From: Kocuria soli
Lineage (GTDB): Bacteria > Actinomycetota > Actinomycetes > Actinomycetales > Micrococcaceae
Assembly (NCBI RefSeq): GCF_003797835.1
Contig: NZ_RKMF01000012.1
Location: 1 to 64,000, forward strand
Reading direction: 5' to 3'
Length of the DNA stretch: 64,000 nucleotides
The notes below the pieces were generated by a model, which worked only from the letters and a program-made list of their open reading frames with translations, was not told the origin of the DNA and did not search any database. Both the position numbers and the translations under genes were made by a program. Shown here piece after piece: positions 1 through 64,000 of this stretch (positions within the stretch are counted from its first letter, which is position 1; each line of letters starts with the position of its first letter).

Positions 1-132
1 ACCAGTGAGGCCGAACGAGAAGCCGCCTACACGCGGTGGCTCCATCACTACAATCACCACAGACCCCACACCGGCATCGGCGGCCAAACACCCTCACAAC
101 GCGTTCACAACGTCACGGGGAAGTACACCTAG
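1..132 (+). pseudogene. 3' end of an IS481/IS3-like transposase gene (partial at window edge)
   Basis: Frame 1 is open from the first base to a TAG at 130-132 and encodes 43 residues. They contain YNHHRPHTGI and end near GKYT, the usual C-terminal signature of rve-type integrase-core transposases of the IS481/IS3 group (the YN..RPH...G..P pattern). The start and the DDE catalytic region lie outside the window, so it cannot be said whether the gene is intact. It converges on the next gene and overlaps its stop by four bases. No terminal inverted repeat was identified between here and the neighbouring gene. Confidence 0.75.
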
Positions 133-944
133 GCCGTCTCAGGAGGCTTCGTGCCGAGCTTCCATTCGAGGCCCGTTGACTCGAGACGCTGCACTCGCTT
201 CCTCTCAGCTTGACGGAGGTCCCTGATCCGGCGGTTGAAGTCGACCTTTGCCTCGATGCGGAATTCCTTGATGTGTTCGTGAGCAGCCAGGTCATAGCAG
301 GCGCTTGAGATTGCGGGGGCAAGGACCAGCGATAGGTAACGTCGGACCTCGTAGTGCTCAGATTCCCTGGACGACACGTAGAGCGTCATGATGGCCGAGC
401 CAAGTGCCTTCATAAGTTCAGAGTTCTCATCGTCTCTGGTCCAGAGCCGGGTGATCCTGGGGCCGTAGTCCTCGCGGACCACCGAATCGACGTGCAGCAT
501 GTAGTCGAAAGTCGACTGTTCTGCTGGTACGGCGGCGACTTCCCTCATGAAGTCACCGAGTTCTGTCGTCAGCCGGATACGCTCCTGCGATAGCGCATGT
601 TTACGATCTATGCGTCGTGAGAGTTGAAGTACCAGGACAGCGGAAGCGCCACCGATAGCGGCAGCGACAACGGAGCCGTACAGGGCGACCCACACGTCAG
701 GTGCGATTGTCTCGTCGTGGAGTATCCCGGCCTGGGGGAGCCGGTCGCTGGCGAGATTCCCGGCCCAGTTAAGTAGTGAGAGACCCAGGGCAAGCAGCCC
801 GCCGACCGAGAGAACGGCCACCGGTGCAGCCAGCACAGTCAGGCCCCATTGCCAGGGTCTCAGTGGACCCCATCGGCGGGGAGGTGTCTCCGCAGGGCGC
901 CACCCGGAGGTTTGAGGATCGTCAGGCCGATCGGTTGCCGTCAT
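129..944 (-). CDS. Hypothetical protein with two N-terminal membrane segments
   Basis: This 271-residue protein is not recognised. Residues about 28-60 and 85-110 are hydrophobic and look like two transmembrane helices. They are followed by a charged, mostly helical cytoplasmic region with Arg/Glu-rich segments and a basic C terminus (RDLRQAERKRVQRLES). The stop lies inside the end of the transposase gene, so the mobile sequence abuts this gene directly. No clear Shine-Dalgarno sequence precedes the ATG. Its position between an IS remnant and a tRNA-Asn fragment suggests it is accessory, probably carried on an integrated island. No function can be proposed. Confidence 0.6.
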   Translation of the reverse strand: MTATDRPDDPQTSGWRPAETPPRRWGPLRPWQWGLTVLAAPVAVLSVGGLLALGLSLLNWAGNLASDRLPQAGILHDETIAPDVWVALYGSVVAAAIGGASAVLVLQLSRRIDRKHALSQERIRLTTELGDFMREVAAVPAEQSTFDYMLHVDSVVREDYGPRITRLWTRDDENSELMKALGSAIMTLYVSSRESEHYEVRRYLSLVLAPAISSACYDLAAHEHIKEFRIEAKVDFNRRIRDLRQAERKRVQRLESTGLEWKLGTKPPETA

Positions 945-1293
945 GCCTTGGAAGTCTAGGGAGCCCAGGGTGCCACGGTGCTAAGCCTGGCCGTATTCCA
1001 ACTGGATCTCTGCCACATGGCGACGTGGCAGATTGGCTCCATGCCAGTGAACGAGAGCGCCCCGCAGTCTGGCTGGACATCACAGCTAGACGGCTGAACG
1101 TGGCTCCACAGCACTCGATGTGGATCGGTCGTCCCTCTCCTGATCCTCCGCTCTGACCGGCCGTGATCGCGCACAGCGGCGGTCACAATCGGCAGAACAC
1201 ACCACGACACGAGGTACCACGAAGTGCCACGGGACAGAGTGTGATCCGCACCAGGACGCACGAGCAGTTCTGAGATAGCACAGTCCCAGTCCT
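945..1293. other. Intergenic stretch without a supported gene
   Basis: No open frame here has convincing coding features. An 8-bp inverted repeat, tctgccac/gtggcaga, sits at 1009-1016 and 1025-1032. The antisense frame that runs through here translates the tRNA-Asn fragment into the well-known spurious string GLEPVTLRLT, so it is not a gene. The stretch probably belongs to the end of the integrated island. Confidence 0.5.
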
Positions 1294-1338
1294 CTGTTAA
1301 TCGAAGTGTCACTGGTTCGAGCCCAGTCGGGGGAGCCA
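1294..1338 (+). other. 3' fragment of tRNA-Asn(GTT), probable attachment-site scar
   Basis: The segment holds an anticodon loop ctgttaa (anticodon GTT), then a full T arm (actgg, ttcgagc, ccagt at 1311-1327). The acceptor 3' strand cggggga, a discriminator G and an encoded CCA follow at 1328-1338. The 5' half is missing: the bases before the anticodon loop do not pair with tcgaa, and no tccccg-type acceptor strand lies upstream. Tyrosine integrases commonly recombine at the anticodon-to-3' end of tRNA genes, leaving such a fragment at one end of an island. A terminator follows at once, which suggests the native downstream side is retained. Confidence 0.75.
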
Positions 1339-1343
1339 CCCGG

Positions 1344-1378
1344 AAGCCCCGCGATGACCTGGTCGTCGCGGGGCTTTT
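1344..1378 (+). terminator. Rho-independent terminator after the tRNA-Asn fragment
   Basis: agccccgcga (1346-1355 region) pairs perfectly with tcgcggggct (1366-1375) around a loop of about 11 bases, followed by tttt. It lies immediately downstream of the tRNA 3' end. Confidence 0.8.
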
Positions 1379-1436
1379 CCGTGTGCCGGCGTCACGCGTT
1401 TTGCATTTGCGCAGTGAATCTGGTGAATTCATTCGC

Positions 1437-3023
1437 ATGCTGCACATCGACACACCCCACAGGCGACTGTTTCGGCTGACCATGGGGGCGGTGGTGTCGG
1501 CGTGGGTGGTCCTGACCGCGACGGCCTGCGGCGGCTCGCCGTCGGAGTCGGGTGCTGACCAGAGCTCGACGGCGACGGCTGCCGAAGGGGCGTCCCCGAG
1601 CGAGACCGCCCAGCAGGAAACACCCGAGAGCTTCGTGAGCCGGCCTGACCTGGCCCCGCCGGAGGTCGCGGTCGACGAGGGCGAGGCCTGGTCCGACGAA
1701 CAGGCCACCACCGACGATCTCACGTTCGTGACCCCCGGCTTCGACGGAAACAAACCCACGACCGGGGCCATGATCCTGGATGCCACCGGTGAACCGGTGT
1801 GGATGCTCGCCTCCGACAAGGAGGACCCGAACGGCAACTACTTCGACCTGCGTGTGCAGCAGTACCAGGGTGAGCCCGTTCTGACGTACTACCTGGGCTC
1901 CAGCGGCCCCGGGTACGGTGCCGGAAGTTTCCACGTCCTGGACCAGAACTACCAGGAGATCACCCAGGTCACCACGGGCGGATCTCTGGGGGCGGGCAAG
2001 GCCGACTTCCACGACTCCACGATCACTGACCGGGGCACCATGCTGCTCATGGCCTACGTGCCCACTCGCGTCGATCTCAGCAAGGTCGGCGGGCCGAAGG
2101 ACGGCTGGGCCATGGACGGAGTCATCCAGGAGGTCGACATCGCCACGGGTGAAGTCCTCTTCGAGTGGAGCGCCATGGACCACGTCCCGCTCACGGACAC
2201 CGAGAAGGACTTCGCCAAGGCCAAGTCCGAGAAGGAGAAGACCGGAACGGAGGAGCTGCCGTTCGATTACTTCCACATCAACTCGGTCAGGGAGGACGAC
2301 GACGGTTCCCTCCTGGTCTCCGCCCGCAACACCCACGCCGTGTACCGGCTCGACCGCGAGACGGGCGAGGTGGACTGGACCTTGGGCGGCTCGTCGAGCG
2401 ATTTCGAGCTGGGAGACGGCGCCGAGTTCCAATGGCAGCACGACGCCCAGCGGGCGGAGGACGGGACGCTCACGCTGTTCGACAACCACAACGACACCGG
2501 CGACGGTGATTCCTCACGAGGCCTGCGGTTGGAGCTGGACGAGGAAGCCATGACCGCGGAGGTCGTCACCGAATACGCGCCACCGGAGGACCGGCCCGCG
2601 GGTGCCATGGGCAACATGCAGCACCTGGACAACGGCAACCTGCTGGTGGGGTGGGGGACCAGGCCGTTCTTCTCGGAATACACGGACGACGGCGAACTGG
2701 TCGCTGACGCCACGCACGGCGGCAACGGCAGTTATCGCGCCTACGAGCAACAGTGGGATGGCACGCCTGCCACGGACCCCGACGTCAAGCTCCGGGACGA
2801 GGACGGTCAGCGTACGGCCCACGTGTCCTGGAACGGGGCCACCGAGGTCGAGCAGTGGCGCTTGGTGACGGGCAGCAGCGAACAGGACGCCACGGCCCAG
2901 GAGCCCGTGGACCGCAAGGGTTTCGAGACGGAATTGTCCGTCACAGACGATGCCCAGTACGTCGCCGTCGAAGCCCTGGACAAGGACGGCAACGTACTGG
3001 GCACCGGAGTGGCGCAGGACTGA
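1437..3023 (+). CDS. Arylsulfotransferase (ASST) family lipoprotein
   Basis: The 528-residue protein begins with a basic stretch and hydrophobic helix ending in TATAC, so it is probably lipidated at Cys31. A low-complexity Ser/Glu/Thr linker follows, then a beta-propeller-like domain from about residue 90. Strings such as GFDGNKPTTGAMILD, FHDSTITDRGTMLLMAY, DYFHINSV, WTLGG and FQWQHDAQ are characteristic of the ASST/arylsulfotransferase family, whose His residues include the catalytic one in bacterial ASSTs. A C-terminal Fn3-like segment seems present (TAHVSWNGATEVEQWRL). Whether it is a true aryl sulfotransferase in this organism is unknown. The ATG at 1437 is preferred over the in-frame GTG at 1383, which lies just after the terminator. 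The gene converges with the aldehyde dehydrogenase gene. Confidence 0.8.
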   Translation: MLHIDTPHRRLFRLTMGAVVSAWVVLTATACGGSPSESGADQSSTATAAEGASPSETAQQETPESFVSRPDLAPPEVAVDEGEAWSDEQATTDDLTFVTPGFDGNKPTTGAMILDATGEPVWMLASDKEDPNGNYFDLRVQQYQGEPVLTYYLGSSGPGYGAGSFHVLDQNYQEITQVTTGGSLGAGKADFHDSTITDRGTMLLMAYVPTRVDLSKVGGPKDGWAMDGVIQEVDIATGEVLFEWSAMDHVPLTDTEKDFAKAKSEKEKTGTEELPFDYFHINSVREDDDGSLLVSARNTHAVYRLDRETGEVDWTLGGSSSDFELGDGAEFQWQHDAQRAEDGTLTLFDNHNDTGDGDSSRGLRLELDEEAMTAEVVTEYAPPEDRPAGAMGNMQHLDNGNLLVGWGTRPFFSEYTDDGELVADATHGGNGSYRAYEQQWDGTPATDPDVKLRDEDGQRTAHVSWNGATEVEQWRLVTGSSEQDATAQEPVDRKGFETELSVTDDAQYVAVEALDKDGNVLGTGVAQD

Positions 3024-3039
3024 AACCAGGGGGCTGCGA

Positions 3040-4524
3040 TCAGAGGCGCTTGACGCCGATCGTGTGATCGGTGGTGAACTCCTCGATGATCCACTCGCCG
3101 TTGAAGCGGCCCAGACCGGAGTTGCGCTCGCCGCCGAAAGCCACGTGCGCCTCGTCCTGGACGGTCATCTCGTTGACGAACGTCATGCCCGCTTTGACCC
3201 GGTGCGCGAAGCGCACGCCGCGATCCAGGTCCTGGGTGAACACGGCGGAGGAGAGTCCGAAGGCGTGGTCATTGGCCAGCTCGAGGGCATGGTCCTCGTC
3301 CTCGGCGCGCAGGATCGAGACCATGGGGCCGAAGATTTCTTCGCGGACGATCTCCATGTCCGGGGTCACGTCGGTGAACACGTGCGGGGGAACCACACGG
3401 CCCTCGATGTCGCCACCCACGGCGATGGTGGCACCGGCGGCCTTGGCACCGTCGATCTTTCCGCGCAGTGAATCGAGCTGTTCGTCGTTGACCACGGGTC
3501 CCACCAGTGTGTCCTCCTTGGTCGGATCGCCCACGGGCAGGGACCGGGCGGCTGCGGTGAACTTCTCCACGAACTCGTCGTAGCGCGGGGCCTGCACGAT
3601 GATCCGGTTGACGGACATGCAGATCTGTCCCGAGTGCAGGAACGTGCCGGACACGGCCTGTTCGACCGCGGTGTCCAGGTCGGCGTCGTCGAGCACCACG
3701 AACGGCGCATTGCCACCGAGCTCCAACGAGACCTTCTTGAGGTGCTCACCACTGGTGGCCACCGTCCCCACGTTCTGGCCCACGGGGGTGGAGCCGGTGA
3801 AGGAGATCAGGCGCGGCACCGGATGCGAGACGAAGTCGTCACCGATCTCCGACCCGGCACCGACGACGACGGACAGGACCCCCGCGGGCAGCCCGGCTTC
3901 TTCGAAGATGCGCGCAACCATGAGCCCACCCGTGACCGGGGTGGAGGAGGCGGGCTTGATCACGACCGCGTTGCCGAGGGCAAGTGCCGGTGCGACGGAA
4001 CGCTGGGAGAGGTGCAGCGGGAAGTTCCACGGGCTGATCACGCCCACCACGCCCACGGGCTTCTTGTAGACCCGCATCTCCCGGTTCGGGGTATTGGACG
4101 GGTGGATGGTGCCGTGCATTCGGGTGGGGAAGGACGTGGCTTCTCGGGTGATCCCGATGGCCAGGGAGACCTCCACGTTGGCCTTGATCCTGGTCGAGCC
4201 GGACTCTTTGACGATCCAGTCGACGATCTCCTGTCGGCGGTCCTCTAGGATGTCGGCGGCCTTGCGCAGCACGGCGGCCCGGTCGTTCGGGGCGGCCGCG
4301 GCCCATTCCTCTTGAGCCTTTTCGGCAGCCCGGTACGCCTCGTCCAGGTCCTCGACAGAGGCTTGCCGGATCGTCGTCACGGGGGAGTCGTCGAAGGGGT
4401 TGGTGTCCTCGAGGACCTTCTCGGAGCGACCCTCCCGCCACTGACCTGCGATGAACTGCGTGTCCACCGGCTGTCCGGCGAAGGTGGACTGCGTGGCGCG
4501 GGGTGTTTCCTGGGTGGTCGTCAT
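3040..4524 (-). CDS. NAD(P)-dependent aldehyde dehydrogenase
   Basis: At 494 residues this is a full-length member of the aldehyde dehydrogenase superfamily, oxidising an aldehyde to an acid with NAD(P)+. Visible landmarks are the oxyanion Asn in PWNFP (N167), cofactor-binding GSTPVG (244-249), the general base Glu268 in LELGG and the catalytic Cys302 in SGQICMS. The sequence resembles benzaldehyde/vanillin-type dehydrogenases, but the substrate cannot be deduced. AGGAG lies about seven bases before the ATG. It lies 91 bp downstream of ndh on the same strand, with a GC-rich hairpin between (about 4545-4575), so co-transcription is possible but not assured. Confidence 0.9.
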
Positions 4525-4615
4525 CGTCTACTCCTGGAACGTTCGGGGGTCGCGGGCGTCGTCGCCCGGACCCCCATCATGTCCCTTTGCGCCCGGGCTT
4601 AGGAACCCGACGGGT

Positions 4616-6031
4616 TCAGCCCGCGTGACCCGGTCCGAACTTCCGTCGATCGGCGGAGTCCCCGAACGTGCGGGCCGCGGCCAGCGAATCGACGTCGCCC
4701 GTGGCGGGGTTCGGGTGCCTGTGCTTGCCGAAGCCCGCGTAGAGCGACATGAGGTTGATCGCGACTGCGCGCTGGTTGCGCCCCCCCATGAGCTTCATGA
4801 TGTGCACGCCGAGCCAGGCCAGCCAGCCACTCGTGCCGGTCAAGGCCTGTCCGCCCGGCATGACCATGATGGCGGCGCGGCGCCCGATGGTCGCCGCCGA
4901 GCCGAGGTTCTTGTAGTGGAAGGGCCGACGTTGCTCGCCGGCGAGCTCCGCGCGAATCATGGCGGCCGCGTGGCGTCCGGTCTGGATGGCGGGCTGGGCC
5001 AGCTGTTCCAGCTCCTCGGCCTGACCGGCGATGTCCCCGGCGGCGTACACACCGGGCAGGCCCTCGACCTGCAGGGTGTAGTCCACCGCAATCCGCCCGG
5101 ATTCGCGGAGAGGCAGCCCCCACTCCGGAACGGCGCTGTCCGTGGTGACACCGGCCGCCCAGATGGTGATGTCCGACTCGCGGATCGACCCGTCGTCGAG
5201 CTCCACGTGGTCGTAGCCCACACGGGTCACCCCGTGTCCCAGCTCCAGGGTCACGCCGCGGTCCTGGAGCTCCTTGGCGGCGTAGGTGCGCAGTTCGGCG
5301 GGGAAGGCCTTCAGGATCTCCTTGCCGCGCTGGATGATGCGTACCTGCAGCACGGCCTGGTCCATCTCCGGGTAGAGCAGGCCCAGTCCGTCCCTACGGA
5401 AATCGGCCAGGGCACCGGCGATCTCCACGCCGCTGGCCCCGCCTCCCACCACGGAGATGTGCAGCGGATCGAAGTCCCCGGCGCGGCTCGTGCGTTCGAG
5501 TTCGGCGAAGATACGGTCCCGGATGGCCGTGGCATCGTGCCGCGTGTACATCGGCATCGAATGCTCCTCGGCGCCCTCCGTGCCGAAGTAATTGGTGGTC
5601 AGCCCGTTGGCCAGGATCAGGTGATCGTAGGAGATCTCCGTGGGGGAGTCACCGCCGTCGTCCACCCGCACGATCTTGCGCTGCGGATCCAGTCCCAGGA
5701 CCAGGCCCTGACGGAAACGCATGTTGGGTGCCTTGGCGGTCAGCCCACGCAGGAACATCGTGACGTCACCCGGGTTCAGACCCGCGGTGGCCACCTGGTA
5801 GAGCAACGGTTGGAAGGTCTTGAAGACGTTGCGGTCGATCAGGGTCACCCGCACGGGCGCATCAGCGAGTTCCAGGACGGCATTGGCCCCGGCGAATCCG
5901 CCGCCGATCACCACGACGTGCGGTTGATCCTGCTGTGCTGGCATCGCCTGAGTGGTGTGGTTGCGGCGGTGGAACAGAGAATCGAACACGGGACTCCTCG
6001 AACCGTTGGACTGCGAATCTGGGTCAGTCAT
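4616..6031 (-). CDS. ndh: Type II NADH dehydrogenase (NAD(P)/FAD-dependent oxidoreductase)
   Basis: This 471-residue flavoprotein has two Rossmann motifs: VIGGGFAG (about 41-48) for FAD and VVGGGASG (about 194-201) for NADH. The flavin-binding AAGDIAG follows near 330. These, with FQPLLYQVATAGL and DHLILANG, are typical of NDH-2, the single-subunit non-proton-pumping NADH:quinone oxidoreductase on the inner membrane face. The C-terminal part keeps amphipathic, hydrophobic segments (LAWLGVHIMKLMGGRNQ) of the kind that anchor NDH-2 to the membrane. The start is uncertain: the annotated ATG has a weak RBS, and Met30 just before the first Rossmann fold is an alternative. Confidence 0.88.
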   Translation of the reverse strand: MTDPDSQSNGSRSPVFDSLFHRRNHTTQAMPAQQDQPHVVVIGGGFAGANAVLELADAPVRVTLIDRNVFKTFQPLLYQVATAGLNPGDVTMFLRGLTAKAPNMRFRQGLVLGLDPQRKIVRVDDGGDSPTEISYDHLILANGLTTNYFGTEGAEEHSMPMYTRHDATAIRDRIFAELERTSRAGDFDPLHISVVGGGASGVEIAGALADFRRDGLGLLYPEMDQAVLQVRIIQRGKEILKAFPAELRTYAAKELQDRGVTLELGHGVTRVGYDHVELDDGSIRESDITIWAAGVTTDSAVPEWGLPLRESGRIAVDYTLQVEGLPGVYAAGDIAGQAEELEQLAQPAIQTGRHAAAMIRAELAGEQRRPFHYKNLGSAATIGRRAAIMVMPGGQALTGTSGWLAWLGVHIMKLMGGRNQRAVAINLMSLYAGFGKHRHPNPATGDVDSLAAARTFGDSADRRKFGPGHAG

Positions 6032-6037
6032 ACCAGA

Positions 6038-6067
6038 GCCCCGACGCGCACGGTGACGCGCCGGGGC
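6038..6067 (-). terminator. Hairpin downstream of the Rpf/NlpC gene
   Basis: gccccgacgcg (6038-6048) pairs with cgcgccggggc (6057-6067) with one mismatch and an 8-base loop. On the minus strand it follows the large cell-wall hydrolase gene and precedes ndh. It lacks a long U-tract, so it may be a weak terminator. Confidence 0.45.
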
Positions 6068-6134
6068 TTCCGGGGATGAAGATGTGTCTCAGCGGACCGG
6101 ATCACCGGCCGCAGGGACCCTCAGAGGTAGGCGC

Positions 6135-7766
6135 TCAAAGGTAGGTGTAGAACCCGTCCACCTGCATGGCGTCCACGGAGTGGATGATCGTGCCCTGCTG
6201 GGGGTTCAATGCCGAGATCATCTGGCCGTCGCCCAGGTAGATGCCCACGTGCGACCCGTTGTTCTGGGACACCAGGTCACCCGGCTGAGGGTTGCTCGTC
6301 GGCGTGGCCGCAGCGAACTGGTCCCAGGTGACGCGAGGGATCTGGATGCCGTGCTGGGCGTAGACCCACTGGGTGAAGCCGGAGCAGTCCCAGCTCATGA
6401 AGTCGGTGCCGCCCCAGACGTAGCTGCCACCCAGACCCTGCAGCGCGGTCGACACGATGGCGTCGCCGGAGGCGGTGCCTCCGCCGTCGACCACGGTTTG
6501 CACGTCCACGGAGGTCCCGGTGCCGCCGGCCGCAGCAGCCTGCTGCTGGGCCTGCTCGGAGGTCTGGATCGCCGGCTCGGCGGCGGGCTCGGCTGCGGTT
6601 TCGGTCGTGGTCTCGGCCGCCGGGACGGCGGCGGGCTCGACGGCCGCCTCGGTCGCGGCTTCGGCCTCGGTGGGGGCCTCGACCGTGGTGGTCTCGGTGT
6701 TCTCGGTGCTGAAGTTGGCCACCACGCCGCCGTTGGAGGCAGCGTGCAGGGCGGAGGTCATGTCACCGCGGGTGATTCCGCCGGACAGCCCCAGGGCACC
6801 GCCGTTGGAGGACAGCACTCCGCTCTGGACCAGGTAGTCCAGCTCCGTGTATCCGGGCATCGACGCCGGTGCGTCGGTGTAGGGGGAGGTCGCAGGAGCT
6901 TCGTGGGCGGGGGAGCCGGCGCTGCGGTGCAGGACGATGCCCACTGCCGAGGCGTCCACGGCGGCGTCGGGTCGGAAGGTGCCGTCGTCCCAGCCCTTGA
7001 AGAGGCCTGCCTCGGTGGCCCAGGAGATCGCCTTGATGTAGACGCTGTCCGCGGGGACATCCGAGTAGCGCGTGGTGGCTACGGAGGTGTCCGTGGCGGG
7101 CTCGCCGGCCATGCGGTAGAGCATCAGTGCGAAGTCGCGGCGCTTGAGGTTCGCGTCCGGGCGGAAGGTGCCGTCGGTGAACGCGTGAACCACGCCTTCG
7201 TCCTCGGCCCATTCGATGTCGGCCTGGGCATAGTGCCCCTCGATGTCCGAAATCTCCTTGGGGCCGGTGGCCCGCGGGGCCGGGTCGGCCGGGGTGGTCT
7301 GGGTGGCGGTCTCGGCCTGGCCCTGATCGGCGGCAGAACCCGACCAGGGCGCGTCCGTGGAGTCGTTGGACTGGGTCTCGACGGCGGTCTGGAGAGCGGT
7401 TGCGCCCATCGGGTTGGCGACGGGTTCGGCGGCGCTGTTCAGGCCGAGGGCGGAGGAGCAGGCGGGCCAGGCGCCCCATCCCTGCTCGGCCAGAACGTTT
7501 TCGGCCACGGCGATCTGCTGTTCGCGGGTGGCGTCCTGCGGCATACCGGTGCCGCCAAAGGCCTGCCACGTGGACTGGGTGAATTGGAGGCCGCCGAAGA
7601 ATCCGTTGCCGGTGTTGATGGACCAGTCGCCGCTGGACTCGCACTGAGCCAGTGCGTCCCAGTCGGACTCGGGTGCGGCCTGCGCGGGAGTGGCGCCAAC
7701 AGCGGCGAGGGTGCCGCCGCCGACCGCCACGGTCATTGCAGCGCTGAGAAAACGGGGGTTCTTCAT
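6135..7766 (-). CDS. Secreted cell-wall protein: Rpf-like domain + SLH repeats + NlpC/P60 endopeptidase
   Basis: The 543-residue protein starts with a signal peptide cleaved near AQA-AP (about residue 30). Residues 32-110 match the resuscitation-promoting-factor fold ([26 protein letters not shown]), with Glu43 as the likely catalytic acid and a Cys pair (C42, about C107). About 165-330 contains S-layer-homology-type repeats ([27 protein letters not shown] split across two motifs, [16 protein letters not shown]). A Thr/Glu/Ala-rich linker follows, then an NlpC/P60 domain with Cys461 in WDCSGFTQW and His506 in SHVGIYL. Together these suggest a wall-bound enzyme that cuts both glycan and peptide. 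AGGAAG precedes the start. Confidence 0.9.
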
Positions 7767-8195
7767 CCGTGTTTGCTTCCTGATGGGAGACAGGTGTCAA
7801 TGGACCATCTGGAGTCCGCGCACAACTCAGGCCCGGGCCGGGGAGAGAGGGCCACAGGCAGCACAAAGTGAACGGAACAGGATCCGTGGGGAAGCGTGGG
7901 AACCGGAATGGGGGAGGGACAATCACGGTTCCATAACGGTGCAACGGTAAAGGACTTGTCACGGAAGAATCAAGGCCGGGTCTGACTTGGGCGGAAATCG
8001 CCCAGAGGTTCTCAGTGCCTGAGAAGTGTGGCAAGACCCCGCAGTGGCGTCTGCGGTCCTTCTTGTAGAACCTGTCGTGTTGCGCCGGAACACACGGTGC
8101 GACGCGGCGTTTTGATCAGCCCGGTGATACTTTGGTGCCAGAATCGAAGGCGACCATCAGGTTGCTGCTTATCGAATACGCTCACGGAGGTAGGA
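7767..8195. other. Divergent regulatory region between the Rpf/NlpC gene and the holin-like gene
   Basis: About 430 bp separates two divergently transcribed genes, so it must hold promoters and leaders for both. Actinobacterial rpf/NlpC genes often have a c-di-AMP (ydaO) riboswitch. Its conserved ggggaacc and ggggtgaat blocks were looked for on the minus strand and not found. No other named element was recognised. Confidence 0.4.
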
Positions 8196-9044
8196 ATGTC
8201 CACGCCCGTTGATTCGCACGCGGATCGCGCAATGAACGGTGGGTCCACTCGGGCCGACCGCTCGTCGAGCGTGGCCGCGAACCGTACGTCCCAGGCAGGC
8301 GCGGCCTCCCTGCCCGACGTCGTCAAGGTCTTCTCCAAGCTGGTTCCGCGTCAGCTTCAGGACGAAGTCGCCCTGGCCAAGCTCGAACTCAAGGACAAGG
8401 GCGTCAAGGCCGGCAAGGGCGTGGCCCTGATCGTCGTCGGCCTGGTGTTCCTGCTGCTGGCCACCATCGCACTCGTGGTGGCGGCCGTGGCGGGTCTGGC
8501 CCAGGTCATGCCGTTCTGGTTGGCGGCGCTGATCGTTGCGGCGTTCTTCCTGCTGATCCTGATCATCCTGGCGGCCGTCGGCGCCATGCTCATCAAGCGG
8601 GCCATGCCGTTGAACCCGATCCGCGCCGTGCGCGGTCTCAAGTACGACCTCGGCGTCGTCAAGGAAGGCTCCGCCTACACGGAGGCTCGTGTCCGCCGCG
8701 AAGAAGCTGAGGCCAAGGAACGCAAGGCCCAGGAGAAGAGCGAGAAGAAGGCGCAGTCCGCCCACCAGCCTCCGGCTCCCACGGAAGCTCAGTTGCGTCA
8801 GCGCCTCAGTGTTCGCCGCGACAAGCTCAAGGAGCTGCGCGACGACGCCGAGAACCGCAAGAACACGGTGCAGAACTCGGCACTCGGGTTCGTGGACCGG
8901 ACCCGCAACACCGTGTCCAACGCGAACCTCAAGGCTTCTGCCGCATCCCAGGCCGGCGAACGCATGGGCCCGATCGCCGTCGCCGCGGCGGCCGGAACGG
9001 CCTTCCTGGTCTTCCTGGTCAAGCTGATCCGCCGTTCGCGCTGA
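8196..9044 (+). CDS. Phage holin family (superfamily III holin-X-like) membrane protein
   Basis: This 282-residue protein has a Ser/Thr-rich N terminus and an amphipathic segment (LQDEVALAKLELKDKGVKAGKG). Two adjacent transmembrane helices follow at about 80-135, then a long charged coiled-coil region (Glu/Lys/Arg-rich, about 150-240) and a C-terminal hydrophobic helix before a basic tail. This architecture matches the holin-X family common as chromosomal genes in actinobacteria, where no lytic role is established. GGAGG four bases before ATG 8196 fixes this start; the longer open frame upstream is not needed. A strong terminator follows. Confidence 0.8.
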   Translation: MSTPVDSHADRAMNGGSTRADRSSSVAANRTSQAGAASLPDVVKVFSKLVPRQLQDEVALAKLELKDKGVKAGKGVALIVVGLVFLLLATIALVVAAVAGLAQVMPFWLAALIVAAFFLLILIILAAVGAMLIKRAMPLNPIRAVRGLKYDLGVVKEGSAYTEARVRREEAEAKERKAQEKSEKKAQSAHQPPAPTEAQLRQRLSVRRDKLKELRDDAENRKNTVQNSALGFVDRTRNTVSNANLKASAASQAGERMGPIAVAAAAGTAFLVFLVKLIRRSR

Positions 9045-9059
9045 CCCAGCGCAACACCC

Positions 9060-9103
9060 CAGAACCCCCGGGACCCGCTGCAGCGGCCCGGGGGTTCTGC
9101 TTG
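9060..9103 (+). terminator. Terminator after the holin-like gene
   Basis: agaacccccggg (9061-9072) pairs perfectly with cccgggggttct (9087-9098), loop 14 bases. The T content after it is modest (gcttgcc). Confidence 0.7.
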
Positions 9104-9271
9104 CCTCCGAAAATTTCCAGGCTTGTCCCCTAGCATGGCGACTGGTGGGCCGATCCGTCTCCCTTGGCGGAGAGGTATGTCCGCAGGTGCCGCCATGACC
9201 GGTTGCGCGACGTGTGCCGTTGTGCGAGGCACCGGACTCTTCACGTCATACAGACCCTGGGAGTAGACCGC

Positions 9272-10225
9272 ATGCTCTGGATTGCCGTCGGCCTGGCCGT
9301 TCTGTCTGCGGTTGGCCTGGCCTGCGGTACGCACCTCCAGTCCTTGGCCGTGGTCAGCAAGAGCGAAGGTCGTCTCTCCCTGCGAGAGTTCAGCAGGGTC
9401 CTGCGCTCGCCGCGATGGATGGCGGGCCTGGCGCTGCTGGGAGCCGGAACCGTGTGCAACGTTCTGGCCTTGAGCCTGGCTCCCGTGACCGTGGTGCAGC
9501 CAATCGGAGTACTCGGCCTGGTGATCACCACGATCCTGCATTCCCGGCACGTGAGGATCCCCATCAACACCCACACCTGGCTGGCCATCGCTCTGTGCAT
9601 CGGGGGTGGAACGCTCTTCGTCCTGGCCGCGGTCCGATACACGAATCCGGCGCTGGCCATCACGGAGCGGGCAACCGATGTCGTCACCTACCTGCTCGCG
9701 GCGGTGGTCGCCGTCGTGAGCATCGGCCTGCTGGTCCTCAAGGACCATCAGCTCAGCCTCTTCTACCTGTTCGCGGCCGGCACCCTGTACGGATTCGTCG
9801 CGGTTGAAGTGAAAGTCGTGACCGTCCAGTTGCATGCGGGTGCGGGATCGTGGTGGCAGAACGTGGATCTGATCAACGTTCTCGGCCTGCTCGTGGCCGC
9901 CGTCCTCGGCGGATGGCTGGTCCAGAGTGCCTACGCGTCGGGCCCACCCGAACTGGTCATGGCCGGACTGACCGTCGTGGATCCCATGGTGGGGGTGCTC
10001 GTCGGGCTCACAGTCCTCGGTGAAGCCGCCACCGACTTCGGCTGGGTCGCGGGAATCACCCTGGCGGCCTGCGGTGCCGTGTCCATCACCGGAGTCCGGT
10101 TATTGTCGAGGTACCACCCGGAAGTTTTGACGGCGCTCGCGGCCTCTAGGGCCCCCCGCACCGGAGAACTCGGCATCGTGCCCGGGTCGCGCAGACCCGT
10201 ACCCCAGCAGCCCTCGGAGGATTGA
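9272..10225 (+). CDS. DMT-family (EamA-like) membrane permease
   Basis: The 317-residue protein is almost wholly hydrophobic, with about nine or ten transmembrane helices. It carries the two-repeat layout of drug/metabolite transporters, with glycine-rich segments such as PIGVLGLVITTIL in the first half and VVDPMVGVLVGLTVLGE in the second. It ends in a short hydrophilic tail. The substrate is unknown. ATG 9272 with gggag upstream is chosen; the longer frame from 9164 adds a Cys/Arg-rich stretch unlike a membrane protein. The next gene begins within a few bases, and the pair is probably co-transcribed. Confidence 0.78.
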   Translation: MLWIAVGLAVLSAVGLACGTHLQSLAVVSKSEGRLSLREFSRVLRSPRWMAGLALLGAGTVCNVLALSLAPVTVVQPIGVLGLVITTILHSRHVRIPINTHTWLAIALCIGGGTLFVLAAVRYTNPALAITERATDVVTYLLAAVVAVVSIGLLVLKDHQLSLFYLFAAGTLYGFVAVEVKVVTVQLHAGAGSWWQNVDLINVLGLLVAAVLGGWLVQSAYASGPPELVMAGLTVVDPMVGVLVGLTVLGEAATDFGWVAGITLAACGAVSITGVRLLSRYHPEVLTALAASRAPRTGELGIVPGSRRPVPQQPSED

Positions 10226-10230
10226 AACCT

Positions 10231-11568
10231 GTGTCACGTCATGACCATCAGCATGGCCACGGTGTCGAAACAGATTCGGATCCCAGAGGTGAGATCCACG
10301 ACGACTACATGCTCCCCCCGGTCGATGTGGACGACCGACCCGTTCCCGACGGTGGCGCGCTGACGGTCCTGGTGGTCGCCGAGACCTACCCTCCGGACGT
10401 CAACGGGTCCTCACAGTTCTCCCGCCGCCTTGCGCAGGCGATGGCCGGGCGCGGGCATCGGGTGCACGTGGCCGCGCCGCGGCCGGGTCGCGGCCACTCG
10501 ATCCGCCGCATGGACGGCCACGTGACGGAACACCGGTTCCGCTCGCACACGGCCTTCACCTACACGACCTTCAACTTCTGCTTCCCCTGGGAGATTCGCG
10601 GTGAGGTCAATCGTCTGCTGGACGAGGTGCAGCCGGACGTCGTTCACGTCGAATGCCACTACATCCTGGGCCGCTTCATGGCCACGGAGGCCCGGAAGCG
10701 CGGCATCCGCCTGATCGGGACCAACCACTTCATCCCGGAGAACATCGAGCAGTACCTGCCGCTGCCCTCACTCATCCGGCGGATGTACCGTCGCATCTCC
10801 TGGCGGGACATGGCAGGCGTTTTCCGGAACTGCGACGTCGTCACCGCACCCACGCCCCTGGCCGTGGAGTCCATGAAACGCCACGGGTTCGACTTCCCCG
10901 TGTACGCCCTCTCCAACGGGATCCAGGCTGAGAACTACGAACTGCGGGAGGGAGAGGCTCCGCCGCATTCGGATCGTCCCACCATCCTGTTCGTCGGGCG
11001 ACTCGATCCGGAGAAGCACGTGGACGTCCTGATCAAGGCGTTGGCCCGGATCAAGGACGACACGGACGCGGTGCTGGAGGTGGTCGGTCAGGGCGGTGAG
11101 TTCGAGAAACTGGCGGGCCTGGCAGAGCAGCTGGGCCTGGGGGATCGCGTGCGGTTCCGCGGGTTCGTCTCCGACGAGGACCTGCGTCTGGCCTATCTGG
11201 GTGCGGACATTTTTTCCCAGCCGGGTACGGCCGAACTGCAATCGCTCGTGACCCTTGAAGCCATGGCGGCGTCCTGTCCCGTGCTCCTGGCCAATGCCCG
11301 CGCATTGCCCCACCTCGTAGACCCGGGCGTCAACGGCTGGCTGTTCACCCCGGGCGACGACGCCGAGGTGGCGGACAAGCTGCTGGCCTTCCTGCATTTG
11401 CCGGAGGATCGCCGTCGTGACATGGGGCTCGCGAGTCACAAGCTCGTGGAGGAACACAGTTTCGACGCCACGGTGGAAGCCTTCGAGCGCATGTACCGAG
11501 GGGCCGATCCCGAGCGGTTGTTGGCCAACTGGCCGATGCTCGAACCGCTCGAGACTCCGTTAGGCTAG
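10231..11568 (+). CDS. GT4-family glycosyltransferase
   Basis: At 445 residues it has the GT-B layout of family GT4. The N-terminal Rossmann domain has the glycine-containing loop ETYPPDVNGSSQFSRRLA near residue 50. The C-terminal domain starts at ILFVGRLDPEKHVDVLI and ends with the E-x7-E motif in TAELQSLVTLEAMA, which binds the nucleotide-sugar. The likely role is transfer of a sugar, for example a hexose or mannose, to a lipid or glycan on the inner face of the membrane; acceptor and donor cannot be told. GGAGG (10216-10220) is spaced properly for GTG 10231, so the TTG nine bases upstream was not chosen. Confidence 0.88.
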   Translation: MSRHDHQHGHGVETDSDPRGEIHDDYMLPPVDVDDRPVPDGGALTVLVVAETYPPDVNGSSQFSRRLAQAMAGRGHRVHVAAPRPGRGHSIRRMDGHVTEHRFRSHTAFTYTTFNFCFPWEIRGEVNRLLDEVQPDVVHVECHYILGRFMATEARKRGIRLIGTNHFIPENIEQYLPLPSLIRRMYRRISWRDMAGVFRNCDVVTAPTPLAVESMKRHGFDFPVYALSNGIQAENYELREGEAPPHSDRPTILFVGRLDPEKHVDVLIKALARIKDDTDAVLEVVGQGGEFEKLAGLAEQLGLGDRVRFRGFVSDEDLRLAYLGADIFSQPGTAELQSLVTLEAMAASCPVLLANARALPHLVDPGVNGWLFTPGDDAEVADKLLAFLHLPEDRRRDMGLASHKLVEEHSFDATVEAFERMYRGADPERLLANWPMLEPLETPLG

Positions 11569-11611
11569 GGGCCGCTGTGACGTCGTCGGCCCAAGCCGTC
11601 GACGCTCGCCT

Positions 11612-11685
11612 GGGGCGGTAGCTCAGCTGGTCAGAGCAGAGGACTCATAATCCTTTGGTCGTGGGTTCAAGCCCCACCCGCCCTA
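11612..11685 (+). tRNA. tRNA-Met(CAT)
   Basis: A complete cloverleaf can be folded. The acceptor ggggcgg (11612-11618) pairs with ccgccct (11678-11684), with a G-U first pair. The anticodon loop is ctcataa (anticodon CAT 11646-11648), the T arm gtggg/cccac encloses ttcaagc, and the discriminator is A at 11685. CCA is not encoded. Sequence features fit elongator tRNA-Met rather than initiator. A CAT anticodon could also be tRNA-Ile2, but the body resembles actinobacterial tRNA-Met. Confidence 0.93.
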
Positions 11686-12949
11686 CCCAGATGCCGGCCG
11701 CCACCACGACGACGCCGACCACCGCACTGATTCCCGAGTAGTCGGCCCAGCCCATTGCCGGTCCGGCCAGGGCGCTGCCCAACGCGCCGGCCAGGGACAT
11801 GGTGGCGTCCGAGAAGCCCTGCGCGGGGACTGCCTGATCCGGTTCGAGGGAGCTCACCAGAAGGGTGGCCCCGGCGATCGTCGCCGCCGACCAACCGAGC
11901 CCCAGGAGCACCAGGCCGACGGTCACCATGGTCATGTTCGCTGCGCCGAACCCCGTCAGCAGGACGGCGGCAAGCAGCGTGAGCAGCCCCAGGAGCACGA
12001 CCTTTGCGGGTCCCAGACGATCGGCCGACCACCCCATGATCGGCGAGGCGGCGTACATGCCTGCGATGTGCAAGGAGATCGTGAATCCGATCAGCGCGAT
12101 CGTGTCAGGGCTTCCGGCCGAGGCTCCCGCGTGATGCTGCATGTGCAGCGGGGTGATCGACATGACCGCGACCATGACGGCGTGCGCCGCGACCACGCTG
12201 ACGACGGCCGCGAGCGCCTTGGGACGGTGCCTGACGATCGACCACCCGTGGAGCCAGGCCCCCGTAGCGCGCCGACGCGGTGCCGTCGTGGCGGCCTGAG
12301 GCGAATGTGCAAGCCGTGCGAGCAGCGGGTCCGGGCGCAGGAACGTCCACACGATGGTGGCGCCGATCAGCATGCCGACGGCCGAGATGAGGAAGGGTCC
12401 GGCCTGGGCCGGAATCCCCAGCGCCTCACCCAGCACGGCACCGGGCCCCACCATGTTGGGGCCGGTCACCGCACCGATGGTGATCGCCCACACCACCAGC
12501 GACAGGTCGCGCCCACGTCGGTCAGGGCGTGCCATGTCCGTGACGGCGAACCGGGCCTGCAGATTGGCGGCGAAGGCCAGTCCGACCAGAAAGGCACCCG
12601 CGAGCAGTACGGGGAAGAGCCGCGTCATGACGGCCGCGACCATGAGTGTCGTGCCGAGGATGGCGGCGGCCAACCCGCCGGCCAGCGCCCATCGTCGTCC
12701 CCTGGCCACGGCCAGCCCGGCCAGCGGCATGGCGGTCACGGCCGTGCCCAGGGTCATGGCGGTGTTCACGGAGCCCGCCCAGGCCTCGGAACCCGAGAGG
12801 TCAACGGCCAGGATCGAACCGAGTGCCAGCGTGGAACCGGTCCCCAACGCCGAGAACACCTGACCGATGCACAGGGTGCGCACGATTCTTCCCTGTGGGA
12901 ACGGGGTCTCTGGTGACCCCTGCGGTCCGGACATGGCCTGGGAGGTCAT
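11645..12949 (-). CDS. MFS-family transporter
   Basis: This 434-residue permease has about twelve hydrophobic helices in two halves separated by a basic loop (HSPQAATTAPRRRATGAW, about 225-245). The first half carries GRRWALAGG, the MFS loop-2 type pattern. The transported compound is unknown. GAAGGGAACC precedes the ATG. The frame has no stop before it enters the tRNA-Met gene in antisense, ending at a TGA opposite the anticodon loop, so its last 13 residues (VGRVGLEPTTKGL) derive from tRNA complement. It is divergent from the CstR-like regulator gene, with 183 bp between starts. Confidence 0.82.
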   Translation of the reverse strand: MTSQAMSGPQGSPETPFPQGRIVRTLCIGQVFSALGTGSTLALGSILAVDLSGSEAWAGSVNTAMTLGTAVTAMPLAGLAVARGRRWALAGGLAAAILGTTLMVAAVMTRLFPVLLAGAFLVGLAFAANLQARFAVTDMARPDRRGRDLSLVVWAITIGAVTGPNMVGPGAVLGEALGIPAQAGPFLISAVGMLIGATIVWTFLRPDPLLARLAHSPQAATTAPRRRATGAWLHGWSIVRHRPKALAAVVSVVAAHAVMVAVMSITPLHMQHHAGASAGSPDTIALIGFTISLHIAGMYAASPIMGWSADRLGPAKVVLLGLLTLLAAVLLTGFGAANMTMVTVGLVLLGLGWSAATIAGATLLVSSLEPDQAVPAQGFSDATMSLAGALGSALAGPAMGWADYSGISAVVGVVVVAAGIWVGRVGLEPTTKGL

Positions 12950-13015
12950 GGGTTCCCTTCGTCTGGGTTCAGGAAGAACACACCGGTTGAAGCGGGATGA
13001 TGCACACCCTCACCA

Positions 13016-13038
13016 TTAAACCCCGTGGGGTATAGGAT
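13016..13038 (+). promoter_or_regulatory. Operator-like palindrome overlapping a -10 box before the CstR-like gene
   Basis: accccgtggggt (13020-13031) has arms ACCCC/GGGGT around a GT centre. C/G-rich palindromes flanked by A/T are typical operators of the CsoR/DUF156 family. A -10-like TAGGAT lies at 13033-13038, next to it. Position 95-115 bp before the regulator's GTG suggests autoregulation; the divergent MFS gene may share control. Confidence 0.5.
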
Positions 13039-13111
13039 CAGGGCCTGTTCTTCCACGTCGGGTTCCAACGGTAGCCGGGGTCTGTGTGACCCACACCGCA
13101 CACGTCCCTGA

Positions 13112-13390
<279 letters not shown>

Positions 13391-13463
13391 TCGGAGTACG
13401 TTTCCCGGCCTAATGCGTGGCCGTTGCGAGGCCGGCTGTCGCTGTACCCGATCGGGCCGAGCC

Positions 13464-14030
13464 TCAGTCGGGAACCGGAAGCAGCACGGAGGGCAGGAAT
13501 GCCCCCACGAACTGCAGCGGGTTGACGTATTCGTCACCCAACCGCACACCCCAGTGCACGCACGCGTGCAGGTCCAGCGCGCAGTGGTTGCCGTTGGACA
13601 GCGTTCCGATGATCTGCCCCTTTCGGACACGGTCACCCCGCTTCAAATTGCTGTCTACGGGCTCGAAACTCGAGCGCAGTCCGTTTCCGTGGTCGATAGT
13701 GATCGTGTCGCGGTCCACAACCTTGCCCACGTGGGACACTGTTCCCGCCTCCGGGGCGCGGACCTTTCCGTCGAGGTGCACGCTCAGATCCACGCCGCGG
13801 TGACCGGACAACCACTTTTCGGCCGGTGGCTGGAAGTCGCGGGCCACCTTCGGGGCGCCACCAGTCGGCGACTCCCAGGTTCCGCGCTCCTGCGCGAGCA
13901 AGGCCTCATCGGCCGCGCTCAGCACCACTCGCGGCGGGGCGGGCAGCGACGTGGCGGGGGAGAGGTACCCGGATGCGACCAGCAGTACGGCGCCCACGGC
14001 AGCGATTGTCGCGCGGTGATGTGTTCTCAT
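13464..14030 (-). CDS. M23-family (LytM-like) secreted peptidase
   Basis: The 188-residue protein has an N-terminal hydrophobic helix (about 8-25) and then a LytM/M23 domain. The zinc-binding H-x3-D motif is seen as GHRGVDL (H77, D81), and the later motif is HACVHWGVR (H159). In the canonical H-x-H the first His is catalytic, and here that place is occupied by Cys157; H155 lies four residues before H159. M23 enzymes cut peptidoglycan cross-bridges outside the membrane. The start at 14030 puts the helix at the N terminus; the longer frame starting at 14624 would cover the rpsB region in antisense and is rejected. The RBS is weak. Confidence 0.82.
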   Translation of the reverse strand: MRTHHRATIAAVGAVLLVASGYLSPATSLPAPPRVVLSAADEALLAQERGTWESPTGGAPKVARDFQPPAEKWLSGHRGVDLSVHLDGKVRAPEAGTVSHVGKVVDRDTITIDHGNGLRSSFEPVDSNLKRGDRVRKGQIIGTLSNGNHCALDLHACVHWGVRLGDEYVNPLQFVGAFLPSVLLPVPD

Positions 14031-14511
14031 GCCGACAGCCTGGCTGAGGTGCCCTTGGCCGCAGTGGGGCACAAGGCAACTGGGGAGGGGAGTACCCGAC
14101 CTGTCGGTGTCCCGCCGCCTGTGGAGGATCTCGGTCACGGTCGGCCACGGACGGGCACCGGATACGCGCCGAATGTAGTAACGTTGAGCACCGCAGTGTC
14201 TGAACTGCGCCGTTCGTGATGCCCTCAAGTGTGACGCCGGACCGTTCAGCGCTGACTTCGCGCACGTCGTCGTCGTCGGCATCGCATCCTCGCCGGTTAT
14301 CCGGTGAACTGCGGTTCGGCGACCCGTTCGCCCCGGTCCCGCAACCGTCCGCCAGGAGGCTGTGGGTCGCGGACGGAAACTGACCTGAATCCTTGGGTCG
14401 GTGGCCGTGACGTGCCAGGGGTCCTTCCACCGGAAGCGACCGACAACCGCCAACCGTGCTCCGCACGCCCGGACCAGGGGTGCGCGAGCACATCTCATCA
14501 AGGAGAACGAC
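14031..14511. other. Long non-coding region upstream of rpsB
   Basis: About 480 bp lies between the divergent M23 gene and rpsB. It should contain the rpsB-tsf promoter and a long leader. A possible -10 (tagtaac near 14175) is seen without a convincing -35. No recognised riboswitch or known ribosomal-protein leader structure was found. Confidence 0.35.
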
Positions 14512-15405
14512 ATGTCCGTCGTCACCATGCGCCAGCTGCTCGACAGCGGCGTCCACTTCGGCCACCAGACCCGCCGCTGGAACCCGAAGATGAAGCGCTT
14601 CATCCTGACCGAGCGCAACGGCATCTACATCATCGACCTGCAGAACTCGCTGTCCTACATCGACCGCGCGTTCGAGGCCGTCAAGTCCACCGTGGCCCAC
14701 GGCGGCACCGTCCTGTTCGTCGGCACCAAGAAGCAGGCGCAGGAAGCCATCGCCGAGCAGGCCACCCGCGTGAACATGCCCTACGTCAACCACCGTTGGC
14801 TCGGTGGCATGCTGACCAACTTCCAGACCGTCTCCAAGCGCATCGACCGCATGAAGGAACTGGAAGAGATCGACTTCGACGACGTCGCCGGCTCGCAGTA
14901 CACCAAGAAGGAACTGCTGCTGCTGCGCCGCGAGAAGGAGAAGCTGGAGCGCACCCTGGGCGGTATCCGCAACCTCAACCGCACCCCCTCCATGGTGTGG
15001 ATCGTGGACACCAAGAAGGAGCACCTGGCCATCGACGAGGCTCAGAAGCTGGGCATCCCCGTCGTCGCCATCCTGGACACCAACTGCGATCCGGACGAGG
15101 TCACCTTCCCGATCCCGGGCAACGACGACGCCATCCGCTCGGTCAACCTGTTGACCCGCGTGGTGGCCGACGCCGTGGCCGAGGGCCTGCTGGCCCGTTC
15201 CGGCAAGGGCGGTTCCGAAGGCGCTGCCGAGGAGCCCATGGCCGAGTGGGAGCGCGAGCTGCTGGAGCAGCACAACGCCGAGCAGGCTGCCGCTGCCAAG
15301 GACGAGACCACTGCCGAGGCCGTCGAGGCCGAGGAAGCCACCGAGGCCTCCGAGCAGGCCGCTGACGCCGCAGAGGTCACCACCGAGGCCACCTCCGCCG
15401 AATGA
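14512..15405 (+). CDS. rpsB: 30S ribosomal protein S2
   Basis: The 297-residue protein matches bacterial S2 from its start ([20 protein letters not shown]) through the conserved [23 protein letters not shown] and [10 protein letters not shown]. It binds S1 and completes the 30S subunit head. It is longer than E. coli S2 (about 240 residues) because of an Ala/Glu-rich acidic tail of some 60 residues, common in actinobacteria. AAGGAG is seven bases before the ATG. It is followed by tsf, the standard arrangement. Confidence 0.98.
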
Positions 15406-15412
15406 TCCAGGT

Positions 15413-15460
15413 CCGAAGGGTCCTCCCTCCGCCCCTGTCGGGCGCGGGGGAGGCCTTCGG
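15413..15460 (+). terminator. Hairpin between rpsB and tsf
   Basis: ccgaagg (15413-15419) pairs with ccttcgg (15454-15460), enclosing an imperfect cctcc...ggagg and cccc/gggg stem. There is no U-tract. It may be an attenuator or an RNA-processing site that adjusts tsf relative to rpsB rather than a full stop. Confidence 0.4.
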
Positions 15461-15576
15461 GGCACGGGACGTGAGATCACGTCCCCTTCCGTTCAACTTT
15501 TCTTCGTCTCGGGCAGGCACCATGCCTCCCGAGACCTCCGCCTGATCGGCGGGACCCGAACGATCAAGGAGCTGAC

Positions 15577-16407
15577 ATGGCGAACTACACCGCCAAGGAC
15601 ATCAAGGAACTGCGCGAGCGCACCGGCGCCGGCATGCTCGACGTCAAGAAGGCGCTCGACGAGGCCGACGGCGATCAGCAGAAGGCCATGGAGATCATCC
15701 GCGTCAAGGGCCTCAAGGGCGTGACCAAGCGCGAGGGTCGCACCACCGCCGAGGGCATCGTCGTGGGCCGTGTCGAGGGTGGCAAGGGCTACCTGGTCGA
15801 GGTCAACTCCGAGACCGACTTCGTCGCCAAGTCCGACCCCTTCATCGCCTTCGGCGAGAAGGTCATGGATGCCGCTGTGGCCGGTGACGTCGCCGATCTT
15901 GACGCCCTGCTGGCCGCCGAGGTGGACGGCAAGAAGGTCTCCGACCTGGTGACCGAGACCGGCGCGCTGCTGGGCGAGAAGGTCGTCGTCCGCCGTATCG
16001 CACGCGTCGAGGGCAACAACGTCGAGCTCTACCTCCACCGCACCTCCAAGGACCTCCCCGCTCAGGTGGGCGTTCTCCTGGCCGTCGACGGTGAGAACGT
16101 CACGGAGGCCGCTCACGACGTGGCCGTGCACATCGCCGCCATGTCTCCGTCCTTCCTCTCCCGCGAGGAGGTCGACGCGGAGACCGTTGCCAACGAGCAG
16201 CGCGTTGCCGAGGAGACCGCCAAGGCCGAGGGCAAGCCGGAGAAGATCATCCCCAAGATCGTCGAAGGCCGCATGAACGGCTTCTACAAGGAGTCCGTGC
16301 TGGTGGACCAGGACTTCGCCAAGGACTCCAAGGTGTCCGTCGGTGAGTTCCTCTCCGGTGCCGGTGCCACCGCAACCGGGTTCGCCCGGTTCCGCGTGGG
16401 CGCCTGA
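15577..16407 (+). CDS. tsf: Translation elongation factor Ts
   Basis: At 276 residues this is a standard EF-Ts, the guanine nucleotide exchange factor for EF-Tu. The N-terminal UBA-like domain (YTAKDIKELRERTGAGMLDV) is followed by the diagnostic TDFVAK segment near residue 83 and the dimerisation core with SPSFLSREEV. AAGGAGCTGAC precedes the ATG. It lies 171 bp after rpsB with a hairpin between, and a strong terminator follows. Confidence 0.98.
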   Translation: MANYTAKDIKELRERTGAGMLDVKKALDEADGDQQKAMEIIRVKGLKGVTKREGRTTAEGIVVGRVEGGKGYLVEVNSETDFVAKSDPFIAFGEKVMDAAVAGDVADLDALLAAEVDGKKVSDLVTETGALLGEKVVVRRIARVEGNNVELYLHRTSKDLPAQVGVLLAVDGENVTEAAHDVAVHIAAMSPSFLSREEVDAETVANEQRVAEETAKAEGKPEKIIPKIVEGRMNGFYKESVLVDQDFAKDSKVSVGEFLSGAGATATGFARFRVGA

Positions 16408-16435
16408 CCCCCCAGGACGCAGCCAGCGCCTCCGA

Positions 16436-16484
16436 CAGCGCCCCGCCTGCCGTGTCTCGAACACGGGCGGCGGGGCGCTGTTGC
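16436..16484 (+). terminator. Terminator after tsf
   Basis: cagcgccccgcc (16436-16447) pairs perfectly with ggcggggcgctg (16469-16480), with a further inner stem gtgt/acac. The tail is tgttgcg, U-poor. Confidence 0.7.
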
Positions 16485-16650
16485 GTGTTCGTGGGCGGAG
16501 CGTTCTGCGACCACGCACACACCGGTTCACGTGCTGGTCAGCCACGGGCTGCCGCTATGCTGAGTCCAACTCGCTCGGTGGCGGGCGCGACGTCGTACCC
16601 ACCGTGAGCCCGGGCCGAAGCACAGCCGGAACCAAGCGTTGGGAGCACTC

Positions 16651-17424
16651 ATGCCGACCACCACCCACACGGAAGTCAAGGACGACAACCTGCGCGCCAG
16701 CCGCGGTCCCCGGCACGAGGGCGGACGACGTCGCATTCTCCTGAAGCTCTCGGGTGAGGTGTTCGGCGGCGGCAAGGTCGGTCTGGACACCGCGGTGGTC
16801 CGCGACATCGCCGAGCAGATCGCGGCAACCGTCGGGCAGGTCGAGACTTCGATCGTCGTGGGCGGTGGCAACTTCTTCCGCGGTGCCGAACTGTCCACGG
16901 CGGGCATGGACCGTTCGCGCGCCGACTACATGGGCATGCTCGGGACGGTCATGAACTGCCTGGCCTTGCAGGACTTCCTGGAACAGTGCGGCGTGGACAC
17001 CCGTGTCCAGTCCGCGATCTCCATGGAGCAGGTCGCCGAGGCATACATCCCGCGGCGAGCCATCCGACACATGGAGAAGGACCGCGTGGTCATCTTCGGT
17101 GCCGGTGCCGGTCTGCCCTACTTCTCGACGGACACGGTGGCCGCCCAGCGCGCCCTGGAAGTGCACGCCGACGAGGTCCTGGTCGGCAAGAACGGTGTGG
17201 ACGGCGTCTACACCGACGACCCCAAGACCAACCCCCAGGCCAAGAAGTTGGACGCCCTGACCTACGACGACGCCCTGACGCAGAACATCCGGGTCATGGA
17301 CCAGACAGCGTTCTCCCTGTGCCGCGACAACAACGTGACCATGCGGGTCTTCGGCATGCAGGAGCCGGGCAACGTGACCCGGGCGCTGCTGGGCGAGAAC
17401 CTGGGGACGCTCATCACCGTGTGA
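16651..17424 (+). CDS. pyrH: Uridylate kinase
   Basis: The 257-residue protein is a hexameric-type bacterial UMP kinase of the amino-acid-kinase fold, converting UMP and ATP to UDP. Visible are ILLKLSGE with the phosphate-binding Lys, [10 protein letters not shown], the UMP-binding region [14 protein letters not shown], and [12 protein letters not shown] near residue 195. The N-terminal ~30 residues are extra and polar, as in several actinobacteria. ATG 16651 has gggag upstream; the TTG four codons earlier is less likely. The following gene is frr, a conserved order. Confidence 0.97.
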
Positions 17425-17540
17425 TCTCGCGCGGCCCAGCCGCGCGGCTAGACTAGTTGCCAGTGTCCGTCCGCCGTGACGCCGTCGTGGTGGCTCGGAC
17501 GAGACGGACGTGCCAGCCTGCCCCCAGCAAGGAGATCACA

Positions 17541-18098
17541 GTGATTGCTGACATCCAGTCGGACGCGACCAGCCGCATGGCCAAGGCGGTGGAGAACGCA
17601 TCGGAGGAATTCGCAGCCGTTCGCACCGGCCGCGCCAACCCGTCCCTGTTCTCCGGGCTGGTGGTCGAGTACTACGGCGCTCCCACGCCCCTGCAGCAGC
17701 TGGCCTCCTTCCAGAACCCGGAGGCACGCACGCTCCTGATCACCCCGTACGACCGTGCCGCACTGGGGGACATCGAAAAGGCGCTGCGCGACTCGGACAT
17801 CGGTGCCAACCCCGCCAACGACGGCAACGTCATCCGCGTGGTCATGCCCGAACTGACGGAGGAACGCCGCAAGGAATACGTCAAGGTGGTCCACGGCAAG
17901 GCCGAGGACGCCCGCGTCTCCGTACGCAACGTCCGGCGCCACGCCAAGGACGCCATCGAGAAGCTCGTCAAGGACGGCGAGATCGGCGAGGACGAAGGCA
18001 AGCGGGCCGAGAAGGACCTGGACGCGGCCACCAAGAAGCACGTGGAGCAGGTCGACGCCATGCTCAAGAACAAGGAAGCCGAGCTCCTGCAGGTCTGA
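17541..18098 (+). CDS. frr: Ribosome recycling factor
   Basis: At 185 residues it has exactly the usual RRF length. The pattern FAAVRTGRANPSLF, YYGAPTPLQQLA and VRNVRRHAKD covers the two-domain RRF that, with EF-G, splits the post-termination ribosome. The start is GTG 17541 with AAGGAGATCACA upstream. The stop TGA shares its last base with the ATG of cdsA. Confidence 0.98.
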   Translation: MIADIQSDATSRMAKAVENASEEFAAVRTGRANPSLFSGLVVEYYGAPTPLQQLASFQNPEARTLLITPYDRAALGDIEKALRDSDIGANPANDGNVIRVVMPELTEERRKEYVKVVHGKAEDARVSVRNVRRHAKDAIEKLVKDGEIGEDEGKRAEKDLDAATKKHVEQVDAMLKNKEAELLQV

Positions 18099-18967
18099 TG
18101 CCCACGGTGCAGAGCCCGGGGCAGGCCGGAGTCGGAGGCGCATCGGCGCCCAAGCAGTCACGAGCGGGACGGGACCTTCCTGCGGCCATTGCAGTGGGCG
18201 TCGGCCTCCTGGTGGTCCTGGGTCTGGGTCTGTTCGTCATTCACCCGCTGTTGGCGATGTTGGCCGCGGCGGCTGCAGCCCTCGGCGTTTACGAGGTGTG
18301 CCGGTCCCTGGCCCACGCAGGCATCCGTATTCCCGTCGTCCCGGCGGCGTTCGGGGCCGCGATCATGCCGGTGGCGGCGTACTACGGAGGCGCTCAGGCG
18401 CTGATCGTCGCCACCGTCCTGGCATCCTTCGGTGTGGTCGGGGTACGCGTTTTCGGTCCCCGGCAGGGAATGCTGCTCTCCGTGATGGGATCACTGTTCG
18501 CGCTGACCTGGGTGGCCTTGTGCGTGTCCCTGCTGGTGCTCCTGTTCGGAACGCACCAGGGTGCCGTCAAGGTCCTGATCGTGATCCTCATGGCGGTCGG
18601 TAACGACACCTTCGGGTACGTCGCGGGGGTCCTTTTCGGCAAACACCCCATGGCACCCAGGATCAGTCCCAAGAAGACCTGGGAAGGATTCGCGGGCTCC
18701 ATGCTCGGGTCCATGGCCCTGGCCTCCGTTCTGGTGGCCTTCCTGCTCGGTGATCCGTGGTGGCACGGGCTGGTGCTCGCGTTCTGCCTGGTCTGGGTTG
18801 CCGCCCTCGGGGACTTCGCCGAATCCATGGTCAAACGCGAGATCGGGGTCAAGGACATGGGGACCATGCTCCCGGGGCACGGGGGAGTGATGGACCGCAT
18901 CGATTCCATCGTGTTTGTGGCTCCGGTCGGCTACGTGGTCTTCGAATTGTTGGCCCTGGCACAGTGA
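18098..18967 (+). CDS. cdsA: Phosphatidate cytidylyltransferase (CDP-diglyceride synthase)
   Basis: This 289-residue membrane enzyme makes CDP-diacylglycerol from phosphatidate and CTP. It shows about eight hydrophobic helices and the CdsA signature region near residues 165-205 (NDTFGYVAGVLFGKHPMAPR and SPKKTWEGFAGS). A second conserved stretch is GDFAESMVKREIGVKDMG with HGGVMDRIDS. A 1-base overlap with frr indicates translational coupling. Confidence 0.97.
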   Translation: MPTVQSPGQAGVGGASAPKQSRAGRDLPAAIAVGVGLLVVLGLGLFVIHPLLAMLAAAAAALGVYEVCRSLAHAGIRIPVVPAAFGAAIMPVAAYYGGAQALIVATVLASFGVVGVRVFGPRQGMLLSVMGSLFALTWVALCVSLLVLLFGTHQGAVKVLIVILMAVGNDTFGYVAGVLFGKHPMAPRISPKKTWEGFAGSMLGSMALASVLVAFLLGDPWWHGLVLAFCLVWVAALGDFAESMVKREIGVKDMGTMLPGHGGVMDRIDSIVFVAPVGYVVFELLALAQ

Positions 18968-18999
18968 TGCCCCGACCGGACCCAAGGCAGGAGTGAGCA

Positions 19000-19596
19000 T
19001 TGACCTCCCGTGACGACGCAGCGGCCGCCCCCAACCGGTTCGCCAGGACCGAAGGCCGCACCTGGGGGTACGACCCGAAGGCCGTGGATGCATTCTTCGA
19101 TCGTGTCGAGGCCACCCTGCAGGGGCAGCCTTCGGGCGAAATCCCCGACGACGCCGTCCGTGCCCAGGACGTGCGGGATGTCGCCTTCGGGCGGGCCCAC
19201 GGGGGATATGACCCCTCAGAGGTGGATCCGGCTCTGGACCGCGCCGAGGACGACCTGGTCGAACGCGAGGGCCAACAGTTCCTCCGGCAGCACGGTCGGG
19301 AAGCGTGGGAGGAACGGATCACCGAACTCACCGATCTCGTGTTCGGTCGCCTCCAACGCTCCGACGGCGAACGTTTCCGTACTCCCGCCGGAGCCAGTAC
19401 GCGCGGCTACGCGCGTGCCGACGTCGACGCCCTGTGTCACGAAATCGTCGAAGACCTGAGCCGTCACGAGACCGTCGATCCGGATCGGATCCGGACGGCG
19501 GTGTTCGGGCCGGCGGTGGGCGCAGACTCCTACGAAGAGCAACAGGTGGATGCGTTCCTGGACCGCACCGTGGAGCTCCTTCTGACTCTGCGCTGA
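19000..19596 (+). CDS. DivIVA-domain-like protein with repeated GYxxxxVDxFLDR units
   Basis: The 198-residue soluble protein is built from four degenerate repeats. Each has an aromatic/Gly turn then V-D-x-F/L-x-D-R: GYDPKAVDAFFDRVE, GYDPSEVDPALDRAE, GYARADVDALCHEIV and SYEEQQVDAFLDRTVE. This is the short DivIVA N-terminal motif reported in several actinobacterial proteins near this locus. DivIVA proteins recognise curved membrane and recruit wall-growth machinery, but this one lacks a long coiled coil, so its role is unclear. The start is TTG 19000 with ggcaggag upstream. It probably belongs to the cdsA transcription unit. Confidence 0.72.
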   Translation: MTSRDDAAAAPNRFARTEGRTWGYDPKAVDAFFDRVEATLQGQPSGEIPDDAVRAQDVRDVAFGRAHGGYDPSEVDPALDRAEDDLVEREGQQFLRQHGREAWEERITELTDLVFGRLQRSDGERFRTPAGASTRGYARADVDALCHEIVEDLSRHETVDPDRIRTAVFGPAVGADSYEEQQVDAFLDRTVELLLTLR

Positions 19597-19630
19597 GGGC
19601 GAGTCGCACAGAAATTTTTCACCTGTCTAG

Positions 19631-19674
19631 AAATGGTGTTTGACCCTGTCAGAAAGGGGTTGAGCACCATTTTT
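19631..19674 (+). terminator. Terminator after the DivIVA-like gene
   Basis: aaatggtg (19631-19638) pairs with caccattt (19665-19672), with partial inner pairing gaccc/ggggt, followed by a run of T. A good intrinsic terminator, unusual here for its A/T-rich base. Confidence 0.85.
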
Positions 19675-19709
19675 CGTGACGCATTCCAATGATTGTGTCG
19701 GCAAAAGGG

Positions 19710-19738
19710 TTGGTGGGGGACTGTCCTGCGGTTACTGT
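19710..19738 (+). promoter_or_regulatory. Candidate promoter of the DUF485-acetate symporter operon
   Basis: TTGGTG (19710-19715) and TACTGT (19733-19738) are separated by exactly 17 bases, with the expected start of transcription near 19745. The region lies after a terminator and before the first gene of the operon. Confidence 0.5.
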
Positions 19739-19752
19739 AAGCGAGTCCACAC

Positions 19753-19768
19753 TGTGACACCTGTCACA
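19753..19768 (+). promoter_or_regulatory. Crp/GlxR-type palindrome
   Basis: TGTGA-CACCTG-TCACA is a perfect match to the TGTGA-N6-TCACA consensus of Crp-family proteins, including actinobacterial Crp/GlxR. It lies just downstream of the candidate -10, so binding would more likely repress than activate. Acetate uptake genes are known Crp/GlxR targets in other actinobacteria. Confidence 0.65.
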
Positions 19769-19791
19769 CAAGCTCGTACGAGAGGTATCCC

Positions 19792-20169
19792 GTGTCAGAG
19801 CAACCCTCACCCGCCGAACCGACGGCCGAGGACTTTCAGGTGGCCCAAAGGTCGCCGGAATTCCAATCCCTCCGGTCCACCCACCGCAAATTTGTGGTGC
19901 CCATGACCATCTTCTTCCTGGTCTGGTTCATGCTCTACGTCCTGCTGTCGATCTACGCCACGGACTTCATGTCCACCAAGGTGATCGGCGACGTCAACCT
20001 GGGCATCATCCTTGGGCTCCTGCAGTTCGTCACCACGTTCGGAATCACCGCCCTCTACGTGGTCTTCGCCAACAAGAGCCTGGACCCGCAGGCGCAGGAT
20101 CTGCGTGAGGCCCTCGAATCGGGCGATTACGCCCGCACCCGCGGCCCCGTCGTCGGCAAGGAGGCCTGA
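19792..20169 (+). CDS. DUF485 membrane protein, partner of acetate symporter
   Basis: This 125-residue protein has a polar N-terminal third and two transmembrane helices (about 37-57 and 70-95), and carries the DUF485 pattern SPEFQSLRSTHRKFVVPMTI...FLVWFMLYVLL. DUF485 genes are nearly always placed before an SSS-family acetate/monocarboxylate symporter gene, as here with 3 bp between stop and start. They are thought to support the transporter, but the mechanism is not known. The start is GTG 19792. Confidence 0.9.
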   Translation: MSEQPSPAEPTAEDFQVAQRSPEFQSLRSTHRKFVVPMTIFFLVWFMLYVLLSIYATDFMSTKVIGDVNLGIILGLLQFVTTFGITALYVVFANKSLDPQAQDLREALESGDYARTRGPVVGKEA

Positions 20170-20172
20170 CAG

Positions 20173-21801
20173 ATGAACGTAATGCTTCCCGCTGCCGAAA
20201 AGGCGGCAACCACCACGGAGACCGTGGGCACGCCATGGCTCAACATGGCGATCTTCGCGGCATTCGTCGCCGTGACCATGGTCGTGGTGCTCCGTGCCTC
20301 CAAGAGCACCACCACGGCCGCTGACTACTACGCCGGTGGCCGTTCGTTCTCCGGTACCCAGAACGGGCTGGCGATCGCGGGCGACTACCTGTCCGCGGCT
20401 TCCTTCCTGGGCATCGTCGGGGCCATCGCCCTGCAGGGCTACGACGGATTCCTGTACTCCATCGGCTTCCTGGTGGCCTGGCTGGTCGCGCTGCTGCTCA
20501 TCGCCGAGCCGCTGCGGAACACCGGCAAGTTCACGATGGCCGACGTGCTGTCCTTCCGGCTCCGGCAGCGCCCCGTGCGCATTGCCGCCGCCACCTCCAC
20601 GCTGTGCGTGACCTTCTTCTACCTGCTGGCTCAGATGGCCGGCGCGGGCGCTCTGGTCTCCCTGCTCTTGGGTATCCATTCCCGGGTGGGGCAGTCCCTG
20701 GTCATCATCATCGTGGGTGCGTTGATGATCGCCTACGTGCTCATCGGTGGCATGAAGGGCACCACCTGGGTGCAGATCATCAAGGCCGTCCTGCTGGTCA
20801 GTGGTGTGGCCGTCATGACCCTGTGGTCCCTCGCCCTGTTCGGCTTCAACTTCTCCGACATGCTCGGCGAGGCCGTGTCCGTGGCCAAGGACCCGGCGAT
20901 CCTGGAACCGGGGCTCAAGTACGGGTTGTCGGACGTGACCAAGATCGACTTCATCTCCCTGGGCCTCGCTTTGGTCTTCGGCGCAGCCGGCCTTCCCCAC
21001 GTTCTGATGCGCTTCTACACCGTGCCCACCGCCAAGGAAGCTCGCAAGTCCGTGGTCTGGGCCATCGTGCTCATCGGCCTGTTCTACCTGTTCACCCTGG
21101 TGCTCGGCTTCGGTGCCGCCGCGCTGATCGGTGGCGAGCGGATCATGGCCGCCCCGGGCGGTGTGAACTCAGCGGCGCCGCTGCTGGCCTACGAGCTGGG
21201 TGGGTCCGTCCTGCTGGGCATCATCTCCGCCGTGGCCTTCGCGACCATCCTGGCCGTGGTGGCCGGTCTGGCGATCACCGCCTCGGCCTCCTTCGCTCAC
21301 GACATCTACTCGAACGTGATCAAGAAGGGGAAGTCCACGGGCAAGGAGGAGTTGAAGGTCGCCAAGATCACCGTGGTGGTCATCGGCATCGTCTCCATCC
21401 TGGGCGGCATCGGCGCCCAGGGGCAGAACGTGGCCTTCCTGGTGGCGCTGGCCTTCGCCGTCGCTGCCTCGGCCAACTTGCCGACCATCCTCTACTCGCT
21501 CTACTGGCGCGGATTCACCACGCGCGGAGCCGTGTGGTCGATGTACGGCGGCTTGATCATCTCCGTGGGACTCATTGCCTTCTCGCCGGTCATGTCCGGT
21601 GCGGAGACCTCCATGATTCCGGGCGCGGACTTCGCGGTGTTCCCGCTGAGCAACCCGGGCCTGATCTCGATTCCCGCGTCCTTCCTGCTGGGCTTCATCG
21701 GTTCCAAGACCGATCCCTACAAGGAGAGCGTGGAGAAGCAGGCCGAGATGGAAGTTCGCTCCATGACCGGTGTGGGTGCGGAGGCTCCCGTCCAGCACTG
21801 A
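20173..21801 (+). CDS. actP: Cation/acetate symporter (SSS family)
   Basis: The 542-residue protein has about thirteen transmembrane helices and the sodium:solute symporter signature. DYYAGGRSFSGTQNGLAIAGDYLSAASFLGI (split) and GAAGLPHVLMRFYTV are diagnostic of ActP/MctC-type acetate permeases. It probably imports acetate, and perhaps propionate or pyruvate, with Na+ or H+. Translation is closely tied to the upstream DUF485 gene (ggaggcctgac before ATG 20173). The Crp/GlxR-like site upstream suggests carbon-source control. Confidence 0.9.
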   Translation: MNVMLPAAEKAATTTETVGTPWLNMAIFAAFVAVTMVVVLRASKSTTTAADYYAGGRSFSGTQNGLAIAGDYLSAASFLGIVGAIALQGYDGFLYSIGFLVAWLVALLLIAEPLRNTGKFTMADVLSFRLRQRPVRIAAATSTLCVTFFYLLAQMAGAGALVSLLLGIHSRVGQSLVIIIVGALMIAYVLIGGMKGTTWVQIIKAVLLVSGVAVMTLWSLALFGFNFSDMLGEAVSVAKDPAILEPGLKYGLSDVTKIDFISLGLALVFGAAGLPHVLMRFYTVPTAKEARKSVVWAIVLIGLFYLFTLVLGFGAAALIGGERIMAAPGGVNSAAPLLAYELGGSVLLGIISAVAFATILAVVAGLAITASASFAHDIYSNVIKKGKSTGKEELKVAKITVVVIGIVSILGGIGAQGQNVAFLVALAFAVAASANLPTILYSLYWRGFTTRGAVWSMYGGLIISVGLIAFSPVMSGAETSMIPGADFAVFPLSNPGLISIPASFLLGFIGSKTDPYKESVEKQAEMEVRSMTGVGAEAPVQH

Positions 21802-21823
21802 TCAACCGAGCACCTCCGGACAG

Positions 21824-21876
21824 CGAAACCCGCTGGGTGTGCCCCTCCAACGGGGACACGCAGCGGGTTTCGTCGT
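21824..21876 (+). terminator. Terminator after actP
   Basis: cgaaacccgctg (21824-21835) pairs perfectly with cagcgggtttcg (21861-21872), with additional inner pairing gtgtgcccc/ggggacac. Confidence 0.75.
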
Positions 21877-22037
21877 GTCAGGGCGTCGTGGTGGGCATGA
21901 GCCAGATCTCATCCGGGTTACGGGAATTGCAGGCGGAGTTCTTGTAACCTTGCTTTAAGCGTCAGCAATCAGCATACTGACGGAACTGTCCCCCACCACG
22001 GTCCCTCACGGCGCCGGGAACAGAAAGAGAGGCTCTC

Positions 22038-22322
22038 ATGATTGGCTCAATTATCGCCTGGATCGTCCTGGGCTTGATCGCCGGTGCGCTGGCAAAGCTC
22101 ATCATGCCCGGCAAGCAGGGCGGCGGCATCATCGCCACCATTCTGCTCGGCATCGTCGGCGCCTTCGTCGGCGGTTTGATCTCCATGGCCATCCCCGGCC
22201 TGAGCGGAGACGGATCGGTGATCTCCATCGGTTCGATCATCCTGGCAATCATCGGCGCACTGCTGGTGCTGTTCATCTGGGGCCTGATCGCAGGCCGCGG
22301 AAACCGCGCACCGCGCCGCTGA
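22038..22322 (+). CDS. GlsB/YeaQ/YmgE family small membrane protein
   Basis: The 94-residue protein has three short hydrophobic helices with Gly-rich turns: IIAWIVLGLIAGALAKLIMPG, then GGGIIATILLGIVGAFVGG, then a final helix and a basic tail NRAPRR. This is the transglycosylase-associated/GlsB family, often induced by envelope or general stress; its biochemical function is not established. agagaggct lies before the ATG. It stands alone between two terminators. Confidence 0.9.
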   Translation: MIGSIIAWIVLGLIAGALAKLIMPGKQGGGIIATILLGIVGAFVGGLISMAIPGLSGDGSVISIGSIILAIIGALLVLFIWGLIAGRGNRAPRR

Positions 22323-22345
22323 TCGCACAGTGAATCGGTGCCCCA

Positions 22346-22388
22346 GGGCGCGCCCGTCGGAAGCTTCCGGCGGGCGCGCCCCTTTTTC
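22346..22388 (+). terminator. Terminator after the GlsB/YeaQ gene
   Basis: gggcgcgcccg (about 22347-22357) pairs with cgggcgcgccc (about 22372-22382), with inner gtcggaag/cttccggc, and ends in cttttt. A classical intrinsic terminator. Confidence 0.9.
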
Positions 22389-22468
22389 GTGCACCCTTCG
22401 TGCACCGCGGCGGTGGTCCCGAGCCCCTGGATTGAAGGCGGTCCGAGTAGACGCGGCATACTGAACCC

Positions 22469-23758
22469 ATGCCTCCTGTCACCCCGTCCCGCGCTGCCTC
22501 TCCGTCGATGCCAGCTGCCCAGGGGCAGTGGGAGGCGTTGTTGTCCGACGGCGTACGCCGGGTCAGCATCCTGGGATCTACGGGATCGATCGGGACGCAG
22601 GCGCTCGACGTCGTCCGCAAGGCTCGCAAGGACGCGGGACAAGAGGTATTCCGGGTCGTGGCCTTGGCCGCCGGCGCCTCGAACCTCAAGCTTCTGGCAC
22701 GTCAGGCCGTGGAGACCCGAGCGGAGCTGGTCGCCACCAGCGGGGACGCCGATGCGGCGGCCCAGCTGGCGGACTCGATCTCCAACCTGGCGGGGATACT
22801 TGATGCCGGGCATTACCGCCCGCGCATCATTCACGGCCCGGAGGCTGCGACCCGAGCGGCCGCCGTCGAGGATGCCGACCTGGTCCTCAACGGCATCACG
22901 GGGTCCATCGGGTTGGCTCCGACGCTGGCGGCCCTGGAATCGAACAAGCTCCTGGCCCTGGCCAACAAGGAATCCTTGATTGCCGGTGGCGCGCTGATTC
23001 ATCAAGCGGTCGCGGCGTCGACGCATGAAGACCCTCTGATTCCCGTGGACTCGGAGCATTCGGCTCTGGCACAGGCCCTGCGCTCCGGCAGCGCCACCGA
23101 GGTGGACCGGCTGATCCTCACGGCTTCCGGGGGCCCCTTCCGGGGCCGGACGCGGGAACAGCTGCGGGGTGTGAAACCTGCCGATGCCCTGGCCCATCCC
23201 ACGTGGGACATGGGACTCATGGTCACCACCAACTCGGCGACCATGGTCAACAAGGCCCTGGAGGTGCTTGAAGCGCACCTGCTGTTCGGCGTGGAACTGG
23301 ACCGGATCGACGTCGTCGTGCATCCCCAGTCCGTGGTGCATTCCATGGTGCAGTTCACGGACGGCTCCACCATGGCCCAGGCCTCCCCGCCGGACATGCG
23401 GTTGCCGATCGCGTTGGGACTGGGGTGGCCCCATCGAGTGCCGGGGGCGGCCACCCCGTGCGACTGGTCCCGGGCAACGCAATGGACCTTCGAGCCGCTG
23501 GACGAAGACGCGTTTCCCGCCGTGCGGCTCATCAAGGAGGCCGCCGCACGCGGAGCCACGGCGCCCGCGGTCTACAACGCGGCCAATGAACAGGCCGTGC
23601 TCGCCTTCCACGCGGGCCGCATCGGTTTCCTGGACATCGTGGACACGGTGGCCCGAGTGGTGGAGGAACACCAGGTGGCCGACGACCTCACGGTCAAGGC
23701 GGTCCTGGAGGCTGAACGATGGGCTCGGACTCGCGCGGACCAACTCCTGATCGACTGA
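22469..23758 (+). CDS. dxr: 1-deoxy-D-xylulose 5-phosphate reductoisomerase
   Basis: At 429 residues it is the second enzyme of the MEP isoprenoid pathway, making MEP from DXP with NADPH. The NADPH-binding [12 protein letters not shown] lies near residue 35. Metal and substrate motifs follow: [51 protein letters not shown] and [16 protein letters not shown]. The first 30 residues are a Pro/Ala/Ser-rich extension. With ispG downstream at 31980 it shows the organism uses the MEP pathway; the two genes, usually close in actinobacteria, are separated here by pfl, met and rseP genes. Confidence 0.97.
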
Positions 23759-23780
23759 CCCTGAAGCACCTACTCCTCAT

Positions 23781-23841
23781 GTCGAGTGTGCAGTTTGATC
23801 GCCCCGGAGGGAGTCAGGGGCGATCAAACTGCACACTCGAC
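23781..23841. repeat. 25-bp perfect inverted repeat between dxr and pflA
   Basis: The arm at 23781-23805 (starting gtcgagtgtg, ending gatcgcccc) is the exact reverse complement of 23817-23841, with an 11-base loop. It stands between two convergent genes and could end transcription from both sides, but neither side has a U-tract. Confidence 0.9.
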
Positions 23842-23853
23842 GCGGGGGACGGC

Positions 23854-24816
23854 TCAGTACACGGTCAGCCCGCGGGCGCGGAACACTTCGCGCGCGGCCT
23901 CCGTCTGCTCCGACGACGGCGGCTGGACTCCCTTGAGCGAGTAGTCCAGGCCCAGTGAGGCCCACTTGTCCTCACCCATGTTGTGGAAGGGCAGAACCTC
24001 CACGCGTTCCACCGAGCCCCAGTTCTGCACGATGTCGGCCACGCCTCGAATGTTCTCCGGGGCATCCGTGAGCCCCGGGACCAGGACGAACCGGACCCAG
24101 ATCGGCTTGTTCAGGGCGGTCAAACGATCACCGAACGCGATCGTCGGGGCCAAGGACCGGCCGGTCGTCTCGTGGTACGTCGCCTCGTTGCCCGACTTGA
24201 CGTCCAACAGCACCAAGTCGACGTCGGCGAGCAGTTCGTCGTCGGCAACCCGTCCCAGGAATCCGGAGGTGTCCAGCGCCGTGTGGACGCCCATCTCCTT
24301 CGTCCCGCGCAGGATCCGGCGCACGAACTTGTGCTGGAACAGCGGCTCACCACCTGAAATGGTCAGCCCACCGCCGGAGGCGGAAAAGACCTTCCGGTAG
24401 CGCCTGATCCGTTTGAGCACCTCCTCGGCGGACTGCAGGGTTCCGTTCTTGAGCTGCATGGTGTCCGGGTTGTGGCAGTACTGACACTGCAACGGGCAGC
24501 CGGAGAGGAACAGCGTCATCCGGGTTCCTGGCCCGTCCACCGCCGTGACCAGTTCCCACGAATGGATCGAGCCCATGAGGCCGGCGTGCAGGGCCTGGAC
24601 CTTTTCGTGGTGTAGGGGGCGTCCGTCCGCGTCCAGAGGCAGGAGTTCTCGGTGCAGGTCGCCCAGGGTCTCGGGCAACCCCGACGCTGTGCCGCGGCGT
24701 CGGGGGAGCGGGAGATCCTGGGCCGCCCGCGGGGTCACGGCGTCGGTGGGGCGCAGTGCTGTGACCGAGCCCTCCGACGGCGTGAACCGGGGGTGGGTGG
24801 TACGGGTTCCGGGCAT
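23854..24816 (-). CDS. pflA: Pyruvate formate-lyase activating enzyme (radical SAM)
   Basis: The protein (320 residues) carries the radical-SAM cysteines C107-x3-C111-x2-C114 in SGCPLQCQYCHNPDT. The glycine-rich SAM-binding GGGLTISGGEPL and LLDVKSGNEATYHETTG typical of PflA follow. It generates the glycyl radical on PflB under anaerobic conditions. It is about 75 residues longer at the N terminus than E. coli PflA; Met81 in GSIHSWELVTAVDGPG is an internal alternative start, but a Shine-Dalgarno (agga) sits before the upstream ATG. It lies 14 bp after pflB in one operon. Confidence 0.95.
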   Translation of the reverse strand: MPGTRTTHPRFTPSEGSVTALRPTDAVTPRAAQDLPLPRRRGTASGLPETLGDLHRELLPLDADGRPLHHEKVQALHAGLMGSIHSWELVTAVDGPGTRMTLFLSGCPLQCQYCHNPDTMQLKNGTLQSAEEVLKRIRRYRKVFSASGGGLTISGGEPLFQHKFVRRILRGTKEMGVHTALDTSGFLGRVADDELLADVDLVLLDVKSGNEATYHETTGRSLAPTIAFGDRLTALNKPIWVRFVLVPGLTDAPENIRGVADIVQNWGSVERVEVLPFHNMGEDKWASLGLDYSLKGVQPPSSEQTEAAREVFRARGLTVY

Positions 24817-24830
24817 CTACGGAATCCTGA

Positions 24831-27110
24831 TCAGACGCGGTCGTGGAACGTGCGCGACAGGACGTCCAACTGCTGCTCACGGGTCAGGCGAACGAAGTTC
24901 ACGGCGTACCCGGAGACCCGCACCGTCAGCTGCGGGTAGTTCTCCGGGTGAGCCATGGCGTCCTCCAGGGTCTCCCGGTTCAATACGTTGACGTTCATGT
25001 GGTAGCCGTCGGAAACGTTCTGGGCATCCAGCAGACCCACCAGGTTGGTGATCTGCTCGTCCTTGGTGCGGCCCAAACCGGAGGGAACCACCGTGTTGGT
25101 CAGGGAAATGCCGTCCATGGCCTCGGCGAAGGGCAGTTTGGCCACCGACAGTGCAGAGGCCAACATCCCGTGAGTGTCCCGCCCGTTGGAGGGGTTGGCA
25201 CCCGGAGCGAACGGCTCGCCCGCGCGTCGACCGTCCGGGGTGTTACCGGTCTTCTTGCCGTAGACCACGTTGGAGGTGATTGTCAGGACCGACTGGGTGT
25301 GCACCGCGTCCCGGTAGGTGGGGTGACGGCGCACGCGCTCCATGAACTCGTGCACGATCTTGACCGCGATCTCGTCCACCCGGTCGTCGTCGTTGCCGTA
25401 GGCCGGGAACTCGCCGTCGATCTGGTAGTCGGTGACCAAACCGGACTGGTCACGGACCGGTCGAACCGTTGCGTACTTGATGGCGGACAGCGAATCCGCG
25501 GTCACGGAGAGCCCGGCAATGCCGCAGGCCATGGTGCGCAGCACGTTGCGGTCGTGCAGCGCCATCTCCAGGCGCTCGTAGGCGTACTTGTCGTGCATGT
25601 AGTGGATGCAGTTCAGGGCCTCCACGTACGTCGCGGCGAGCCAGTCCAACGTGACCAGGAACTTCTCCCACACGTCGTCGAACTCCAGCACCTCACCGAC
25701 GACGGCGGGGGACTCCGGAGCGATCTGCTTCCCGGAGATCTCGTCGCGGCCACCGTTGATCGCGTACAGCAGGGACTTGGCCACGTTCACGCGGGCTCCG
25801 AAGAACTGCATCTGCTTGCCCACGGTCATGGGGGAGACGCAGCAGGCGATGGCGGCGTCGTCACCGCAGGCACCGCGGATCAGCTCGTCCGATTCGAACT
25901 GGATGGCGGACGTGTCGATCGAAACCTGGGCGCAGTAGCGCTTGAAGCCTTCCGGAAGGTCCGCGGACCAGAAGACCGTCAGATTCGGTTCCGGGGCGGG
26001 TCCCAGGTTGTAGAGGGTCTGCAGGAACCGGAAAGAGGTCTTGGTGACCAGGGTCCGCCCGTCGGCACCCATGCCGCCGATGGATTCGGTGACCCAGGTG
26101 GGGTCCCCCGAGAACAGCTGGTCGTACTCCGGGGTCCGCAGGAAGCGCACGATCCGCAGCTTGATCACCAGGTCGTCCACGATCTCCTGGACTTCCGATT
26201 CCGTCAGCACCCCGTCAGCCAGGTCGCGGGAGAAGTACACGTCCAGGAACGCCGTGTTGCGCCCGAAGGACATGGCCGCGCCGTTCTGCTCCTTGACCGC
26301 GCCCAGGTAGGCGAAGTACAGCCACTGCACGGCTTCTGTCGCGTTGGTTGCGGGCTTGGAGATGTCGAACCCGTAGGAGGCTGCCATCTCCTGGAGCTCA
26401 CGCAGCGCGCGGATCTGCTCCGCGTTCTCCTCGCGCTCGCGGATGACCTTCTCGTCCGCGGCGTAGAGGTCGAGTTCGGCGCGTTCGCGCTGCTTGCCCT
26501 CCACCAGCGCGTCCACGCCGTACAGAGCCACGCGCCGGTAGTCGCCGATGATGCGACCGCGGCCGTAGGCATCCGGCAGGCCGGTCACCACGTGGGAGGA
26601 CCGTGCTGCGCGCACGTTGGGGGAGTAGACGTCGAAGACCCCGTCGTTGTGGGTCTTGCGATAGGTCGAGTAGATCTTCTCGAGCGTGGGATCCACGGGG
26701 TAGCCGTAGGTCTCCAGGGAATTCTTGGCCATGCGCCACCCGCCGTTGGGCATGATCGCGCGCTTGAGGGGAGCATCGGTCTGCAGGCCGACGACGATCT
26801 CCTGCTCGGCGTCGATGTAACCGGGCTTGTGGGAGGTGATGGTCGAGGGCGTGGTGGCATCGACGTCGTAGACGCCCTTCTCGCGCTCGGCCGGGAACAT
26901 CTCCAGCAGCTTCTGCCAGATGCCGGTGGTCCGAGCCGTGGCACCTTCCAGGAAAGCGGAGTCGCCGTCGTAGGGTGTGTAGTTGCGCTGGATGAAGTCG
27001 CGGACGTCGATCGAGTCCTGCCACGGACCTGCCTGGAAACCCCGCCAGGCTTGCGCGGCGGGGTCGAAACCCTCGTCGTGAACGGGGCGGTCTGTGGTCT
27101 GGGCGGTCAT
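24831..27110 (-). CDS. pflB: Formate C-acetyltransferase (pyruvate formate-lyase)
   Basis: At 759 residues this is a full-length PFL that converts pyruvate and CoA to acetyl-CoA and formate. The active-site Cys pair is C423-C424 in AIACCVSPM, and the glycyl radical site is G734 in RVSGYAVNF; both match the spacing of the E. coli enzyme. [12 protein letters not shown] and [19 protein letters not shown] are family landmarks. GGAGGAGG precedes the ATG. The enzyme is inactivated by oxygen, so it implies fermentative capability. The upstream 200 bp hold A/T-rich direct repeats but no clear FNR or Rex operator. Confidence 0.98.
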
Positions 27111-27427
27111 GTGGTCCTCCTCCGTGGGCAGGGGCCCGGATCCGGTGCCCGTGCAATCCGTGTGAGGCCACTTCTCGGGTCAGACGCGTCCTCACGTTCA
27201 CTTTCGAAGCTACGGAATCTCCTGCTGTGGTTCACCCGGGTTGCAGACGGTTTCCTTGGGTATTTCTGTGTTCATTTGTGTTTCAACTGTGCGCATGGCG
27301 TACATCCAGGTCGGTCGGTCTTTCCCGGCCGCAGCCCGAAGATGGATTCGTGTGTGAGGTTGCCCACGTTGTGTCGATCATTGCTGTGCGCAACGGCCAC
27401 GGGCCGCACGATGTTAAGATTTCGCGC
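27111..27427. other. Divergent promoter region between pflB and metQNI
   Basis: This region must carry the pflB promoter on the minus strand and the metQNI promoter on the plus strand. An A/T-richer patch near 27250-27300 contains two imperfect direct repeats, tgtgttca and tgtgtttca. A -10-like TAAGAT at 27415-27420 precedes the riboswitch by one transcription-start distance. No palindromic FNR or Rex site was seen. Confidence 0.4.
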
Positions 27428-27544
27428 AATGGATGACGAGTCCCGGCGAAAAGCTCTGGCTGACCGGGCGGCAACCCTCTGACGTGGTGGGGTGCCCCAG
27501 ATGAACATCCGGCTCCGGTCAACGGACCTGCGGCAAGCACGAAC
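27428..27544 (+). promoter_or_regulatory. SAM-IV riboswitch upstream of metQNI
   Basis: The closing stem ggatg (27431-27435)/catcc (27506-27510) brackets conserved SAM-IV blocks in order: gcggcaaccctc, then gtggtggggtgcccc, then atga. The downstream pseudoknot-side segment ends cctgcggcaagcac. This order and wording agree with actinobacterial SAM-IV RNAs as known from Mycobacterium and Streptomyces. It senses S-adenosylmethionine and normally shuts off the gene below. Here that is a methionine importer, which fits. The expression platform (27545-27641) is not obvious. Confidence 0.85.
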
Positions 27545-27641
27545 ATCGAGAAATGAGCCTTCCTCGGGCGCCTTCTGATCATCCTTCGTGCATGCGGCAC
27601 GGTCCCGGACCCCTGCATCACGAATGAAAGGCATACCCTCC

Positions 27642-28517
27642 ATGCGCGCTTACCGAGTTTCCGCATTGGCTCTGACCTCCGTCCTGGGCCTCACCCTGGC
27701 CGGCTGCGGTGGTTCCAACAGCAACGAAGGCCCCTACGACGACGAAGTCGTCACCCTGGGCGTGATCGGGTCCTCCCCGGTGGACGAGGCCATCGTCGAA
27801 GCCGCCGCCGAAGAAGGCATCACCGTGGAACTGCGCGAGTTCGGTGACTACAGCCAGGTCAACCCTGCCACCGCCAACGGCGACATCGACATGGCCCGGT
27901 TCCAGCACATCGCCTACCTGGCGGATTACAACAACAGCGCAGGGGACGACATCACGCCGATCGTTTCCACGTCGATCTACCCGATGGGCCTGTACTCCAA
28001 CCAGTACGACTCCTTGGACCAGATCAAGGACGGCGACGAGATCGCCATCCCCAACGACTCCATCAACCAGACCCGCGCCCTGCTCCTGCTGGAATCCAAG
28101 GGCCTGGTCGAGTTCACCTCCGACACGACGGCGCCCGCCGAGACCGACGTCGACACCGAGAAGTCGAAGGTCAAGGTCACGCCGGTCTCCGCCGAGCAGA
28201 CCGTCCTGTCCCTCGACTCGGTGGCCGCGTCCGTGGTCAACAACGACTTCCTGGAGCGCGCCGACCTCAACCCCGAGGAAGCGCTCGCGGAGGACGGCGT
28301 CGGTGAGGAGAGCTCCTACCCCTACGTCAACCTGTTCACCACCACGGCCGAGAACGCCGACGACGAGACCCTGAACAAGGTTGCCGAACTCTTCCACTCG
28401 GACGCCGTTCTGGAGGCCGAGGCCAAGGAGTCCAAGGACACCGCCGTGTCCCTGGACCTGCCGCGCGAAGAGCTGGACCAGATCCTCGCCGACTACCAGA
28501 AGGACCTCCAGAAGTGA
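27642..28517 (+). CDS. metQ: MetQ-type substrate-binding lipoprotein of methionine ABC transporter
   Basis: This 291-residue protein begins with a lipoprotein signal (LTSVLGLTLAGC, Cys about 20). It then matches the NlpA/MetQ family: VTLGVIGSSPVDEAIVEAAAEEGI, NDSINQTRALLLLES and SVAASVVNNDFL. It binds methionine outside the membrane and delivers it to MetNI. ATG 27642 is used; ATG 27624 six codons upstream is possible. Its stop overlaps the metN start by four bases. The SAM-IV riboswitch upstream should control the whole operon. Confidence 0.95.
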   Translation: MRAYRVSALALTSVLGLTLAGCGGSNSNEGPYDDEVVTLGVIGSSPVDEAIVEAAAEEGITVELREFGDYSQVNPATANGDIDMARFQHIAYLADYNNSAGDDITPIVSTSIYPMGLYSNQYDSLDQIKDGDEIAIPNDSINQTRALLLLESKGLVEFTSDTTAPAETDVDTEKSKVKVTPVSAEQTVLSLDSVAASVVNNDFLERADLNPEEALAEDGVGEESSYPYVNLFTTTAENADDETLNKVAELFHSDAVLEAEAKESKDTAVSLDLPREELDQILADYQKDLQK

Positions 28518-29596
28518 GTTCTGCGGCGACGGCTACTCCCCGCGTGCGGCCCGGTGAGGACGCCGAGGTGATCGTCCGGTTCGAGGACGCCATCAAGACG
28601 TTCGAAACGGGCAAGGGCAAACTGCGCCGAGAGGTCACGGCGGTGGACGGCGTCACGCTGTCGATCCGTCGCGGTGAGATCTACGGGGTCATCGGGTACT
28701 CCGGTGCGGGCAAGTCGACGCTGGTGCGCCTGATCAACGGCCTGGAGCCCGTCACCGGGGGTGTCGTGGAGGTCGACGGGCAGCGCGTCGACGGGCGGAC
28801 TGAGGAACAACTGGCCCCGATTCGCCGGGAGATCGGCATGATTTTCCAGCAGTTCAACCTCTTTACCTCCCGGACGGTCGCGGGCAACGTCGAGTACCCG
28901 TTGGTGCGCGCGGGGTGGTCCAAGGACAAGCGCAAGGCGCGGGTTGAGGAACTGCTCCGCTTCGTCGGACTGTCCGAACGTGCGGGAAACTACCCCGAGC
29001 AGCTCTCGGGCGGACAGAAGCAGCGCGTGGGAATCGCCCGCGCGCTGGCCGCCCAGCCCAAGATCCTGCTGGCGGACGAATCCACCTCCGCGCTGGACCC
29101 CGAAACCACGCAGGAGGTCCTGAACCTGCTGCGCCGGGCCAACCGTGAGTTCGGCATCACCGTGGTGCTGATCACCCACGAAATGGACGTGGTGCGCTCG
29201 ATCGCCGACCGGGTCGCCGTCATGGACAGCGGTCGTGTGGTCGAAGAAGGACCCACGGCGCGGGTGTTCTCCGCACCGGAAACGGACACCGCCCGAAAGT
29301 TCGTGGCCACGGTGAGCCACGACGAACCCGACAGCGAAGAACTGAGCTACCTGAGCGAACAGAGCAAGGGGCGGCTGGTCGTCGTCGACGTTCGTGAAGG
29401 CGTGGACGTCGGGTCCGTCCTGTCCGCTGCCGCCGCCCGTGGGGTGCAGTTCCAGATCGTGTTCGGGGGAGTCTCCGTCCTGCAGCGTCAGTCCTTCGGG
29501 TCCCTGACCGTGGACCTCACCGGTGAGCGGCACGAGGTCGACCGGACGATCGACGAACTCTCCCAGCTGACAACCGTGAAGGAGGTTTCGGCATGA
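28514..29596 (+). CDS. metN: Methionine ABC transporter ATP-binding protein
   Basis: The 360-residue protein has a canonical ABC domain: Walker A GYSGAGKST (about 62-70), Q-loop QQFNLF, signature LSGGQKQR, Walker B ILLADESTSALDPETTQ and switch His in LITHEMD. After residue 270 comes a NIL/ACT-like domain (GRLVVVDVREGVDVGSVLSAAAARG split), which in MetN binds methionine and inhibits transport. The N-terminal 20 residues are an extra polar tail. GTG 28514 overlaps metQ by four bases; the stop overlaps metI by four. Confidence 0.96.
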   Translation: MSSAATATPRVRPGEDAEVIVRFEDAIKTFETGKGKLRREVTAVDGVTLSIRRGEIYGVIGYSGAGKSTLVRLINGLEPVTGGVVEVDGQRVDGRTEEQLAPIRREIGMIFQQFNLFTSRTVAGNVEYPLVRAGWSKDKRKARVEELLRFVGLSERAGNYPEQLSGGQKQRVGIARALAAQPKILLADESTSALDPETTQEVLNLLRRANREFGITVVLITHEMDVVRSIADRVAVMDSGRVVEEGPTARVFSAPETDTARKFVATVSHDEPDSEELSYLSEQSKGRLVVVDVREGVDVGSVLSAAAARGVQFQIVFGGVSVLQRQSFGSLTVDLTGERHEVDRTIDELSQLTTVKEVSA

Positions 29597-30249
29597 ACTG
29601 GTCCGTCCTCGGCCCCCAACTGCTGACCGCCATCGGCGAGACCCTCTACATGGTCGCGCTGACCATGGTGATCGCCGGCCTGATCGGTCTTTTCTTTGGC
29701 GTTGCCCTGTACGTGACGCGCCCCGGCAACCTCTACGCGAGCCGGGCCGTGAACACCGCGATCAACCTGGTGGTCAACTTCGTCCGCCCCATCCCCTTCA
29801 TCATCCTGTTGGCCGCCCTGGGGCCGCTGACGGACGCGGTGGTCGGAACCCGCCTGGGGCAGAACGCGGCGATCTTCGCCATGTCGATCGCCGCGGTGTT
29901 CGCCGTCGCCCGCATCGTGGAACAGAACCTCATGTCCGTGGACCCCGGCGTCGTAGAAGCGGCCCGCTCCATGGGTGTCTCGCGCCCCAAGATCATCACC
30001 ACGGTGATCCTGCCGGAAGCCCTTGGTCCCCTGGTCCTGGGGTACACCTTCCTGGTGATCGGCGTGACCGACATGTCCGCCATGGCCGGCGCGATCGGTG
30101 CCGGTGGTCTGGGTGACTTCGCCCTGCGCCTGGGCTACCAGCGGTTCAACGACCAGATCACCTGGGCAGCCGTGGCCGTCATCATCGTCATGGTTCAGCT
30201 GGTGCAGTTCTTCGGCAACTCCATGGCGCGCAAGATCATGCGGCGCTGA
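29593..30249 (+). CDS. metI: Methionine ABC transporter permease
   Basis: At 218 residues it has five transmembrane helices and the permease EAA-type loop near residue 120 (EAARSMGVSRPKIITTVILPEALGPLV split), which contacts MetN. The gene order metQ-metN-metI with 4-bp overlaps means one translationally coupled operon. RPIPFIILLAALGPLTD is typical MetI sequence. Confidence 0.95.
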   Translation: MNWSVLGPQLLTAIGETLYMVALTMVIAGLIGLFFGVALYVTRPGNLYASRAVNTAINLVVNFVRPIPFIILLAALGPLTDAVVGTRLGQNAAIFAMSIAAVFAVARIVEQNLMSVDPGVVEAARSMGVSRPKIITTVILPEALGPLVLGYTFLVIGVTDMSAMAGAIGAGGLGDFALRLGYQRFNDQITWAAVAVIIVMVQLVQFFGNSMARKIMRR

Positions 30250-30280
30250 GCCGCTGATCGAGTCGCGACGACGACGGGCC

Positions 30281-30418
30281 CCTTCCTTGGACTGCTTCGC
30301 TTGTGGTCCGCTGCGGAGGGGCTTTGTCGTACCCGAGTTGAACTGTGGCACCCGGACCTGGGCGCCTTCCGTAGGACGTCAAGCGAAGCAGTCCGAGGAA
30401 GGCGCCCAGGTCCGGGTG
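30281..30418. repeat. Two overlapping inverted repeats between metI and rseP
   Basis: Repeat 1: 30281-30303 and 30380-30402 are reverse complements at 22 of 23 positions. Repeat 2: 30349-30370 and 30397-30418 are perfect 22-bp complements around a 26-base loop. The right arms share 30397-30402, so the two long stems cannot both form fully. They lie just after metI and about 60 bp before rseP. Confidence 0.85.
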
Positions 30419-30474
30419 GATCGCAGCCGAGATCGGGGGCACGGCACGGAAAGTTCTGAGCTGAGTGTGGTTGC

Positions 30475-31827
30475 ATGTCGGCCGTGACGGTTCTGCTCTA
30501 TGTCCTCGGCGTGCTCCTGGCAGCCGTGGCTTTCATCTTCTCGATCGCCCTGCACGAGGTCGGGCATCTGGTGCCCGCCAAGCTCTTCAAGGTGCGCGTC
30601 CGCCAGTACATGGTGGGTTTCGGACCCACCGTGTTCTCGCGGCGCCGTGGGGAGACAGAGTACGGGCTCAAAGCCGTCCCGTTGGGCGGCTACGTGGCGA
30701 TGATCGGCATGTACCCGCCGGCTGAGGGTTACGCCGCCGGAGTGGATTCGACCGGACTGTTCCAACAAGCCGTGGCGGAAACCCGCAGCCTGGAGGATGA
30801 GCATCGCCAGCCGGGCGACGAGGACCGCGCGTTCTACAAGCTCCCCGTGTACAAACGGGTCATCATCATGCTCGGTGGCCCGCTCATGAACTTCCTGATC
30901 GCGGTGATGTGCATCACCGTGCTCGTCACGGGATTCGGCACGCAGTCGCCGACCACCCAGGTCTCCACGGTCAACGAATGCGTCGTCGAAGTCCGCGCGG
31001 GCGACGCCTCCGCTGACGGCCAGTCACAGACCAGTTGCGACAAGACCACCCCGGAGGCACCCGCACACGCTGCGGGACTGGAACCCGGGGACACAATCGT
31101 GTCCATCAACGGCCAGGACGTGGACACCTGGGACCAACTGACCTCGATCATCCGCGACCAGGGCGGCAAGGAGGTGCCCCTGGTCTACGAGCGTGACGGG
31201 CAGGAGACCAGCACGGTCATCACGCCGATCCTCACCGAGCGTCCCGTTCAGGACGACGACGGGGAACCCGTCCTGGACAACGGGGACTACGTCTTGGAAG
31301 AAGTGGGCTTCATCGGCGTCTCGCCCCGCTTCGACACCGTCCCTCAGCCCGTGACGGAGGTCCCCGGCGTCGTCGTCGATTCGCTGAACTCCGTGTTCGG
31401 CGTGCTGTGGCGCTTGCCCGTGAACGTCTGGAACACCGCCGTGTCCACGTTTACGGAGGCACCCCGGGATCCCGAGGGGCCGATGTCGGTGGTCGGCGTG
31501 GGACGGATCTCCGGAGAAGTGGCCATGACGGACCGGCTGGAGGTCAAAGACAAGGCCGCCACCCTGGTGGGACTGATCGGCTCCGTCAATCTCGCCCTGT
31601 TCGCCTTCAACCTGTTGCCGCTGCTGCCGCTGGACGGTGGACACATCGCCGGGGCGCTGTGGGAGAAGGTGCGGCGTGGTTTCGCCAAGCTCACCGGCCG
31701 CGCCGACCCCGGACCGTTCGACCCCCTCAAGCTCCTGCCGCTGACGTACGTGGTGGTCGGCGCGTTCCTGGTGATGACGGTGGTGCTCGTGCTGGCCGAC
31801 ATCATGGAACCGGTCCAGGTGTTCTGA
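30475..31827 (+). CDS. rip: Site-2 protease (RseP/Rip1-like M50 metalloprotease)
   Basis: The 450-residue membrane protease carries the zinc motif HEVGH (H27, E28, H31) in its first helix. A PDZ domain at about 200-270 includes GLEPGDTIVSINGQDVDTW. The third zinc ligand is in the LDG motif of NLLPLLPLDGGH near residue 385. It cleaves membrane-embedded anti-sigma factors or other regulators. In actinobacteria it sits between dxr and ispG, as here. The central region contains extra Cys residues (NECVVE, TSCDKT) that may form an extracytoplasmic disulfide. Confidence 0.94.
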   Translation: MSAVTVLLYVLGVLLAAVAFIFSIALHEVGHLVPAKLFKVRVRQYMVGFGPTVFSRRRGETEYGLKAVPLGGYVAMIGMYPPAEGYAAGVDSTGLFQQAVAETRSLEDEHRQPGDEDRAFYKLPVYKRVIIMLGGPLMNFLIAVMCITVLVTGFGTQSPTTQVSTVNECVVEVRAGDASADGQSQTSCDKTTPEAPAHAAGLEPGDTIVSINGQDVDTWDQLTSIIRDQGGKEVPLVYERDGQETSTVITPILTERPVQDDDGEPVLDNGDYVLEEVGFIGVSPRFDTVPQPVTEVPGVVVDSLNSVFGVLWRLPVNVWNTAVSTFTEAPRDPEGPMSVVGVGRISGEVAMTDRLEVKDKAATLVGLIGSVNLALFAFNLLPLLPLDGGHIAGALWEKVRRGFAKLTGRADPGPFDPLKLLPLTYVVVGAFLVMTVVLVLADIMEPVQVF

Positions 31828-31979
31828 CTCGGCGCCCGGTTGCCAGTGCCTGGAAGTGTGCCCAGGACAACCATGAATCGGTGTCCCCGGTCGTGGGAAC
31901 TGGGGCACAATGGGTGGTCGGCGTGTCGTGGTGATCCCGCGGCATCGCGAATTCCATCGCCAACGTGTCAGGAGCCCCC

Positions 31980-33143
31980 GTGAGTCCGGTCAGCCTCGGT
32001 ATGCCCGCAGCGCCTCAGCCCGTCCTCTCGCCCCGTCGCAAGACCCGGCAGATCCGTGTGGGGGCCGTCGGCGTCGGTTCCGATTCGCCCGTGAGCGTGC
32101 AGTCGATGACGACGACGCCGACCACGGACATCAACGCGACCCTGCAGCAGATCGCCGAACTCAACGCCGCCGGCTGCGACATCGTGCGCGTGGCCTGCCC
32201 GTCCCAGGACGACGCCGACGCACTGCCGATCATTGCCAAGAAATCGCCCATCCCGGTGATCGCCGACATCCACTTCCAGCCCAAGTACGTGTTCGCCGCG
32301 ATCGACGCCGGGTGCGCCGGTGTCCGCGTGAACCCGGGCAACATCCGGAAGTTCGACGACCAGGTGGGAGCCATCGCCAAGGCGGCGCAGGACGCGGGGG
32401 TTTCGATCCGCATCGGCGTGAACGCGGGCTCCCTGGACAAGCGGCTCATGGAGAAGTACGGCAAGGCCACTCCGGAGGCACTCATGGAGTCGGCCAAGTG
32501 GGAAGCCTCCCTTTTCGAGGAGCACGACTTCCACGACTTCAAGATCTCCGTCAAGCACAACGACCCCGTGACCATGGTCCGGGCCTACCAGCTCCTTGCC
32601 GCGGAAGGTGACTGGCCGTTGCACCTGGGGGTCACGGAAGCCGGGCCCGCGTTCCAGGGCACCATCAAGTCGGCGACGGCGTTCGGTGCCTTGCTCTCCC
32701 AGGGCATCGGGGACACGATCCGCGTGTCCCTCTCCGCCCCGCCGGTTGAAGAGGTCAAGGTCGGCAGCCAGATCCTGCAGTCCTTGGGGCTGCGGCCCAA
32801 GAAGCTGGAAATCGTGTCCTGCCCGTCCTGCGGCCGGGCCCAGGTGGACGTGTACAAGCTGGCGGATGACGTCACGGAGGGGCTCAAGGACCTGACCGTG
32901 CCGCTGCGCGTTGCCGTCATGGGCTGCGTGGTCAACGGACCGGGCGAGGCCCGTGAAGCCGACCTGGGTGTTGCCTCCGGCAACGGCAAGGGCCAGATCT
33001 TCGTCAAGGGCGAGGTCATTCGCACCGTGCCCGAGGACCAGATCGTGGAGACCCTGATCACCGAGGCGAATCGCCTTGCCGAAGACATGGACATCGAAGG
33101 CTCGGAGGAGTCGGGCGCGCCCAGCGTGACCGTCGCCGGATGA
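31980..33143 (+). CDS. ispG: 4-hydroxy-3-methylbut-2-enyl diphosphate synthase (flavodoxin-type)
   Basis: The 387-residue Fe-S enzyme carries out the sixth step of the MEP pathway. It shows [11 protein letters not shown] at the N terminus, RVNPGNIRK in the barrel, and the cluster-binding cysteines in [11 protein letters not shown] and [11 protein letters not shown] in the C-terminal domain. GTG 31980 is chosen because AGGAG lies six bases upstream; GTG 31965 is an alternative that adds five residues. Its stop overlaps the next start by four bases. Confidence 0.96.
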
Positions 33144-34021
33144 GATTCTTCGCCGGGTCCGGGCCGCGTCTGGTCCCCCCGCACGCCGTCCCCGCAGGGG
33201 CGCTGGAGGACTTGCTGGCCACCAGAAAGGTGGCCTCGGCCTTCGTGACCGAGAACGTGGCCACCTTCCGTACCGCGACCTCCGGGCAGTCGGCCCCCGT
33301 GGTGGGCGTGACCGACGGCGGCAGGGGACTACCCGGACGACGCTCGACTCCGGTGCAGCTCACGGGCGCGTGTTGGGTCGGCAGCAATGTGGTCCCGGTG
33401 GTCCTCGACGACGCCGGAATCCGGCTCGTGGCCGACCATCTGCTGGCGCAACGTCGCCCCCGGGCTTCGTTCTTCGGCCCACAGCGTGAGGTGCTCGCGC
33501 TGTGGAACGCGGTGCAGCCCCGGTGGTTCGAGCCGTTTGCCGTGCGCGAGGAGCAGCCCCTCATGGTGGCCAAACGGCACTCCGATTCCGCACCGCACCC
33601 GGAGGTTCGGCCCGCCGACCCGTCGGAGGTCGCCGAAGTGTTGCCGGCCAGTGCCGCCATGTTCGAAGAAGAGGTCGGCTACTCACCGTTCGTGGCCGGT
33701 GACAACGGGTACGTCCGCCGTGTCTCCAGGCTGATCGAGGACCAGCGCACGTTCGTGGTCATGCGCGACGGTCGGGTCGTGTTCAAGGCGGACATCGGTG
33801 CCGCTGCGGGTGACGTATGCCAGATCCAAGGCGTGTGGGTGGCACCCGAGCATCGCGGTCAGGGATGGGCCGTCCCGTGCATGACCGCGGTGGTGGAAGC
33901 GGCTCGACGTCGATGGCCCCTTGTCAGCCTTTACGTGAACTCGTACAACCGGGCGGCGCTGCGCACCTACCACCGCGCAGGATTCAACCGAGTCGGCACG
34001 TTCGCCACGGTCCTGTTCTGA
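33140..34021 (+). CDS. GNAT-family N-acetyltransferase with DUF4081-type N-terminal domain
   Basis: This 293-residue protein has two parts. Residues 1-145 match the DUF4081-like domain found next to ispG in many actinobacteria ([23 protein letters not shown]). From about 150 a GNAT domain ends with the acetyl-CoA-binding region [20 protein letters not shown] and [18 protein letters not shown]. The substrate is unknown. ATGA overlap with ispG shows translational coupling. Confidence 0.88.
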
Positions 34022-34139
34022 CCCGTGGGCCGATCCAGGTGGCTGGACAGGTCCCCAGCCACGGGACCGGTCGACCGCCGTCATCTCCTGTCATAGTGCG
34101 CCGCGTTACCTGAACACGAACGCAACGCTGGCGTTCGCA

Positions 34140-34167
34140 TGTGCACATCACTAAAGTGATTTGCACA
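34140..34167. promoter_or_regulatory. 28-bp palindrome, probable transcription-factor operator
   Basis: tgtgcacatcac (34140-34151) and gtgatttgcaca (34156-34167) are reverse complements at 11 of 12 positions around taaa. This A/T-centred dyad is typical of a dimeric regulator site, 65 bp upstream of the first lipoprotein start. The protein that binds it is unknown. Confidence 0.6.
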
Positions 34168-34232
34168 ACCAACCGGCGTGATGTGGCCCTCTCGACCAGT
34201 GCGGGCGTCGTCGGGTGACGAAGGGGAGATCG

Positions 34233-35093
34233 ATGGCTGACAAGTCCAAGTTTCTACTGGCCACCGGCGCCGTGTGCGTCCTGGCGCTGACCGGTTGCGG
34301 TGGCGGCGGGGGCGGAGGCGGTGGCGGGGAAGAGACCAGCGCCGCGCCCGTGGAGGCCCCGGACGACTACACGCTGGACACGGCCGAATCCACCCTGGCA
34401 GCCACCAAGGTCGGCGACGAGCAGGTCTCCGAGGTCGAACCGGCCGGTGAGGCCATGGCCAGTGGCGGGGAGGAAGTTGATTCCGCGACCTCGATGATCG
34501 ACGCCATGATGGCGATGATCGAGACGGATCCCGAGGCCTGCAAGGACCCGTTGTTCACCGTGGTCTCCGCCGGGGTCATCGACGGGGAAGGCATGAGCCC
34601 CGAACTCGAACAGATGGTCGGCGGCACCACGGACAGCGACCTCACGATCTCCGTCCGGGTCACCGACTCGCGCGATGCAGCCGACCAAGCCGTCAAGGAC
34701 CTCAACTCCGGGCTCGGCGACTGCGGCGAAGTGACCCTGAGCGCCATGGGCGACGAACAGTCCATGACCGCCGAGACCACGTCGCCCGAGGTCGAGGGGG
34801 CCGGCGAGACCCTGATCCTCACCGGTAGCTCCGCTTCCTCCACGAGCTCGGCGAGCCCGAGTGGCGACACCACCTACTCCGCGTCGGCGATGAGCGTCGG
34901 CAACCTGGTCATCATGGCCAGCCAGGGCGACGGCCTGTCCGCAGTCGAGGGTGGATCGGGCTCCGACGCCTCGGAACCGGCATCCGAAGAGGATCTGGAG
35001 TCCGCCATGAACGACGTCGCCAAGTCCTTCGTCGATGGCCCGGTCGAGTCGACCGAAGGTGCGAGCGAGAGCGCCAGCCCCTCCGAGTCCTGA
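34233..35093 (+). CDS. Lipoprotein of unknown function, first of a paralogous triplet
   Basis: The 286-residue protein has a lipoprotein signal ending LALTGC and a Gly-rich run after the Cys. The central domain holds D-P-E-A-C-K-D-P near residue 105 and a second Cys in GDCGEVTL near residue 168, a pair likely to form a disulfide. The C terminus is Ser/Glu-rich. The Cys-x2-Pro plus later Cys pattern is shared with the two next genes. GGGGAG precedes ATG 34233. No known family could be assigned; a mycobacterial PknH-like sensor domain is a comparison worth testing. Confidence 0.75.
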   Translation: MADKSKFLLATGAVCVLALTGCGGGGGGGGGGEETSAAPVEAPDDYTLDTAESTLAATKVGDEQVSEVEPAGEAMASGGEEVDSATSMIDAMMAMIETDPEACKDPLFTVVSAGVIDGEGMSPELEQMVGGTTDSDLTISVRVTDSRDAADQAVKDLNSGLGDCGEVTLSAMGDEQSMTAETTSPEVEGAGETLILTGSSASSTSSASPSGDTTYSASAMSVGNLVIMASQGDGLSAVEGGSGSDASEPASEEDLESAMNDVAKSFVDGPVESTEGASESASPSES

Positions 35094-35150
35094 CGCTGTG
35101 TCCCAGCGGGTGGTGCTGCGGTTCTGAGCGAGCCCCGCGGCCCACAGGGT

Positions 35151-35185
35151 GACCTGGCCCGGCCTGTCAAGGGCCGGGCCAGGTC
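35151..35185 (+). terminator. Hairpin after the first lipoprotein gene
   Basis: gacctggcccggc (35151-35163) pairs perfectly with gccgggccaggtc (35173-35185), loop of nine bases, no T-run. It may separate the first lipoprotein transcript from the second. Confidence 0.65.
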
Positions 35186-35232
35186 ATCGTCCCATCGATC
35201 CTCGGCTCCCCTCGGATTGCGTGGAGGTACCC

Positions 35233-36105
35233 ATGACGAGCACACGCCACCTTCGATCGGCTGCGGTGGGCGCCGTCGCTGCCTCATTGCTTCTGACCGG
35301 GTGTTCCTACGGCACGGGGCCGGCCAGGGAGGCCTCAGAGCCCTCGGGCTCCGAAGCCGAGACGTCCTCCTTGCCGGCGGAGGAACCGAGCAGCGAGGAG
35401 TCGAGCAGCGAGCCGGAGAGCACTGCCTCCGACGACTCCGGGAGTGACGCCGCAGAAGAGGCCCCCACCGACCTCACGGATGACGACGTCCTGACGGCGC
35501 TGAACGGCGCCGAGATCGACGGCGTCACGCTCAACGCAGTCGCCGGTTCCGTCCTGCCCGATCTGGACCTGGCCCCGGATCAACTGCTCGAAGACCAATT
35601 CGGAACCCTGGAGATCACCCCGGAGGACTGCGTGGAGCCGGTGCGCAGCGCCCTGGTGCCCGGATGGGTGGAGCCCTCCGTGGACGAGGCGACCGTTGCC
35701 GCCGATCGCGTGGACACGGTGCTCGTGAGCGTCCGACCGCTGGAAGACCAGGAGCAGGCCGAGACCGCAATGGACGACTACGTCGACTCGGTCGAGGGCT
35801 GTGACGGCGGTGAGATGACGGTTGACAGTGAAGGCCCCCTGGACGTGGAGCTCGCGGTCGACGACATCTCCGTCCCCGGGGCATCCCAGGCCGTGACAGT
35901 GACGTATTCGGATGATCCCTACACCACCAAGGACGACATCCGGTCGGGGCGAATGGTCTACGGCAACAGCGTGGTCACGATCATTCACAACATCGAGTAC
36001 CAGGTGCCCGCCGACGGTGAGCGGGCCGACTACGAGCAGTTGCTCACCGAGATGACGGGGATCCTCTCGGGTGAGCCGGTCGCCGGTCCCGGTTCGGAAG
36101 TCTGA
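35233..36105 (+). CDS. Lipoprotein of unknown function, second of a paralogous triplet
   Basis: The protein has 290 residues with lipobox LLLTGC near residue 20, followed by a long Ser/Glu linker. The domain from about 95 contains PEDCVEPV and a second Cys in EGCDGGEM. The final region GRMVYGNSVVTII...ADYEQLLTEMTGIL closely matches the next gene's C terminus. GGAGGTACCC is before ATG 35233; the upstream in-frame start at 35149 lies in the hairpin and was not used. It is predicted to be extracytoplasmic and membrane-anchored; nothing indicates an enzymatic activity. Confidence 0.78.
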   Translation: MTSTRHLRSAAVGAVAASLLLTGCSYGTGPAREASEPSGSEAETSSLPAEEPSSEESSSEPESTASDDSGSDAAEEAPTDLTDDDVLTALNGAEIDGVTLNAVAGSVLPDLDLAPDQLLEDQFGTLEITPEDCVEPVRSALVPGWVEPSVDEATVAADRVDTVLVSVRPLEDQEQAETAMDDYVDSVEGCDGGEMTVDSEGPLDVELAVDDISVPGASQAVTVTYSDDPYTTKDDIRSGRMVYGNSVVTIIHNIEYQVPADGERADYEQLLTEMTGILSGEPVAGPGSEV

Positions 36106-36171
36106 GCCCACCAGGTTTCCCCGGAACCATCTGACACAACACACGGACCCTTACAAAACAAGGAGAATCAC

Positions 36172-37044
36172 ATGGAACGTCGTCGACGAATCACCGTGGC
36201 GGCTGCCACCTCGGTCGCGGCAGCGCTGACACTGTCCGGTTGCGGGCTCTTCGGTGGGGGAGAGCCGAAGGAACGGTCGGAGGAGTCCACCCAGGAGCAG
36301 AGCACCGAGGCCACAGGAGGCACCGAGGAGCAGAGCTCGCAGGCAACCTCCGAAGAGACCACGGAGTCCTCGGATTCCGCCTCGCCCACGGAGAGCGACG
36401 ACGAATCCGCCTCGCCCAGTGCCTCCGAGTCGGGCGGCGGTTCCGACGGTGAGCTTTCCGATTCCTCCGTGATGGGCGCTCTCAACGGTGAGAAGGTCGG
36501 CGGGTTCGAGATCAACGCCGTGCCCGTGTCACTCATGTCTGCCTCCGGCTACGACATACCCAGCATGCTGGAGGAGTCCGTCGGCGTGGTGACCGTGGAT
36601 CCGACGTCGTGCGGGGACCCCGTCAAGGGATCGTTCATGGGCGGGATCATGCAGTCCGACATGGACGAAGGTGTGGTCGGCTCCGACGAAGAAGGCAACC
36701 TGATCGTCACCGTCCACATGTACGACTCGACCTCGGAGGCCGAGGACGCCCTGGACGACTTCGAGACCGGCGTCAAGGACTGCTCCGAAGCCACCATGTC
36801 CGTGGACGACCAGCCGGTCGACGTCCAGCTCGAGAACGAGGACATCACGGTCGACTCCGCGGACACTGCCATCCGCACCACGTTGTCCGCCGGTGGTCCT
36901 GGGGGCAGCATGGACATCCACACGGGCCGCATGGTGTACGAGAACTCGATGATCTCCGTGATCGCTTCCGAGGAGTACGAAGGCAAACAAGCCGACTACG
37001 AGGAACTGTTGACCGAAATCGCGGATCTGCTGGCCACGGCCTGA
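36172..37044 (+). CDS. Lipoprotein of unknown function, third of a paralogous triplet
   Basis: The 290-residue protein has lipobox LTLSGC (Cys about 24) and an acidic Ser/Thr/Glu linker to about residue 95. It then has the shared domain: DPTSCGDPVKG, KDCSEATM and GRMVYENSMISVIA...ADYEELLTEIADLL. AAGGAG is seven bases before the ATG. Spacing of 66 bp from the second lipoprotein gene and the same strand suggest a common transcript. It is the closest paralogue of the second gene; the first gene is more diverged and lacks the RMVY block. Confidence 0.78.
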   Translation: MERRRRITVAAATSVAAALTLSGCGLFGGGEPKERSEESTQEQSTEATGGTEEQSSQATSEETTESSDSASPTESDDESASPSASESGGGSDGELSDSSVMGALNGEKVGGFEINAVPVSLMSASGYDIPSMLEESVGVVTVDPTSCGDPVKGSFMGGIMQSDMDEGVVGSDEEGNLIVTVHMYDSTSEAEDALDDFETGVKDCSEATMSVDDQPVDVQLENEDITVDSADTAIRTTLSAGGPGGSMDIHTGRMVYENSMISVIASEEYEGKQADYEELLTEIADLLATA

Positions 37045-37062
37045 TCCGGAACCGGTGCGCAG

Positions 37063-37103
37063 GGGCCGGACCTCGGGGCGATAGGATGGCCCGGGTCCGG
37101 CCC
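37063..37103 (+). terminator. Hairpin after the lipoprotein genes, containing a -10-like box in its loop
   Basis: gggccggacc (37063-37072) pairs perfectly with ggtccggccc (37094-37103). The loop carries TAGGAT (37082-37087), which may be the -10 of the proS promoter, so terminator and promoter could overlap. Confidence 0.45.
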
Positions 37104-37226
37104 TTCGTCGTCGTCAGCGGTGTGTCCGCCACCCATCCGCGGGTGCCCTGACGACCAATGGCCGGGGCCCCGAGAACCAATCCCCGCCGACGCCCGTCCG
37201 TCGACCGTTCCGAAAGGCAGTGCTCC

Positions 37227-39041
37227 GTGGCCCTGCGACTCTCCACCCTGTTCCTGCGCACCCTCCGCGAGGATCCCGTCGATGCCGAGGTGGCCAGCCA
37301 TCGGCTCCTGGTGCGCGGCGGGTACATCCGGCGCGCAGCCCCGGGCGGATTCACGTGGCTGCCGCTGGGGATGATCGTGCTGCGCAAGATCGAGGCGATC
37401 GTGCGCGAGGAGATGGACGCGATCGGAGGGCAGGAAGTGCTGTTTCCCGCGCTGCTTCCGCGCGAACCCTACGAGGCCACCGGCCGCTGGGAGGAATACG
37501 GCGACGCGCTGTTCCGGGTCAAGGACCGCAAGGAGGCCGATCACCTCCTGGCCCCCACGCACGAGGAAGTCTTCACGCTGCTGGTCAAGGACCTCTACTC
37601 CTCCTACAAGGACCTCCCCGCGATCCTCTACCAGGTGCAGACCAAGTACCGTGACGAGGCGCGGCCGCGCGCGGGTTTGATCCGTTCGCGCGAGTTCATC
37701 ATGAAGGACTCCTATTCTTTCGACGTCGACGACGAAGGCCTGGCCGAGTCCTACCGCCTCCACCGGGAGGCGTACCTACGGATCTTCAAGCGTCTGGGAC
37801 TCGAGGTCGTGGCCGTGTCCGCCGATTCCGGTGCCATGGGTGGCTCCCAGTCCGAGGAATTCCTGTTCCCCACGGCCATTGGCGAGGACACCTTCGTTCG
37901 TTCCCCCGGTGGGTACGCCGCCAACGTCGAGGCCGTGACCACCGTGGTCCCCGAGGCGGTGCCCTACGACGACGCCCCGGACCCCGTGGTCCATGACACC
38001 CCGGACTCGCCCACGATAGAGACCCTGGTCAGTGAGTCGCAGGCGCTGCACCCCCGGGAGGACCGCCCCTGGACCGCGGCTGACACGCTCAAGAACGTGG
38101 TCCTCAAGGTCACCCACCCGGACGGCGAACACACCATGGCGGTGATCGGTCTGCCCGGTGATCGCAACGTGGACCTCAAGCGCGTGGAAGTCAGCATCGG
38201 CAAGGTCCTCGGCATCTCCGGTGAAGTGGGTGTGGAGCAGGCGACCGACGACGACCTCAAGACCCAGCCCCTGATCGTGAAGGGCTACCTGGGGCCGGGG
38301 CTGGCACTGGATGAACCTTTGCTCGGCGAGAAGTCGGCCACCGGGCTGCCCTATTTCGTGGACCCCCGCGTGGTCGAAGGCACCCGGTGGGTGACCGGCG
38401 CGAACGTTGCCGGTCAGCACGTCTACGACCTCGTGGCCGGCCGCGACTTCACCTGGGACGGAACCATCGAGTGCGCCCAGGTGCTCCCGGGTGACCCCGC
38501 GCCGGACGGATCCGGCCCGCTCGAAGCCGCGCGCGGTATCGAGATGGGGCACGTGTTCGCACTCGGGCGCAAGTACGCCGACGTCCTGGGGCTCAAGGTC
38601 CTGGACCAGAACGGTAAGCAGGTCGTGGTGACCATGGGGTCCTACGGTTTCGGTGTGACCCGCGCCGTCGCCGCCCTGGCGGAGGCCAACCACGACGACA
38701 AGGGGCTGATCTGGCCCCGAGCCGTGGCACCCGCGGACGTCCACGTGGTGGCGACGGGCAAGGGCCCGGAATTCATGGCCGAGGCCGAGAAGGTTGTCGC
38801 GGAACTCGAGGCGGAGGGCCTGTCGGTACTCTTCGACGACCGCCCCAAGGTTTCACCGGGTGTGCGCTTCGGTGACTTCGAACTGCTGGGCGTGCCCACC
38901 ATGGTGGTGGTCGGACGTGGCCTGGCCGACGGGCTCCTGGAGTTGAAGGACCGAGCCACGGGAGAGTCGCGGAACATCACCCGTGACGGCGTGGGCCAGA
39001 CCGTGGTCGAGTCGATCCGCAACGCAACGTCAGGAGACTGA
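37227..39041 (+). CDS. proS: Prolyl-tRNA synthetase
   Basis: The 604-residue class II synthetase is of the bacterial type. It shows motif 1 near [18 protein letters not shown], motif 2 in [20 protein letters not shown] (split) and motif 3 with [16 protein letters not shown]. An INS-type editing domain lies between motifs 2 and 3 (about 230-400), and the anticodon-binding domain closes the protein. GTG 37227 is chosen because the conserved [14 protein letters not shown] begins here; the longer frame adds an Arg-rich stretch. Confidence 0.97.
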
Positions 39042-39043
39042 TC

Positions 39044-39574
39044 GTGAACCAGCCGGAATCCCAGGACACCACCGCGGCTCTGCGTGAGTTGCTGACTCCC
39101 GTCGTGGAGGGCGAAGGGCTGTTCCTCGAGGAGATCAACGTCATCGGCGCCGGTGCGAACCGGATCGTCCAGGTCCTGGTGGACCTGCCCGACGAGAGTA
39201 CCGAAGGGGTCGAGCTCGACGACATCGCACGGGTGTCGCGGGCTGTCTCGGACACACTCGACGAGAGCGACGCCGTCGACGGCCCCGCCTACGAACTCGA
39301 GGTCTCCTCCCCGGGGGCCACGCGCGAACTCAAAGCGCTGCGGCACTGGAAACGCTCCGTCGGGCGCCACGTGTCCGTGACCCCCGTGAACACCTCCGAG
39401 CAACCGAAGTTCACCGCCCGGCTCCTGTCCGTGCAGGACGCGGAGGGCGACGACGCCACCGTCACCCTGCAGCGCAGTGAGCAGGTCAAGAAGGGGATGC
39501 CCGTCAAGCTCCTGGACCCGGAGACCTGGCCCCTCGGCTCGATCCGACGCGCCAAGGTGCAGGTTCAGGACTGA
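39044..39574 (+). CDS. rimP: Ribosome maturation factor RimP
   Basis: The 176-residue protein matches RimP, needed for 30S maturation. LRELLTPVVEGEGLFLEEIN and the diagnostic Y-E-L-E-V-S-S-P-G near residue 85 are present. GTG 39044 follows proS with two bases between. It leads into nusA, the conserved rimP-nusA-infB arrangement, although about 240 bp of leader separates them. Confidence 0.95.
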   Translation: MNQPESQDTTAALRELLTPVVEGEGLFLEEINVIGAGANRIVQVLVDLPDESTEGVELDDIARVSRAVSDTLDESDAVDGPAYELEVSSPGATRELKALRHWKRSVGRHVSVTPVNTSEQPKFTARLLSVQDAEGDDATVTLQRSEQVKKGMPVKLLDPETWPLGSIRRAKVQVQD

Positions 39575-39811
39575 TCACCGGGCTCCGCGCCGCCGGGGTC
39601 GAACCACCCGCCCGGGGGAGAAGACCACATCCGTGTAGGATCGAAACTCGATACCGGAAGCTCACTGGATCACCCACACCCTTCGGGTGGTGGGACTAGC
39701 GGCGGCCGTCATGTAACTCACCAGGACAGCGTTCCGCCCGCCCGGGCGGTGCGCTGTTGTCAATCACGGGGCGCTGATTCTCGAAAGCGCGCCAGAACGG
39801 AAAGGCTCGAC

Positions 39812-40786
39812 ATGGACATCGACATGAGTGCCCTGCGGATGCTCGAACGAGAGCGTGAGATCCCCGTGGACCTGCTCGTACCCACGATCGAGCAGGCTCT
39901 GGTTCTGGCCTACATGCGCTCTCCCGGTGCCATCAAGGACGCCCGGGCCGAGATCGACATCAAGACCGGGCACGTGACCATCTGGGCACCCGAGGTCGAC
40001 GAGGACGGGTCGAAGATCGGCGAGTTCGACGACACCCCGGAGGGATTCGGCCGCATCGCTGCCTCCACCGCACGTCAAGTCATCCTGCAGCGCCTGCGCG
40101 ACGTCGAGGACGACAACGTCCTCGGCCACTTCAAGGGGCGCGAAGGTGAGGTGGTCTCCGGGCAGATCCAGCAGGGCCGCAACCCGCAGATGGTTCAGGT
40201 GGACCTTGGCACCGTGGAAGCACTGCTGCCGCCGCACGAGCAGGTGCCGGGGGAGAAGTACCCGCACGGCGGACGGATCCGCGCCTACATCGTGGAAGCG
40301 CGCCGCGGGCCCAAGGGCCCGTCCATCACCCTGTCCCGGTCCCACCCCGAGCTGGTCCGGCGCCTCTTCGAATTCGAGGTCCCCGAGATCGCCGACGGTG
40401 ACGTCGAGATCATGGCCATTGCACGCGAGGCCGGGCACCGGTCCAAGATCGCGGTGGCCGCGAACACCTCGGGCGTCAACGCCAAGGGCTCCTGCATCGG
40501 TGAAATGGGGACTCGTGTGCGCGCCGTGATGAATGAACTGGGTGGGGAGAACATCGACATCGTTGACTGGTCCAACGATCCCGCCGTGTTCATCAGCAAC
40601 GCCCTCTCCCCGGCAAAGACGATCAGCGTGGAGGTGCTCGACGAGCGCGGCAAGAGCGCCCGCGCCGTGGTGCCCGACAACAAGCTGTCCCTGGCCATCG
40701 GCAAGGAGGGGCAGAACGCACGCCTGGCCGCCAAGCTGACCGGTTGGAAGATCGACATCGTCCCGGAGTCCCGCACCGGAGCCTGA
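39812..40786 (+). CDS. nusA: Transcription termination/antitermination factor NusA
   Basis: At 324 residues it has the actinobacterial short form: N-terminal RNA-polymerase-binding domain, S1 domain around residues 125-195 and two KH domains ([15 protein letters not shown] and [20 protein letters not shown]). The C-terminal acidic repeats of E. coli NusA are absent. ATG 39812 follows aaagg. The 237-bp upstream gap contains a hairpin (cacccttcgggtg near 39680) and a TAGGAT that may be a -10. Confidence 0.96.
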
Positions 40787-40946
40787 ACCGCGGTCCTGAG
40801 CGTGGCGAAGGCCTCAAATTCGGATGAAGTTCTGCCGAGGGGCTAGACTTGTCCGCGGTCGAAAAGTCGATGGTTCACGCCCTCGCGCACCTGGCGCTGT
40901 CCAGCGGATGCGGGGGAATTATCCAAACCAGGGGTGCGTTCATTTC

Positions 40947-41234
40947 GTGGAACACGTTGTGCGCCGGACCTGTATCGGATGCCGGACCGTCGACGAACCC
41001 GACCACCTCCTGCGCTTGACGTTGAGCGCCGTGGAAACCGAGCCCGTCGTCGTCGTTGACGAGGACCGCGTGCTCGGAGGCCGCGGTGCGTGGGTGCATC
41101 CGGACGAACGATGCGTTCAGACCGCGGTGAAACGGGGAGCCTTCAACCGGGCCTTTCGACGCCGCGTGGACGCCACGGCGGCCGTGCACCAGATCGAGCG
41201 GGTGACCCGAACAGCGGGCACCGCACAGGAGTGA
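40947..41234 (+). CDS. ylxR: YlxR-family (DUF448) RNA-binding protein
   Basis: This small protein (95 residues from this start) has the YlxR signature RRTCIGCRTVDEPDHLLRL near the N terminus and GRGAWVHPDERCVQTAVKR later. YlxR sits between nusA and infB in many bacteria and has been linked to RNase P and translation control. The start is uncertain: GTG 40947 has agggg upstream, while ATG 40908 would add 13 residues with no RBS. Confidence 0.85.
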   Translation: MEHVVRRTCIGCRTVDEPDHLLRLTLSAVETEPVVVVDEDRVLGGRGAWVHPDERCVQTAVKRGAFNRAFRRRVDATAAVHQIERVTRTAGTAQE

Positions 41235-41491
41235 GCCGACCACGGCTGCCCGACGCGGGCGGTCGAGTCCGTTCCGGCTGACCCATCACCGCGGTGGGCA
41301 GTGATTCCCGGCCCGGACCACCATGGAAAGCGAGTCAGAAGCTGATGGAAACCCGATGAGTGCCGAACGATGAGTACTTCGCAGTGCTCTGAACACGGTG
41401 TTCCCGCGCGCCTGAACGGTGCGCTGGGAGACCCCCACGGCAAGTAGTCGGTCCGCCTCCTGTCACGGATGCGGACCGGGACAGGAGAGAA

Positions 41492-44386
41492 GTGGCTAAG
41501 CAACGAGTACACGAGCTGGCCAAGGAGCTCGGCATGACCTCCAAGGAGGCCATCGCCAAGCTGCAAGACCTCGGCGAATTCGTCCGGGGTGCGTCCTCGA
41601 CGGTCGAACCGCCGGTCGCAAAGAAGCTGAAGGACGCCGTCGGCACGAAGCCCGCGGCATCCACCGAAACCGCCAAGACCACCAAGGCGCAGGACAAGGC
41701 AGAGCCCGCCACGGGTAAGCCCTCGCCGGCCAAGCCCTCCGGTGCCGCAAAGCCGGGTGCCAAGCCGGGCCCCAAGCCGGCGGCAGCGAAGGCTGAAACC
41801 GAGACCAAGGACGAGGCACCGGAAGCCACCCCGGCACCGACGGCGACTGAGCCGACGACCGAATCTGCTCCTGAGCGCACCGAGAAGCCTGCACCGGCTG
41901 AAGAAGCACCGGCTTCCAAGTCCGCCGGCGGCCCGACTCCCGGTCCCAAGCCGGGTGGAGCGGCACCGCGTCCGGGCAACAACCCGTTCGCTTCCCAGCA
42001 GGGCATGTCCCGTCCCGGTCCCCGCCCGCAGGGTGGCGGCCAGGGTGGCCCCCGTCCGGGTGGCCCGCGTCCGGGCAACAACCCGTTCGCTTCCCAGCAG
42101 GGCATGTCCCGACCCGGTTCGCGCCCGCAGGGTGGCGGCCAGGGCGGTCCGCGTCCTGCCGCACCGCGTCCCGGCCAGGGACAGGGCGGTGGCCAAGGCG
42201 GTCCGCGCCCCGCAGCACCACGTCCGGGTCAGGCTCCCCGTGGGCCCCGTCCCGCGGGGCCGCGTCCCAGCCCGAACATGATGCCGGGCCACACCACCAA
42301 CGTCGCACCCGTGGGCTCGCGCCCCGGCGGTCGCGGCGGGGCAGGTGGTGGCCAGGGCGGCCCGCGTCGTGGTGGCGGCGGTGGCGCTCCCGGTGCCGGT
42401 GGCGGCGGGTTCCGCCCCGGTGGCGGACCGGGTCGTGGCGGCCGCGGTGCCACCCAGGGTGCCTTCGGTCGTGGCGGTCCGTCCCGCAAGGGACGCAAGT
42501 CACGTCGTGCGAAGCGCCAGGAACTGGAGCAGATGAATGCACCGAAGATCGGCGGCGTCTCCGTTCCGCACGGTGACGGCTCGACCGAGGTGCGTCTGCG
42601 CCGCGGTGCGTCCCTGATGGACTTCGCCGAGAAGATCGAGGCGAACCCAGCCTCGCTGGTGCAGGTGCTCATCCACCTGGGCGAGATGGCCACGCAGACC
42701 CAGTCCCTGGACCAAGAGACCTTCGAGCTGCTGGGTGCCGAGCTGGGTTACGTCATCAACATCGTCTCCCCGGAGGACGAGGAGCGCGAGCTGTTCGAGT
42801 CCTTCGACATCGACCTGGCCGCCGAATCGGCTGCCGAGGACGACGAGGTGCTGGAGCCGCGTCCCGCCGTGGTGACCGTCATGGGTCACGTCGACCACGG
42901 TAAGACCCGCCTGCTGGACGCCATCCGGAACACCCGCGTGATCGAGGGCGAGGCCGGTGGCATCACCCAGCACATCGGTGCGTACCAGATCTCCACGGAG
43001 GTCGAGGGCGAGGACCGGAAGCTGACCTTCATCGACACCCCGGGTCACGAGGCGTTCACCGCCATGCGTGCCCGTGGTGCGCAGGTCACCGACATCGCCC
43101 TGCTCGTGGTCGCGGCCGACGACGGCGTGATGCCGCAGACCGTCGAGGCGTTGAACCACGCCCAGGCGGCCAACGTGCCGATCGTCGTGGCGGTCAACAA
43201 GATCGACAAGCCCGAGGCGAACCCGGAGAAGATCCGTGGCCAGCTCACCGAGTACGGACTCGTGCCCGAGGAATACGGTGGCGACACCATGTTCGTGGAC
43301 GTCTCCGCGCGTGCCGGTCAGAACATCGAGGGTCTGCTGGAAGCGGTTGTCCTGACCGCTGACGGCACGCTGGAGCTGCAGGCGAACCCCAACAAGGAAG
43401 CCCGCGGTGTGGCCATCGAAGCCAACCTGGACAAGGGCCGCGGCGCCGTGTGCACCGTGCTGGTCCAGTCCGGCACGCTGCGCGTGGGCGACTCGATGGT
43501 GGTCGGCGGCTCGCACGGACGCGTCCGTGCGATGTTCGACGAGGACGGCAAGGCCGTGGAGGAAGCAATGCCTTCGCGTCCCGTGCAGGTGCTCGGTCTG
43601 AACTCCGTCCCGCGCGCCGGTGACACCTTCCTGGTGACCGCCGAGGAGCGGACGGCCCGTCAGATCGCCGAGAAGCGTCAGGCTGCCGACCGCAACGCGT
43701 TGCTGGCCAAGCGCCGCAAGCGCGTGACCTTGGAGTCCTTCGACGCGGCCGTGGCCGAGGGCAAGATCGACACCCTGAACCTGATCATCAAGGGCGACGT
43801 CTCCGGTGCCGTGGAGGCGCTGGAAGACTCGCTCATGAAGATCGAGGTCGCCTCCGACGAGGTTCAGCTGCGCGTGATTCACCGCGGCGTGGGTGCCATC
43901 ACCCAGAACGACGTCAACCTGGCCACCGTGGACAACGCCATCATCATCGGCTTCAACGTTCGCCCCGCCGAGCGTGTCTCCGAGTTGGCCGACCGCGAGG
44001 GCGTGGAGATGAAGTTCTACTCGGTCATCTACAACGCGTTGGACGACGTCGAGGCTGCGCTCAAGGGCATGCTCAAGCCCGAGTACGAGGAAGTCGAACT
44101 CGGCAAGGCAGAGGTCCGCGAGGTCTTCCGTTCCTCCAAGTGGGGCAACATCGCCGGTTCCTACGTGACCGAGGGCCTGATCAAGCGCAACGCCAATGCG
44201 CGCCTGGTCCGCGACGGCAACGTGGTGCAGGACAAGTTGAAGATCGAGTCGCTGCGTCGCTTCAAGGACGACGCCGTCGAGGTCCGCGACGGATACGAGT
44301 GCGGTATCGGGCTCGGCTCCTTCAACGACATCAAGGAAGGCGACATCATCGAGACCTGGGAGCTTCAGGAGAAGCCCCGCGCCTGA
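41492..44386 (+). CDS. infB: Translation initiation factor IF-2
   Basis: The 964-residue protein has an N-terminal IF2N domain ([20 protein letters not shown]) and then a 290-residue low-complexity Pro/Gly/Arg linker. The GTPase core starts near residue 460 with [14 protein letters not shown] and NKIDK, and C-terminal domains bind fMet-tRNA. The linker contains a 33-residue unit ([14 protein letters not shown]...) duplicated in tandem. GTG 41492 with ggagagaa upstream. Confidence 0.97.
41969..42166 (+). repeat. Two tandem 99-bp repeats inside infB
   Basis: The unit begins cgtccgggcaacaacccg at 41969 and again at 42068, keeps the reading frame, and differs at only a few bases. It encodes two copies of a Pro/Gly/Gln-rich 33-residue block in the IF-2 linker. 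Confidence 0.9.
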
Positions 44387-44430
44387 TCTCGAACCTTCGA
44401 GTCCGTGAGCCCCCGGCGCACCGCTCGAAA

Positions 44431-44478
44431 GCAACGGCCCGTACCGTGAGTCCTGAACGGACGGGTACGGGCCGTTGC
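44431..44478 (+). terminator. Stem-loop after infB
   Basis: gcaacggcccgtacc (44431-44445) pairs perfectly with ggtacgggccgttgc (44464-44478), loop 18 bases, without a U-tract. Confidence 0.65.
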
Positions 44479-44566
44479 CACCCCGGGTGAACCAACCGAC
44501 CGCGCCATCGTGGATCGCGGACGGTGCGCACCGGAGACCGAAGAACCTGTAACAAGAGGAGTGACC

Positions 44567-45070
44567 ATGGCCGACGCACAGCGCGCATCCCGCTTGGCCG
44601 ACCGCATCAAGGTGATCGTGGCCCAGGCACTGGAACGTCGCGTCAAGGACCCGCGGCTGGGCTTCGTGACCGTCACCGACGCCCGCGTGACCAACGATCT
44701 CCAACACGCGACCGTGTACTACACCGTGTACGGGACCGCCGAGGAGAAGGCCGATTCCGCGCGTGCGCTGGAGTCCGCCAAGGGCATCCTGCGCGCGGAG
44801 GTGGGCAAGAACATCACGGCTCGGCTGACCCCCACGCTCGAGTTCGTGGCCGACGAGATCCCCGAGGCCGCTTCGCACCTCGAGGACGTCCTGCGCCGCG
44901 CCAAGGAGAAGGACGCCGAGGTGGCCGCGGCCGCCGTCGGCGCCCAGTACGCCTCCGGGGAGAACCCCTACCGAACCCCGGACGAGGAGGAGGACGTCGA
45001 CGACGTAGAGACTCCCCGCGACGCCGGAACCACGGCTCCGGACGAGACCTCCGAACCGACCGAGCGGTGA
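44567..45070 (+). CDS. rbfA: Ribosome-binding factor A
   Basis: This 167-residue KH-like protein helps 30S maturation. SRLADRIKVIVAQALERRVKDPRLGFVTVTD (split) and TPTLEFVADE are characteristic. The C-terminal 45 residues are an acidic extension common in actinobacteria. aagaggagtgacc precedes ATG 44567. GTGA overlap with truB. Confidence 0.95.
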   Translation: MADAQRASRLADRIKVIVAQALERRVKDPRLGFVTVTDARVTNDLQHATVYYTVYGTAEEKADSARALESAKGILRAEVGKNITARLTPTLEFVADEIPEAASHLEDVLRRAKEKDAEVAAAAVGAQYASGENPYRTPDEEEDVDDVETPRDAGTTAPDETSEPTER

Positions 45071-46086
45071 CAACCGAACCCACACCATCGGCATCCTCCC
45101 GGAACGACCGCCCCGCGCGAGCGCCCCGGGAAGATGTTCCGCGCCCGGATCCGGCGCTGCCCGTGCCGGAGGGCCTGGTGGTGGTGGACAAGCCGCAGGG
45201 CTGGACCAGCCACGACGTCGTCGGTCGGCTGCGCCGTCTCTGCGGAACCAAGAAGGTGGGCCACGCGGGCACCCTGGACCCCATGGCCACGGGTGTGCTC
45301 GTGGTGGGCGTGGGGCGCGGAACCAAGCTGCTGACCTACCTGGTGGGCGCGGACAAGACCTACGACGCTGTGATCCGGCTCGGAATCAGCACCGTCACAG
45401 AGGACGCGGAGGGCGAGGTCACGGCGGTCGCCGACGGCGATGCCGTCCGGGCCGTCACGGATCAGGGCATTTCCCACGCCATCGCGGGACTCACGGGTGA
45501 GATCCAGCAGGTGCCGTCGGCGGTGTCCGCGATCAAGATCGACGGTCGGCGCTCCTACGCGCGCGTGCGCGCAGGTGAGGACGTGGAACTGGCCGCGCGG
45601 ACCGTGACGGTTTCAGGATTCGACGTCCGCTCCGTCGAGCGTCAGACCCTGGCGGACGGCACGTTCGTCGTCGACCTGGCCGTGACGGTGGATGTTTCCT
45701 CCGGCACCTACGTCCGTGCGTTGGCCCGCGATCTGGGCGACGCCCTGGGCGTTGGCGGGCACCTGACCTACCTGCGCCGCACCCGGGTGGGCTCGTTGGA
45801 CCTGACGCACGCCCAGGACCTGGACGGACTCCGCGCCGTCGTCGCCGAAGGGGGCACCGTGCCCGTGACGTCCCTGGACGACGCCGCGCGCGCCATGTTC
45901 CCCGCTCGGGAACTGAGCGATCAGGAGACCACGGACCTGGGCCACGGAAAACGCATCCCGGCCACGGGCAGCGCGGAACTGACCGCCGGCTTTGCCCCTG
46001 ACGGGGGAGTGGTCGCGCTGCTCGAGGACCGCGGAAACCCCGGTGAGCGCACCGCCAAACCGGTCCTGGTCCTGAGAGCGCAATGA
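45067..46086 (+). CDS. truB: tRNA pseudouridine(55) synthase
   Basis: At 339 residues it makes pseudouridine 55 in tRNA T-loops. The catalytic Asp is in HAGTLDPMATGVLVVG near residue 77. DKPQGWTSHDVV, TYDAVIRLG and SSGTYVRALARDLG are further family motifs, and a C-terminal PUA-like domain follows. GTG 45067 overlaps the rbfA stop; the N-terminal 35 residues before VPEGLVVVDKP are a Pro/Arg-rich extension. Confidence 0.96.
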   Translation: MTTEPTPSASSRNDRPARAPREDVPRPDPALPVPEGLVVVDKPQGWTSHDVVGRLRRLCGTKKVGHAGTLDPMATGVLVVGVGRGTKLLTYLVGADKTYDAVIRLGISTVTEDAEGEVTAVADGDAVRAVTDQGISHAIAGLTGEIQQVPSAVSAIKIDGRRSYARVRAGEDVELAARTVTVSGFDVRSVERQTLADGTFVVDLAVTVDVSSGTYVRALARDLGDALGVGGHLTYLRRTRVGSLDLTHAQDLDGLRAVVAEGGTVPVTSLDDAARAMFPARELSDQETTDLGHGKRIPATGSAELTAGFAPDGGVVALLEDRGNPGERTAKPVLVLRAQ

Positions 46087-46138
46087 CCGGCGCGCCGGCA
46101 CGCGCGCAGCGACGGACGCAACGTGAAGGAGAACGGTG

Positions 46139-46510
46139 ATGTTGTGGGGTTATGACGGCTGGTTCTGGGCCAGTGTGGTCCTGGGCGCGCTGTCGTTCCT
46201 GGTCTGCGCCGTCCAGGCGCTGCGCGGCAAGGCCCCGGGCGACCTCACACAGGGTTCGGTGCTGCTCCTGGAAGCGTTCCTGGTGGTCTACCTGGTGGGC
46301 TCGATCGTGCTGTTGTTCGTGGGGCCCAAGGCCTCCGGGAGCGTGGTCGAGTACTGGGGCTACCTGCTGACCGCGTTGGTGGTCCCGGCGGGGACGTTCA
46401 TCTGGTCGCTGGTCGAACGCTCCAGTTGGTCCAACTGGATCCTGGCCGCCACCGGGCCCACGATCATCGTGATGGTCTACCGCATGAACTTCATCTGGTA
46501 CTACCAGTAG
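46139..46510 (+). CDS. Small conserved membrane protein; 3' end is the attachment site of an element
   Basis: The 123-residue protein has four transmembrane helices and a C terminus NFIWYYQ. Its function is unknown; similar short proteins accompany truB-ribF in related genomes. AAGGAG lies before the ATG. The last 22 coding bases form one copy of the direct repeat that bounds the inserted element, so the gene stayed intact after integration. In the ancestral state it would have been followed within about 12 bp by the gene now at 50261. Confidence 0.8.
   Translation: MLWGYDGWFWASVVLGALSFLVCAVQALRGKAPGDLTQGSVLLLEAFLVVYLVGSIVLLFVGPKASGSVVEYWGYLLTALVVPAGTFIWSLVERSSWSNWILAATGPTIIVMVYRMNFIWYYQ
46488..46509. 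repeat. Attachment-site repeat, left copy
   Basis: acttcatctgg-T-actaccagta, the 3' end of the upstream membrane gene. It matches the right copy at 21 of 22 positions. Confidence 0.85.
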
Positions 46511-46595
46511 GTGTTAGCACATGATCGCCAGGTGTCAACTTCCGCGTAATCACAGGGTTTATGTGGTTGCTGGTGGTTGACCGATTTAGCCCTCT

Positions 46596-46625
46596 TGCGG
46601 ACTTGTTGCGGACTCTCTGCGGACC
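46596..46625. repeat. Left arm-type repeats, three copies of TGCGGACT/C
   Basis: tgcggact at 46596-46603 and 46607-46614, and tgcggacc at 46618-46625, spaced exactly 11 bp, i.e. about one helical turn. Short phased repeats inside an att site are typical arm-binding sites of tyrosine integrases. Confidence 0.7.
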
Positions 46626-46652
46626 GGCTTGCCCTCCTGGCACACTGAACGC

Positions 46653-46937
46653 ATGACAACGCGTACCAAGCCCCTTGCCGACTCCGAGCCCGAGCGGACG
46701 TTCGACATGCTGCAGCACATCGGAAACAACGGGTGGGCCAGAAATAGCCAGAGCGAGAGCCTGTGCCCGGTCTACCTGCAGACACTTGCCGACCAAGGTG
46801 TGAGCATCCAAGACACCCTCAACGAGATGCGCAGTCGTGGGTTCTCAGGTCACGCGCTCCGGCAGCTGCAACGGTGGGAGAACAAGCGCGTGTACGGAGT
46901 ATTCGACCCAAAGCCCCACCAGCGCCGGAGGGTCTGA
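46653..46937 (+). CDS. Hypothetical small protein of the element
   Basis: This 94-residue polar protein is not recognised. It starts MTTRTKPLADSEPERTFDML and has a basic C terminus, VYGVFDPKPHQRRRV. Its middle part, GVSIQDTLNEMRSRGFSGHALRQLQRW, could form helices and is reminiscent of small DNA-binding proteins, but no motif is certain. Its place next to the left attachment site would suit an excisionase or regulator; that is only a positional guess. Confidence 0.45.
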   Translation: MTTRTKPLADSEPERTFDMLQHIGNNGWARNSQSESLCPVYLQTLADQGVSIQDTLNEMRSRGFSGHALRQLQRWENKRVYGVFDPKPHQRRRV

Positions 46938-47172
46938 CTTCTGGCGAGGAAGGCCCCGGCGTCTCGCGACCCGGCGGGGTCCGACTGCGGAGTACACACT
47001 CACCTCAAACACCAACGGACTGCCCTAGGTGCTAGGTCAACAGTGCCTAAACAACGAATGCAAGGACTGAGAACTGGCGCGGCGACGGCCTCGCATGTGT
47101 TGTTGCTAGATGCATCATTCCGGTGTTCTCGGAATGCCACATACTGTCGGTGACTCCGTCTAGGCTCCTACC

Positions 47173-47889
47173 ATGTCGAGCACCCAGCGCAGCAGCCGCC
47201 CGCTACACCTTCCAGCAGGTACGCGCACGTCAACCTTATTCATGGACGAGAGCGGCTCCAAAGGATCTGGAGGAAATTTCTTCGTTCTGGCAGCCATCAA
47301 AACTGGGGACCCAGACGCCCTGTCGCGAAACATGAAGTCAATACGCGACGAATTCAGATTTCATAAGGAAGAGTTTAAGTTCAACGCGGTTAGCAAGAAC
47401 ACCTTTGGAGCTTATAAGGCGATTATTGACATGCTCGAAGCCTCCGGGGCTCAGATCGGTGCGTCCATCATCGACAAGGATGTCCATGACCCATTCAATG
47501 GCCGCGACCAATGGGAAGGGCATGCGTGGATTTCAGCCGCCCTCATCAAGGGGTTAGCAACCAGGAATGAGCTGTTGACCGTGTTGTGTGATGGCATATC
47601 AGTCCCGAAAGGCATTTCCTACGGTAACGAGGTGCAGCGCAAAGTGAATGGCAGTTTCAGAAACACCCGGCTTGCATCCGTAGTCAGTCTCGACTCATGC
47701 ACTTGCGATGGTCTCCAACTCGCCGACATCGTAGCTGGTGCGATCCACCACAGCCGGCGCGGAACCAGCGTCGACAATTTCAAGGCGCAACTGAGCCGCT
47801 ATGTACGGCGAACCTTCGATCTAGACAACTTCAATGACCAGCGATCGTCCAGAGTAAATATCAGGACGATCCTGGCACCTCAGGTGTGA
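47173..47889 (+). CDS. DUF3800-domain protein
   Basis: This 238-residue protein matches the DUF3800 pattern: an early acidic motif FMDESGSKGSGG (about 23-34), a middle acidic motif LCDGIS (about 138) and LQLADIVAGAI (about 178-188). These acidic motifs suggest an RNase-H-like, metal-dependent fold. DUF3800 genes are frequent on prophages and defence islands, with no settled function. Codon use is visibly more A/T-rich than in the surrounding core genes, a sign of transfer. No strong RBS precedes the ATG. Confidence 0.82.
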   Translation: MSSTQRSSRPLHLPAGTRTSTLFMDESGSKGSGGNFFVLAAIKTGDPDALSRNMKSIRDEFRFHKEEFKFNAVSKNTFGAYKAIIDMLEASGAQIGASIIDKDVHDPFNGRDQWEGHAWISAALIKGLATRNELLTVLCDGISVPKGISYGNEVQRKVNGSFRNTRLASVVSLDSCTCDGLQLADIVAGAIHHSRRGTSVDNFKAQLSRYVRRTFDLDNFNDQRSSRVNIRTILAPQV

Positions 47890-48213
47890 CGGCCACCCCG
47901 GGGATCTCCTCTTGCTGAGGGCCGAGGTTCGGTGCATACTAGAAGCCAAGTGGTGCCCTAGCTTCGCGCTTACAGCTCCACTTCCTGGCCCTAGCTTCGC
48001 GCTTCCAGCCAGGTATAGCTAGTTCATCGTCTAGCGCCCACAGATGACTTCGCTGCGCCCCCGAAACCTTTGAACAGGTTCGGGGGCGCAGCCCCTTCGA
48101 CGTTGCTTCCGCGACAGGCTCATAGCCAGGTGTCGTGGTGTGATCCTAGGATGGGTGCGCTGGTCGCCATGGACATGCCCGCTCCGGATAACTTCGCTTG
48201 CCAGCTCTCGCGT
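47890..48213. other. Non-coding stretch of the element with direct repeats and a hairpin
   Basis: It contains two exact 16-bp direct repeats, ccctagcttcgcgctt, at 47956-47971 and 47989-48004 (33-bp period). A perfect 14-bp stem follows at 48052-48065/48079-48092 with additional inner pairing aacct/aggtt. No open frame is convincing. Confidence 0.6.
48052..48092 (+). terminator. Stem-loop downstream of the DUF3800 gene
   Basis: gctgcgcccccgaa pairs exactly with ttcgggggcgcagc; the tail is ccccttcg. It probably ends the DUF3800 transcript. Confidence 0.6.
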
Positions 48214-48684
48214 TCAGCGGTCGCGGTAGTCGTCCACGGCCCGCAGGCTCAACGTGACGTGTCGGACTTGATCGCGTTTCCAAGGCACCGGTCTACTGAG
48301 TCGGTCGCACTGAAGAGTCCCAGACATGACTTTCTCACTATCCTTCTGGGCGTCCTGGCTCCGCTGCCTGGAAGCGAGAACATCCTCCGCTGCTGCCAAC
48401 CCCTGCGTCCTCGACCGAAGTAGCACTACGTGCAGACCTGCCAGCGACAGCATGAGCATCACCCACAGGCCAGCTTGAACAAACGATGTGGAGCCGGGGG
48501 CTGCGACCGTCAAGATGCCCACGAATACGGCGATACTGAGGCCAGCGAGTGTCATCATTCCCTGCGTTGCGTGGAGTTCGCCGCGGCGTACTGCGACGCG
48601 CTCTTGTAATTCACGGATACTCGTCTCAGGTTCAAGGCGTGCGCGTTCAATCGCGTAGACACTTTTCTTGTTCTTCCTAGTCAT
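48214..48684 (-). CDS. Hypothetical two-helix membrane protein of the element
   Basis: The 156-residue protein has a basic, helical N terminus (ARLEPETSIRELQERVAVRR). Two transmembrane helices follow at about 43-62 and 69-90, then a polar C-terminal region with a coiled-coil flavour. Not recognised. It is transcribed opposite to the rest of the element. The RBS is absent or poor, so expression is uncertain. A role such as immunity or membrane sensing cannot be argued from sequence. Confidence 0.5.
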   Translation of the reverse strand: MTRKNKKSVYAIERARLEPETSIRELQERVAVRRGELHATQGMMTLAGLSIAVFVGILTVAAPGSTSFVQAGLWVMLMLSLAGLHVVLLRSRTQGLAAAEDVLASRQRSQDAQKDSEKVMSGTLQCDRLSRPVPWKRDQVRHVTLSLRAVDDYRDR

Positions 48685-48713
48685 GTGGGTATCTAACCGC
48701 TCAAGTTCTCGCC

Positions 48714-49118
48714 ATGCCAGTGAGCGGCGCGGCAGTGCCCACCACGATTCAGAAGGCTGAGACGGCTCTCAGTGATGCCCAACAGGCAGTCGAGACCTGG
48801 GAAGGGCAAGCCCGAGACGCCCAGCAGCGGATAGCGCAGCTTGAGGCGGACGGCGGGGCCGCGATCCTCGCTGCGCAGTCCGCCAGCGACATCGCTGCTC
48901 AGATCAACACCGCCACGATTGAGGCCAACGCACTCGAATCGGCAGCGGCGGAAGCTCGCAAGCAAGTCACTGTGAAGGCCCGAGAGTTGCTTGGACTCTT
49001 TGCCGATGATGCCGAGAAGCGAGCCAGTTCGGCCCGTGACGCTGCACTCGCCCACGAGCAGGACGCCGTCGCTGACTTGGACAAGAGCATGCTCGCGGAA
49101 ATCGAGCGTGGTAAGTAG
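48714..49118 (+). CDS. Coiled-coil protein directly upstream of the integrase gene
   Basis: The 134-residue protein is almost entirely Ala/Glu/Gln-rich helix with heptad-like spacing (IQKAETALSDAQQAVETWEG, then DIAAQINTATIEANALESAA). Its stop shares one base with the GTG of the integrase gene, suggesting translational coupling. It is not recognised. Small coiled-coil genes preceding integrases are seen in other actinobacterial integrated elements, but no function is known. Confidence 0.6.
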   Translation: MPVSGAAVPTTIQKAETALSDAQQAVETWEGQARDAQQRIAQLEADGGAAILAAQSASDIAAQINTATIEANALESAAAEARKQVTVKARELLGLFADDAEKRASSARDAALAHEQDAVADLDKSMLAEIERGK

Positions 49119-50154
49119 TGGCCTCCATCAAGAAGCGTCCGAATGGCTCCTGGCGGGCACGGTACAGGGACCAGGATGGCAAAGAACACGCCAAGCACTC
49201 CCAGCGGAAAATTGACGTTCAACGGTGGCTCGATGGCATCGTCGTGGATACCGCGACCGGCCGCTATGTTGACCCGGCAAACGACGAACTCACGCTCCGT
49301 ACCTATTACCAGGGGTACAGGGCGTGGCAACTTTGGTCCACCGGACAACGGCCGCCGTCGATCAAGCCGTGTACTCAACCACCTTCCTGGATGTGCCATT
49401 CGGCCGACTCCCGGTGTCCCACGTCGAACAATGGGTCAGGGAGCAGTCCGAGACGCTGGCACCCTCGACGGTGCGTGTGCGGCTCACACAGGTGCGTGGG
49501 GTGCTCCGTGGCGCGGTCGCTGACCGGAAACTGCGAGAGGACATCACCGCCGGGGTGAAACCACCGAAGGCGCCGGAAACAACACACCATGACGATCCTC
49601 ACGGCGGGAGAGGTTGCCGCTCTGCTGGTGGCTATCGAACCGCCCTATGCCCCGATATTCGCCTTGTGCGCCTACGCCGGACTCCGAATCTCGGAGGCGT
49701 GCGCCGTCCAGGTGGACGACCTCGACCTAAAGGCAATGACCCTGCACGTTCAGCGGCAGGTGGGGGATCGGAGTTATCGGCACCCAAGGCGGAATCCGAA
49801 CGAGTGGTGTACCTCCCGCCGGCCCTGGTGAACATGCTCCGCGAGCACATCGAGACGTACGGGGTAGAACGTGACCTGTTCTGGGCCGCTGGGCGGAAGC
49901 TGATGACGGGCAGCACGGCGGACTTCCGGTGGAGGCAAGCGCGGCAACGGGCCGGGGTTGAGTGCAAGATCCACGACCTCAGATACTTCTACGCCTCGGG
50001 GTTGATCGCGGCCGGGTGTGATGTGGTGACCGTGCAGCGGGCTCTCGGACACTCGTCAGCCACGGTCACGTTGAACTACTACGCACACCTGTGGCCGTCC
50101 GCGGAGGACAAGACGAGGGAGGCTGCGGCTACCCTGATGCAGGTCGCTTCTTGA
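49118..50154 (+). pseudogene. Tyrosine recombinase/integrase, disrupted by frameshifts
   Basis: Three frames must be joined to recover one phage-type integrase. The N-terminal AP2-like arm-binding domain (KKRPNGSWRARYRDQDGKEH) lies in the frame starting at GTG 49118. The core-binding domain is in a second frame from about 49340. Part of the catalytic domain (GLRISEACAVQVDDL, with the first Arg) is in a third frame from about 49589. The rest, with HDLR, LGHSS and the Tyr in LNYYAHL, returns to the second frame after a G5 run near 49764. All catalytic residues survive, so the inactivation seems recent, or at least one shift is a sequencing error. Confidence 0.85.
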
Positions 50155-50160
50155 ACCTCC

Positions 50161-50179
50161 TGCGGGCTATCTGCGGACT
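50161..50179. repeat. Right arm-type repeats
   Basis: tgcgggct (50161-50168) and tgcggact (50172-50179), again 11 bp apart, match the repeats inside the left end of the element. Confidence 0.65.
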
Positions 50180-50227
50180 CAGGGGCGTCATTGACCTTTC
50201 TGAGAAGGGATAACGCGCCAGGTGGTG

Positions 50228-50249
50228 ACTTCATCTGGCACTACCAGTA
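50228..50249. repeat. Attachment-site repeat, right copy
   Basis: acttcatctgg-C-actaccagta, one base different from the left copy. It is followed by aggacgtacgt, which serves as the ribosome binding region of the next gene. Confidence 0.85.
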
Positions 50250-50260
50250 AGGACGTACGT

Positions 50261-50800
50261 ATGAGGCAAGACGCCACCACTCCGCCAGAGGCGACGGAAC
50301 CCCGTGACCGCACCGACGGCGTGCTCCAGCGCCGGTTCGGTCCCAAGGGCGACGACGGCGCGCGGCGCCCCGACGCCAAGAGCACCGGATTCGGGCGGGT
50401 CATCATTGCGATCTACGGGATCTTCGCCCTGTCCGCCGGGGTGCGTTCGGCCTACCAGATCGCCATGCAGTTCGGTGTGGCACCTCTGGCCTATCTGCTC
50501 TCCCTGTTCTCCGCGGTGGTCTACGTCCTGGCCGCCGTTGCCCTGACCAGACGTGGAGCCGCCTGGCACCGGGTGGCTTCCGCGGCCGTCGTCGTCGAAC
50601 TGGCGGGCGTGCTGGGGATCGGGCTCTGGACGTACCTGGCGCCGGACCTGTTCGCGGACGAGACGGTCTGGTCGCACTTCGGTCAGGGGTACGGCTTCAT
50701 CCCGCTGGTCCTGCCCGTCGTCGGGCTCCTCTGGCTGTGGCGCACCCGCCCGAACCGGGAGCCTGCCGTGCTGCACCCGGAAGACAAGGAACACGCATGA
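50261..50800 (+). CDS. Membrane protein of unknown function
   Basis: The 179-residue protein has a polar, Arg/Asp/Thr-rich N terminus of about 60 residues and four transmembrane helices. ARRPDAKSTGFGRVIIAIYGIF (split) and the W-containing loops resemble conserved actinobacterial membrane proteins of the truB-ribF interval. The start is ATG 50261 with aagga upstream. Before integration of the element it probably formed an operon with the gene at 46139. Its stop overlaps the next start by four bases. Confidence 0.75.
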   Translation: MRQDATTPPEATEPRDRTDGVLQRRFGPKGDDGARRPDAKSTGFGRVIIAIYGIFALSAGVRSAYQIAMQFGVAPLAYLLSLFSAVVYVLAAVALTRRGAAWHRVASAAVVVELAGVLGIGLWTYLAPDLFADETVWSHFGQGYGFIPLVLPVVGLLWLWRTRPNREPAVLHPEDKEHA

Positions 50801-51387
50801 ACGCGCTGCAACTGCCCACCGAACCGCCCACGCTGAGCGACGAGAAGGTGACGCTCGCGGCGTTGTCCGAGGCCGACGTGGATCAACTGGTGCTCAACTG
50901 CACCGATCCCACGGCGGTCAAGTGGACCACCGTCCCCACCCCGTACACGGAGCAGGACGCCCGGGGGTACATCCTGGAATACGTGCCCAAGGCTTGGCAG
51001 GAAGGCTCCGCGCTCAACTGGGCCGTCCACGACCACGACGGCCAGCTCCTGGGCACCATCGAACTGGCCCGGGTTCGGGCATCGGCGGCGGACATCGGCC
51101 TGAACTTCGGCCCCCATGCCCGTGGCACCGGTGCCGCCGTCGCCGCGTGTCGACTGCTGATCGACTACGCCTTCGACGAGCTGGGCCTGACCCACCTGCA
51201 CTGGATCGCCTTCGACGGGAACTGGGCCTCGGTCAAGCTCTCCTGGAAGGTCGGGTTCCAGGAGCCCGTGTTCATCCCGGGGTTCCTGGAACAACGGGGG
51301 GAGTTGTGGGACTGCTGGCACGCCACACTGCTCGCGTCATCACCCAGGACCGCCGAGCGCGATTGGCGGGTTCCGACGTCGTCCTGA
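50797..51387 (+). CDS. GNAT-family N-acetyltransferase
   Basis: The 196-residue protein resembles RimJ/RimL-type acetyltransferases: LAALSEADVDQLVLNCTDP at the N terminus, the acetyl-CoA loop region GPHARGTGAAVAACRLL near 110-126, and HWIAFDGNWASVKLSWKVGF near the C terminus. It may acetylate a protein N terminus or a small molecule; the substrate is unknown. ATGA overlap with the upstream membrane gene. Confidence 0.85.
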   Translation: MNALQLPTEPPTLSDEKVTLAALSEADVDQLVLNCTDPTAVKWTTVPTPYTEQDARGYILEYVPKAWQEGSALNWAVHDHDGQLLGTIELARVRASAADIGLNFGPHARGTGAAVAACRLLIDYAFDELGLTHLHWIAFDGNWASVKLSWKVGFQEPVFIPGFLEQRGELWDCWHATLLASSPRTAERDWRVPTSS

Positions 51388-51484
51388 ACCGAAGCAACCC
51401 GGGGAAACCGCTAACCTGTGGGCGGGGCACATCGCGCCCCACCCCTGAACCGTCCGATCACTCGCACCGCCGTCAAGGAGCACT

Positions 51485-52453
51485 GTGCACCGCTTCCACA
51501 GCCTCACCGAAGTCCCCGAGGACTTCGGGCCCTCCATCGTGACGGTCGGTAATTTCGACGGCGTCCACCGGGGTCATCAGGAAGTGCTGCGCAAGCTGGC
51601 GGACAAGGCACGGGAGGCCGGCTGTCAAGCCGTGGTCCTGACCTTCGACCCCCACCCGGCGGAGGTGCACCGGCCGGAGAAACACCGCGGCAAGATCATG
51701 GGCACCCAGGACAAGCTGGACGCCATGGAGAAGCTCGGACTGGACGCGGTACTGGTGCAGCACTACGACCTGGACTTTGCCGCGCAGTCCGCCGAGGAGT
51801 TCGTGGTCGACTACCTCCGCAAGGGCCTCCGTGCCCAGTGCGTGGTGGTGGGGGCGGACACCCGATTCGGTCACGGCAACAGCGGGGACGTCAACGTCCT
51901 CCGACAGCTGGGGCAGGACCACGGGTTCGACGTCGTCGTGGTCGAGGACCTGGAAGGTGTGTTGCCCGGGGAAGGCACGGACCGGCGGGTGTCCTCGACC
52001 TGGATCCGGGAACTGCTGGCCGACGGCCAGGTGGCCCAGGCCGCCTCCATGTTGGGCCGCCCCCACCGGGTCCGCGGCACCGTGGTCCACGGCGCGGCCC
52101 GCGGGCGGGAACTGGGATTCCCCACCGCCAACCTGGATTCACAGGCCGACGGGTACGTCCCGGCCGACGGCGTGTACGCCGGATGGCTCCTGGACGAGCA
52201 CGAACACCGCTGGCCCGTCGCCGTCTCGGTCGGCTCCAACCCCACGTTCGAGGGTGTCGCCCGCGTCGTCGAAGCACACGTGATCGACCGTCCCGTGGAG
52301 CGCGTGGAGGACTTCGACCTCTACGGGCAGGAAGTCGTGGTCGAGTTCGTGGAGCGGCTACGCGGAATGGTCGCCTACGAAGGCGTGGAGAAACTCGTCG
52401 AGCAGATGCGTAGGGATGTGGACCAGACCCGCGACATCCTTCGCGGGGCCTGA
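51485..52453 (+). CDS. ribF: Bifunctional riboflavin kinase/FAD synthetase
   Basis: At 322 residues it has both domains. The FAD synthetase part has VTVGNFDGVHRGHQEVL (about 19-35) and VVGADTRFGHGNSGDV. The riboflavin kinase part has the PTAN motif in LGFPTANLDS near residue 215 and GSNPTFEG. It turns riboflavin into FMN and FAD. GTG 51485 has aggagcact upstream. Its position after truB is the usual actinobacterial order, interrupted here by three genes and the element. Confidence 0.95.
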   Translation: MHRFHSLTEVPEDFGPSIVTVGNFDGVHRGHQEVLRKLADKAREAGCQAVVLTFDPHPAEVHRPEKHRGKIMGTQDKLDAMEKLGLDAVLVQHYDLDFAAQSAEEFVVDYLRKGLRAQCVVVGADTRFGHGNSGDVNVLRQLGQDHGFDVVVVEDLEGVLPGEGTDRRVSSTWIRELLADGQVAQAASMLGRPHRVRGTVVHGAARGRELGFPTANLDSQADGYVPADGVYAGWLLDEHEHRWPVAVSVGSNPTFEGVARVVEAHVIDRPVERVEDFDLYGQEVVVEFVERLRGMVAYEGVEKLVEQMRRDVDQTRDILRGA

Positions 52454-52469
52454 TCCCACCCGCCCCGCT

Positions 52470-53483
52470 TCAGAGCTCTTCGTGCTCCAACGGGTTGAAT
52501 CCCGACGCCGAGAGACCCGTGTGCATGAGCTTGATGCGGTGCATCTGCTCTGGGGTGAGTTCCCAACCGAAGACGTCCAGGTTCTCCGCCATCCGCTTGG
52601 TCTTGGAGGTCTTGGGGATCGGCACCACCCCGTTCTGGATGTGCCAGCGCAGGACCACCTGGGCTGGGGTGTGTCCCTGATCCGAGGCGATCTCCCGGAT
52701 CCATTCGTGCTCCAGCACCTTGGAGTCATACCCCAAGGGCGCCCAGGCCTCGACGAAGATGCGGTGCGCATGGTGGTGCGCGCGTAACGCTTCCTGTTGG
52801 TACTGCGGCTGCAGCTCCACCTGGTTGACGGCCGGCGCCTCACCGGTCTTGGCGATCAGTTCATCCACCATTTCCGGGGTGAAGTTGGAAACACCCACGG
52901 AGCCCACCAGCCCCTCCTCCCGCAGTTCGAGCATGGTGCGGAAGGAGTCCACGTACAGCCCCCGCTCGGGATTCGGCCAGTGGATGAGGTACAGGTCCAC
53001 CTTGTCCAGGTGGAGGCGACGGAGGGAGCCTTCCAAGGAACGACGCACGGAGTCGGTGCCGTGGTCGCGGCCGGGGAGCTTGGTGGTGACGAACACGTCC
53101 TCGCGGGGGAGCCGAGAGTCCTTGAGGGCCCGGCCCACCCCCGCTTCGTTCTCGTAGTTCGCCGCGGTGTCGATCAGGCGGAAACCTGCGTTGAGGGCCT
53201 CGTACACGGCCACTTCCGCCGCGGCGTCGTTCAGTCGAGCGGTGCCCAGGCCGATCGGGGGGATCGCGTTGCCGTCGTTGAGCGTGTAGCGACGTCCGGC
53301 GACGCCCACCTGGTCGGCCAGGTCACGGTCGAAGTCGTGCTGGTCGAAGAAGTCGTCCTGGTTCTCTGCGTCGTCACCGGCTGCGGCAATCCTGGCCTCG
53401 TCGTATTCAATGGCCGGCTGCTGGTCGTCCGAGCCGCCGTCTTCGGGAGAGCCGGGCGCGGGGTGCTTGGTGCTGAAACTCAT
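52470..53483 (-). CDS. Aldo/keto reductase with acidic N-terminal extension
   Basis: The 337-residue protein has the AKR barrel from about residue 65 ([17 protein letters not shown]). The catalytic tetrad is visible: Asp in [12 protein letters not shown], Tyr in the same motif, Lys in VTTKLPGRD and His in LIHWPNP. NADPH-binding [17 protein letters not shown] follows. It reduces carbonyls such as 2,5-diketo-gluconate or methylglyoxal in relatives. Residues 1-60 form an extra, strongly acidic segment not part of the AKR fold. GGAAGG precedes ATG 53483. The gene is transcribed against its neighbours. Confidence 0.92.
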
Positions 53484-53826
53484 GGTTCCACCTTCCGAGA
53501 GGCTGGGTCGGGCCAAGGCCCGACGCGTGCGGATCCATTCTGCCCATCAGGGACCTGTTGATGGGAGGGAACACGGCACCTTGACTCGTCATGATCTCCC
53601 CGGCCTCCGGTCGCGGCCGGATGTCTGGACCATTCCACGGCGAGGTGTCCGAGGTCGCGGCGACAACCATGGGCGTCGAAAGCTCCGGTTTGCTAGCATG
53701 GTCGGCGGTCCGCCTGCAGTCCGTGGTGGACGGACCCCCGGAAGGCCCGCGAAGGTGTGGCCGCAAGGGACCCGGCACGCATCCTCGTGCCCGGGCCGCA
53801 CGGCACTGAACTTAAAGGAGTTCACC
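53484..53826. other. Intergenic region upstream of rpsO
   Basis: About 340 bp between the divergent aldo/keto reductase gene and rpsO. It should carry both promoters. A -10-like TAGCAT near 53694 would serve rpsO; a clear -35 is not visible. Nothing else was identified. Confidence 0.35.
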
Positions 53827-54096
53827 ATGGCCCTTGACGCAGCAGTCAAGCAGGAAATCATCAAGGAATACGCGACTCACGAGGGCGACACCGGTTCGCC
53901 CGAGGTCCAGATCGCTGTTCTGTCCCGTCGCATCTCGGATCTCACCGAGCACCTGAAGATGCACAAGCACGACCACCACACCCGCCGCGGCCTGATGGCC
54001 CTGGTCGGTCGCCGTCGTCGCATGCTGACCTACCTGCACGACACCGACATCGCCCGCTACCGTGCGCTCATCGAGCGTCTCGGCCTGCGCCGCTGA
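53827..54096 (+). CDS. rpsO: 30S ribosomal protein S15
   Basis: The 89-residue protein is exactly of family length. [20 protein letters not shown] and [20 protein letters not shown] are conserved; the protein binds the 16S rRNA central domain. aaggag is eight bases before the ATG. rpsO-pnp is the conserved pairing. Confidence 0.98.
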
Positions 54097-54457
54097 TCAC
54101 CGTCTTGAGCCGGGGCGGGGTCGAGCCCGTTCCATGGGCCCGGCCCCGCCCCGACCACATTCCATCCCACTTTCCACCGATTCCCCACCCTCAAATCCCC
54201 GCGCACACGCCGAGTACCTGACAGGGTGGAGACGCAAGACCCGTTCACGCCGTGAGGCGCGAACAACGACGGCGCCCAATGGGCCCGTCCCGCACGGAAG
54301 TGCCACCGAGATCCGGGTGACGGTCCTCGACAGTGGCTCACGGAAATGCCCGCCCAGACGTGGGCACGGTCCGTGGGCTTCGATCGAAGGCCGAACGCGG
54401 AAACGGTGGCTTCTGTGCGAAAGAACAGAAGAAACCCACACGAAATGGAGGTGACCC
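54097..54457. other. Intergenic region between rpsO and pnp with a stem-loop
   Basis: ggggcgggg (54112-54120) pairs with ccccgcccc (54144-54152), with further inner gccc/gggc pairing; it may be the rpsO terminator or an RNase-processing stem. The remaining 300 bp are C-rich and hold no gene. In other bacteria pnp mRNA leaders are folded and autoregulated by the enzyme; that is possible here but not demonstrated. Confidence 0.5.
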
Positions 54458-56734
54458 GTGGAGGGTCCCGAGATTCAGTTCGCAGAGGCCGTCATCGACA
54501 ACGGCCGCTACGGCAAGCGCGTCGTGCGCTTCGAAACCGGTCTGCTGGCACAGCAGGCAGCCGGTTCCACCCTGGTGTCCATCGACGACGACACCACGCT
54601 GCTGTCCACCACCGCGATCGGCAAGAAGCCGCGCGACGGCTTCGACTTCTTCCCGCTGACGGTCGACGTCGAAGAGCGCATGTACGCCGACGGCCGTATC
54701 CCCGGCTCGTTCTTCCGCCGCGAAGGCCGCCCGTCCACGGACGCGATCCTGGCCTGCCGCCTGATCGACCGCCCGCTGCGCCCCGGTTTCGACAAGGGCA
54801 TCCGTAACGAGGTCCAGGTGGTCGTGACCGTCCTGGCCATCGACCCGGACGAGATCTACAACACCGTGGCCATCAACGCCGCGTCCATGTCCACCACCCT
54901 CTCCGGTGCCCCGTTCGGCGGCCCCGTGGGTGGTGTGCGCCTGGCCCTGATCGCCCAGTCCGACGGCACCCACCAGTGGGTGTGCTTCCCCAAGCACTCC
55001 CAGCTGGAGAACGCGGTCTTCGACATGGCCGTCGCCGGCCGCGTGGTCACCGCAGCTGACGGCTCCGAGGACGTCGCGATCATGATGGTCGAGGCCGAAG
55101 CCACCGACAACTCGTGGGATCTCATCCAGAGCGGAGCCGTGGCGCCGTCGGAGGAGATCGTCGCCGAGGGTCTGGAAGCCGCCAAGCCGTTCATCAAGGC
55201 CCTGTGCGAAGCCCAGTCGGACCTCAAGGCCCGCGCGGGCAAGCCCGCCATGGACCTGCCGTACTTCGGCGGCCACGGCGACGACGTCGCAGCGGCCGTC
55301 AAGGAGGCCGCCGGCACCCGCCTGGCCGAGGTCTACGCGATCGCCGGCAAGCAGGAGCGCGAGGACGCGACGGACGAACTGCACCAGTCGGTGCTGGCCG
55401 AGCTGACAGGAGAGGGCAAGCCGTTCGCGGATCGCCTCAACGAGGTCAACGACGCCTACCAGAAGCTCACGAAGGAGACCGTGCGCCAGCGCATCCTCCG
55501 CGACGGTGTGCGCATCGACGGCCGCGGGCCCAAGGACATCCGTGAGCTGACCGCCATGGTGGAGATCCTGCCCCGCGTCCACGGCTCCGCGATCTTCCAG
55601 CGCGGCGAGACCCAGATCATGGGCGTGACCACGCTGAACATGCTCAAGCTCGAGCAGCAGATCGACTCCCTGTCCCCGGTGAAGTCCAAGCGGTACATGC
55701 ACCACTACAACTTCCCGCCTTACTCCACCGGCGAGACCGGCCGCGTGGGTTCCCCCAAGCGCCGCGAGATCGGACACGGTGCCCTGGCCGAGCGTGCCCT
55801 GGCCCCGGTCATCCCCTCGCGCGAGGAATTCCCGTACGCCATCCGTCAGGTCTCCGAGGCCCTGGGCTCCAACGGCTCGACCTCCATGGGTTCCGTGTGC
55901 GCCTCGACCCTGTCGATGCTCAACGCCGGTGTGCCGCTGCGCGCCCCGGTCGCGGGCATCGCCATGGGCCTGGTCACCGGCCAGGTCGACGGGAAGGACG
56001 CCCACGTGGCCCTGACCGACATCCTGGGTGCCGAGGACGCCCTGGGCGACATGGACTTCAAGGTCGCGGGCACCAAGGACTTCGTGACCGCGATCCAGCT
56101 GGACACCAAGCTCGACGGCATCCCCGCCGACGTCCTGGCCGCGGCCCTGACCCAGGCCCGTGAGGCCCGTCTGGCGATCCTGGACGTGCTGAACTCCGCG
56201 ATCGACGCCCCGGACGAGATGTCCGAGCACGCACCGCGGATCATCACCGTCAACGTCCCCGTGTCCAAGATCGGTGAGGTCATCGGCCCCAAGGGCAAGA
56301 TGATCAACCAGATCCAGGAGGACACCGGAGCGGACATCTCCATCGAGGACGACGGCACGGTCTACATCGGCGCCGTCGACGGCCCGTCGGCCGAAGCCGC
56401 ACGGTCGGCGATCAACGCCATCGCCAACCCGCAGGTTCCGGAAGTCGGCGAGCGTTACCTGGGTACGGTCGTCAAGACCACCACCTTCGGTGCGTTCGTG
56501 TCCCTGACCCCGGGCCGTGACGGTCTGCTGCACGTGACCGAGCTGCGCAAGCTCAACGACGGCAAGCGCGTGAACGACGTCGACGACGTCGTGTCCGTCG
56601 GCCAGCAGGTCCAGGTCGAGATCACCAAGGTCGACGACCGCGGAAAGCTCTCGCTCTCCCCGGTGGCTGCCGAGGACGAGTCGGCCGGGTCCGATGACTC
56701 CGCCGAGGCCCCCGAGGTTGCCGAGGAGAACTGA
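54458..56734 (+). CDS. pnp: Polyribonucleotide nucleotidyltransferase (PNPase)
   Basis: The 758-residue 3'-5' phosphorolytic exonuclease has the expected parts: first RNase PH-like domain ([20 protein letters not shown]), helical linker, second RNase PH domain ([33 protein letters not shown]), KH domain ([20 protein letters not shown]) and S1 domain ([16 protein letters not shown]). In actinobacteria PNPase is essential for RNA turnover and can add tails. GTG 54458 has ggaggtg upstream. Confidence 0.98.
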
Positions 56735-56764
56735 TCCTCCGCGCCGTCCCGCGGGACGGCAGCC

Positions 56765-56814
56765 GATGGCCGTCATCCCCGGTGCTCCTTCGAGCCCCGG
56801 GGATGACGGCCATC
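56765..56814 (+). terminator. Stem-loop after pnp
   Basis: gatggccgtcatccccgg (56765-56782) is the exact complement of 56797-56814, loop 14 bases. There is no U-tract. Confidence 0.7.
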
Positions 56815-56890
56815 ACGGGCCTCCGGGCTCGCCGTGATCCGCGCGTCGGATCCCCGTGAAACTCACCCGACAGGAGTCGTTGGTTCTCGC

Positions 56891-58288
56891 ATGACCGTTG
56901 TTGATCTGCCCCTGCTGGCCACCACCGCGGCCTCCGCGCTGGACGCGGGGGGACGTGGAACCGGGAGCGGCCAGGGAGGCGTTGTCGGCGGGTTCACGCA
57001 CGTCGTCCACGACGGCGACGGCGGCGCCGTCGTCACGCGCACCGTCCTGCCCTGCGGAACCCGCGTCCTCACGGAATCCATGCCGGGGTTGCTCTCGGCC
57101 ACCGTGGGATTCTGGGTGGGCGTGGGTTCGCGCGACGAACAGCCGGGTCACCTGGGCTCGACGCACTTCCTGGAACACCTGCTCTTCAAAGGCACCACCA
57201 AGCGCAACGCTTTGCAGATCGCGGAGGCCTTCGACGCGGTCGGTGGGGAGTCCAACGCGATCACCGCCAAGGAACACACCTGCTACTACGCCCGGGTGCT
57301 CTCCGAACAGCTGCCCATGGCCGTTGACGTGCTCATGGACATGGTGGCCGACGCCGTCCTGGACCCGGAGGAACTCGAACGCGAACGCGGGGTGATCCTG
57401 GAAGAACTGGCGATGGACCAGGACGACCCCACGGACGTGGCCTTCGAGCACTTCACCGAGCACGTGTTCCGTGGCAACCCCCTGTCGCGCCCGATCGGCG
57501 GTACACCGGAGGAGATCCTCGCGGTCCCGCGCGCACGCGTGTGGGAGCACTTCCGCGAGTTCTACCGGCCGGAGGGCCTGGTGGTCACGGCCGCGGGCGG
57601 GCTGGAGCACGCAGAGGTCGTGGACATGGTGGTGCGGTCCATGGCCGATGCCGGGTGGGACGCCTACGCGCCCGCCACACCGCGCGAGCGTCGGACCCGC
57701 GGATCCCTGGACGCGACCACACCGCAGCCCGACTGGGGCCGCCACGTGCTGCACCGCCCGGTGGAGCAGTCGAACGTCGTGGTGGGGCGCCCCGGGCTGG
57801 TGGCCGGGGACGACCGTCGGTACCACATGACCGTTCTCAACGCTGCCCTGGGCGGTGGAATGTCCTCGCGGCTGTTCCAGGAGATCCGGGAGAAGCGCGG
57901 GCTGGCATACAACACGTTCTCCTTCGGCGGTTCCTACTCGGACGCCGGGTACTTCGGCATGTACGCCGGGTGCACGCCCGCCAAGACCGACGAGGTCCTG
58001 CGGCTCATGGTCGAGGAGCTCGACAAGCTGGCCCAGGACGGAATCGGCGAGGTGGAACTGGCCAAGGTCGTGGGGCAGCTGGCCGGCGGCACTGTGCTCG
58101 CGCTCGAGGACACCGGCTCACGCATGTCCCGGCTGGGGTCGGCGGAACTGACCACGGGGGAGTTCTACGACCTCGAAGAAACCATGGGGCGCGTCCGGGC
58201 CGTGACCCCCGAACAAGTTCAGGCGCTCGCCCAGGAACTGGCCGAAGGGCCCACCGTGGTGCAGATCGTGGCAGCCGAGCAGAATTGA
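56891..58288 (+). CDS. M16-family zinc metallopeptidase (processing-peptidase-like)
   Basis: At 465 residues it has the inverted zinc motif H-x2-E-H in THFLEHLLFKG near residue 95, with the third ligand Glu in ILEELAMDQDDP. The C-terminal half contains GGGMSSRLFQEIREKRGLAY. It is the PqqL/mitochondrial-processing-peptidase-like protein placed after pnp in actinobacteria; the substrate is unknown. ATG 56891 is taken, although the nearest AGGAG is about 15 bases away; a start at 56834 is possible. Confidence 0.93.
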   Translation: MTVVDLPLLATTAASALDAGGRGTGSGQGGVVGGFTHVVHDGDGGAVVTRTVLPCGTRVLTESMPGLLSATVGFWVGVGSRDEQPGHLGSTHFLEHLLFKGTTKRNALQIAEAFDAVGGESNAITAKEHTCYYARVLSEQLPMAVDVLMDMVADAVLDPEELERERGVILEELAMDQDDPTDVAFEHFTEHVFRGNPLSRPIGGTPEEILAVPRARVWEHFREFYRPEGLVVTAAGGLEHAEVVDMVVRSMADAGWDAYAPATPRERRTRGSLDATTPQPDWGRHVLHRPVEQSNVVVGRPGLVAGDDRRYHMTVLNAALGGGMSSRLFQEIREKRGLAYNTFSFGGSYSDAGYFGMYAGCTPAKTDEVLRLMVEELDKLAQDGIGEVELAKVVGQLAGGTVLALEDTGSRMSRLGSAELTTGEFYDLEETMGRVRAVTPEQVQALAQELAEGPTVVQIVAAEQN

Positions 58289-58324
58289 CAGACAGCACAC
58301 CCGCCGATGAACGCAGGAGAAGAC

Positions 58325-59101
58325 GTGAGTGAGAACAGCACCGTGAACGAACCCGTCAAGGTGGCCGTCCTGGGCGCCCACGGCCGCATGGGCTCGGAAG
58401 CGGTCCGCGCCGTGGACAACGCCAAGGACGCGGACTTGGTCTGCACCCTGGACCACCGCGATTCGCTCCAGCAGTTGGTGGTGTCCGGCGCCCAGGTGGC
58501 GATCGACCTGACGGTCCCGAGTGCCACTGAGGACAACGTCCGGTTCTGTGTGGCGCACGGCATCCACTGCGTCGTGGGCACCACGGGATGGGACGACGAG
58601 CGGTTGGCCCGCCTCGAACAACTGCTGTCCGAGCACCCCGGGGTGGGGGTGCTGATCGCCCCCAACTTCTCGATCGGGGCCGTGCTGGCCATGCGGTTCT
58701 CGGCCGTGGCCGCCAAGTTCTTTGAATCGGCTGAGGTCATCGAGCTGCACCACCCGAACAAGGTCGATGCGCCCTCCGGGACTGCAGCGCGGACTGCCGC
58801 CTTGATCGCCCAGGCCCGTCAGGACGCAGGACTCGGCCCGTCGCCGGACTCCACGGAAACCGACCCCGACGGCGCCCGGGGCGCCAAGGTCGACGGTGTC
58901 TCCGTGCACTCCGTCCGCCTGCGCGGACTGGTCGCGCACCAGGAGACCCTGCTGGGCAACGAAGGCGAGATGCTGACCATCAAGCACGACTCCTTCGACC
59001 GGATCTCCTTCATGTCCGGTGTGCTGTTGGGCGTGCGCACGGTCGGTTCCCGGCCGGGTCTCACCCACGGCCTGGAACACTTCATGGACCTGGACGCGTG
59101 A
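58325..59101 (+). CDS. dapB: 4-hydroxy-tetrahydrodipicolinate reductase
   Basis: The 258-residue protein has the N-terminal NAD(P)H fold VAVLGAHGRMGS, the C-terminal substrate domain with the conserved ELHHPNKVDAPSGTA, and GTTGWDDERL. It works right after DapA in lysine and diaminopimelate synthesis for peptidoglycan. GTG 58325 is preceded by aggag. GTGA overlap with the next gene. Confidence 0.97.
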   Translation: MSENSTVNEPVKVAVLGAHGRMGSEAVRAVDNAKDADLVCTLDHRDSLQQLVVSGAQVAIDLTVPSATEDNVRFCVAHGIHCVVGTTGWDDERLARLEQLLSEHPGVGVLIAPNFSIGAVLAMRFSAVAAKFFESAEVIELHHPNKVDAPSGTAARTAALIAQARQDAGLGPSPDSTETDPDGARGAKVDGVSVHSVRLRGLVAHQETLLGNEGEMLTIKHDSFDRISFMSGVLLGVRTVGSRPGLTHGLEHFMDLDA

Positions 59102-59799
59102 GCCGGTCGCCGTCGTCGGGAACCACCCCGCCGTCCGGGCCGTCGTCGGATCGCAACTCAGACGGGCACCGGCGTTCGCCGGGGTCGCTACGGCTGTTGG
59201 GCTGGGTGGTGCTCCTGGCGGGGCTGATCACGCTGTGGCTGCTGCCGCTGCCGGCGGGGTCCAAGCCGACGATTCTGGTGATTGCCGCCTTCGCCGGGGT
59301 CTTCACCCTGCTCGAGTCGACCAACCGCGGCAAGGCCCTGGCAGCGGTCATGGTGGCGCTGCTCGTGTTCTACCTGGGTGTCACGTTGCAGCGAGCTTGG
59401 GTCCTGGTGAACTCGGAGGTCTGGGTCAGCAAGGCTCTGGGTGTCGCGATCGTCGTCATCCCCGTCCTCGGGGTGTGGGCGTTGGCCAGGGAACTGCTGT
59501 TCGGCGTGCGGATCGAACAGTTGGGGCGCCGTCTCGCGGAAGAGGGTGGACTGCCCGAGGATGACCTCCCGCGGCACCCCTCGGGGCGGATCGTGCGGGA
59601 AGCCGCCGATGCCCAGTTCCCCAGGTGGCAGGCCGAAGCCGAACAGGCACCCGAGGACTGGCGGTCCTGGTACCGGCTGTCCCTGGCCTACAGTGCCTCC
59701 GGCGACACCCGCCGCGCGCGGGCCGCCATGCGTGATGCCGTGCGACTTTCTCGGGGACAGACGGACACGGGGCCGGAGCCCGCGGGCCGGGCAAGTTAG
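59098..59799 (+). CDS. Membrane protein with C-terminal TPR-like segment
   Basis: This 233-residue protein has a Ser/Pro-rich N terminus and three or four transmembrane helices (about 30-130). A cytoplasmic tail includes WRSWYRLSLAYSASGDTRRARAAMRDAV, which resembles one tetratricopeptide repeat. It sits between dapB and dapA, overlapping dapB by four bases and ending 10 bp before dapA, so it is probably co-transcribed. Its role is unknown. Confidence 0.8.
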   Translation: MSRSPSSGTTPPSGPSSDRNSDGHRRSPGSLRLLGWVVLLAGLITLWLLPLPAGSKPTILVIAAFAGVFTLLESTNRGKALAAVMVALLVFYLGVTLQRAWVLVNSEVWVSKALGVAIVVIPVLGVWALARELLFGVRIEQLGRRLAEEGGLPEDDLPRHPSGRIVREAADAQFPRWQAEAEQAPEDWRSWYRLSLAYSASGDTRRARAAMRDAVRLSRGQTDTGPEPAGRAS

Positions 59800-59809
59800 G
59801 GTTAGCACC

Positions 59810-60724
59810 ATGACTGCGCACCGAGATAAGCCATTGTTCGGGACCCTGCTCACCGCCATGGTCACGCCGTTCAAGGACGACGGCTCCGTCGATCTGGCCG
59901 CAACGGAAGCGCTGGCCGTCCGGCTGGTCGACCAGGGCTGTGACGGCCTGGTGGTCGGCGGGACCACGGGCGAGTACTCGACCATGACCGACGACGAGCA
60001 CGAAGCCGTGTTCCGCACCGTCAAGGACGCCGTGGGAGACCGCGTGGCGTTGGTGGCCGGTGCCGGGTCCAACGACACGCAGCACACGCTGCACCTGTCG
60101 GCGCAGGCGCAGAAGGCGGGCATGGACGGTCTGCTGATCGTCACCCCGTACTACAACAAGCCCACGCAGACCGGTGTGGTCGCGCATTTCGAGACCGTGG
60201 CCGATTCCGTCGAGCTGCCGATCATGCTCTACGACATCCCCGGTCGCACCGGGATCCCGCTGTCCGTGGACACGCTGATCCGGTTGGCCGAGCACGAGAA
60301 GATCGTGGCCGTCAAGGACGCCAAGGCCAACCTGGCCGAAGGCATGCGGGTCATCACGGAAACCGACCTGCTCTACTACTCCGGCGACGACGGCCTCACC
60401 CTGCCGTGGATGTCCATCGGCGCGGTGGGCCTGGTGGGTGTCACGAGCCACGTGGACACCCCGCGCTTCCGTCGTCTGATCGACGCCATGCGCGCCGAGG
60501 ACCTGCACGAGGCGTTGCAGATCGCCCACGAACTCGAGCCCGTGGTGCGCGCGACCATGACCCACGTCCCCGGAGCGGTGGCTGCAAAGCAGATCCTGCA
60601 CTGGCAGGGGGCCCTGCAGAATCACCGCGTACGGCTGCCGTACGTCGACGCGACGGACACCGAGCTGGCGGCCATCAAGGCCGATCTCGAAGGATCCGTG
60701 GTGTCGGAAACCTTGCAGTTCTAA
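59810..60724 (+). CDS. dapA: 4-hydroxy-tetrahydrodipicolinate synthase
   Basis: The 304-residue aldolase-type enzyme condenses pyruvate and aspartate semialdehyde. VVGGTTGEYSTMTDDE, the tyrosines in TPYYNKPTQTG, YDIPGRTGI and the Schiff-base Lys in KIVAVKDAKANL are seen. The ATG follows cacc without a strong Shine-Dalgarno, perhaps coupled to the upstream gene. Confidence 0.96.
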   Translation: MTAHRDKPLFGTLLTAMVTPFKDDGSVDLAATEALAVRLVDQGCDGLVVGGTTGEYSTMTDDEHEAVFRTVKDAVGDRVALVAGAGSNDTQHTLHLSAQAQKAGMDGLLIVTPYYNKPTQTGVVAHFETVADSVELPIMLYDIPGRTGIPLSVDTLIRLAEHEKIVAVKDAKANLAEGMRVITETDLLYYSGDDGLTLPWMSIGAVGLVGVTSHVDTPRFRRLIDAMRAEDLHEALQIAHELEPVVRATMTHVPGAVAAKQILHWQGALQNHRVRLPYVDATDTELAAIKADLEGSVVSETLQF

Positions 60725-60778
60725 AAGAGATTTATTTCAACGCTCTCGTGGAGAGCAGCTATTTCAGAGAGGGGTCGC

Positions 60779-62479
60779 ATGACCCATTGGATTGAAGACT
60801 TGAGCGAACCGCCCGCCCTGGGCAAGGACACCCTGCGGGTCACCCCGCTGGGCGGCCTGGGTGAGGTCGGTCGCAACATGACCGTGTTCGAGATCAACGG
60901 TCAGTTGCTCGTCGTGGACTGCGGCGTGCTCTTCCCGGAGGAGAACCAGCCCGGCGTGGACCTGATCCTGCCGGACATCTCCCACATCGAGGACCGCTTG
61001 GACGACATCGTGGCGATCGTGCTCACCCACGGGCACGAGGACCACATCGGTGCCGTCCCGTACCTGCTCAAGCGCCGCAACGACATCCCCGTGCTGGGGT
61101 CTCAGCTGACGTTGGCGCTGGTCGAGGCCAAGCTGCGTGAGCACCGGATCAAGCCGTACACGCTGGCCGTCCGCGAAGGACAGGTGGAGAAGCTCGGCGA
61201 GTTCGAATGTGAATTCGTGGCCGTGAACCACTCGATCCCGGACGCCCTGGCCGTGTTCGTGCGCACCAAGGCGGGCACTGTCCTGCACACGGGTGACTTC
61301 AAGATGGACCAGTTGCCCCTGGACGGCCGCATCACGGACCTGCGGCACTTCGCCCGGCTGGGCGAGGAAGGCGTGGACCTGTTCCTGACGGACTCGACCA
61401 ACGCCGAGGTCCCGGGTTTCACCCCCACGGAGAAGGACATCGGGGGAGTCCTCACCGACGTCATCCAGAAGTCGAGCCAGAAGGTCGTCGTCGCCTCCTT
61501 CTCCTCGCACGTGCACCGCGTGCAGCAGGTTCTGGACGCCGCTGTGGCCGCCGGGCGCAAGGTGGCCCTGATGGGCCGTTCGATGGAACGCAACATGGGC
61601 ATCGCCGCGGAACTGGGCTACCTGGACGTCCCGGAAGGCGTGCTGGTGGACCAGAAGAAGGTCGAGCAGTTCCGTGACGACGAACTGGTCATCATGTGCA
61701 CCGGTTCCCAGGGCGAGCCCATGGCCGCACTGTCGCGCATGGCACGCGGGGATCACCGCGTACAGGTGCGTGAAGGCGACACCGTGATCCTGGCCTCCTC
61801 CCTGATCCCGGGCAACGAGAACTCCGTGTTCCGCATCATCAACGGGCTCATGCGCCTGGGTGCTCACGTGGTGCACAAGTCCAACGCCAAGGTGCACGTC
61901 TCCGGACACGCCTCGGCCGGCGAGTTGCTGTACTGCTACAACATCGTGGAGCCCGAGCACGTCATGCCCGTCCACGGCGAGATCCGGCACCTCATGGCCA
62001 ACGGCGAACTCGCCGAGGCCACGGGCGTGCCCCCGGAGAACGTCCTGCTGACGGAGAACGGCACGTGCGTGGACATGAAGGACCACAAGGCGCGGATCGT
62101 GGGTGCCCACGAGATCAAGTTCGTCTACGTGGACGGCTCCTCCGTCGGTGAGATCACGGAGGAGGACCTCAAGGACCGCATCGTGCTGGGGGAGGAGGGC
62201 TTCGTCTCGGTGGTCACGGTGATCGACCGCAAGAACAAGCGCGTGGTCAACGGCCCCGACATCCACGCTCGGGGCGTTGCCGAGGACGATCGCGTCTTCG
62301 ACGACATCATCCCCAAGGTCACCGGTGCACTCGAGGACGCCCTGCACGAGCCCAAGCAGTACACGACGCACCAGTTGCAGCAGATCGTGCGCCGCACCAT
62401 CGGCCCGTGGGTGGGGCGCAAGCTGCGCCGCAAGCCCATGATCGTGCCCGTGGTGATCGAGGTCGGCTCCGACAGCTGA
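60779..62479 (+). CDS. rnj: Ribonuclease J
   Basis: The 566-residue metallo-beta-lactamase/beta-CASP nuclease has the HxHxDH motif in LTHGHEDHIGAVPYLL (about 80-95), GEVGRNMTVFE near the start, and beta-CASP motifs such as MGRSMERNMGIA and HVSGHAS. It matures rRNA and degrades mRNA with 5'-exo- and endonuclease activity. It follows dapA as in most actinobacteria. agagagggg precedes ATG 60779. Confidence 0.97.
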   Translation: MTHWIEDLSEPPALGKDTLRVTPLGGLGEVGRNMTVFEINGQLLVVDCGVLFPEENQPGVDLILPDISHIEDRLDDIVAIVLTHGHEDHIGAVPYLLKRRNDIPVLGSQLTLALVEAKLREHRIKPYTLAVREGQVEKLGEFECEFVAVNHSIPDALAVFVRTKAGTVLHTGDFKMDQLPLDGRITDLRHFARLGEEGVDLFLTDSTNAEVPGFTPTEKDIGGVLTDVIQKSSQKVVVASFSSHVHRVQQVLDAAVAAGRKVALMGRSMERNMGIAAELGYLDVPEGVLVDQKKVEQFRDDELVIMCTGSQGEPMAALSRMARGDHRVQVREGDTVILASSLIPGNENSVFRIINGLMRLGAHVVHKSNAKVHVSGHASAGELLYCYNIVEPEHVMPVHGEIRHLMANGELAEATGVPPENVLLTENGTCVDMKDHKARIVGAHEIKFVYVDGSSVGEITEEDLKDRIVLGEEGFVSVVTVIDRKNKRVVNGPDIHARGVAEDDRVFDDIIPKVTGALEDALHEPKQYTTHQLQQIVRRTIGPWVGRKLRRKPMIVPVVIEVGSDS

Positions 62480-62507
62480 CCCCGGACAACCGCATGAGCG
62501 CAAGCTC

Positions 62508-62546
62508 GGACCGGCCCGTTCACCGTCACGGTGAACGGGCCGGTCC
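62508..62546 (+). terminator. Stem-loop after rnj
   Basis: ggaccggcccgttcacc (62508-62524) pairs exactly with ggtgaacgggccggtcc (62530-62546), loop five bases; tail gttccc. A compact likely terminator. Confidence 0.75.
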
Positions 62547-62601
62547 GTTCCCAGGGGCCGTACGGCAACTGTGTCCAGCTGTACGGGCATGCGGCGCCGT
62601 G

Positions 62602-62616
62602 TTTTTTTTGGGGGGG
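62602..62616. repeat. Homopolymer tract T8 followed by G7
   Basis: Eight T (62602-62609) run directly into seven G (62610-62616), 80 bp upstream of ftsK. It lies outside any accepted gene. Such tracts are rare in this GC-rich sequence. Confidence 0.85.
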
Positions 62617-62694
62617 CGGCACGTGAGGGCCGTCAACCGCGTCCAAGGTGCGCCGGTCTGAGCCTGTTTTGCGGCGTCGTTTACCCTAGAAGGT

Positions 62695-64000
62695 ATGGCG
62701 ACTCGTACTTCCCCCGCCCGCAAGGGTGCCTCGACGTCGCGCGGATCAACCACCTCGAAGGCCAAGAAGGGCACTTCGAAGCCCCCCACCACGGGATTCG
62801 GTGAACGCGCGGTCGAAGCACTCGTCGGCACCTGGCTCTGGTTCGCGCACCTGATCGGTGGCGCGGTCCGACGCATCGGCACCCTCCGCACCGACCTCGA
62901 CCCCGAGGACCGTCGCGACGGTGGGGCGCTCGTCGTGCTCTGCGCGGGTCTGGTCATCGCGCTGGTCGAGTGGTGGAGCCTCTACGACGCCGGCATTCCC
63001 GGCGTGTCCACGGTCGCCTCCGGTGTTCACTGGCTCGTGGCGGGCCTGATCGGCTGGGCCGCGCTCGTCCTGCCGCTGGCCCTGATCGGTTTCGCGCTGC
63101 ACGTCTTCCGCCGGCCGGTCCCGACGACGACGAACAACCGCATCGCCCTGGGCTCGGCCGTCGCCGTCCTGGCGGGCTCGGGTCTTGCCCACGTGATCGG
63201 CGGCGCCCCGGGCGTCACCGAGAGCTTCCAGGCCCGACTCACCGCCGGTGGCGCCTTCGGCTACCTGGTCGCCGGTCCGTTGGGGTCCGTGATCACCCCG
63301 CTGGGCGCAGGTGTCCTGTGCGCCGCCGTGTTGGCCTTGAGCGTCCTGATCATCACCGGGACGCCGTTCGCCCAGATCGGCCCCCGACTCGCCCACACCT
63401 GGGACGTCATGGTCGGTGCCCAACCCCGCGAGCACCACACCGATCGCCTGGGTGCAGAGGAACACGACCGTTCCTACCTGGACGACCGCGACCCGCAGCC
63501 CGTGAACGATCGGGCTGCCCGACGTGCCGCGCGCAAGCAGGCCAAGAGGGAGAAGCAGGAGGCCGCCGAGCGCGCCCGCCTGGACCGGTACGACGGCGAC
63601 GAGGCCTTCGAAACCGCCGTCATCGGCGAACCCACCGACGAGGTGCCCGTGGTCGCGGATCAGCGCACCGGGCGTGCCGGTGGGCGCTCGTCGACCGATT
63701 CAGGGTCCAACCGCCACGCGGTGCCCGTCTTCGACATCGAATCCGGGGACGAGGCCCGCGGCAGCTCCCGGCACGACGACGAATCGACGCCCTCGGCTGC
63801 ACCTGCTGCCGCCCCCGCGTCCTCCTTGCGCCCGGGACAGAAGCGCCCCACGCGCGATCAGCTCGCCGCGCAGGAACTGCGTCGCGAGCAGGGGCTCGAA
63901 GCCTCCACGAGCGGCGCCGCAGACACCGCAGCGGGATCCGGTGCCGCCGCCCTGATCGGCGACGACGGAGCCGACGGCGAGGCACTCTCCGGACAGGTCG
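62695..64000 (+). CDS. ftsK: DNA translocase FtsK/SpoIIIE, N-terminal part (cut by window end)
   Basis: The frame is open from ATG 62695 to the end of the window, 435 codons. After a basic Ser/Lys/Thr-rich segment of about 50 residues there are four transmembrane helices (about 80-225), then a long polar linker rich in Arg, Glu and Ala. The motor with Walker motifs and the gamma domain would lie beyond 64000, so the assignment rests on the N-terminal membrane domain and on the rnj-ftsK order conserved in actinobacteria. agaagg precedes the start and tttaccct just before it may be a -10. Confidence 0.85.
   Translation, partial: MATRTSPARKGASTSRGSTTSKAKKGTSKPPTTGFGERAVEALVGTWLWFAHLIGGAVRRIGTLRTDLDPEDRRDGGALVVLCAGLVIALVEWWSLYDAGIPGVSTVASGVHWLVAGLIGWAALVLPLALIGFALHVFRRPVPTTTNNRIALGSAVAVLAGSGLAHVIGGAPGVTESFQARLTAGGAFGYLVAGPLGSVITPLGAGVLCAAVLALSVLIITGTPFAQIGPRLAHTWDVMVGAQPREHHTDRLGAEEHDRSYLDDRDPQPVNDRAARRAARKQAKREKQEAAERARLDRYDGDEAFETAVIGEPTDEVPVVADQRTGRAGGRSSTDSGSNRHAVPVFDIESGDEARGSSRHDDESTPSAAPAAAPASSLRPGQKRPTRDQLAAQELRREQGLEASTSGAADTAAGSGAAALIGDDGADGEALSGQV

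Follow-up and report, generated by a model that had tools for sequence, protein, structure and literature searches.

A decayed integrative element in Kocuria soli retains an intact DUF3800 gene and a structured candidate RNA that may form an RNA-neutralised nuclease module

A close functional precedent for the locus described here is AbiF_Cd of Clostridioides difficile, a toxic protein neutralised by RCd22, an RNA of about 132 nt with two abiF motifs (PMC12373285). DUF3800 proteins, for their part, have been modelled with an RNase H fold that shows a catalytic rearrangement and have been linked to putative non-coding RNAs (PMC10910872), and they are also carried in some class 2 CRISPR loci (PMC12669027). 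Candidate satellites that bear a capsid gene have been described in mycobacteria, where phiRv1/phiRv2 represent the type (PMC10654092).

The window analysed in this study is a stretch of 64,000 nucleotides from Kocuria soli. Positions 46488-50249 form a 3.74-kb element bounded by 22-bp direct repeats (46488-46509 and 50228-50249) which, as a preliminary description had noted, differ by one mismatch (21 of 22 identical). The left repeat makes up the final codons and stop of a membrane-protein gene, while the right repeat ends 11 bp ahead of the next host gene. At the same site G006, a Kocuria sp. MAG (isolate S5R_Sa_28), has another element, which is different in kind, about 8.3 kb long and with core repeat TTCATCTGGTACTACCA. 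The features outside the RNA region are as follows.

46136-46510, forward strand: host membrane-protein gene (124 aa), its 3' end the integration target; conserved in 27 of 27 genus genomes.
46488-46509, forward strand: left attachment repeat (attL core), 21/22 against 50228-50249; core TTCATCTGGTACTACCA, also that of the G006 element.
46596-46625, forward strand: arm-type repeats, three TGCGGACY 11 bp apart; the G006 element has a matching set of three at this end.
46653-46937, forward strand: open reading frame (94 aa) without significant family match.
47173-47889, forward strand: intact DUF3800 gene (238 aa), predicted RNase H-fold nuclease (PF12686, PDC-M04A, acidic residues).
48214-48684, reverse strand: open reading frame (156 aa) with two hydrophobic stretches; no match in families or in the phage collection.
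48714-49118, forward strand: open reading frame (134 aa) of coiled-coil-like composition, overlapping the integrase start; no convincing match.
49118-50154, forward strand: tyrosine integrase pseudogene with three frameshifts (Phage_integrase domain; frame switches against an intact homologue).
50161-50179, forward strand: two arm-type repeats, TGCGGGCT and TGCGGACT, 11 bp apart; the G006 element has a matching pair at this end too.
50228-50249, forward strand: right attachment repeat (attR core), adjoining the next host gene, which starts at 50261.

This segment was once mobile by means of its integrase and entered the 3' end of the membrane-protein gene, recreating the gene end. A search of 27 genomes of the genus recovered the membrane gene from every one, and among relatives overall it was present in 98 of 119. 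In 25 of the 27 the site is empty, with the homologue of the 50261 gene directly after the membrane gene, and the remaining two are filled by the Kocuria soli and G006 elements. These two have only the att/integrase module in common, that is, integrase type, core site and arm repeats, and the likeness of the arm repeats (both have three TGCGGACY at the left end and a pair of similar ones at the right) suggests that one integrase type serves both. The only close relative of the integrase in a scan of genome contigs was that of the G006 element itself; the membrane target gene was absent from the 14 regions read beside more distant integrase relatives, and no tRNA was found near the element.

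The tyrosine recombinase gene reported earlier at the right end does encode a Phage_integrase domain. To align it with an intact homologue (57% identity) the frame has to be changed three times, in the order 1-3-1-3, near 49340, 49580 and 49775, and it is therefore a pseudogene. With its integrase broken by these three frameshifts, the element is a decayed member of the integrase-mediated integrative elements and has lost its mobility. The preliminary reading of a decayed integrative element at a protein-gene 3' end is thus borne out by the empty sites, the arm-type repeats common with G006 and the frameshifted integrase, and the empty sites and other cargo that it proposed looking for in relatives both exist. 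Its further suggestion of an insertion hotspot is weakly favoured by the one second element at the same core, but no further one occurs among the 27 genomes. The satellite-like character that it proposed found no backing in this element. Only the DUF3800 gene and the integrase have recognisable domains among the open reading frames of the element, in which family searches and a phage-collection search found no capsid, packaging or replication genes. The G006 element encodes an integrase, a cI-like repressor, an xis-like HTH protein, an AAA ATPase, WhiB and an HK97 capsid, and is similar in gene content to the phiRv1/phiRv2-like candidate satellites (PMC10654092), from which the Kocuria soli element differs in having no capsid or replication gene. 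As an element it is real but ordinary, and the DUF3800-RNA module that it retains is the part worth following.

The GC content over the DUF3800 gene is 0.52-0.53 compared with mostly 0.64-0.72 beyond the element, in line with the lower value noticed previously. The protein matched Pfam family PF12686 (E 6e-13; 50.1 bits, cut-off 21) as well as the PADLOC candidate defence family PDC-M04A (E 3.5e-13), and the acidic residues D25, E26, E67, D101, D140, D174 and D185, invariant across this DUF3800 subfamily, are all intact. Since the AlphaFold model of the protein, made with three sequences, was poor (pLDDT 51), the assignment of a nuclease fold draws on the published work on the DUF3800 family. 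Foldseek gave hints at most, namely an RNase HII match that was weak (E 0.09) and a match to a viral DUF3800 protein (E 0.02), and a PDB profile search with the protein returned nothing credible. There was also a match to PADLOC DUF3800_VII, which we take to be linked to the type VII retron; resemblance to such a retron was rejected, as no reverse transcriptase was seen in the gene set of the element.

Close relatives of the DUF3800 gene are rare, occurring in three of 197 family genomes (Kocuria soli included) and a few times in the order, class and phylum samples; plasmids yielded no DUF3800 gene. The phages with a relative are the Gordonia phages Suerte and Powerball and the Mycobacterium phage Dori; the gene stands a few genes away from the integrase and, in Powerball, directly after the annotated immunity repressor. 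An IMG/VR prophage has the gene order tmRNA, integrase, DUF3800, and the copy in genome G893 lies near a tRNA-Thr. No integrase match was found within the 20 kb read around the copies in G709, G158 and G373. The earlier suggestion of a possible defence-type gene is made plausible by the PADLOC candidate family and by the position of these relatives near integrases in temperate phages.

The region downstream of the DUF3800 gene contains the following features.

47912-47940, forward strand: promoter-like pair TTGCTG-17-CATACT ahead of the RNA (8/12 consensus bases, under the scan threshold).
47950-48092, forward strand: candidate non-coding RNA of about 143 nt (tandem repeats, fold, covariation, covariance model match).
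47950-47981 and 47983-48014, forward strand: RNA units 1 and 2, bulged hairpins.
48018-48035, forward strand: third stem-loop.
48039-48045, forward strand: CACAGAT tail.
48052-48092, forward strand: terminator-type hairpin.

Near-identical 22-nt copies, starting at 47955 and 47988 and so 33 nt apart, follow the DUF3800 stop codon; these repeats and the RNA containing them had been missed in the preliminary description. A dispersed genome repeat was ruled out, the whole genome having two copies only. Upstream of DUF3800, the region 46938-47172 folded no better than shuffles. Related RNAs beside DUF3800 genes of this subfamily, in Gordonia and Mycobacterium phages, the prophage at the tmRNA and other Actinobacteria, bring the number of loci to nine (Kocuria soli, Suerte, L096, G709, G893, G373, Dori, Powerball and G158), and in the first six of these the tandem repeats exceeded all 200 dinucleotide shuffles. 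The diverged RNA of G158 was recognised by eye and folding, its repeat test being reached by 6 of 200 shuffles. Units are spaced 32-35 nt apart and each folds into an outer stem of up to seven pairs, a 2-nt bulge, an inner stem of GAGC/GCUC type, a loop usually of 5 nt, a 3-nt bulge and the outer 3' arm. When the whole RNA was folded without guidance, most of the nine loci gave the two hairpins, the third stem-loop and the terminal hairpin, although the minimum-energy fold pairs unit 1 differently in the Kocuria soli and Suerte RNAs. A CACANAY heptamer follows the third stem-loop in seven RNAs, and the third stem-loop alone beat shuffles in some RNAs only.

Of the 112 outer-stem pairs in 16 units 101 are standard, a count that averaged 69 and never rose above 89 in 100,000 reassignments; swapping outer arms between unit 1 and unit 2 of the same RNA gave 61 pairs and sliding the arms 36-52. 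Two-sided changes affect 11 of 22 pairs in the two-unit alignment (shuffle mean 5.9). These results are to be read in the light of unit boundaries set by eye ahead of the test and of sequences related by ancestry. Model R2, built without the Kocuria soli RNA, recovered that RNA with 50.4 bits (E 1e-8; next best 11.3). In the model searches the RNAs of G373, where the inner stem and loop differ, and of G158 were missed. Matches in G709 and in 49 genomes of the genus of G893 were confined to the DUF3800-linked copy, and 120 family genomes gave a match in Kocuria soli and, weakly, one apparently single hairpin without DUF3800. No tandem-repeat RNA was found beside 20 DUF3800 genes of other subfamilies, L127 being borderline (17/22, GC-rich flank). 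In a scan of viral contigs with an 18-base core, matches lacking DUF3800 had far lower scores and were put down to single hairpins or to chance; a 16-base core gave four matches. Rfam models run at permissive thresholds found no DUF3800 RNA in the whole window and none at the related RNA loci, although in the positive control they recovered DUF3800-XI and, under the cut-off, DUF3800-IV beside two DUF3800 genes of other subfamilies. The RNA family is therefore absent from Rfam 15 and is of the DUF3800-associated kind. It belongs to a broader class of DUF3800-linked structured RNAs, with a covarying structure kept beside DUF3800 genes.

The pairing of the DUF3800 gene with the RNA of about 143 nt is the best-preserved part of the cargo of this formerly mobile element and has, in our judgement and by analogy with described systems, roughly an even chance of being an RNA-neutralised RNase H-fold toxin or abortive-infection module. 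The DUF3800 protein would bind the repeated hairpin unit, and in the resting cell the RNA would keep the nuclease inactive. Were the supply of RNA to stop on phage infection or loss of the locus, the freed nuclease would cut nucleic acid and block growth or phage production, as with AbiF/RCd22 and ToxN/ToxI; temperate phages and the element may carry the module to exclude rivals or for their own retention. The location of DUF3800-RNA pairs next to phage integrases argues for such a module. Counted against it were the downstream position of the RNA, the small number of loci (nine only), the poor protein model and the weak promoter-like pair.

The main rival, which we consider unlikely, is that the RNA is no antitoxin and serves the DUF3800 nuclease as active cofactor or guide, the two forming a ribonucleoprotein for the recognition or processing of nucleic acid. 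DUF3800 proteins do occur with some CRISPR effectors, and it has been suggested that they take part there in interference or in crRNA biogenesis or degradation (PMC10910872; PMC12669027), and the loop and bulges of the RNA are conserved while its stems vary. Each RNA contains, however, two near-identical motif copies, and a variable stretch at a fixed position, such as a guide would need, is absent.

It is less probable still that the RNA is a cis-acting regulator, or a 3' processing or termination structure, of the DUF3800 message, as might be supposed from the seven of nine loci in which it lies right after the stop codon on the same strand, with a terminator-type hairpin at its end. In Dori and Powerball the motif occupies the equivalent gap on the opposite strand behind its own upstream promoter-like pair, so that the RNA is not merely a DUF3800 3' UTR, and a terminator has no need of two covarying copies of a bulged hairpin. 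Promoter-like pairs similarly placed also precede the units of the related RNAs, the Kocuria soli pair being a weak one, and the RNA is probably transcribed separately from the DUF3800 gene. That the whole element is decaying passenger DNA and the module functionless in Kocuria soli, as the thrice-broken integrase and the broken DUF3800 genes of G373 and G136 might suggest, is improbable given that, next to a decayed integrase, the DUF3800 frame and acidic residues are intact and the RNA conforms to the consensus fold.

Taking the RNA-neutralised nuclease as the preferred reading, we would tentatively propose, at somewhat short of even chances, a new RNA-protein antiviral or addiction system in which a DUF3800 RNase H-fold nuclease is placed under a two-hairpin RNA and circulates in actinobacterial phages and integrative elements. 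DUF3800 proteins and small RNAs recur together in bacteria, also near some CRISPR effectors, and if true the proposal would suggest a function for other DUF3800-associated RNAs as well, none having been found described in the literature searched. The module, with its intact gene, strongly covarying RNA and relatives in Mycobacterium and Gordonia phages that are grown in the laboratory, is compact (about 0.9 kb), and its size, its phage-borne relatives and the AbiF/RCd22 precedent make it directly testable. Reading a remnant element for RNA genes, and not for open reading frames alone, can alter the view of its cargo.

Like the DUF3800-associated RNAs in Rfam (RF02975, DUF3800-XI; RF02963, DUF3800-IV), the Kocuria soli RNA is a small structured RNA adjoining a DUF3800 gene, and a bulged hairpin is also seen in DUF3800-XI. 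It differs from them in its two tandem units, its 2-nt and 3-nt bulges, its third stem-loop and terminal hairpin, and in adjoining a different DUF3800 subfamily. As in ToxIN-type (type III) toxin-antitoxin systems, a candidate nuclease is combined with a repeated RNA, here of two units; the ToxIN protein family is another, and the DUF3800 RNA has bulged hairpins with no pseudoknot demonstrated. As that RNA lies behind the gene, or in Dori and Powerball on the other strand, rather than upstream and co-transcribed, the pair was not classed as type III. AbiF_Cd is an Abi_2/AbiD/F protein rather than a DUF3800 protein, and RCd22 lies upstream of abiF and is partly co-transcribed with it, whereas the Kocuria soli RNA lies downstream; toxicity and neutralisation have been demonstrated for AbiF_Cd and are proposed by analogy for the DUF3800 pair. 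The two systems are nevertheless alike in a phage-borne protein accompanied by an RNA with a short motif in two copies, a promoter-like site before it and a terminator after it (PMC12373285).

A short way 5' of the start of the DUF3800 gene in the window, a 7-bp inverted repeat (CATTCCG...CGGAATG, 47117-47137) was observed, possibly an operator. Another DUF3800 gene of this genome, belonging to a different subfamily, sits on a small contig (G000:C31:1032-1667), and no tandem-hairpin RNA was found at this second gene. Elsewhere amongst Actinobacteria, the Rfam RNA DUF3800-XI was located on the minus strand next to one DUF3800 gene (L136:2111-2159), and DUF3800-IV, with a score under threshold, also on the minus strand, next to another (L127:2272-2369).

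At the G373 locus (L086 1303-2120), the DUF3800 gene is frameshifted, yet the two 26-nt RNA repeats remain exactly identical, as if the break were recent or the RNA were outlasting the protein.

A distinct element occupies the window's integration site in the Kocuria sp. MAG S5R_Sa_28 (G006):

L032:6459-14735, about 8.3 kb, G006 element

Past its right end, and ahead of the conserved host gene that comes next, there is an additional 242-aa gene (L032:5520-6248, minus strand) with a signal-like N-terminus, which has no counterpart in the window. The element itself encodes an HK97 capsid, an AAA ATPase, WhiB, and xis-like and cI-like proteins, and is a candidate capsid-bearing satellite of the kind represented by phiRv1 and phiRv2 of mycobacteria.
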